This document shows, in pieces, positions 1-38,587 of a stretch of 38,587 nt of DNA. The position numbers were made by a program, and so were the translations under genes. Below the pieces are notes generated by a model. That model was not told where the DNA came from and made no database searches. It saw only the letters and a list, made by a program, of their open reading frames with translations. This DNA comes from Patescibacteria group bacterium (GTDB lineage Bacteria > Patescibacteriota > Patescibacteriia > Patescibacteriales > JAQTRU01), in NCBI GenBank assembly GCA_028711415.1, contig JAQTSG010000006.1, forward strand, positions 1 through 38,587. The letters are read 5' to 3'. Each line of letters starts with the position of its first letter. Within the stretch, counting starts at the first letter, position 1.

Positions 1-1
1 C

Positions 2-2053
2 GTGGTTTATAGCCCTTGGCTTATTAAATCGCCTGACGAACCCGCTGAACCGGATCCGGTGATTTTAGTGCCGGGGATTATGGGGAGTTGGGAAGTAAGG
101 GGGCAGTGGCGTCTTGATCGCATATTTCATTCTTACGACAATTTAATGGAGGCCTTAATCGCCGCCGGCTATAAAGAAGATACGATTTTGCAGGACGAGC
201 CGACATTATTTACATTTCCTTATGATTGGCGGGTAGATAATGTCTTAACGGCGAGTTTACTTAAAGAAAAAATTAACCAGGTCAAAGAGATTACAGGAAA
301 AAATAAAGTTGATATTATCGCCCATTCTATGGGCGGATTAGTGGCTCGTTCATATATAGAGGGCAGTGATTATCAAGACGATATTGATCAAGTTATATTT
401 TTAGGCACGCCGCATCAGGGATCGCTGGAGAGCTATTTAAAATATGAGGGAGCTGCATTTGTCGGGCAACAGAATTGGTTACAAAAGTATTTATTTCAAA
501 TTGAAGCTACAGAGAACGGCTATCTTAGTTTAGTGAAATACATAAGAGAGCGAGTAGCAAGCGTAGAACAACTATTGCCCATTTACGATTATCTACAAGA
601 AAAAGTTAATAATAACTGGCAGTATAGATTATACCCGGTGCAATATCCAAGAAATTCATTTTTAGAAAATTTGAATGTAGATCCAGCAATTGAAATTTTA
701 AAAGAGAGAACTGATATTACTAATATTATTAGCTCCGTTGGTGCTACTAGTACCTTAAACGCAATTAGGGTAGTACCCGACCCCAATATCTATGATAATA
801 AATGGGTAGATGGTTATCCGGAAAATTTAGAAGAGGGCGATTCTAATTCGTTGATTACTGGCGACGGAGACGGTACAGTGCCTTTGTCTAGTGCTAATGG
901 TTTAAATGGAGTTAAAGTTATAGAAACCACTAGCGCCGATCATGTTAATTTGCCCACGGTTATGCAGAAAGAGATTATGAAAGAGCTGACGGGGAAGATA
1001 CCGGAAAATTACTATAATAGTAAAATAACCTCAACTATTAAAAGATGGTTTTTCTTTCGGGTTTATTCACCGGTAGATTTCGTCGTTATCGCGCCTAATG
1101 GGGAAAAAGTGGGCAAAGATTTTTCAAATAATTTAGAAGTGAATGAAATTCCGGACGCTTTTTATAGCGGTTTTGATAGCGGAATAGAGTTTGTTTTAAT
1201 TCCTAATCCGGAAGACGGGGAATATAAAATAGAAGTGCAAGGAGTTGATGATGGCGGAGAATATACTTTAGCTAATAGTTATATTGATAATAATGGAGAA
1301 ATCAGCCGAGAATTCACCGGCAATATTGCCCCTTTGGCGCAAAGAGATTTTAATATAGTTTATACCGCTACGGCAGAAGATCCGATTGGCGAGCTGGAGC
1401 CGCAGGATACGGCGCCGCCGGTAGTAACCATCAATATTCCGCAGCCAAGCCAACAATATCTGCGCAATCAAGATTTAGCTATTGGTTATACGGCTACAGA
1501 CGATTTTTCCGGAATAGCTACTACCACCATAACTATAGATGGATTGGAAGTCGCTACTACCACGATTGATTTTTTTGATTATTCTTTAGGCGTTCACACC
1601 TTAATTATTAGCGCGCTTGATAAGGCCGGCAATTCAGGCCAGGCCCAGGTTGATTTTGAAATAATGGCCAGTATTGAAAGCACGATTGCTGATATTCAAG
1701 AAATTTATGAACGGGGCTGGTTTAAAGGTAAAATTTATCATCCGCTATTAATAAACGCGTTTAAGTTATTAAGAATAGAAGAGAAATATTTTGAAAAAGA
1801 GGAAAAATTAACCGAGAAATTAATTAAAAGAACTGAAGAGGACAAGAAATTAAATCCCAAGCAAAAACAGAAACTAATTGACCAATACAACAAAAAATTA
1901 GAGAATTTAAAGAAAAATAGAGTTAAAGCTATTAGCCGCAGTTTGGATTTAATAGAGAAATTATTAAATACCGCCAAAAGGAAAAATATGATAAATCAGC
2001 AAGGTTATGATATAATTGTTAATGATATTAATTATTTAAAAATAAATTTATAA
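2..2053 (+). CDS. alpha/beta-hydrolase, LCAT/lipase-like, with C-terminal Ig-like domain and helical tail (5' end probably truncated by the window edge)
   Basis: ORF 683 aa; lipase nucleophile elbow HSMGG, oxyanion-type VPGIMGS, GDGDGTVPLSS (Asp) and DHVNLP (His); Ig-like segment DTAPPVVTINIPQPSQQY...; open to the window start. Confidence 0.8.
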   Translation: MVYSPWLIKSPDEPAEPDPVILVPGIMGSWEVRGQWRLDRIFHSYDNLMEALIAAGYKEDTILQDEPTLFTFPYDWRVDNVLTASLLKEKINQVKEITGKNKVDIIAHSMGGLVARSYIEGSDYQDDIDQVIFLGTPHQGSLESYLKYEGAAFVGQQNWLQKYLFQIEATENGYLSLVKYIRERVASVEQLLPIYDYLQEKVNNNWQYRLYPVQYPRNSFLENLNVDPAIEILKERTDITNIISSVGATSTLNAIRVVPDPNIYDNKWVDGYPENLEEGDSNSLITGDGDGTVPLSSANGLNGVKVIETTSADHVNLPTVMQKEIMKELTGKIPENYYNSKITSTIKRWFFFRVYSPVDFVVIAPNGEKVGKDFSNNLEVNEIPDAFYSGFDSGIEFVLIPNPEDGEYKIEVQGVDDGGEYTLANSYIDNNGEISREFTGNIAPLAQRDFNIVYTATAEDPIGELEPQDTAPPVVTINIPQPSQQYLRNQDLAIGYTATDDFSGIATTTITIDGLEVATTTIDFFDYSLGVHTLIISALDKAGNSGQAQVDFEIMASIESTIADIQEIYERGWFKGKIYHPLLINAFKLLRIEEKYFEKEEKLTEKLIKRTEEDKKLNPKQKQKLIDQYNKKLENLKKNRVKAISRSLDLIEKLLNTAKRKNMINQQGYDIIVNDINYLKINL

Positions 2054-2067
2054 TTAAATAAAAAAAT

Positions 2068-2457
2068 ATGCTAGAAAAAAAATCAATTTTTTTATCAGCT
2101 GTTTATTCTTTTGTTGCTGCGATAGTCGGTTCAATTATCTTTTCGACAGCATTTGGTAAATTATATGTTTTTATTTTTAGGCCAATTCTGACTTGCGGTC
2201 TATCGGGGTTTGACTGTTTGCCCGTCCTGGGAGTAATCCAAAATTCAATATTTGCTTATCTTTTTTTCTTACCTTTATTTGTTTTGGTCCTGGTGCCAAA
2301 AAAGCAATGGTTAATCTGGCTGATTTTAGTATTTATACCTTTTACTATGGTATTGGTTGGGGGTAGCAAACATTTACTTTGGTTTGTGATTTTTACTTTA
2401 GCGGGCGGAGTGATTGGTTGGTTAATTAAATTGGTGATAAAGAAATTTAAAAAGTAA
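2068..2457 (+). CDS. small multi-pass membrane protein, unknown
   Basis: 129 aa ORF with several hydrophobic segments, 15 nt downstream of the lipase-like gene. Confidence 0.6.
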   Translation: MLEKKSIFLSAVYSFVAAIVGSIIFSTAFGKLYVFIFRPILTCGLSGFDCLPVLGVIQNSIFAYLFFLPLFVLVLVPKKQWLIWLILVFIPFTMVLVGGSKHLLWFVIFTLAGGVIGWLIKLVIKKFKK

Positions 2458-2576
2458 AAGTTATTATTTTTTGCAGTGATGTTGGAATGGTGGGACGGGC
2501 CGTTTGAAGTCGGATATTATCAGCCGTATCGGAAGATAGTGGAAGGGCAGTTTTCTAAAAATAAAAAATAAAATAT

Positions 2577-2614
2577 AAAAAAGTGGGTTTAGAATATTTT
2601 ATACCCGCTTTTTT
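2577..2614 (+). terminator. probable intrinsic terminator
   Basis: AAAAGTGGGT-loop-ACCCGCTTTTTT hairpin followed by a T-run. Confidence 0.55.
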
Positions 2615-2671
2615 AGTTGACTTTTGGCTTTTTTTAGGGTATATTAAAATATAATCAATAAATAAACCTAT

Positions 2672-3019
2672 ATGGACAAACATAAAATAATTTTGCCTAT
2701 TAGTATTATATTAGGGTGTATTATTTTGGGCGGTTTTATTTATGCGAGCCAGATAAATAAACAGCAGTCCATTGAAAGACAACAAATACTAAAACAAATA
2801 GAGGACAGAAAAATAGAAGAGGCAAAAGCTGAACAAGAAAAAGCAAAAGAAATTTTTAACAATAATTTAAAATGTCAAACTTTATTGAAGGATTTAAAAC
2901 AAAGATGGAATAATGTAGTGGGTATTTATTATGATGAGTCGCAAAATACTTGTATAGTAAAATATACAAAAAAAGGTAAAACCGAAGAATCACCAATTGA
3001 AAATATGCAGGACGAATAG
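2672..3019 (+). CDS. small membrane-anchored protein, unknown
   Basis: 115 aa; N-terminal TM helix (IILPISIILGCIILGGFIYA) followed by a charged coiled-coil-like segment. Confidence 0.6.
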   Translation: MDKHKIILPISIILGCIILGGFIYASQINKQQSIERQQILKQIEDRKIEEAKAEQEKAKEIFNNNLKCQTLLKDLKQRWNNVVGIYYDESQNTCIVKYTKKGKTEESPIENMQDE

Positions 3020-3044
3020 ATTAATATTTTTAGTAATTAATAAG

Positions 3045-3902
3045 ATGACAGTAGTAATAAGTCAACATTTTTTTCAAGGCGTTGTGGTTATAGCTGATAG
3101 CAGATCGAGCAAACAGGAAAATGGTGTTATAATTCCTTGGAAAGATAACACTCAAAAAATATTTTTTCTTACACCCAATCTAATAATTAGTTTTTCTGGA
3201 GATGTTGAGTTTGCAGGAACTATAATTTCTTTTATTGCAGAGCAAATTAAAATTAGACCAAAACTTGGGCTACTGAATATTTTTATTGGCAAAGGTCCTA
3301 AGTTAATAAAATATGCGTATAACAAATTAGTTGAAGAAAAAGGAATTCATTCAATTAGCTTCATTATAGCGGGAATAGATTTTTCAAGACCCGACCAAGT
3401 AAAAGATGAAAAAGGTAACGTTGTCGGACATGTTGGCATTTATGATAAAAAAATATTTATAGTATCATCACCTTCATTTAATCCTCGCTTTGCATCTGTT
3501 ACTAATCCTTTTGTTATAATGGGAAGCGGAAAGCTTGGTATAGAAGGACTAGAAGAGGATTTTAAAAAAATGCAATTTGGTCAAGTACTTCCTCTTGATT
3601 ATCATGCTATACTAATGGAGATTGCTCTACGGGGTAAGATAAGATCATTGGGAATATCTACTGTAGGAGGACTTTCTCAAATAGCAATAATTGACAATCG
3701 AGGTCCGCATTTCTTGCCATACAAAGGAAAAAGAGATCCTTCGGCTCCAGGTGGTTTAGATGTTGAAATGTTAGTTAAAGATGGCAGATTTATTCAAAAA
3801 GACCTTAAAACTGGTAAGGAAGTAATATTACTTTATCCGCCGGAAGTGATAAATATAAAGGAAGATAAAAGTGATTTATTTGCTGAGATTGAATTAATTT
3901 AA
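3045..3902 (+). CDS. proteasome beta/HslV-like Ntn-hydrolase family protein
   Basis: Start chosen at ATG 3045 (ORF track starts at 2997). MTVVISQHFFQGVVVIADSRSS...QKIFFLTPNLIISFSGDVEFAG resembles proteasome beta N-termini (T1, GVVxxAD with D17, KI near 33-37); later GSG motif. Confidence 0.65.
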   Translation: MTVVISQHFFQGVVVIADSRSSKQENGVIIPWKDNTQKIFFLTPNLIISFSGDVEFAGTIISFIAEQIKIRPKLGLLNIFIGKGPKLIKYAYNKLVEEKGIHSISFIIAGIDFSRPDQVKDEKGNVVGHVGIYDKKIFIVSSPSFNPRFASVTNPFVIMGSGKLGIEGLEEDFKKMQFGQVLPLDYHAILMEIALRGKIRSLGISTVGGLSQIAIIDNRGPHFLPYKGKRDPSAPGGLDVEMLVKDGRFIQKDLKTGKEVILLYPPEVINIKEDKSDLFAEIELI

Positions 3903-3974
3903 AAAAGGTGATTTTGCTAATTTTTATTTTATTATTAATAAGTTCTAACCTCTTCCATTAACCGGGGCAAATAC

Positions 3975-4003
3975 AAAACACCGCTCTACTAGCGGTGTTT
4001 TTT
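3975..4003 (+). terminator. intrinsic terminator
   Basis: aaacaCCGCTctactAGCGGtgtttttt hairpin plus T-run. Confidence 0.7.
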
Positions 4004-4055
4004 GTAATCAAAATATGATAAATCAGTAGGGATATGATATAATAAAATAAAAAAT

Positions 4056-4700
4056 ATGTTAGAGGAGGGGAAATTTAAAAATAAATATCGGATATCATCG
4101 CCTAGATTAAAGGGTTATAATTATTCGCAGGCAGGATATTATTTTATTACGATTTGCACCAAAGACAGAATTGAATGTTTTGGCGAAATAAAAAACGGCG
4201 AAATGGTATTGAATAAATACGGTCAGGCGGCAGAAAAACAATGGCAATGGTTGGCCGACCAATATTCGTATGTAAAATTGGACGAATATATTATAATGCC
4301 GAATCACGTTCATGGGATTTTGGTGATTGATCCGCCAAACGTCGTAAACGCCGTAGGGACAATTTCGGTAGGGACAGGTCGCGACGCGGCATCGGTAGGG
4401 ACAGGTCGCGACGCGGCATCGGTAGGGACAGGTCGCGACGCGGCATCGGTAGGGACAGGTCGCGACCTGTCCCTACGTGATGTACATATAAAATCATTAT
4501 CGGATTTGATGGGGGCGTTCAAAACAACGTCGTCAAAATTAATTCATCAATCGGGTTTCGTTGATTTTGCCTGGCAACGTTCGTTTTATGACCATATTAT
4601 CCGCACCGAAAAATCATTGTCCAGAATCCGTGAATATATTTATAATAATCCTTTAAAATGGGAATTAGACAGAAATAATTCGGAAAATCTATTGATGTAA
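4056..4700 (+). CDS. REP-associated tyrosine transposase (Y1_Tnp / RayT family)
   Basis: 214 aa; GYYFITICTKDR, EYIIMPNHVHGILVI (HUH motif H-V-H), C-terminal YIYNNPLKWELD, all typical of the family. Confidence 0.9.
   Translation: MLEEGKFKNKYRISSPRLKGYNYSQAGYYFITICTKDRIECFGEIKNGEMVLNKYGQAAEKQWQWLADQYSYVKLDEYIIMPNHVHGILVIDPPNVVNAVGTISVGTGRDAASVGTGRDAASVGTGRDAASVGTGRDLSLRDVHIKSLSDLMGAFKTTSSKLIHQSGFVDFAWQRSFYDHIIRTEKSLSRIREYIYNNPLKWELDRNNSENLLM
4368..4476. repeat. 27-bp in-frame tandem repeat ending in a perfect 28-nt palindrome, inside the transposase ORF
   Basis: gtagggacaggtcgcgacgcggcatcg x3 at 4368, 4395 and 4422, then GTAGGGACAGGTCGCGACCTGTCCCTAC at 4449-4476. Confidence 0.95.
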
Positions 4701-4710
4701 GGATAAAATA

Positions 4711-4783
4711 AAATGGACCCTACAAGGACGGGACAGACAGGACAGGTCACGACCTGTCCCTACCGTCCCTACGGGGGTTCATT
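4711..4783. repeat. REP-like palindromic element downstream of the transposase
   Basis: GGACAGGTC-AC-GACCTGTCC core (4740-4759) with outer imperfect arms aatggaccc...gggttcatt; shares the core of the internal repeat. Confidence 0.8.
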
Positions 4784-4799
4784 TTTTTATAGGTAATTT

Positions 4800-7031
4800 T
4801 TATTTCTTATACCCGCAATCTTTGTTGCTGCATTTCACCCCATCTTTGGCTTCTACCAATAACGCTTCGCAATCAGGGCATTTCTCGCCGGTGGGTTTTG
4901 CCCAAAAAGCGGTTTTACAGTCAGGGTATTGGTTGCAGGCGTAAAAGATTCCTTTGCGGCCGCGTTTCTGGACAATTTCTCCTTCCCCGCAGACCGGGCA
5001 CTTAACGCCGGTTGGTTTATTAGCGGTTGTATTTTCTTTTATATTTTTTAAATTCCGGCATTTCGGAAAAGCGGAGCAGGCCAGGAACGGACCGTATTTG
5101 CCAACCTTAATGGCCATGGGCGAACCGCATTTTTCGCAGGTTTCCCCTTCGTATTTTTTTTGGATTTCCTCTATTTCCTTATTGTCCGTCTGGCCGTTTT
5201 TATCTTTATCAGAGCCGGGCATGGATTTAATGTTTTTACAATCAGGAAAAGCGCTGCAGGCCAGAAATTTTCCGAAGCGGCCGGTTTTAATTATCATCGG
5301 CGCGCCGCATTTATCGCATTTTTCGTTTGATTTTTCTTCCGGCATAATTTTATTTTTATCAATTTCTTGATATTTGTTAGTTAGATTATCATGAAACGGC
5401 TCATAGAAACTCTTTATTACCGGCGGCCACTTAGTTTTGCCGGCAGCAATTTTATCTAAATTATCTTCCATGTCAGCCGTAAATTTATAATCAACGATTT
5501 CGGAAAAATGCTTAACCAATAAATCAATCACGACAAAGGCGATATCGGTCGGAGCCAGTTTTTTATTTTCATCGCGGACAACATAATTTCTCGCTTCAAT
5601 CGTGGCAATCGTCGGGGCGTAAGTGGACGGTCGGCCGATGCCGTATCTTTCCAAAGCTTTAACCAGGCCGGCATCGGAATACCTGGCCGGGGGTTTGGTA
5701 AAATGCTGCTGGCTGTCCAGTTTTTTTAAATCCAGTTCCTCTCCCTCTTTTACTTCCGGCAATTGGATTTCTTTGCTTTTTTCCGGATAAATTTTTAAAT
5801 AGCCGTCAAATTTTAAAACTTGGCCGGTTGCCCGGAATTGGTAAACCGTATTTTTAGCGTCAACATCAATAACCGTGGCGTCTACGGCCGCAGACGGCAT
5901 CTGGCTCGCTAAGCTTCTTTGCCAGATTAATTTATATAATCGGTATTGGCTTTCTGCCAGAGATGATTTTTCCGGAGTTTTTTCCGCTTCAGTCGGACGG
6001 ATAGCTTCATGGGCTTCCTGGGCATTTTTAGATTTGGTTTTAAAAACGCGGGGAGAGGAAAGGCAGTATTTTTTTCCCAATTCTTTTTCCAAATAATCCT
6101 TGGCTTCGCTTAAAAATTTGCCAGACAGGTTAAGGGAGTCGGTTCTCATGTAGGTAATTAAGCCGCTTTCATATAATTGCTGGGCTACCGTCATCGTCTG
6201 CTTAGCGCTCATCCCGAGCCAACGGTTGGCGGTTTGCTGGAGAGTAGAAGTGGTAAAAGGCGCGGGCGGATTTTTTTTAGCCTCTTTTCTTTCAACCTTG
6301 GCGACCTGGTAGCGGGCGCCTTCAAGCTCTTTTAAAACCATTTTCGCTTCTTTCTCGTTTTTTATTTCCAGCTTATCGATGGTTTTTCCCTTGATTTTAT
6401 TTAAAGCGGCCGTAAATTCCTCGTTGGTTTTTTCTTTAGAAAGGTTAGCCAGGATGCTCCAGTATTCTTCCGGCTTAAAATTTTTAATTTGTTTTTCCCG
6501 TTCAACGATTAAGCGGACGGCAACCGACTGCACCCGGCCGGCCGATAAGCCCCGCGCCACTTTTTTCCATAAAAACGGGGAAAGCTCATAGCCAACCAGC
6601 CGATCTAAAATCCGGCGGGCCTGCTGGGCGTCCACCAATTTCATATCAATCGTTCGGGGACTCTCTAAAGCTTCCAGAATCGCATCCTTGGTAATTTCAT
6701 GAAAAACTATTCTTTTTGTTTTATCTTTATCTAAATCAAGCGCTTTTGCCAAATGCCAGGCGATGGCTTCTCCTTCACGGTCTTCATCAGAAGCCAGGAT
6801 AACGTTGGTCGCTTTTTTCGCCAGATCTTTCAGTTTAGTGACGGTTTTTTTTGCTTTTGTCGGGATAACGTATTTGGGGGTAAAGCCATTCTCAATATCA
6901 ATCCCCATAACGCTTTTCGGCAAATCGCGGATATGGCCAAAAGAAGATTCAATCTTATAATTTGAACCTAAAAATTTTGTGATGGTTTTGGCTTTAGTTG
7001 GCGATTCAACGATAATTAAATTTTTGCTCAT
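4800..7031 (-). CDS. topA: DNA topoisomerase I (type IA)
   Basis: MSKNLIIVESPTKAKTITKFLG, DEDREGEAIAWHL, active-site region YESGLITYMRTDS, four C-terminal Cys zinc-finger modules. Start set at 7031 (ORF track 7067). Confidence 0.97.
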   Translation of the reverse strand: MSKNLIIVESPTKAKTITKFLGSNYKIESSFGHIRDLPKSVMGIDIENGFTPKYVIPTKAKKTVTKLKDLAKKATNVILASDEDREGEAIAWHLAKALDLDKDKTKRIVFHEITKDAILEALESPRTIDMKLVDAQQARRILDRLVGYELSPFLWKKVARGLSAGRVQSVAVRLIVEREKQIKNFKPEEYWSILANLSKEKTNEEFTAALNKIKGKTIDKLEIKNEKEAKMVLKELEGARYQVAKVERKEAKKNPPAPFTTSTLQQTANRWLGMSAKQTMTVAQQLYESGLITYMRTDSLNLSGKFLSEAKDYLEKELGKKYCLSSPRVFKTKSKNAQEAHEAIRPTEAEKTPEKSSLAESQYRLYKLIWQRSLASQMPSAAVDATVIDVDAKNTVYQFRATGQVLKFDGYLKIYPEKSKEIQLPEVKEGEELDLKKLDSQQHFTKPPARYSDAGLVKALERYGIGRPSTYAPTIATIEARNYVVRDENKKLAPTDIAFVVIDLLVKHFSEIVDYKFTADMEDNLDKIAAGKTKWPPVIKSFYEPFHDNLTNKYQEIDKNKIMPEEKSNEKCDKCGAPMIIKTGRFGKFLACSAFPDCKNIKSMPGSDKDKNGQTDNKEIEEIQKKYEGETCEKCGSPMAIKVGKYGPFLACSAFPKCRNLKNIKENTTANKPTGVKCPVCGEGEIVQKRGRKGIFYACNQYPDCKTAFWAKPTGEKCPDCEALLVEAKDGVKCSNKDCGYKK

Positions 7032-7148
7032 ATTATAAAGTATTATATAAATCTTTACTTTCCGCAAGTCCGAATCTAACCTTTTTATTTAATAGTCTGG
7101 TTTAAATAGGTTATTATGGTTTTGGTTAATTCTTAAGTTAATTCTCTA

Positions 7149-7236
7149 CGAATTACGAATCCTATACAAATTTACGAATTCTCTTTAAAATGCTTTATGT
7201 TATATTTGTAAATTCGTAATCCGCCAACTGGCGGAA
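7149..7236. repeat. AT-rich imperfect inverted repeat with CCGCCAACTGGCGG palindrome
   Basis: cgaattacgaat / attcgtaat arms and ccgccaactggcgg. Confidence 0.5.
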
Positions 7237-7281
7237 TTTGTAATTTGTAGGCTTTACAACCTGGCGAGCAGAATTACCTTA

Positions 7282-8385
7282 TTATCTAGCTAAGATATAG
7301 TACATGCCCCCCAAATTTTTTATCATGCCCTTCATTTCCATTATGACCAGTGTACTATTTGCCGCCGCGGTGTCAAGTCCGGAAGCGCGGACAAGCTCGT
7401 CAATATGGATCGGCTCAAAGGAAAGAAGAGCTATTATTTTTTTCTCATTTTCCCCCTCCGGCATGATTTTCTTCGTATCAATATAGGCGGTGGCCTGGGT
7501 TAAATTCAGGGTTTCAATAACGTCGGCAGCGCTGGTCACGACTTTGGCTCCTTCCTTTATAAGTTTATTCGGTCCGGCGGAAACCAAAGAATTAATACTG
7601 CCGGGCACGGCAAAAACTTCGCGGTTTTGCTCCAAGGCGTAAGCGGCCGTGATTAAAGCTCCGGATTTTTCCCCGGCCTCTATAACCAAAGTGCCAAGAC
7701 TTAAGCCAGAAATAAGGCGGTTTCTTTGGGGAAAATTATGCCTTAACGGCGGCGTGCCTAAAGGGAGTTCGGAAATTATGGCGCCGCCCGAGGCAATAAT
7801 TTTTTCGGCTAAATAGCGGTTCTGCGAAGGATAAATATTTTTTTTGTCCAGGCCGGAGCCGAGGACCGCGATGGTTTTTCCTCCGGTTTCTAAAGTAGCC
7901 AGATGAGCTAAAGAGTCAATACCTAAAGCTAAGCCGCTTACGATAGTTAAACCGTTTTTAGCCAAATCCCTTACAATATGGTCAGTTACCTGCTGGCCGT
8001 AGTTAGTAAATTTTCTGGTGCCGACCACGGCTAAAGTAAAATCGTCTTTTAAATCAAATTCTCCCTTGTAATATATTAAAGAAGGCGGGTTATAAATTTC
8101 TCCCAAGAGGGCGGGGTAGGATTTATCCGCAATCGTCATAACTTTTATATCTTCTTCCGCTATCCTGGCGATTAATTGGTCGGGGTTAATTTCCCTTTTA
8201 GCCGCGCTAAATTCTTCAGCGATATTTTCTTCAATGCCGGCTTTCATCAGTTCCGAAATATCAGCCCGGAAAGCGTTTTCTAAGCCGGCGTCTTTGGCCA
8301 GGAAATGCTTTAACAATTTTTTAAACCGGATTGGCCCGAATTTCTGGAAATTATTTAAAGCGACCCAATATTTCAGGTTTTCCAT
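7282..8385 (-). CDS. dprA: DNA processing protein DprA (Smf)
   Basis: VVGTRKFTNYGQQ, IVSGLALGIDSLAH, GSGLD..YPSQNRYL, ISELPLGTPPLRHNFPQRNRLISGLS; C-terminal winged-helix-like domain. Confidence 0.95.
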   Translation of the reverse strand: MENLKYWVALNNFQKFGPIRFKKLLKHFLAKDAGLENAFRADISELMKAGIEENIAEEFSAAKREINPDQLIARIAEEDIKVMTIADKSYPALLGEIYNPPSLIYYKGEFDLKDDFTLAVVGTRKFTNYGQQVTDHIVRDLAKNGLTIVSGLALGIDSLAHLATLETGGKTIAVLGSGLDKKNIYPSQNRYLAEKIIASGGAIISELPLGTPPLRHNFPQRNRLISGLSLGTLVIEAGEKSGALITAAYALEQNREVFAVPGSINSLVSAGPNKLIKEGAKVVTSAADVIETLNLTQATAYIDTKKIMPEGENEKKIIALLSFEPIHIDELVRASGLDTAAANSTLVIMEMKGMIKNLGGMYYILAR

Positions 8386-8399
8386 ACTTTAGGGGCTCG

Positions 8400-8437
8400 C
8401 CCCGTTAAAAATTTTAATCTCTAAATTTCTAACGGGG
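8400..8437. repeat. CCCCGTTA...TAACGGGG dispersed palindrome
   Basis: ccccgtta(aaaattttaatctctaaatttc)taacgggg; related copies at 13342-13387 and a half-site at 24139-24148. Confidence 0.75.
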
Positions 8438-8503
8438 TTGACTAAAAATTTAAGATATGATAAGGTAATATATCAAAACTCCTGATTTTTTATTTTTTAT
8501 CAG

Positions 8504-8620
8504 CCAATGGCCCTCAATTTACTACTTGCTTTTGGGCTTTAGTTTATAGATTTCCTTCCTCCTTGGTGATTTATAGACTATTCGTCCCTTTATAGCAAGT
8601 AGTAAATTGGAGGCGATTGG
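8504..8620 (+). ncRNA. candidate structured RNA / long hairpin (strand uncertain)
   Basis: 27-nt arms (8504-8530 / 8594-8620) match at 24 of 27 positions, with a nested 12-bp helix 8540-8551 / 8569-8580 and loop ttccttcctccttggtg. Confidence 0.4.
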
Positions 8621-8716
8621 GAAGCTGGCTCGAGTGTTTATTTTTAAATTAAATTACGGCTGGCTTTTTTATTCTAAAATAATTTTAACACACAAAGAAA
8701 GGGAAAGATAGTATTT

Positions 8717-8816
8717 AAAATTTTGTCTAGGAGTGATGAAAGTCAAATTGACCCTCCTTGATTTGACCTTTTCGTCTTAAATAGGGCCTTGTGTCCTTGC
8801 TCCTAGGCAATATTTT
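8717..8816 (+). promoter_or_regulatory. candidate structured 5' leader upstream of the DUF218-like gene
   Basis: Outer helix aaaattttgtctaggag / ctcctaggcaatatttt enclosing hairpin gtcaaat...atttgac with an accctcct loop; RBS cggagg follows at 8845. Confidence 0.4.
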
Positions 8817-8859
8817 GAACATTATCTTTGTAAAAACATCTAATCGGAGGTATTAAACC

Positions 8860-9540
8860 GTGTCTGATAAAATCGGACGAATAATTCCAGGGAATGAAGC
8901 AAGCGACTTTTTTTCTCTCGCAACTTTTATCCTTACAATTCCCGATGTAACGGTTTATGTTGATGCTTTAGCCGTTTTTCCGGGAATGGGAGAAGACGAG
9001 CGTTTGACAAGCGCAATAATAAATTGGCAGTTGTCAATGATGGAGCCGGTAAAGACATTTCACCGTCATCTCATTATTGCTGGCCATAACCACGATGAGA
9101 AAACTACAAAAATTCTGACTTTGGATGCCTTGAAAAGGCCGCCGTTTGATTTAAAAAGAACTGATGGTGTTATAATTGAAGAAGAGGCAAAAAATACCAA
9201 AGAGCAGGCCAGGCAGGTTTTAACCAGAGTCAAACAGTTCAATTTAAAGAGTTTGGCTCTTTTTGCTTCCCCCTTTCATTTACCCAGGGCTTATCTGACT
9301 CTTTTAAAAACTTTTATTAAAGCCGGATTAAAGGAGGTAGCAATCATTCCTGGCCAGGTTTGTAAATCTCCTGGCTCCATAATACCGGAATTTGGAACTA
9401 CCGCCTGGGAGGCCGTTGCCGGAGAAGCCCAGCGAATTATAAAATATCAGGGAAAAGGGGATGTGGCGACTTTAAACGAATTGCGGGAATATCTTGCTTG
9501 GCTCTGGCATGGATTTTTGCCACATGCAGTAAAAAAATAA
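8860..9540 (+). CDS. DUF218 (YdcF/SanA-like) domain protein, tentative
   Basis: GTG start with RBS cggagg; EEEAKNTKEQARQVLTRVKQFNLKSLALFASPFHLPRAYLTLLK resembles DUF218 core (ENT...A, SPxHxxRA). Confidence 0.6.
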   Translation: MSDKIGRIIPGNEASDFFSLATFILTIPDVTVYVDALAVFPGMGEDERLTSAIINWQLSMMEPVKTFHRHLIIAGHNHDEKTTKILTLDALKRPPFDLKRTDGVIIEEEAKNTKEQARQVLTRVKQFNLKSLALFASPFHLPRAYLTLLKTFIKAGLKEVAIIPGQVCKSPGSIIPEFGTTAWEAVAGEAQRIIKYQGKGDVATLNELREYLAWLWHGFLPHAVKK

Positions 9541-9572
9541 GTTTTGCACCTTTCTTAATATTTTTTAAAGGT

Positions 9573-9649
9573 CGGGGTGTAGCTCAGCTCGGCAGAGCAC
9601 CTGCTTTGGGAGCAGATGGCCGTGGGTTCAAATCCCGCCACCCCGACCA
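9573..9649 (+). tRNA. tRNA-Pro (anticodon TGG), CCA encoded
   Basis: CGGGGTG acceptor / CACCCCG-A-CCA; anticodon loop TTTGGGA; T-arm GTGGGTTCAAATCCCGC. Confidence 0.95.
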
Positions 9650-9650
9650 A

Positions 9651-9682
9651 AAAAGACCCTTCTGTTGAAACGGGTCTTTTTT
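9651..9682 (+). terminator. intrinsic terminator after tRNA-Pro
   Basis: aaaagaccc-ttctgttgaaac-gggtcttttttt. Confidence 0.75.
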
Positions 9683-9703
9683 CTTTTTATTTATCCGCTT
9701 TAA

Positions 9704-10255
9704 TTACAGAGCTAACTCTGTAATTAATTTTGTAATTAAATTACCTATTATTTTTAATTCTTCTTCCCTGAATTTTTCCAAAACAAATTTGTCCGCCGGC
9801 ATTCTGCCTATCATTTCTGTCCTGATGCCGATTCTTAATCTTTTGAAGTTTTTGGTTTTAAGGTGGTTGATAATTGATTCTACTCCTTTATGGCCGGCCG
9901 AGCGGGAGTCAATAGAGGTTTTATACTCACCCAAAGGGATATCAAGATCATCATGGATGACGGTTAGAGTTTCCGATAAATCGCTGTCTTTAACTTTAAA
10001 CATTCCCAGCTTTTTCGGCAATAATTTATAATAAGCCAAAACCGCCTGGACGGATTGGCCCGAGTTATTCATAAAAGTCTGCGGCTTAACGAGAAGGGAA
10101 TTTTGCCCTTTGGCAATCTGGGCCTGAAATTTTTTCCCCTCTTCCCAGTTTAAACCAAGATTTTTCGCCAAAGCGTCAACGGCCATAAAGCCAACATTGT
10201 GCCTTGTGTTTTTATATTTTTCGCCCGGGTTGCCCAAGCCGATGATAATATGCAT
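9704..10255 (-). CDS. pth: peptidyl-tRNA hydrolase
   Basis: IIGLGNPGEKYKNTRHNVGF, KPQTFMNNSGQSV, HDDLDIPLG, GHKGVESI. Confidence 0.96.
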   Translation of the reverse strand: MHIIIGLGNPGEKYKNTRHNVGFMAVDALAKNLGLNWEEGKKFQAQIAKGQNSLLVKPQTFMNNSGQSVQAVLAYYKLLPKKLGMFKVKDSDLSETLTVIHDDLDIPLGEYKTSIDSRSAGHKGVESIINHLKTKNFKRLRIGIRTEMIGRMPADKFVLEKFREEELKIIGNLITKLITELAL

Positions 10256-10256
10256 A

Positions 10257-10345
10257 AAATTTTCAATTTTTAATTTTTAAACAATGACTTAATTCATTAA
10301 TTAATTTAATCATTGAAAATTGTTTAAAAATTTAAAATTTAAAAT
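10257..10345. repeat. AT-rich intergenic inverted repeat
   Basis: aatttttaatttttaaacaatga ... tcattgaaaattgtttaaaaatttaaaatt. Confidence 0.55.
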
Positions 10346-10352
10346 TACAAAA

Positions 10353-11741
10353 TTATTCCCTGTGCTGTCCATGCGTTTTTCTTCCCTTATCTACTTCTAT
10401 GCTAATCGGCGTGCCGAGGAAGCCAAATTTTTCCCGCAGGCGGTTGGCGATGAAGCGGACATAGGAGAAATGCAGGTCGTCTTTGGCGCCGATCCGCAAC
10501 TGGAATTTCGGCGGGTTGTTTTCAATTTGCTTAAATTCGTAAATATGGGGGTGTCTCGCGCCCTTGCCTCTGGCCGGCAGATGGATTTTCACGATTTTTA
10601 AAAGAAACTTGTTAAGCTGGGAATCGCCTAAGATTATTTTTCTTCCCGCGTCAATTTCTAAAATTAAATCTAGAATTTTATTCGCTTTGCTGCCGGTTAA
10701 AGCGGAAGTAAAATGAATCGGCGCCCAAGTCGCGAAAGGGAATGAGCCGTAAATATAATTGGTAAATTTCTTTGGGTCTTTCTTCGCAATCAGGTCCCAT
10801 TTGTTAGCGATAATAATTAAGCTCGCTTTTCTTTCCACAATTTCTTCAACCAGCTTCGCGTCCTGGTGGGTTATATCTTCATTTATATCAATGACCAGTA
10901 AAGCGATATCGGATTTTTCCAGAGCTTTCAAAGATTTCATAATTCCGTGCTTTTCCAAACCTTTGGTCTTCGTTCCTTTTTTACTGATGCCGGCCGTGTC
11001 AACGAGGATAATCGGCTTTTCTTCATAAATAATTTCCGTATCCTGCGGTTCGCGGGTGGTGTGCGGTTCCGGGCTTACAATTACCCGCTCGTAGCCCAGA
11101 ATGGAATTTAAGAGACTGGATTTGCCGACATTGGGCTTGCCGATAATACAGACCCTGGTGGAATTTTCCGGCAAAAGATTCTTTGCCCCCGCAGACGGTT
11201 TTACTTTTTTAACAATCAGGTCCAATAGGTCTCCGGTGCCGGCGCCGGTAGCGGCGGAAATCGGGAAGGGCTCGCCTAAGGAGAGTTTATTAAATTCAGC
11301 CGATTCAGGCGCCTGCCGGAAATTATCAACTTTATTAGCCACCAAGATTATTTTTTTTGTTTCTTTTAAAGATTTTTTAACAAACAAAGCCATCTGTCTG
11401 TCCATAGGGAGCAAGCCGGTTTTAACGTCAACCAAAAATAAAATCAAATCCGCCCGCGTTAAGTATTGCCGGGCCTGATGCTGAACTTTGTCTTCAATAC
11501 TGCCTAATTTTTCCTTTGCTAAAATTTCCCGGGGCAGTTTCATAATTCCGCCGGTATCAACCAGGGCAAATTTTTTTCCCCGCCAGCTCACTTCGTTTAG
11601 GTTGCTGTCTCTCGTCGTGCCGGCGATATCAGAGACTAGGGCCTGGTTTTTTTCCGTTAAGCGGTTAAAGAGAGTTGATTTGCCGACATTAGCGCGGCCA
11701 AAGATGACGACGAGGGGAAGATTGTTTTTTACGGATTTCAT
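10353..11741 (-). CDS. der: ribosome biogenesis GTPase Der (EngA)
   Basis: Two tandem GTPase domains: GRANVGKST/DIAGTTRD/DTGG/NKVD and GKPNVGKSS/DTAGI/NKWD; C-terminal KH-like domain. Confidence 0.96.
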   Translation of the reverse strand: MKSVKNNLPLVVIFGRANVGKSTLFNRLTEKNQALVSDIAGTTRDSNLNEVSWRGKKFALVDTGGIMKLPREILAKEKLGSIEDKVQHQARQYLTRADLILFLVDVKTGLLPMDRQMALFVKKSLKETKKIILVANKVDNFRQAPESAEFNKLSLGEPFPISAATGAGTGDLLDLIVKKVKPSAGAKNLLPENSTRVCIIGKPNVGKSSLLNSILGYERVIVSPEPHTTREPQDTEIIYEEKPIILVDTAGISKKGTKTKGLEKHGIMKSLKALEKSDIALLVIDINEDITHQDAKLVEEIVERKASLIIIANKWDLIAKKDPKKFTNYIYGSFPFATWAPIHFTSALTGSKANKILDLILEIDAGRKIILGDSQLNKFLLKIVKIHLPARGKGARHPHIYEFKQIENNPPKFQLRIGAKDDLHFSYVRFIANRLREKFGFLGTPISIEVDKGRKTHGQHRE

Positions 11742-11790
11742 AGTTTCTAGTAGAATTCAAAAAGATCTAATATTTAAAACTAAAGTAAAA

Positions 11791-11877
11791 AGTTATTAAA
11801 GTTTATAAAGTTATAAAGTCGCTCAGTCGTTGGCGCTCTAGAAACTTTATAACTTTATACTTTATAAACTTTCAACT
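11791..11877. repeat. intergenic inverted repeat between der and the LCP gene
   Basis: agttattaaagtttataaagttataaag / ctttataactttatactttataaactttcaact. Confidence 0.65.
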
Positions 11878-11882
11878 AATAT

Positions 11883-13415
11883 TTATTTTTCCGGATTATC
11901 CGTCCCGGAAGAAGTCTTATCCGCATCCTGGCCCAGTATCAGGATGAAATCAGGTTGCTCCGGGGTTTTTTCATCCGCCAGCTCATTTTTTATATCGTCA
12001 ATCAGCCATTGGGGCAGACTGAAAGAGACGTTAGCGCCGGTTTTTTCTTTTAAAACAGACAAAGATTCCATTTTTTCCCCGTAAGTAAGGTCATAAATTA
12101 CGGATTTCTGGAAATCCTTTTGGCTTGAGTTGCTAAGGCGGACAACATTAAATCCATATTTTTCCAGATCCAGGGCGGTGACGCTCGCCAGCCCGTTTAT
12201 CCAGGTTCCGTTTCTTATGTCTAAAGACGCTTTTTCCACCTTTACTTTCGTTTTGGCTTCAATCGGAGCGTCAGAGAAAATATTATTGACTAAATACTGA
12301 ATTTCGGAGAAATCGCCGCCTCGGGGAGATAAAATATAAGCGCCGTCTTCTCCTCGGGCGTCAATCAGAAGGCCGCTTGAACTGTTATCTAAAACTTTGT
12401 TGGTGATATTTTCCTGGGAAACGTCTTTAACTATATTCCAAAGTTTTATCGCCTCCCAAATTTTTACGTTAGTGTTCACATGTTCCTCTAGCTCGCCTAT
12501 GATATTGGTAATTATGCTGGGCCGGAACAAGGTATTTTTTGACAGAAATTTATTTTTAGCCGCCTCTATTACTTTTTGCTGCCGGCGGGAGCGGGCGAAA
12601 TCAGAACCCTCGCCTCCGCCCGCGTGCCGCGAGCGGACATATTTTAAAGCCAGTTCGCCGTCCATTTTCTGCCAGCCCGCCGGAATATAAAGATGCTCAA
12701 ATCTGGCCGCGTATGGCTCGGCTTCTTCCTTTCCCATTATCGGATAGCTTGGATCATTCAGGGTATTTTCCACGTAAACATCAATTCCATCCAATTCATT
12801 TATGATATTTACAAATCCTTCAAAATCCAGGCGGACAAAGTAATCAACGGGGATTTTTAAAACATCGCTTAAGGCCTGCGAGATGGCGACCCCGCCGCTA
12901 CCCAAATTTTTTGCTTCCGCGTAAGCGTTAACATTATTTACTTTTCTCCAGCCCATCCCTTCCATCGGGATAGTTAGATCACGGGGGATAGAAAGCAGAG
13001 CCACTTTTTTCGTTGAGGGCTCTAGACTGGCAAGCATTATCGTATCGGTTAGGTAGCCGCCTTCATGGTTTTTTCCGCCCATGCCTAAAAGAAGAAGATT
13101 AATTCTGTCCCGGTCTTCGCCTTTTAGCTCTTTATCAGCGCTTTCCGCCAGGTGCTTTATTTGCCCGATAATCGGAATTTTATAGATCCAGGAATTCGGG
13201 TTCTGCTCGGAGACGATAACCTGGCTGGAAAAGATAATAAAAGCGATAGAGAAAAAGATTATAAGATAGGTAAAAATTTTAGCGACCTTTTTCTTTTTCA
13301 CCGGCAGAGTTTTTTCTCCTGCCCTTTCTTCAAGTAAGTTTACCCCGTTAGCCCCGCTTAGAAATTTATTTCTAACGGGGTTAGAAATTTTGCTATTTTT
13401 TTCGTAATTATCCAT
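11883..13415 (-). CDS. LytR-CpsA-Psr (LCP) family protein with C-terminal LytR_C-like domain
   Basis: LLLLGMGGKNHEGGYLTDTIMLASLEPSTKKVALLSIPRDL, YFVRLDFEGFVNIINELDGIDVYVE, ALKYVRSRHAGGGEGSDFARSRRQQKVIEA. Confidence 0.93.
   Translation of the reverse strand: MDNYEKNSKISNPVRNKFLSGANGVNLLEERAGEKTLPVKKKKVAKIFTYLIIFFSIAFIIFSSQVIVSEQNPNSWIYKIPIIGQIKHLAESADKELKGEDRDRINLLLLGMGGKNHEGGYLTDTIMLASLEPSTKKVALLSIPRDLTIPMEGMGWRKVNNVNAYAEAKNLGSGGVAISQALSDVLKIPVDYFVRLDFEGFVNIINELDGIDVYVENTLNDPSYPIMGKEEAEPYAARFEHLYIPAGWQKMDGELALKYVRSRHAGGGEGSDFARSRRQQKVIEAAKNKFLSKNTLFRPSIITNIIGELEEHVNTNVKIWEAIKLWNIVKDVSQENITNKVLDNSSSGLLIDARGEDGAYILSPRGGDFSEIQYLVNNIFSDAPIEAKTKVKVEKASLDIRNGTWINGLASVTALDLEKYGFNVVRLSNSSQKDFQKSVIYDLTYGEKMESLSVLKEKTGANVSFSLPQWLIDDIKNELADEKTPEQPDFILILGQDADKTSSGTDNPEK
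13342..13387. repeat. CCCCGTTA/TAACGGGG palindromic element inside the 5' end of the LCP CDS
   Basis: accccgttagccccgcttagaaatttatttctaacggggttagaaat, translated as SNPVRNKFLSGANGV. Confidence 0.8.
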
Positions 13416-13525
13416 ATTTATAAAACCCCGCTTAGAAATTCCAGCGGGGGATTAAACCCCGCCGTAATTACTTTTAAATCTAACCTTTAACGCAGGATAA
13501 TGGTGCGTTATTTCTAAACGGGGTA

Positions 13526-13620
13526 AAACAGAAAATAGACAACAGTAAACAGGTAGTTATCTATTAATATCCCCGTCTACCTTTTTCTAGTTGTCTATTT
13601 TCTATTTACTGTTTACTTTC
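13526..13620. repeat. intergenic dyad-rich element
   Basis: gaaaatagacaac/gttgtctattttc, agtaaacag/ctgtttact, aggtag/ctacct. Confidence 0.6.
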
Positions 13621-13815
13621 TTCATTATAACTTTATTTCTCTATTTTGAAAAGTTTTTTGCTTTAATGTCTTAATACCAAGATGGCGGAAACGCTTCGCT
13701 TCGGCTCGGGCGTGGCGAAATTTCTCCCCCCAACCCCCTCCTTCCGCCACGCTCTCGCTCGGACTGCCTTTTTTCAGCGGAATTGGAGGCCGTGCTAATT
13801 TCATTGGCGCGCTGC

Positions 13816-14163
13816 CTAGAATCCGCCCAATAGAAAAAGACAACTACCAAAGACAAGAATTGGAATTAAAGCCACCGAAATTATACCGATAGCAATGAAT
13901 CGCCTATCTATCTTAAAGAATAAAACCATTAATAAAATTAAAATAATTAGGTAAATAAAAAGATTCACAAAGCCCCAATTTCTCGATGAAAGCAAAGGAT
14001 ATAACACAACCCATAAAATGGAGTTTAGAATTATAATGCCAAAAAAACCAAGAATAAAATCGCCAACCTTTTTCCCAGTTGTTGTGTAATAGTTGGGTTT
14101 TTGAAAATTATTGTAAATAATTTTTCCTTCTTGATTTTGGGGATTTACATTATGGTTTTCCAT
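13816..14163 (-). CDS. small membrane protein, unknown
   Basis: 115 aa, three hydrophobic segments, same strand and tightly following the 131-aa ORF. Confidence 0.6.
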   Translation of the reverse strand: MENHNVNPQNQEGKIIYNNFQKPNYYTTTGKKVGDFILGFFGIIILNSILWVVLYPLLSSRNWGFVNLFIYLIILILLMVLFFKIDRRFIAIGIISVALIPILVFGSCLFLLGGF

Positions 14164-14168
14164 ATTGT

Positions 14169-14564
14169 TTATAGTTTATTTTTTAATATTATGTTTATGA
14201 AATATACCCAAACAATTAAAATAAGCGCTATCAAATATCCTACAGAATAATAAACGTTAGGAATTGCAACATTCATAGTTTTAAATATTATGATAAGTCC
14301 TAATATTAAAGGCGAAATAAATGCGAGAGCAAAACTGCCAAGTAAAATATATTTGCTCTTTTTGGCTGATAGTAACCCAATAACCAAAATAACTGTCAAT
14401 CCTATTGCGGAAGGCACTCCGGTTATAGATATATTTAGATTTTTTTCAACAAGCAATCCTCCATACATAAAAATAAATTGTATAAGCACAAAAATCACAA
14501 TTCCCAAAAAGAAATATTTCAAGACATTTTCGTCTTTTTTAAAGTTATTTATATTGTTTTCCAT
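14169..14564 (-). CDS. small four-TM membrane protein, unknown
   Basis: 131 aa; four hydrophobic segments; overlaps the preceding Lgt-like ORF by 20 nt. Confidence 0.65.
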   Translation of the reverse strand: MENNINNFKKDENVLKYFFLGIVIFVLIQFIFMYGGLLVEKNLNISITGVPSAIGLTVILVIGLLSAKKSKYILLGSFALAFISPLILGLIIIFKTMNVAIPNVYYSVGYLIALILIVWVYFINIILKNKL

Positions 14565-15333
14565 ATGTTTTTTGCTTAAAAATGAGGTTTTTAATATTGC
14601 CTCTGGTTAGATAAATTATAACACCGATTGAAATTATTTGAAATATGGTCAACCCCGCAAAAATTACTGGTTCAACCCGTATAAATTCAACAAAAAATCT
14701 AAAAATGAAATAAGAAATCATCAACATTTTAAAAAGCTGACCGGGTTTTAGATCTTCCCTATCTTTTATTTTTTCTAAATAAAAAAACATGATGAGCATA
14801 AACAAAGATTCGTAAAGTTGCGTAGGGTGCCTTAAAATTCCATCGCCAAAATTTACTCCCCATGGCAAAAAAGTCTCCTTGCCGTAACAACAACCGCGAA
14901 AAAAACAGCCCAATCTTCCAATAGCAACACCCATCGCTATAGCTGGAGCAAATAAATTACCTCGTTTTTCCTTAATTCCCAAAATTTTTTTAGTTAATAT
15001 GGCTCCAATAGTGCCACCGATCAATCCGCCAACAATTGTCCTTCCAGAAAAAATTATTTCAAAATTGGATAGATGAGATAAAATATATTTATAATCAATT
15101 ATCCATTGCAAAATTTTTGCCCCGAGTATTCCGCCAGCTAAAGAACCAATTGCAATAAAAAATCCTCTTTCGTTTAAACTTTTTTGCCGTCTTGATTCAT
15201 AAAAATAAATTGAAATTCCGACTAATAATCCGAGCAAAACAAAAAAAGAATAAGAAGGAATTTCAAAATTCTCTATTTCAAATAAAACGGGTTTTATTCC
15301 CCAATTTTGCGGATAGTAATGATCGTCAATCAT
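14545..15333 (-). CDS. divergent prolipoprotein diacylglyceryl transferase (Lgt)-like membrane protein
   Basis: SGRTIVGGLIGG, AIGRLGCFFRGCCYGKE, LRHPTQLYESL, RFFVEFIRVEP align by eye to Lgt motifs. Confidence 0.85.
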   Translation of the reverse strand: MIDDHYYPQNWGIKPVLFEIENFEIPSYSFFVLLGLLVGISIYFYESRRQKSLNERGFFIAIGSLAGGILGAKILQWIIDYKYILSHLSNFEIIFSGRTIVGGLIGGTIGAILTKKILGIKEKRGNLFAPAIAMGVAIGRLGCFFRGCCYGKETFLPWGVNFGDGILRHPTQLYESLFMLIMFFYLEKIKDREDLKPGQLFKMLMISYFIFRFFVEFIRVEPVIFAGLTIFQIISIGVIIYLTRGNIKNLIFKQKTYGKQYK

Positions 15334-15772
15334 GTTTTTTTATAAAGGCACAACAACTGTCATTTGTAGCGCATTCGTATAATTTTGATGCGGGGCAAAA
15401 TCCAAATGCAGAAATACTTTTAAGAAGAGCAAAAATAAATACCGCTATCCAGCCAACTTGCTCGCTTACAAAATACAAAAGGAATAAGCAAATCAAGCTG
15501 AAAATACTGCCCATGATATGAGCAAATCTCATCGCGTGTTCATTTAAAATTTCGTCTGCCGATTTACTTATTTTATTTATAGTATAGCTATAAAATAAAA
15601 TCATTGGCGCCCTCTGAATTTTCAATATCGCAGACAATAGAAAAATTATGAAAACAAAAATCAAAATAATTTTCAAGTGAAAAATTAATGAAAGCCATAT
15701 TAAAATAGCTATACTATAGCGACAAAATGCAAATGCCGCCTTTGGCACCGCTACTGGTTTATACTTTTTCAT
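15326..15772 (-). CDS. DUF4395-like membrane protein
   Basis: 148 aa; hydrophobic; NEHAMRFAHIMGSIFSLICLFLLYF...SAFGFCPASKLYECATNDSC resembles the DUF4395 C-terminal FGFCxxCxxY region. Confidence 0.55.
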   Translation of the reverse strand: MKKYKPVAVPKAAFAFCRYSIAILIWLSLIFHLKIILIFVFIIFLLSAILKIQRAPMILFYSYTINKISKSADEILNEHAMRFAHIMGSIFSLICLFLLYFVSEQVGWIAVFIFALLKSISAFGFCPASKLYECATNDSCCAFIKKHD

Positions 15773-16398
15773 AAATTTTTAAAAATTTTAGGGAAAAACA
15801 TCCCGACTTTTATTTGATAATTTTTATAATTTTCAAACTCTTTGGTAAGTAAATTCTCCTCTTGCTTCGCCCGATAATACATAAACGGGATGAAAATAAG
15901 GGCATTGACCCCAAAAGCAAGCGGATTAAAATAAATTAAACTTGCTCCAAAAAACATCCAAATAATTGAAGCATAAAGAGGATGTCTGACAAAACTATAA
16001 ACTCCGTTAGAAACGAAATAATGATCATCATAAATTTTTATCTGGTTAGACCAGTTCTTTCCTAATTTCATTCTACCCTTAATGTTTACAACGCAACCAA
16101 GAATTAAAATCAATAAGCCGAAGGTTATGATAAAAATTTTTAGCGGTAAATATGACACATTAATTTGACCCACGCTAAACCTGATTAAAAAATAAAAAAA
16201 GAAAAAGAAAAGAAACATAGTTCCTGTTTCTACGATACTCTTTTTTTCTTTTTTAACCCGTGTTCTTTTTTGAAATTCCACAAAATCTATCAAGACTGCG
16301 ACAAAAATAAAACACACACACAAAATAACAATTATATTGCTAAATAGATAAAAAATCCTTTCGGGGCTATCAAATAAGCTTTTAAAATCAAATATCAT
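15769..16398 (-). CDS. isoprenylcysteine carboxyl methyltransferase / PEMT-like membrane methyltransferase
   Basis: 209 aa; VSNGVYSFVRHPLYASIIWMFFGASL...YYRAKQEENLLTKEFENYKNYQIKVGMFFP is the ICMT/PEMT C-terminal signature. Confidence 0.85.
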   Translation of the reverse strand: MIFDFKSLFDSPERIFYLFSNIIVILCVCFIFVAVLIDFVEFQKRTRVKKEKKSIVETGTMFLFFFFFYFLIRFSVGQINVSYLPLKIFIITFGLLILILGCVVNIKGRMKLGKNWSNQIKIYDDHYFVSNGVYSFVRHPLYASIIWMFFGASLIYFNPLAFGVNALIFIPFMYYRAKQEENLLTKEFENYKNYQIKVGMFFPKIFKNL

Positions 16399-16400
16399 AA

Positions 16401-17771
16401 TTATTTTCTATGCAAAATATTATAAGAGGAAAAAGGAATTTTTCTCAAATCTGGAGTAATAACATGGACACACTCCTTCTTCATTGACTTCATATCAAAA
16501 TTGCAGGCATCAACAAACGAAGTAACGCTTATTCTGAAGGTATTTTCACTCACATACTCTATTTTGTCCTTTTCAGATTTTAATAAGTAGCTGCTAGGGA
16601 CAATTTTTTTAAATTTTTTCAGCAAAGTTAAGTAATTACAGCAGTCTCCACTTGAGCAAAAAATATTTTTTGCCAAATCTTTTAAAAAATCTTCCGGGTC
16701 AAACTTAAAAGTATTTCTAATAATCGGCAAATAATTTTTAATATCCAAATCCCGCATCAAGGGGATAAATTCATTTTTTATTCTGTACAAGTAAGTTATT
16801 GCAACCCTGTCAACATTGCAGGGCAGGGGGATAAAATCATTTTTTCTAATCATTCCATTCGTTTGTTTTTCGATTTCTTTGATAATTCCGGTTATAGTAA
16901 TTCTGTTTTTCTTGTTCACATTGCCGAGGCGGCCAAAAAAAGCCACTGGTTGAAAATTTATGCCCCGAATATATTTGGTGTTTATGCCAAACTCAACAAT
17001 TTTTCCAATTTCATGATCGTTTATTTCTTTCTCAATTGTAGAAACAAGCGTTATTGGAATTTTATATTTGGTTAAATTTTTAATGGCTCTTATTTTTATT
17101 TCAGACAAATTTCTCCCGCGCAAATGTTTATATGTTTTCTCATCAAATCCGTCAAACTGAAAATAAATTTCAAAACCTCCGACAAATTGACTCAGCTCTT
17201 TGACAAAATTTTCATCGTCGGCTATGCGCAATCCATTAGTGTTTAACATCACATATTTAATTTTCTTTTTTCTCGCAAGTCTTATAATCTCAATAATTTG
17301 CGGATGCGTTGTTGGTTCGCCGCCGCTGATTTGCAGAATTTCAGCGTTGCCAAATTCTGAATCAAGAAAAAATTTCAGCATTTCATCAATTTTTTCCAAA
17401 GGCAAATAACTGCCAATTCCACTATTCGCGTAGCAAGTGGGACATTTTAAATCACAATCTTTTGTTACCTCGATAAGTCCGATACAAGTATGCTGTTCAT
17501 GCTCCGGACAAAGTCCGCAATCATAAGGACAATTATTTTTCCTTACTGTTTGTGTTTTTGAAACCGAGCCAGGTTTTGTATACTGCATTCTTTTCAAATA
17601 ATATTCAGCATTTTCTTCAAGTATTTCCTCTTGCTCACCATGGTTAAAACAGTATTTTGATATAAAAATTTTATTATCCTTTAAGATAATTTTTGCGTCA
17701 ACTCTCTTTAAACAAATTGGACAAAGACTTGTTGTATACTCAATAAATTGGTAATTTTTTTGGTTGGACAT
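16401..17771 (-). CDS. radical SAM protein of the Tes/MJ0619-like family
   Basis: 456 aa; N-terminal rubredoxin-like CPICLK...CFNHG, auxiliary CPYDCGLCPEHEQHTC, radical SAM CDLKCPTCYA, ISGGEPTTHP. Confidence 0.8.
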   Translation of the reverse strand: MSNQKNYQFIEYTTSLCPICLKRVDAKIILKDNKIFISKYCFNHGEQEEILEENAEYYLKRMQYTKPGSVSKTQTVRKNNCPYDCGLCPEHEQHTCIGLIEVTKDCDLKCPTCYANSGIGSYLPLEKIDEMLKFFLDSEFGNAEILQISGGEPTTHPQIIEIIRLARKKKIKYVMLNTNGLRIADDENFVKELSQFVGGFEIYFQFDGFDEKTYKHLRGRNLSEIKIRAIKNLTKYKIPITLVSTIEKEINDHEIGKIVEFGINTKYIRGINFQPVAFFGRLGNVNKKNRITITGIIKEIEKQTNGMIRKNDFIPLPCNVDRVAITYLYRIKNEFIPLMRDLDIKNYLPIIRNTFKFDPEDFLKDLAKNIFCSSGDCCNYLTLLKKFKKIVPSSYLLKSEKDKIEYVSENTFRISVTSFVDACNFDMKSMKKECVHVITPDLRKIPFSSYNILHRK

Positions 17772-17784
17772 AATATTTTCAACT

Positions 17785-17967
17785 TTATTTTATCAAATCA
17801 TCAACGCCAACCTTAAGAGCTTTGGCTATTTTTGATAAAGTTTCTATTGTCGGATTTTTATTTGTACCGGGTTCAATTTTAATAATGATGTTGTAGGTAA
17901 CATCCGCCAGTTTTGAGAGGCGATCTTGAGAAACACCAATTTTATTTCGGTATTTCTTAATATCAGT
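17785..17967 (-). pseudogene. XRE-family HTH regulator with 5' end fused to a tRNA 3'-end relic
   Basis: IKKYRNKIGVSQDRLSKLADVTYNIIIKIEPGTNKNPTIETLSKIAKALKVGVDDLIK is a clear HTH_XRE; no plausible ATG at the domain start; upstream frame reads through tRNA-like sequence and a palindrome. Confidence 0.6.
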
Positions 17968-17991
17968 CGGGATGCCGGGAGTCGAACCCGG
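17967..17991 (-). other. tRNA 3'-end relic (T-arm plus acceptor)
   Basis: Reverse complement CCGGGTTCGACTCCCGGCATCCCGA has a T-arm and acceptor 3' strand; no matching 5' half found adjacent. Confidence 0.6.
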
Positions 17992-17993
17992 GT

Positions 17994-18025
17994 TACCCCG
18001 CACGAAAGCGTAGCTTTCTGCGGGG
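17994..18025. repeat. GC-rich palindrome abutting the tRNA relic
   Basis: accccgca-cgaaagc-gta-gctttc-tgcgggg. Confidence 0.8.
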
Positions 18026-18069
18026 CAGGCATGCACCTTTACCCCGCTCCTTTTTTGGTTTCAATATAG

Positions 18070-18140
18070 TCGGGATGGGGAGAATCGAACTCCCACTACG
18101 CCCACCCCATGGGTGCGTACTACCACTATACTACATCCCG
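18070..18140 (-). tRNA. tRNA-Pro (anticodon GGG), CCA not encoded
   Basis: Reverse complement CGGGATG-TA-GTATAGTGGTAGTAC-G-CACCC-ATGGGGT-GGGCG-TAGT-GGGAGTTCGATTCTCCC-CATCCCG-A folds as a cloverleaf with one mismatch in the anticodon stem. Confidence 0.8.
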
Positions 18141-18374
18141 AAATTATTAATTTTATTAAATACTATTTTTTGAGAAAAAGGAGCGGGGCCATGCATGCGT
18201 AATACCGTTATATTTACCCCGCCCTTGTGGCGGGGCGACAGCCCGATTTTATAATCTAAGGTTAGCACAGACTTTTATTTTTTTCAATCGCCGCGTTGAC
18301 TGTTGACTAAAGATGAGTTGGTGTGATAACATTGTCTATTGCTCATTAGGTTCTTTTAAGTCGAGGGGGCGGTT

Positions 18375-18791
18375 ATGAGATTCTATATCATGCATCGTGG
18401 TGTATGGGAAGAAATACCAGTCTCGGGGATAAGGGACCATGCCACGGTTTTTATGGCCAAAGACCGAAGAAGTTTAAAAAGAGTAAAATTTTTTTCCGGC
18501 AAATGCGCTGGCGACACCGAATTTTGGAAGGTGAAAAAATTGCTGGAAACCTTTACCGGCAAGTTAAGAATTAAAGTTTGCGGGCCGGCCACTTTTTGGG
18601 GCAGTTTGGTTGGAGTGGAAAAAAATGGAGGCGACTATTATTTAGTGACAGAAGTAATTGCCGGTAAAAAATCCTGGGGAAGATCAGCCGCCGCCAAGGC
18701 TTATTGTCTTTCCTGGGTTGCCAATTATCCAAGTAAAGACGCTCTCTGCGTTTCCTTTAAAATCTTTATGGCGGAAGAGGAGAAGAAATAA
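18375..18791 (+). CDS. hypothetical protein
   Basis: 138 aa ORF with upstream RBS-like gaggggg and a downstream terminator. Confidence 0.6.
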   Translation: MRFYIMHRGVWEEIPVSGIRDHATVFMAKDRRSLKRVKFFSGKCAGDTEFWKVKKLLETFTGKLRIKVCGPATFWGSLVGVEKNGGDYYLVTEVIAGKKSWGRSAAAKAYCLSWVANYPSKDALCVSFKIFMAEEEKK

Positions 18792-18826
18792 AGGACTGGA
18801 GATTAAAAATTTACCAGTCCTTTTTA
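18791..18826 (+). terminator. intrinsic terminator
   Basis: aaggactgg-agattaaaaattta-ccagtccttttt. Confidence 0.75.
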
Positions 18827-18879
18827 ATTTTCTTTAATCCCCCTTACCCCCTTTTTGAAAGGGGGTGTATAATATAATT

Positions 18880-20280
18880 ATGGATATAGACTTAGAATTG
18901 CTTTCAATTCAAAACCCCTGGTGGCGGCAATTAGGAACCGGAGAGCGGCTTATTAAGAGTCTTGATTTTGATCCGGTGATAAAAAATTTTGAGAGCCAGC
19001 CGTTAAAATCACAGCCAAGGATTTTAGACGAGGTTTTTTTAGACCGCGATAATATTTATGTTTTATACGGCGGGCGTGATTTAGGCAAGACCACGATTTT
19101 AAAACTCTTGATTAAAAAGCTGATGACCGAGAAAAAAACCGAACCGGATAATATCTTTTATTACTCCTGCCATAACCTTGATACTTATGAAGAGCTTAAT
19201 GAACTGGTTAAAATATTTCTAAACTGGCGCCGGGCCGAAACGTTTAAGCGCCTTTTTATTTTTATTGATGAAATCAGCTTAATAAAAAACTGGCCCAAGG
19301 GAATTAATTATTTAGCCAAAGCCAAGAAGCTAAAAAACGTTACGGTTATCTTAGCCAGTTCCCGGCGGGAAGGTTTAAAGAATAAAGCCGGAGAACTTTT
19401 AACTAAAGATAAAATTATTACCAGTCTTGATTTTTCCGAATTTTTAAGATTGCTGAATCCTAAGCTGTTGGAGAAAGTCAGTAAAGACAATTATAGAAAT
19501 CATCAGGACCAGCTTGAGTATTATTTAGATATCTATTTTTTAACCGGCGGTTTTATTCCTTGCTTAAATAGCTATCAGAAAGAAGGGGCGATAAGCCAAA
19601 GTATTTACAGCGATTATTTTTACTCCTTAACCGCCGATATCGCCAAGCTCGGCCGGGACGTAATTTTAATGCGCCAGATTTTAGAGCAGATTCTTCTTAA
19701 CTTAGGCCGGCCTTTGGGCTATAAAACCATCGCGGCTAAGACTAAAGCAAAAATCCATTTAACCATTGCCGAATATTTGGAAATTTTAGAATCAATGTTT
19801 GTTATAAAAATGGTTTATCAGTCGGATAGAGGCGGCCGGCCAACCAGCCGCAAAGCCAAAAAAATTTATTTTCTTGACCCGTTTCTCTTCTGGCTCTTTT
19901 ATTCCCATATCAACGGCTCGCTTAATTACTGGCCTTTTAGCCGCGAGCGTCTGCACCGCCAGGATGTCTTCAATGCCTTGGTGGAAAACGTGGTGTTTGC
20001 CCACTTGGCCAGAAATGGAGATGGGGAAGGGAAAGAGCGCCTTACTTATTGGCGCGACAATATTCACAAGCAGGAAATAACTTTTTTAGTCCATAACGGG
20101 AAAAAGACAATGCCGGTTCTGCTTCGCTATAGCCAGGAAATAAAAAATGAAGACTTTAAAATATTTAAGCAGGCCGGGTTTAGAGAGGGGATAATTATCA
20201 GCCGGAACAGACTGGAAGATAAAGGCAAGATAAAAATTATGCCCTTAACTTATTTTTTACTGTTTCATGAAGGATTATAA
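18880..20280 (+). CDS. AAA+ ATPase, AAA_14/DUF4143 type
   Basis: Walker A-like YGGRDLGKTT, Walker B-like LFIFIDEI, C-terminal IYFLDPFLFWLFYSH...ENVVFAHLAR; start at ATG 18880 (ORF track uses upstream GTG 18865). Confidence 0.8.
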   Translation: MDIDLELLSIQNPWWRQLGTGERLIKSLDFDPVIKNFESQPLKSQPRILDEVFLDRDNIYVLYGGRDLGKTTILKLLIKKLMTEKKTEPDNIFYYSCHNLDTYEELNELVKIFLNWRRAETFKRLFIFIDEISLIKNWPKGINYLAKAKKLKNVTVILASSRREGLKNKAGELLTKDKIITSLDFSEFLRLLNPKLLEKVSKDNYRNHQDQLEYYLDIYFLTGGFIPCLNSYQKEGAISQSIYSDYFYSLTADIAKLGRDVILMRQILEQILLNLGRPLGYKTIAAKTKAKIHLTIAEYLEILESMFVIKMVYQSDRGGRPTSRKAKKIYFLDPFLFWLFYSHINGSLNYWPFSRERLHRQDVFNALVENVVFAHLARNGDGEGKERLTYWRDNIHKQEITFLVHNGKKTMPVLLRYSQEIKNEDFKIFKQAGFREGIIISRNRLEDKGKIKIMPLTYFLLFHEGL

Positions 20281-20329
20281 GGATTTATTTTTTGTGCTTT
20301 ACGGCAGTCTTGGTTAGGGACTGTTGTCT

Positions 20330-20385
20330 AAAAAATTTCGGGCAGCAATCCTTTGTCAAGAGACTGCTGCTGGGCGAAATTTTTA
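20330..20385 (+). terminator. hairpin downstream of the AAA ATPase, possible terminator or structured element
   Basis: aaaaatttcg..gcagca ... tgctgc..cgaaattttt. Confidence 0.45.
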
Positions 20386-20390
20386 AATGA

Positions 20391-20424
20391 AAAAGGTCAA
20401 GGAAATAGAATTCCCTTGACCTTG
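20391..20424 (-). terminator. terminator downstream of proB
   Basis: AAGGTCAAGG...CCCTTGACCTT with T-run on the minus strand. Confidence 0.65.
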
Positions 20425-20453
20425 TTTTGATTTTTGATTCCCGTCTGCCTTTT

Positions 20454-21587
20454 TCAGGCAAAGACGAAATAATCGTAATGTATCACCAACTTTTCGCCGC
20501 CGGCGGTTCTTTCTGCATTTCTGTCTCTTTCTTGCATAAGGCGACGCAATTCATCAGCGTTATAGCGGACTTCGCCCCGGCCTAATTCCTGGCCGTTTTC
20601 GTCAAAAACGGAAACAACATCCCCGGTTTTAAAAGTTTCGTCCGGGTCGACGAAGTCTACTCCCCGCAGAAGGATTGAGGCGACGTGCCGCGCCCGCAAG
20701 AGATCGGCTAAATAAGTGCTCACTGTAATTTTACCGCGGCTTACAGCTGCGGCTCCAATCCAGGCCTTGCGTGGCGAAACTTTGCGGTCTTGAGCGGGAA
20801 AAAAAGTCCCTAGCCGTTCGCCCTTAAGTAATACGCGCGTGATCACCTGCGATTCATGCCCGCTTACAATTTGCATCGAAATACCGAGCGAAGTAATCAG
20901 GTCCGCGGCTTCAAGCTTGCTCTCCATACCGCCCTTGCCCATGCCAGAGGTTTCGTTTTGAATCATATCTCTGGCTTCAGATGCTTTCTTAACCTCCGGC
21001 AATACTTTAGCCTCCGGATCTTTAGGGGAGCGGTCCATCAAGCCGGGAACATTAGTAAGAATTAACAATCGTTCCGCGCCGATCATGGCCGCCACCATAC
21101 AGCTGAGCTGATCATTATCCGTAAAATCCAGATCATCCAGCTCTTCGGTAGAGAGAACATCGTTTTCGTTAACGATCGGAACTATGCTCAGCTGAAGCAA
21201 ATTATCAACCACAGTCCGCAGATTCAAATAACGGTTGCGGTCGGCAAAATCGGCGCGTGTAACCAGTATCTGCGCGCAAACCAAACCATACTTTTCAAAC
21301 GAAAGCTGATAAGCATGCATCAGCAGGGGCTGACCTACGGCAGCTAATATCTGCTCACGTAAAATTTTGGCTAACCGCCTATCGCCTGACACCGGGAAAC
21401 CATTGCTAAGAGAAGGCGCGGTGCGGCCGCTGGCTACGGCGCCGGAGGAAACAATGACCACGCGCTTACCAGCCTGACGCAGGGCGGACACTTCCATAGC
21501 AATGCTCTCAATCATTTTTAAATTGAGTTGGTTATCGGTGCTGGTCAGCAAGCTTGAACCGATTTTTATTACGATGGCGTTTTCCAT
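20454..21587 (-). CDS. proB: glutamate 5-kinase
   Basis: VIKIGSSLLT, VVIVSSGAVASGR, PIVNENDVLS, DNDQLSCMVAAMIGAERLLILTNVPGL, GMGKGGMESKLEAA; C-terminal PUA domain. Confidence 0.95.
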   Translation of the reverse strand: MENAIVIKIGSSLLTSTDNQLNLKMIESIAMEVSALRQAGKRVVIVSSGAVASGRTAPSLSNGFPVSGDRRLAKILREQILAAVGQPLLMHAYQLSFEKYGLVCAQILVTRADFADRNRYLNLRTVVDNLLQLSIVPIVNENDVLSTEELDDLDFTDNDQLSCMVAAMIGAERLLILTNVPGLMDRSPKDPEAKVLPEVKKASEARDMIQNETSGMGKGGMESKLEAADLITSLGISMQIVSGHESQVITRVLLKGERLGTFFPAQDRKVSPRKAWIGAAAVSRGKITVSTYLADLLRARHVASILLRGVDFVDPDETFKTGDVVSVFDENGQELGRGEVRYNADELRRLMQERDRNAERTAGGEKLVIHYDYFVFA

Positions 21588-21589
21588 AG

Positions 21590-21946
21590 TTAGTTATAGA
21601 AGTGAGGGTTAATTGCCCTCAACTCCTCTCCTGTGAGTTTTCGTCCGTCGCGGACATCATAAGACCAAGTCTGGCCGTTGGCCAAGCGGCAAACGACCAC
21701 AGTGCCTTCAAATGAAGGGAACACAAACTCAATCCGACTTCTCTCTTCAACCGTGATGGTTCTAGTTTCGCCATCGCGGAAAGTAAGGGTGAAGGAGAAT
21801 CCGTCTTCCGCCACCTTCAAATTGTAGCTGATTTCGGTACCGGTATGATCAATGACGCACTCCTTCCGCATCCAATCCGCCAATTCTGTGGTGGTCTCTT
21901 GAGCGAACGGCTGGTCCGTTCCGGGACTGGGGTTAGGGTCTTCCAT
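21590..21946 (-). CDS. hypothetical protein embedded in the proline biosynthesis cluster
   Basis: 118 aa; RBS agagaggtg; ends 2 nt upstream of proB. Confidence 0.7.
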   Translation of the reverse strand: MEDPNPSPGTDQPFAQETTTELADWMRKECVIDHTGTEISYNLKVAEDGFSFTLTFRDGETRTITVEERSRIEFVFPSFEGTVVVCRLANGQTWSYDVRDGRKLTGEELRAINPHFYN

Positions 21947-22084
21947 GATTGCACCTCTCTTTTCCTGAAATAAAGGGTGATTTTTGGAGTTTTCGGTTAG
22001 TGATAATCACTTTTTTAAAATAACAATAACCCTAATTTACAGCAAAATAGTTAAAACGTCAAGGTCAAATTAACGCGGATTTTG

Positions 22085-23338
22085 CTAAACACGAATCTGG
22101 CCTTGTCCGAGAATAATCCATTTATAAGTAGTCAATTCTTTAAGGCCCAACGGTCCGCGAGCGTGCAGTTTCTGGGTGCTGATGCCGATTTCTCCTCCCA
22201 AACCGAATTGCGAGCCGTCGGTAAAACGAGTTGAAGCATTAGCATAAACGCAAGCCGCGTCAACTCTGTTAAGAAAAATATTAATAGTTTTTTTATTACC
22301 CGCGATAATCGCTTCGGAATGCTTTGAGCTGTAGCGGTCAATATGCTTTAAAGCAACTTCCAATGAAGATACAACTTTAACGGCTAGAGCCAAACTTAAA
22401 AATTCTTTGCCAAAATGTTCGGCTTGCGCTGATTTGAGGTAAGGATAATGGTTGGCCCGTAGATATCTATAGCTTTCACGATCGGCGTAAATAATAACCT
22501 GGCTTTTGGCTAAAAGGGGAGAAAGTTTATTTAAAGCTCTTTTGGCGATTCGTTGATGCAGAATTAATGCATCTAGGGCATTACAAACCGTAGGCCGAGA
22601 AGTTTTGGCGTTATGGACAATGCGCGCCGCTTGCCGTAAATCGGCGCTTGAATCAACATAAGTATGGCAAACGCCGGCCCCGGTTTCAATAACCGGCACC
22701 CAGGAATTTTGGCGAACAAAATTAATTAAGCCGGGGCCTCCGCGCGGGATAATAACATCAATATATTTTTGCGCGGTCATAATTTTTGCGACCGCTTCCC
22801 GGCCTTGATTTAAATAAGTAACAGCCGCCGGCGGCAACCCCGCTTGGCGCAAACAGTCCTTAATTAGCGCTACCAAAATAAGATTACTTTTCTCACTCTC
22901 CCGGCCGCCCTTAAGTACGATCGCATTGCCGGTCTTAATAGCCAGGCAGGCGCTGTCAATCGTGACGTTGGGCCGAGATTCATAAATACTGGCGATCACG
23001 CCGAAAGGAACGCTTCTCTTTTCTAATTTCAAGCCGTTTCCTAAAATCTTTTTTTCCAGAATTCTTCCTAATGGGTCGCCTTGGGCGGCGATTGTTCTTA
23101 CGTCATTAGCTATGGCCAGAATCCTCTCTTTTGATAAACGCAGGCGATCGGCTAAGGGATGATCTTCGCCAAGACATCTTAAATCCTTAAGGTTAGCGTA
23201 GAGAATGGCATTTTGTTTTTTAATTAAAGCCGCGCTTAAAAGACGCAGGAAAAGATTGCGTTTTTTAAGCGGTGATAAAGCTAAAATCCGGGCAGCAGCC
23301 TGGGTTTGTTGAAGTTGTTTTTCCAAATTTGTGGACAT
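22085..23338 (-). CDS. proA: glutamate-5-semialdehyde dehydrogenase (gamma-glutamyl phosphate reductase)
   Basis: FGVIASIYESRPNVTIDSACLAIKTGNAIVLKGGRES, IIPRGGPGLINFVRQNSWVPVIETGAGVCHTYVD, NAKTSRPTVCNALDALILH. Confidence 0.97.
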   Translation of the reverse strand: MSTNLEKQLQQTQAAARILALSPLKKRNLFLRLLSAALIKKQNAILYANLKDLRCLGEDHPLADRLRLSKERILAIANDVRTIAAQGDPLGRILEKKILGNGLKLEKRSVPFGVIASIYESRPNVTIDSACLAIKTGNAIVLKGGRESEKSNLILVALIKDCLRQAGLPPAAVTYLNQGREAVAKIMTAQKYIDVIIPRGGPGLINFVRQNSWVPVIETGAGVCHTYVDSSADLRQAARIVHNAKTSRPTVCNALDALILHQRIAKRALNKLSPLLAKSQVIIYADRESYRYLRANHYPYLKSAQAEHFGKEFLSLALAVKVVSSLEVALKHIDRYSSKHSEAIIAGNKKTINIFLNRVDAACVYANASTRFTDGSQFGLGGEIGISTQKLHARGPLGLKELTTYKWIILGQGQIRV

Positions 23339-23341
23339 AAT

Positions 23342-24157
23342 TTAATAAGATAATTTTTGAGCGCGCTTATAAGCTTCTAAAATCGCGTCTTGCCACTGTT
23401 TATAAAATTTTTTAGGATTCAATTTATTAAAAGCGGCTTCGGTCGTGCCTTTTTTTGATTTTACCATATTAATTAATTGGCCGGGAGTGTAAATATTTTT
23501 TACATTTTGGTAATATTTAAGGGAGCCGACCAGCAGTTCAAAAATTATAGCTTCGGCTTGTTGCGGTGAAAATCCTAAATTTATGGCCGATTCCATTAAC
23601 GCGTCCATAAATAAAAATACATAGGCCGGACCGCTGCCGGAGATGGCGGTGATTTTATCTAAATCATCTTCAATTTTAACTTTAAAGTTATAGCCGAAAG
23701 CGAAAAAAAATTTTTTAATTAAACTAAGCTTATTTTTAGAAAATTTTTTTTCATCCGCGAACCAAGCAATGACGCCTTGGCCGACTTGCAATGGCAAATT
23801 TGGCATTACTCTAACAACACTTTGGCTGTTAACGATTTTTTTAACATTGGCTATTTTCACTCCAGCCATGATGGAAATAAAAATTTTATTATTTAGTTCG
23901 GCTGGTTTTAAATTGTAAAAATCCTGCGGTTTAACGCAAAGGAAAATTATATCGCTTTGATTAATCAATTCTTCCAAAGAATTTAGATAAACCGCGTTTT
24001 TAATTTTTTTTAGGCCGATGGAGCAAATACAAAAATTAAGCTGTTTGCCGATTTGGTTTTTTTGCAAAAGTTTAAAAATCGCCTGGCCCATATGGCCATA
24101 GCCAAAAATTCCGATATTTGTTTTTTTTGCTTGATTTGCCCCGTTAGATATTCTCAT
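23342..24157 (-). CDS. proC: pyrroline-5-carboxylate reductase
   Basis: IGIFGYGHMGQAI, VRVMPNLPLQVGQGVIAW, AISGSGPAYVFLFMDALMESAINLGFSPQQA. Confidence 0.95.
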   Translation of the reverse strand: MRISNGANQAKKTNIGIFGYGHMGQAIFKLLQKNQIGKQLNFCICSIGLKKIKNAVYLNSLEELINQSDIIFLCVKPQDFYNLKPAELNNKIFISIMAGVKIANVKKIVNSQSVVRVMPNLPLQVGQGVIAWFADEKKFSKNKLSLIKKFFFAFGYNFKVKIEDDLDKITAISGSGPAYVFLFMDALMESAINLGFSPQQAEAIIFELLVGSLKYYQNVKNIYTPGQLINMVKSKKGTTEAAFNKLNPKKFYKQWQDAILEAYKRAQKLSY

Positions 24158-24477
24158 GTATTTTTTAATATATTCCCGGAAGTAATAAAATCTAATAAGG
24201 TTAATGATTTTATTTTAATAAATAAAGCTCTTTTTGGCAAGCTCTGGGGGTTATTTTGTTTTTCCTTGTTGGCTGTGGATTTATAGTTGAATTATTTTAA
24301 AAAATCGTGTAAAATTAAAGTAAATTAAAAATAATTAAAATAATTATGGAGAAAAAGGCAATAAAAAATAAGGTTGACAAAAAGGCAAAAAAGGCGTTAA
24401 ATTTGAATGTTAAACAAGATAATCAAACTGATTTATTTTGCGCGAACATTCCAAATATAAGCAAAGGGGGAAAGAAC

Positions 24478-25947
24478 ATGGACACAAACAAAAGATTAAC
24501 AAGCAGAGCCAAGGATTATTCCCAGTGGTATCTGGACGTGATCGCGGCCGCTGATTTAGCGGATAATTCACCGGTAAGGGGTTGCATGGTAATTAAGCCA
24601 AATGGTTATGCTATTTGGGAGAAAATGCAATCCATTTTGGACGCTATGTTCAAGGCGACTGGGGTGGAGAACGCGTATTTTCCGCTTTTTATCCCGGTTA
24701 GTTTTCTTTCCCGGGAAGCCGAGCATGTCGAGGGTTTTGCCACGGAGTGCGCGGTCGTGACCCACCATCGTCTGGAAAAAGACAGTAGTGGAAAGCTGGT
24801 GCCTACCGGTAAGTTGGAAGAACCCTTAATTGTGCGGCCGACTTCGGAAACCATTATGTATGAAATGTATGCCAAATGGATCAATTCTTATCGCGATCTG
24901 CCCCTGCTTTTAAATCAGTGGGCGAATATGGTTCGCTGGGAGATGCGGACCAGGCCGTTTTTAAGAACCACGGAATTTTTGTGGCAGGAAGGCCATACCG
25001 CCCACGCGACCAGAGAGGAAGCCGACGCCAGAGCGCGACAGATGCTGGAAGTTTATCGGGTTTTTGCCGAAGAGTATCTGGCCATGCCGGTGATCAAGGG
25101 ACAAAAGAGCGAATCGGAAAAATTTGCCGGAGCAGTCCATTCTTATACTATTGAAGCTTTAATGCAGGACGGTAAAGCCCTGCAATCCGGCACCTCGCAT
25201 TTTCTCGGACAGAATTTTTCCAGGCCGTTTAAAGTCAAGTTTTTGGATCAAAGCGGCGAGGAGCAATTTGTCTGGCAGACCAGCTGGGGGGTTTCGACGC
25301 GCTTAATCGGCGGGTTAATTATGACCCATTCGGATGACAAAGGATTGGTTATACCGCCGAAATTGGCTCCGACTCCCGTGGTTATTATTCCGATTTGGGC
25401 CTCGGCGGAAGAACACAAGAAAGTCCTGCCGGTGGTTGAAAAACTGGCTGGGGAAATTAGGGGTCTCGGCTATGCCGCGCAAATTGATGATCGCGACCTT
25501 CGGCCCGGACCCAAGTTTTTTGAATGGGAGAAAAAAGGCGTGCCGATCAGAATCGAGATCGGATCTAAGGACTTGGTCAAACAGTCGGTTGTGATGGTTC
25601 GGCGGGATACGGGCGAAAAACAGGAAGTCGGGATTACCGGAGCTGCCGCTTTTGTAAAAACTCTCCTGGACAGAATTCAGGCCGATCTTTTCGCCAAGGC
25701 GCTGAAGTTTCGGGATGAAAACATTCGGGAGGTGGAGACTTACGAAGAGTTCAAGCAAGTGCTTCAAGAGAAAGGCGGTTTTTTATCAGCGCCTTGGTGC
25801 CTTAATCCGGCTTGCGAGGCCAGAATCAAAGAAGAAACAAAAGCGACGACAAGGTGCATCCCGTTTGATCAACGGAAGGAAACCGGCAAGTGCGTGATTT
25901 GTGGCGGGAAATCCGAAGGCCGGGCACTGTTCGCCAAAGCGTATTAA
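24478..25947 (+). CDS. proS: prolyl-tRNA synthetase, archaeal/eukaryotic-type
   Basis: [73 protein letters not shown]-terminal zinc-binding [27 protein letters not shown]. Start chosen at 24478 because of RBS; ORF extends upstream to 24346. Confidence 0.95.
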
Positions 25948-25976
25948 AGCGTATGAAGTTGACTTCCAGATATGCG

Positions 25977-26008
25977 GGGCATCATCTTCGGTGATGCCCT
26001 ATTTTTTT
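25977..26008 (+). terminator. intrinsic terminator after proS
   Basis: GGGCATCA-tcttcgg-TGATGCCC-tattttttt. Confidence 0.8.
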
Positions 26009-26021
26009 GAAAGGAGTAAAT

Positions 26022-27179
26022 ATGTATACTGGAGCGCGTTTGGAAATTACCGGCAAGTGCGATCTGCAATGCCTATACTGCCATGCGGGAGAAAAGAATA
26101 CTCAAATTTGCCTGGCTTCAGAAATGACGCTTGGGAGATGGTCGGAAGTCATCGCGGAAGCAAAGAGTCTCGGCGTAAGAATATTTACACTCACCGGCGG
26201 GGAGCCGTTTCTCAATCCGGATTGGATGAAAATCGCCGAACTGTGCGGTGCCGAATCCAGGGTTATAATTTCCACCAACGGCGAACATTTTTCCGAGAAG
26301 AATCTGGAGATTTTGTCGGGACTGCCCCAGGTGGTTGAATTCAGGACCAGCTTGGACGGTTTGGCAGCCAACGATATCATCAGGGACGGGAGCAGCTTCC
26401 AAAGGACACTGGCTTCAATTAAACGTTTGAAAGAGTACCTGCCCGGGGCGGGGATTATGATCCAGACGACCACATACCAGAATAACCTCGGAGAAATCGA
26501 ACAGCTCTATGAAATATTAAAGGGTATTCCGATTACCCGGTGGCGTTTGGCTCAGCTCTGGAAGACGGTAAGGACTGAAAAGAATCGGGATATTCTGGAC
26601 TTCTCGAATTATCGGTTAATGTTTAGGATGTATGCCAGAATTATCCGCCGGCATCAAGCGGACGGTCAGCCTTTCAGACTGGGGATTGATAATGTGTACG
26701 ATTCCTTTATCACCAGGGAAGAGTATGCTGACTTCAATATGCTGGCTCACCCGTGTCTGTATGAATTTGAGTTCCTTTGCGTTAACGCCAATGGCGATTT
26801 AGTCTTTTGCCCGGCGTTAAATCTCCCTTATGCCTCCGTAAAAAATATGGGAATCGCGGAGGCGGTAGCCGGATCAAGCTGGTTGCGTGATTTCAAAGCG
26901 ATAACCATCGATTCTCTGCCTTGCGGAAATTGCCGCTATTTGAAAATCTGCGGCGGCGGTTGTCGGGCCGATGCTTACCGTTGGCTGGGGGATTTAAAAA
27001 CACTTGACCCCAATTCTTGCTGTATTATGAGACGGGTCGAAGAGCAGATCATGCCGGTGCTCAATGGGGCCGAACAGGCAGTATATCATCGGCTTATCAA
27101 CTCCGTCGGCGATTGGCCACCCGTTGACGGTGAAAATATCGAAGAAGCGGTGGCCAGATTTTCGCGGAAAGGGGGATGA
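26022..27179 (+). CDS. radical SAM/SPASM domain protein
   Basis: ITGKCDLQCLYCHAG, LTGGEPFLNPDW, SPASM-like FCPALN...CGNCRYLKICGGGCRADAYR; RBS aaaggag at 26010. Confidence 0.9.
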   Translation: MYTGARLEITGKCDLQCLYCHAGEKNTQICLASEMTLGRWSEVIAEAKSLGVRIFTLTGGEPFLNPDWMKIAELCGAESRVIISTNGEHFSEKNLEILSGLPQVVEFRTSLDGLAANDIIRDGSSFQRTLASIKRLKEYLPGAGIMIQTTTYQNNLGEIEQLYEILKGIPITRWRLAQLWKTVRTEKNRDILDFSNYRLMFRMYARIIRRHQADGQPFRLGIDNVYDSFITREEYADFNMLAHPCLYEFEFLCVNANGDLVFCPALNLPYASVKNMGIAEAVAGSSWLRDFKAITIDSLPCGNCRYLKICGGGCRADAYRWLGDLKTLDPNSCCIMRRVEEQIMPVLNGAEQAVYHRLINSVGDWPPVDGENIEEAVARFSRKGG

Positions 27180-27223
27180 GAATATGTGTCTCAAAAATAA
27201 GCAGCCCAGCTAAAAAGGGCATG

Positions 27224-27253
27224 GGGGCGTGCAATTGCATGCCCCTTCTTTTT
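27224..27253 (+). terminator. intrinsic terminator
   Basis: GGGGCGTGCA-AT-TGCATGCCCC-ttcttttta. Confidence 0.75.
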
Positions 27254-27607
27254 ATTAGCCGAATAAGGCCGTGCTTACGTATTTCCCCCCCCGGTCGGGG
27301 AATAAGGCAACAATCGTTCCGGAACCTATATTTTTTACCATTTCCATCATAGAGACTCCAATATATGTATGCACATTGCCAGAAAGAATTGATTTCTAAG
27401 ATTTGACATTTTAATATTTGACAATTTTTTATTTTTATGCTATTTTATTAAGTTCTTAAGTTGCTTTTGCTTGATTTCCTGATTTTTCAGCTAATTAAGC
27501 GCTAAAATAGCAGCTTTGGGATTTAATAACTGAATGAACATTGACAATTGAAATAGTAAGTTAACAAAACATAGAAAAACAGCCAAAAACCGAAAGGTGG
27601 CAAGGAA

Positions 27608-29014
27608 ATGGCAAAACAGAAACAAAACAGGGGAGGCGGAGGAGCTAATGCAGGAACCAAAACCGATAAGATTCGTCTTCTTACCGGAAATCCGGAGAAG
27701 AGAAACGATCGGTTCGCGGTTGCTATCGAAGCCCTCGTGAAGGAATCGGGCGTAGTAAGAGCAAATTGCCCGGTTACCTTCTACCACAATAACCTGGAAG
27801 TCATCGTGGCGGGAGTATTAACCGACGCCGCCGGAAAGGCGACCTGCGTTTATGAGGTGCCTTTAGACATGGCGGGGAAGAAAGTCTCTATCCGCGCGCA
27901 GATTGATAACACGGCGGACGAGGCGTTCTGCGAAGTTACTTTCCCGGCTGACCCGGCCGTAACCGAAACGATTCATCTCGTCTCCGGAAAAGCAAGTGAG
28001 GTAGATAGTCGGTTCGTGGTTAACATCGAGGCTTTGGTGGAAGCCGACAAGAAAGGAAAGGGAGGTTGCCCGGTTACTTTTTATTGTGACGGGCTGACGA
28101 TTCTGGCCGCAGGAGTATTAACCGACGCTAATGGAAAAGCGACCTGCGCCTATAAAGCGCCCTTTAAGAAGGCGGGCAAAAAAGTCTCTATCCGAGCCCG
28201 GATTGATGGCACGGCGGTTGAGCATTCTGCTGACATCGTCCTTCCGGTCGCCCCGAAAATTTTCGCCAAAGCTTTTGAGAATGTCTGGGCGAGGATGAAA
28301 TTTAACCTCGCCAGGAAGGGAGAGCTCTTAATAAAGCACTCCGCAAAAACTTTCATGTTCGCTCTCCTCGCCTGGGTGATTATTGCGCTCGGCGGGGTCA
28401 AGCTTCTCGGCATCGGCCTGGGCATCTTTTTCTTCTTCCAGGCGGTCAAGAAATTCGCGGTTGTTTCGGGGATTGTGATTGCTCTTGCCGTGCCGGTCGT
28501 TTTCTGGATATTCTCTTCGCAGATCGCCGGAACGTTGAGTTTCGCGATTTGGATGGTCTTCTTTTTCGGAGAGCCGTTTTACTGGCTTGAAGAATTGCTG
28601 AAGACTATTGAGGAGAAGGAAGGGAAAGCGGTAGATGTAAAGGTTATCAACCTTTACCCATGGGTTCCCATGGGCTTCGCCATCTTCTTCATAATGATTC
28701 ACCTGTTTTCTTTATTAGGCGGCGGAAGCGGGGCAGAGGTTTCCTCTTTTGAGGATACGGAAGTCCTTAGCTTGGGCGGAAATGAAGGCGGTGGCGGTTT
28801 CTTCGGATTTTTCCACAATCTTTACCGAAATTTCAAGGATATCGTCGACTGGATATTTTTTATCATCATCTTGTCCGTCTGGGCCATGCCCGGAGAAGTT
28901 CTTGGCATCACCGGTTTCAAGAAAGCGGACATGACCGCCGAAAAAGGTCTTTTCTTGTGGGGGATTTTCGATTTACTGGGTAAGTTGTTTTTGAAGAAGA
29001 AAGGCGGCAAGTAA
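27608..29014 (+). CDS. membrane protein with two tandem Ig-like repeats and multiple C-terminal TM helices
   Basis: 468 aa; RBS aaggtggcaagg; two ~85 aa repeats sharing CPVTFY..L.i.aAGVLTDA.GKATC.Y..P...AGKKVSIRA.ID.TA; several hydrophobic segments after ~aa 240. Confidence 0.75.
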   Translation: MAKQKQNRGGGGANAGTKTDKIRLLTGNPEKRNDRFAVAIEALVKESGVVRANCPVTFYHNNLEVIVAGVLTDAAGKATCVYEVPLDMAGKKVSIRAQIDNTADEAFCEVTFPADPAVTETIHLVSGKASEVDSRFVVNIEALVEADKKGKGGCPVTFYCDGLTILAAGVLTDANGKATCAYKAPFKKAGKKVSIRARIDGTAVEHSADIVLPVAPKIFAKAFENVWARMKFNLARKGELLIKHSAKTFMFALLAWVIIALGGVKLLGIGLGIFFFFQAVKKFAVVSGIVIALAVPVVFWIFSSQIAGTLSFAIWMVFFFGEPFYWLEELLKTIEEKEGKAVDVKVINLYPWVPMGFAIFFIMIHLFSLLGGGSGAEVSSFEDTEVLSLGGNEGGGGFFGFFHNLYRNFKDIVDWIFFIIILSVWAMPGEVLGITGFKKADMTAEKGLFLWGIFDLLGKLFLKKKGGK

Positions 29015-29793
29015 TGAAAGCCAGAATGATAGTCGGGATATTTTTGTCCCTCCTGCTTCTTTTCGTCAGCGGCTGTAAGGTGCCGTTTTCCTCTTTCCTC
29101 TTGTCAAAGAAGACGGTGGAAGTGGAAATTGACGGTTCCCTTAGGGACGCTGTCTTTTCCCCGACTTCGGTTCCTGCCAAAAAGGGGAAATTTGTCCTGA
29201 TAGAAGTAAAGGGGCAGGTTTTCAAGGACATAATCGGCCTGAAGCCGAAACTCGTCCCCCTCTCTGACGTAGTCGGGGTGTCTATTCCCGGCCAGGGTAA
29301 GCTCGGCCTGAATCAGGGCTTGAGCGAAACGCAGGTGATGGAAGACGGGGAGATTGAATTCTTCGTTCCCAAACTGTCTATCCCGGGCACGAAATACGCC
29401 ACGGGAACGCAAAAAGGAAAGAAAGAATTCAAAAAAGGGAAGGGAGAAATCATTGTCAAGTTTTCTGATAAGCCCTTCCGAAAAGGCAAACCTCTTCCCC
29501 AGAAAGTTTGGACCACAAAGTTTCTTAAAGACTTGGGTGTTAGAATACCAAGTTTGGAGGAGCTGAAAGAGCTTATGCCGGATGAGGCAGAGTTCAATAA
29601 AACCCTGGATCAGATCAGAAAAGAATCCGGGGCTTACATGGATTCGTCCGGAGTCCGGGCTAAAGTTGATTCCCTCCAGAAAAAAATACAGGAAGGGGAG
29701 AAGGCCTTGAAGTCCGGAGCGGCAAAGGGCTGGAACTATTGGTTCAATGACCCGGTCCGGGAAATTCCTCCTAAAGGGCTTCGGGAAGAATAG
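29014..29793 (+). CDS. predicted lipoprotein, unknown function
   Basis: N-terminal signal with lipobox LFVSGC; start overlaps the upstream stop (TAATG). Confidence 0.7.
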   Translation: MKARMIVGIFLSLLLLFVSGCKVPFSSFLLSKKTVEVEIDGSLRDAVFSPTSVPAKKGKFVLIEVKGQVFKDIIGLKPKLVPLSDVVGVSIPGQGKLGLNQGLSETQVMEDGEIEFFVPKLSIPGTKYATGTQKGKKEFKKGKGEIIVKFSDKPFRKGKPLPQKVWTTKFLKDLGVRIPSLEELKELMPDEAEFNKTLDQIRKESGAYMDSSGVRAKVDSLQKKIQEGEKALKSGAAKGWNYWFNDPVREIPPKGLREE

Positions 29794-29820
29794 TAATCAC
29801 ACGAACGCTAGGAGAATTCA

Positions 29821-31233
29821 ATGAACGCTATTGCTTATATTTTGTTCATAATCGTGGCCGGCCTGTTGTCCTTCGGCGCGATGAAAGTGTTTGCCAGCAA
29901 ACTGGCAGGCAAAAAATGGTACCTAATCCCGCTCTATGTGGCGGGATGGGCGCTCAGGGTAATCGTGGTCTTGATAATCCTCGCTCCGGTATGCGGTTTC
30001 TTGATGGGAGTGGTTTCCAAAACGTTTGGGATCCATCCGCTTATCCCGGCTCTGATTTTTTCCGGAATTGCGGTCCTTGCCTGCTTTTACGGAATCAGGC
30101 CTTGGCTTCTGGAGATCATGAAGAAATCGCTACCAGCTGGCCGGTCGGAAGACGAGTTATTACTAGAGTCTTTCGAGAGAATCATAACCCTGGCTCTATT
30201 CTTTTTTTGTGTCCACTTCACCTTAGATCTTCTGGGTGTTGCGTATGGCCAGAATCTTTGGTGGTGGAGCTGGCACGTAACCCTGGCGTCTGTCTTTGGC
30301 CTTCTCGGATATAGATTTTTTTTCCGAGACTGGGCCAAGGAAAACCAGAATAGGTGGGCCGTTATATTTGGATACGGCCTGAATGTCCTCTTAAGCATCT
30401 ATGTCATGTATTACTTCGGGTTTAATGCTCTCACGGAATTGCGGGGCTCACTCGAAATCTCCTCGATATTCTTACTCTTCAACTTTCTTCTTTTCTTCTT
30501 CTCATTTGGTCTGGGAAAAGAGAAGGAGATGACGAAGAGGGCATCCTACTGGTTGATCTGGATTTGGTCGTTTTCCCTGCTATTGGTTTTCGGGGGTATT
30601 GTCTATCTTCAGGCGACTCATCAAATCACCCGGCAGGAACGGATTGCCGCCCGGATGTTAAATATTGTCCGGTGGCAAAAGGAAGATGTGGATAGGAGCA
30701 TAGCTCTTTATGAGCTGGAAGTCGCGGCCAAAGCTGCGGAAGCGGCTTATAAGGTCGGTGACTCGGATTCCCTTTCCCGGTTGGAGAAAAAGATTGCTAC
30801 AATCGAGGCCAAGGTCAGAGCTGTCCCTCGAGCGAAATACGTTTCGCCCGAGGCAGTCGGGGAAACGATCGGGGAGCTTAAAGCGCTTCCCGGGGATGTT
30901 CTGGAAAAGTTCGGCAGTTCTTCCCAAACCTCCAAACCGCCCGACTACAAAATCTACGAACCCGGCACCTACACCTTCAATCTCAAGGCCGGGGAGAAGA
31001 CCGATCACTGGATTATGTTCCCGTCGCGGGGAGTGGTGATTAACTACTCCGTATCCTCCCCTGATTATCAGTATAAGTTGGTGTATGACGACGGAGAGGT
31101 CATACAAGATGGCAAAGATGTGGTTTATCCTAATAAAATCACGGACAAGTTTAAAATCCTTGCCATCACGGACCAGCCCGAAATCAAGATGACGGTGGTG
31201 CAGGGCCAGTTGAGCGCCGTTGCCCAGCAATAA
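29821..31233 (+). CDS. multi-pass membrane protein with C-terminal extracytoplasmic domain shared with 31486..32430
   Basis: 470 aa; RBS ctaggaga; several TM segments, coiled-coil, then DYKIYEPGTYTFNLKAGEKTDHWIMFPSRGVVINYSVSSPDYQYKLVYDDGE.... Confidence 0.75.
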   Translation: MNAIAYILFIIVAGLLSFGAMKVFASKLAGKKWYLIPLYVAGWALRVIVVLIILAPVCGFLMGVVSKTFGIHPLIPALIFSGIAVLACFYGIRPWLLEIMKKSLPAGRSEDELLLESFERIITLALFFFCVHFTLDLLGVAYGQNLWWWSWHVTLASVFGLLGYRFFFRDWAKENQNRWAVIFGYGLNVLLSIYVMYYFGFNALTELRGSLEISSIFLLFNFLLFFFSFGLGKEKEMTKRASYWLIWIWSFSLLLVFGGIVYLQATHQITRQERIAARMLNIVRWQKEDVDRSIALYELEVAAKAAEAAYKVGDSDSLSRLEKKIATIEAKVRAVPRAKYVSPEAVGETIGELKALPGDVLEKFGSSSQTSKPPDYKIYEPGTYTFNLKAGEKTDHWIMFPSRGVVINYSVSSPDYQYKLVYDDGEVIQDGKDVVYPNKITDKFKILAITDQPEIKMTVVQGQLSAVAQQ

Positions 31234-31253
31234 GTTCTTTCCTTTTGATTCAG

Positions 31254-31288
31254 AAAGGGGATGGTAAATTATAGCCACCCCCTTTTCT
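31254..31288 (+). terminator. intrinsic terminator (copy 1)
   Basis: aaaggggatgg...gccaccccctttt. Confidence 0.65.
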
Positions 31289-31485
31289 TTATGATTAAAT
31301 CATAATTTTATAATAAAAAAACGAAAAAGATGAAAGCAAAAATAAAAGGTGAAAACCTTGACAATTTTTTTAATCTATGGTAGTATCAGAATAGGTAAAA
31401 ATAAAACTTTTTCAATATAAATCCCGATAAAATTGGGATAAAATTGCGCTCATTAAACGTCATATTTTGAAGGGAGGAACTGGCC

Positions 31486-32430
31486 ATGTTCCGGACTATA
31501 ATTTGTACTCTTGCGGCGATCATTCTGATTGCCACTCCGATTTTTGCCGACAATTTGTCGGCAGCCAAGAAGTTTACGGAAGCCGGCCAGTATTTACAGG
31601 CCGAAGCGGTATTCAAAGCCCAGATAGACAAGAACGCGCAGGACGCTGATTCGTGGTATTGGTGGGGTGTGTGCCAACTCAAACAAGGCCGGACTGCCGA
31701 CCAGCTTTTCTTAAAAGCGATCGGGCTTGATCCGACCAAATACAATGCGTTGGCCAGCAAGACCTATCGGCAGGAAGGCGAAGCGTTTCTGGCAAAGGGA
31801 AGAACGGACACAGCCATAACTATGTTTGACGGCGCGGTTTCGTTAGATAAGACCTTGAAACCAGCTATCGGCCAGTATCTGTTTAATCTCGGCCAGTACG
31901 ACTTGGCCATCCGCTATGCGCCGGAATTCGGAAGCAAAGCGGCGGACAACCTCTATACCAAAGCTGAAACGTTTGGTGGCGAAGCCAGTCTGCCTTTTTA
32001 CCGCCAGGTGAAAAAGTACTCGGCCAAATACAACGAAGCCATCAAGGCAAAACTCCTGGCTATTGCCAAGACCAAGTCCGAGGAAAAGGACATTACATTT
32101 TGGCGGACAGCTGCCGCCGAGTTTGGCAAAATTCCGGTTGACTACAAGATCTACGAACCCGGCGTCTATACTTTTTCTCTCAAGGCTGGCGAGAAGACCG
32201 ATCACTGGATTATGTTCCCGGCGCGGGGAGTGGTGATTAACTACTCCGTATCCTCCCCCGATTATCAGTATAAGTTAGTGTATGATGACGGAGAGGTCAT
32301 ACAAGATGGCAAAGATGTGGTTTATCCTAATAAAATCACGGACAAGTTTAAAATCCTTGCCATCACGGACCAGCCCGAAATCAAGATGACGGTGGTGCAG
32401 GGCCAGTTGAGCGCCGTTGCCCAGCAATAA
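31486..32430 (+). CDS. secreted TPR-like protein with the same C-terminal domain as the upstream membrane protein
   Basis: 314 aa; signal peptide IICTLAAIILIATPIFADN; TPR-like helices AAKKFTEAGQYLQAEAVFKAQIDKNAQDADSWYWWGVCQLKQGR; C-terminal ~97 aa nearly identical to the 29821..31233 product. Confidence 0.8.
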   Translation: MFRTIICTLAAIILIATPIFADNLSAAKKFTEAGQYLQAEAVFKAQIDKNAQDADSWYWWGVCQLKQGRTADQLFLKAIGLDPTKYNALASKTYRQEGEAFLAKGRTDTAITMFDGAVSLDKTLKPAIGQYLFNLGQYDLAIRYAPEFGSKAADNLYTKAETFGGEASLPFYRQVKKYSAKYNEAIKAKLLAIAKTKSEEKDITFWRTAAAEFGKIPVDYKIYEPGVYTFSLKAGEKTDHWIMFPARGVVINYSVSSPDYQYKLVYDDGEVIQDGKDVVYPNKITDKFKILAITDQPEIKMTVVQGQLSAVAQQ

Positions 32431-32450
32431 GTTCTTTCCTTTTGATTCAG

Positions 32451-32484
32451 AAAGGGGTGGTGAATTATAGCCACCCCCTTTTTT
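32451..32484 (+). terminator. intrinsic terminator (copy 2)
   Basis: aaaggggtgg-tgaattatag-ccaccccctttttt. Confidence 0.75.
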
Positions 32485-32546
32485 AATTAATCAGAGGTAT
32501 GTTATAATTATATTATAAGCAATTTAATAATTCATTTATTATAAAT

Positions 32547-32948
32547 ATGAAAAAATTAAAATTACCTCTAGTTACCATAATGCTATTTATTGTAATTTTT
32601 TTCCCCTCTTATTTATGCAATGCCGGAGGTAGTGAAAAGGCTTGTCCCCCCGGTCAGGTTTGTCTTGATAATCCTCTTACCGGAAATCAATCCAGTATCT
32701 CTCCCCAAGTTTTTATCGGACGAATCATTAACGCGATTTTAGGCATTGTCGGGTCTTTGGCTTTGGCGATGTTTATTTACGGCGGATTTACCTGGATGAC
32801 CGCGGCCGGGAATTCGGAAAAGGTGGAAAAGGGAAAACAAATTCTACTTTGGGCCACAATCGGCCTAGTTGTTATATTTACCTCTTACGCTTTGGTAAGG
32901 TTTGTCCTGTTTAATGTGGCGCCATCACCGGTAGTGCCGACGATGTAA
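32547..32948 (+). CDS. T4SS_pilin / TrbC-VirB2-like small membrane protein
   Basis: 133 aa; signal peptide, then two TM helices IINAILGIVGSLALAMFIYGGFTWMTAAGNSEKVEKGKQILLWATIGLVVIFTSYALVRFV. Confidence 0.75.
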   Translation: MKKLKLPLVTIMLFIVIFFPSYLCNAGGSEKACPPGQVCLDNPLTGNQSSISPQVFIGRIINAILGIVGSLALAMFIYGGFTWMTAAGNSEKVEKGKQILLWATIGLVVIFTSYALVRFVLFNVAPSPVVPTM

Positions 32949-32965
32949 AGCAGTTTATAATATTT

Positions 32966-33007
32966 AAAAGAGCTTGGGATTTTAGGACCCAAGCTCTTTT
33001 TGTTTTT
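32966..33007. terminator. bidirectional intrinsic terminator between convergent genes
   Basis: aaaagagcttggg-attttagga-cccaagctcttttt. Confidence 0.8.
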
Positions 33008-33027
33008 ATTATGATAAGAAATTCCTT

Positions 33028-38587
<5,560 letters not shown>

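Follow-up and report, generated by a model that had tools for sequence, protein, structure and literature searches.

A conserved cassette linking a Tes/TrsS-superfamily radical SAM protein, an altered Lgt-like protein and a small membrane protein bearing a terminal cysteine: a candidate lipid-modification system of Patescibacteria and other phyla

Results

In a Patescibacterium, a tiny, parasitic-type bacterium, a radical SAM (rSAM) protein, an Lgt-like protein and a small cysteine-containing membrane protein are encoded together, and in all probability these three form a conserved functional unit. Judged from the sequences, the chemistry of the cassette likely acts on a lipid or a lipid–protein substrate; the reading put forward here, at only a little below even confidence, sees the cluster as the form that a conserved, mobile lipid-modification cassette takes in one lineage. 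The window, that is, the whole stretch of DNA analyzed (38,587 nucleotides), contains six minus-strand ORFs between positions 13816 and 17771, which are spaced, from gene 1 to gene 6, by a 2-nt gap, overlaps of 4, 8, and 20 nt, and a 5-nt gap. The tight packing put forward in the original prediction (gaps or overlaps of at most 20 nt) is borne out by coordinates and strand, the cysteine motifs claimed for gene 1 are present in its sequence, and Pfam matches agree with the family calls radical SAM, ICMT/PEMT, DUF4395, and LGT. As the order rSAM-ICMT-DUF4395-Lgt-small protein is also kept in a Buchananbacteria MAG and in G638, a genome of another phylum, the arrangement is not due to chance. Neither of the two small ORFs (14169-14564 and 13816-14163) had a Pfam match at gathering level; the former (14169..14564, minus strand) encodes a 131-aa orphan membrane protein without cysteine and without a family match, of which no homolog was found in the related loci examined, so that it was seen at the window locus only.

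Gene 1 (16401..17771, minus strand) encodes a 456-aa rSAM protein, assigned to the Tes/TrsS superfamily by Pfam, NCBIfam, PDB, and its homologs (80, 75, and 65%). It carries the radical SAM domain (PF04055, 1.2e-20) and the HMPTM/Tes N-terminal zinc ribbon (PF23545, 3.8e-16), and matched PDB 7tol with E=1.9e-79; the second-best PDB relative was the sactipeptide maturase SkfB. The radical SAM CX3CX2C motif (Cys106, Cys110, Cys113; 17433..17456, minus strand) is invariant across 13 aligned homologs, and the protein has this motif as well as the rubredoxin-like and N-terminal cluster motifs expected of Tes. The match to 7tol and homology over the full length place gene 1 in the Tes superfamily, as had been predicted. 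Its equation with the tetraether synthase itself had to be abandoned: the score with the NCBIfam model for Tes (NF045702) was 325.5 bits, below the cut-off of 450, and that for TrsS (NF045646), the best curated model, was higher (358.4 bits) and itself below its cut-off of 490. Met439 and Tyr459, strictly conserved in ∼1000 archaeal Tes homologs (PMC9433317), align with Thr417 and Val437 of the window protein. Of the C-terminal HxxC, CC, and PFC elements, which occur in Tes and several clades, it keeps only Cys434 (corresponding to Cys456), the Tes C-terminal cluster ligands being those suggested by the alignment. Because most of these conserved cysteines are gone from the window clade, C–C coupling via a C-terminal cluster is doubtful; Cys318 and Cys377-378 could be ligands of a rewired cluster.

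The product of gene 4 (262 aa; 14545..15333, minus strand) is a divergent Lgt-like protein, related to PDB 5azb. It matched the Pfam LGT domain (1.3e-40; 139.7 bits, cut-off 24.9) and missed all NCBIfam Lgt cut-offs (123 of 334 and 90.6 of 118.9 bits). Its signature, GRLGCFFRGCCYG (14881..14919, minus strand), was aligned with those of E. coli Lgt, of the linked copies, and of canonical copies; Arg143 and Gly154 are kept, and the essential Asn146 and Glu151 are both replaced by Cys. The third essential residue, His103 of E. coli Lgt (PMC4728403), corresponds to Val101 (codon 15031..15033, minus strand), turning HGGL into VGGL. In all linked Lgt-like copies, both His103 and Asn146 are changed, the latter position being Cys. 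Since every substitution of His103, Glu151, or Asn146 in E. coli Lgt that is described in PMC4728403 and PMC8689077 is inactive, the window protein may lack Lgt chemistry altogether; alternatively, it may bind a lipid but not transfer it. The donor-site residues Arg143, Glu202, Tyr235, Arg239, and Glu243 (for the roles of donor-side and catalytic residues see PMC4728403 and PMC8689077) are kept as Arg140, Glu175, Tyr208, Arg212, and Glu216. The last four are invariant in 12 linked copies, and Arg143 is Lys in some distant ones; most linked copies keep the donor-lipid residues. AlphaFold2 models of the rSAM and Lgt-like proteins built from shallow alignments (pLDDT 53.9 and 44.2, respectively) were too poor and were left out of the analysis.

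Gene 2 (15769..16398, minus strand) encodes a 209-aa ICMT/PEMT-type membrane methyltransferase, which reached the Pfam gathering scores of both families (ICMT 1.1e-14, PEMT 1.9e-9), matched PDB 4a2n (1.3e-15), and scored 80.7 bits, half of the cut-off of 160, with the NCBIfam model for isoprenylcysteine O-methyltransferase (NF040696). Such a gene is linked to the cassette in two of four phyla (Patescibacteria and the phylum of G479) and is missing in Bacteroidota and Actinomycetota. The DUF4395 membrane protein specified by gene 3 (148 aa; 15326..15772, minus strand; Pfam 3e-14) has an aligned, conserved CPxxKLYxC...DSCC C-terminus, and is part of the cassette in Patescibacteria and G638 only. 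A DUF4395 domain hidden in the C-terminal half of 328-aa ICMT-like proteins was considered and rejected (hhalign probability 0.3%).

Gene 6 (13816..14163, minus strand) encodes a small membrane protein of 115 aa, which is a conserved cassette member (homologs at L021, L041, L042/L058, and L055) and the candidate acceptor. Its Cys108 (...RRFIAIGIISVALIPILVFGS-C-LFLLGGF; codon 13840..13842, minus strand) has equivalents elsewhere: every complete cassette encodes a small membrane protein with Cys where a transmembrane segment ends. A Cys located 4–13 residues from the C-terminus was found in 18 of 19 such proteins, but in 1 of the 31 remaining small membrane ORFs at the same loci, and both hypothetical proteins of the M. 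branderi locus, which was examined afterwards, have a Cys so placed. At L056 (G587) and L116 (G646), the Cys follows the N-terminal, not the C-terminal, helix. The residue is preceded by GS (GSC) in Patescibacteria and G638, occurs as (L/M/I)TC in the G577 group, and as GxC elsewhere; in Bacteroidota and Actinomycetota, residue −1 is Ile, Val, Leu, or Tyr, so that the context there is not a lipobox. This C-terminal Cys had been overlooked in the original prediction.

A neighborhood survey revealed that the rSAM gene is linked to the Lgt-like gene in Patescibacteria, Bacteroidota, Actinomycetota, and the phylum of G479, the two being direct neighbors or having nothing between them but small ORFs or the ICMT and DUF4395 genes. 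Among 200 genomes of the latter phylum, the Lgt-like subfamily was present in 9/9 rSAM carriers and in 1/191 others (Fisher p=8.5e-15); carriers scored at least 215 bits, the rSAM-less G646 175, and canonical Lgt at most 157. Among Patescibacteria, 1/370 genomes contained the subfamily, the same genome that encodes the rSAM protein. The two partners have co-evolved, their gene trees having 10 of 13 splits in common (random mean 0.17, maximum 3). Conservation of the gene association in other genomes, whose absence would have counted against the original prediction, thus holds for the rSAM and Lgt-like genes in four phyla.

The cassette was probably acquired horizontally. It adjoins a tRNA-Pro gene, and a truncated HTH gene is present; the genome contains only two copies of the tRNA 3′-end, 103 bp apart, and no second attachment-site copy beyond the cassette, which does not bear out a complete island. 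A viral origin was rejected, as scanning viral_contigs with the 13-sequence alignment yielded nothing beyond short or weak radical SAM matches, and phages contributed a single partial one. A defense system was likewise dismissed, PADLOC returning weak generic viperin matches to the radical SAM core only.

Discussion

The core of the proposed cassette comprises the Tes/TrsS-superfamily rSAM protein, an Lgt-like transferase without the catalytic His, and the small Cys membrane protein. The Lgt-like enzyme would move a glycerolipid group from phosphatidylglycerol to the cysteine of the small protein, the rSAM enzyme would alter alkyl chains through C–H abstraction, and the product would be methylated by the ICMT/PEMT-type enzyme. 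In the small protein, a positively charged stretch, a hydrophobic helix, and a G-S-C, T-C, or G-x-C ending would then mimic a lipoprotein signal misplaced to the opposite terminus. The lipid context speaks for this reading: a MarR gene and a fusion of LplT, PlsC, and AMP-ligase lie directly upstream, UbiA and DUF3419/BtaA-like genes lie beside the Lgt-like copy of G646, and GDGT-MAS binds phospholipid tails (PMC9433317). That this cysteine is the lipid acceptor is nearly, but not quite, an even proposition from what the sequences offer. The more far-reaching proposal, a new protein-lipidation system in which a His-less Lgt-family transferase loads a glycerolipid onto the C-terminal lipobox-like Cys of a dedicated small membrane protein while the rSAM protein remodels or crosslinks the lipid tails, can be made only tentatively.

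The cassette might instead act on lipids only, the rSAM protein joining or functionalizing phospholipid tails, the Lgt-like and ICMT/PEMT-type proteins remodeling and methylating head groups, and the small protein serving as anchor or adapter rather than as product. Tes sets the precedent, as GDGT-MAS binds phospholipid tails (PMC9433317), and brGDGT synthesis has been proposed for bacterial Tes homologs (PMC8941075), hundreds of which have been counted without confirmed function (PMC8941075, PMC11868695). The LplT/PlsC/AMP-ligase, UbiA, and DUF3419/BtaA-like neighbors also act on lipids, not proteins. In G555, moreover, the small protein is fused to the C-terminus of the rSAM protein, which would be in keeping with a role as anchor or adapter no less than with one as acceptor. 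However, this explanation, which we consider rather unlikely, leaves unaccounted for a membrane-end cysteine kept in otherwise unrelated small proteins, and in the window clade the Tes residues Met439 and Tyr459 are missing, as are most of the C-terminal cysteines.

A small protein with variable body and conserved end, encoded beside an rSAM gene and sometimes in two copies, is also what a RiPP-like precursor would look like; its Cys or C-terminal tail would be crosslinked by the rSAM protein, SkfB being the second-best PDB relative of the latter, and the Lgt-like and ICMT-type proteins would finish or export the product. This is improbable: SPASM-type model, RRE-type domain, protease, and exporter were all unmatched, the closest full-length rSAM relatives are Tes and TrsS rather than peptide maturases, and the position of the Cys is within a transmembrane helix or at its edge. 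Equally little can be said for TrsS-like redox or selenium-related chemistry without a lipid and with the membrane genes as accessories, despite the fact that TrsS is the best-scoring curated model (358 bits) and that the cassette of G523 has a C_GCAxxG_C_C redox protein next to it. The score stays below the TrsS cut-off, the rSAM ORF has no in-frame TGA, and the conserved rSAM partner is an Lgt-family membrane protein, so we regard this, too, as a poor prospect. Least credible are passenger genes of a decaying genomic island at the tRNA-Pro gene, without coherent function. The G+C content of the cluster (30.8% versus 41.5% for the window), the adjacent tRNA gene, a truncated HTH gene, and a very patchy distribution in the phylum would fit, but all frames are intact, order is kept across phyla, and partner trees are congruent; conservation already contradicts this explanation.

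The lipid-modification operon of the original prediction thus survives in its membrane- and lipid-type genes and their conserved linkage, and loses the Tes identity as well as a CPR-specific role in modifying scavenged host lipids. The latter is unsupported because three further phyla also have the core pair, and because the host genome encodes a separate canonical Lgt (G000:C45), LspA, and CDP-alcohol phosphatidyltransferases. In the literature, no paper was found that connects Lgt and radical SAM with tetraether, or DUF4395 with radical SAM; Lgt, radical SAM, and isoprenylcysteine gave one match, a genome annotation paper. One clade of the Tes superfamily is now tied to two fixed partners, an altered Lgt and a terminal-Cys membrane protein, which provides a concrete candidate substrate that can be tested. 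Lipidation of the cysteine would mean a route operating at the protein end opposite to that used in classical lipoproteins. A free lipid as product would instead imply that unusual membrane lipids are made by bacteria including ultra-small Patescibacteria, a point of relevance wherever such lipids serve as biomarkers.

Compared with known systems, gene 1 resembles Tes/GDGT-MAS (MJ0619, PDB 7tol/7tom) over its full length (profile E=2.5e-117), sharing the rubredoxin-like CX2C...CX2H, the CPYDCGLC N-terminal cluster motif, and the radical SAM core, but differs in being linked to genes for an Lgt-like and a small Cys protein. It also matches the model of TrsS, reportedly described by Haft and Tolstoy in 2025, over nearly the whole length, but, in a comparison by model and ORF alone, differs from that (seleno)protein in the missing TGA. 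The Lgt-like protein belongs to the same Pfam family as Lgt (PDB 5azb/5azc) and keeps Arg143, Gly154, Glu202, Tyr235, Arg239, and Glu243, whereas His103 is Val and both Asn146 and Glu151 are Cys. The 209-aa methyltransferase has the C-terminal SAM-binding region and RHPxYxS of ICMT/PEMT (PDB 4a2n, 5vg9), but the cassette contains no prenylation genes. Finally, the small protein shares basic residues, ∼20 hydrophobic residues, small residue(s), and Cys with a lipoprotein signal peptide and its lipobox, from which it differs in that its Cys helix sits C-terminally in most lineages.

Conservation of the gene cluster

The six minus-strand ORFs at positions 13816–17771 lie where the original prediction had placed them and are tightly packed: the first two ORFs are separated by 2 nt and the last two by 5 nt, and the junctions in between overlap by 4, 8, and 20 nt. 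Pfam identified a radical SAM protein with an HMPTM/Tes-type N-terminal zinc ribbon, followed by ICMT/PEMT, DUF4395, and LGT domains, but returned no gathering-level match for the last two ORFs (131 and 115 aa). The 131-aa membrane protein (14169–14564), encoded between the Lgt-like and small-protein genes, contains no cysteine, has no homologs in the related loci, and is unique to this one; the 115-aa product of the last ORF is the conserved small protein.

The most important new finding is that this gene association is conserved in other genomes, a point that the original prediction had put forward as a check. A Buchananbacteria contig carries the radical SAM, ICMT, DUF4395, Lgt-like, and small-protein genes in the order of the window. 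A homolog is also present in a Falkowbacteria MAG (G046, locus L022) of the same order as the window organism, a Patescibacterium; in the Falkowbacteria genome, the partners of the radical SAM gene are on a different contig. Outside this group, the whole set, with a MarR gene upstream, was found in a genome of another phylum (G638), and seven more genomes of the phylum of G479 have the order radical SAM–small protein–Lgt-like–ICMT-like. The radical SAM and Lgt-like genes are also linked in relatives at a greater distance: in Chondrinema and Persicobacter (Bacteroidota), where they overlap each other, and in the Actinomycetota Nonomuraea, Mycobacterium avium, and M. branderi. Relatives from Mycolicibacterium vanbaalenii and a haloarchaeon have no Lgt-like neighbor; there, methyltransferase genes adjoin. 

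Among 200 genomes of the phylum of G479, nine encode radical SAM homologs (E of 1e-30 or better). A profile of the linked Lgt-like subfamily, built partly from the genomes on which it was scored, gave 215–335 bits in exactly these nine, 175 bits in G646, and ≤157 bits, the range of canonical Lgt, in the remainder. The resulting co-occurrence (Fisher p = 8.5e-15) overstates the case because members of a single phylum are not independent samples. In Patescibacteria, a single genome accounts both for the only radical SAM protein among 384 genomes and for the only member of the Lgt-like subfamily among 370. Trees of the two proteins (16 loci) share 10 of 13 splits; 1,000 label shuffles gave 0.17 shared splits on average and 3 at most. 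The radical SAM, Lgt-like, and small proteins make up a unit that is conserved and co-evolves.

A small membrane protein with a terminal cysteine

Every complete cassette encodes one or two small membrane proteins. Their bodies are diverse (Pro-rich in actinobacteria, Gln/Ser-rich in the group of G577, multi-helix in Patescibacteria), and their usual ending consists of basic residues, ∼20 hydrophobic residues, a cysteine, and 3–12 further residues: LVFGS-C-LFLLGGF in the window, LLFLT-C-LGIVAVSN in G577, VIGAGV-C-GSFF in Chondrinema, and ILTAGI-C-TGLNPAMYTWR in M. avium. This pattern was present in 18 of 19 sequences, the exception being G587 (L056), where the cysteine closes an N-terminal helix, and in only 1 of 31 non-cassette small membrane ORFs of the same loci. 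Both hypothetical proteins encoded between the Lgt-like and radical SAM genes of M. branderi, a locus examined only after the pattern had been noticed, end in this way.

Genomic neighbors and origin of the cassette

In several genomes of the phylum of G479, a gene for a 1133–1151-aa MFS-acyltransferase-AMP-ligase fusion (LplT/Aas-like architecture), itself preceded by a MarR gene, lies directly upstream of the radical SAM gene. The Lgt-like gene of G646, a member of the same His-less subfamily, has no radical SAM partner (contig C91, 1053–6352); it is preceded by the terminal part of an AMP-ligase-like gene and by a gene for a membrane protein with a lipobox-like cysteine, and after it follow UbiA, PPDK-like, and DUF3419 (BtaA-type) genes. 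This cluster possibly represents a related lipid pathway. Both neighborhoods support a role in lipid metabolism, independently of the reasoning behind the original prediction.

Other neighbors differ between loci. A gene for a C_GCAxxG_C_C redox protein adjoins the cassette of G523 (L060:4140–4598). In SKS5.bin41, a membrane protein resembling, by eye, CPBP/CAAX-type intramembrane proteases (L023:5423–6163) is encoded two genes upstream of the radical SAM gene, with mutL in between. On the other strand after the Buchananbacteria cassette (L021:11610–13524), genes resembling, by eye, those for pyruvate formate-lyase activating enzyme, a formate/nitrite transporter, and a fragment of pyruvate formate-lyase itself would point to anaerobic conditions.

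The cassette has a G+C content of 30.8% (window, 41.5%) and is almost missing from related genomes. It adjoins a tRNA-Pro(GGG) gene (18069–18140), whose 3′ end recurs 103 bp away (17966–17988); no third copy was found in the genome. Between the tRNA gene and the radical SAM gene lies a truncated HTH gene, the 5′ part of which reads through the second copy. In the region 17785–18140, this arrangement suggests a scar left by integration or recombination immediately upstream of the cassette, which was likely gained horizontally. Near the tRNA gene, an AAA_14/DUF4143 ATPase gene (18865–20280) lies on the opposite strand.

Proposed function

The host genome encodes a canonical Lgt elsewhere, along with LspA and two CDP-alcohol phosphatidyltransferases; the operon copy is therefore not the housekeeping enzyme. 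Aligned with E. coli Lgt, it keeps Arg143, Gly154, Glu202, Tyr235, Arg239, and Glu243, whereas His103 is replaced by Val, and Asn146 and Glu151 by Cys. All linked copies have a hydrophobic residue at His103 and Cys at Asn146; those of the G577 group also have Lys at Arg143. In E. coli Lgt, Arg143, Glu202, Tyr235, Arg239, and Glu243 are part of the hydrogen-bond network around the phosphatidylglycerol pocket, and mutants of His103 (A/N/Q/R/Y), Glu151 (A/Q), and Asn146 (Ala) are inactive (PMC4728403, PMC8689077). Judged from these residues, the donor pocket thus looks retained and the acceptor side altered.

Most likely, the Lgt-like protein would transfer a glycerolipid from phosphatidylglycerol to the terminal cysteine of the small protein, and the radical SAM protein, a relative of which binds phospholipid tails, would functionalize the lipid chains; the ICMT/PEMT-type and DUF4395 proteins may perform finishing steps particular to some lineages. 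The leading alternative is a pathway acting on lipids alone, in which the small protein serves as an anchor. It is kept alive by G555, where the radical SAM protein carries the small Cys-terminal membrane protein as a C-terminal fusion (L080:4612–6114). No description of the cassette was found in the literature searched, the coverage of which was incomplete and left out the work defining TrsS.

Comparison with Tes

Of the original interpretation, the conserved lipid-type operon stands, but neither its tie to lipid scavenging in CPR bacteria nor the identification of the first gene with Tes does. Over its full length, the 456-aa protein is related to GDGT-MAS/Tes (7tol), with E values of 1.9e-79 in the sequence comparison and 2.5e-117 in the profile comparison, yet equating the two was wrong: the protein scores 325 bits against the Tes model (cut-off 450) and 358 bits against that of TrsS (cut-off 490), and therefore belongs to neither curated family. 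Like Tes, it has the rubredoxin-like cysteines, those of the N-terminal cluster, and those of the radical SAM motif. Unlike Tes, it has Thr417 and Val437 at the positions of Met439 and Tyr459 of 7tol, two residues reported as completely conserved in ∼1,000 archaeal homologs (PMC9433317). Moreover, of the HxxC, CC, and PFC cysteines that Tes has in common with several distant clades, only one is left in the window clade and in Bacteroidota. From the alignment, we infer which cysteines bind the C-terminal cluster of Tes; Cys318 and the pair Cys377–378 might replace those missing.
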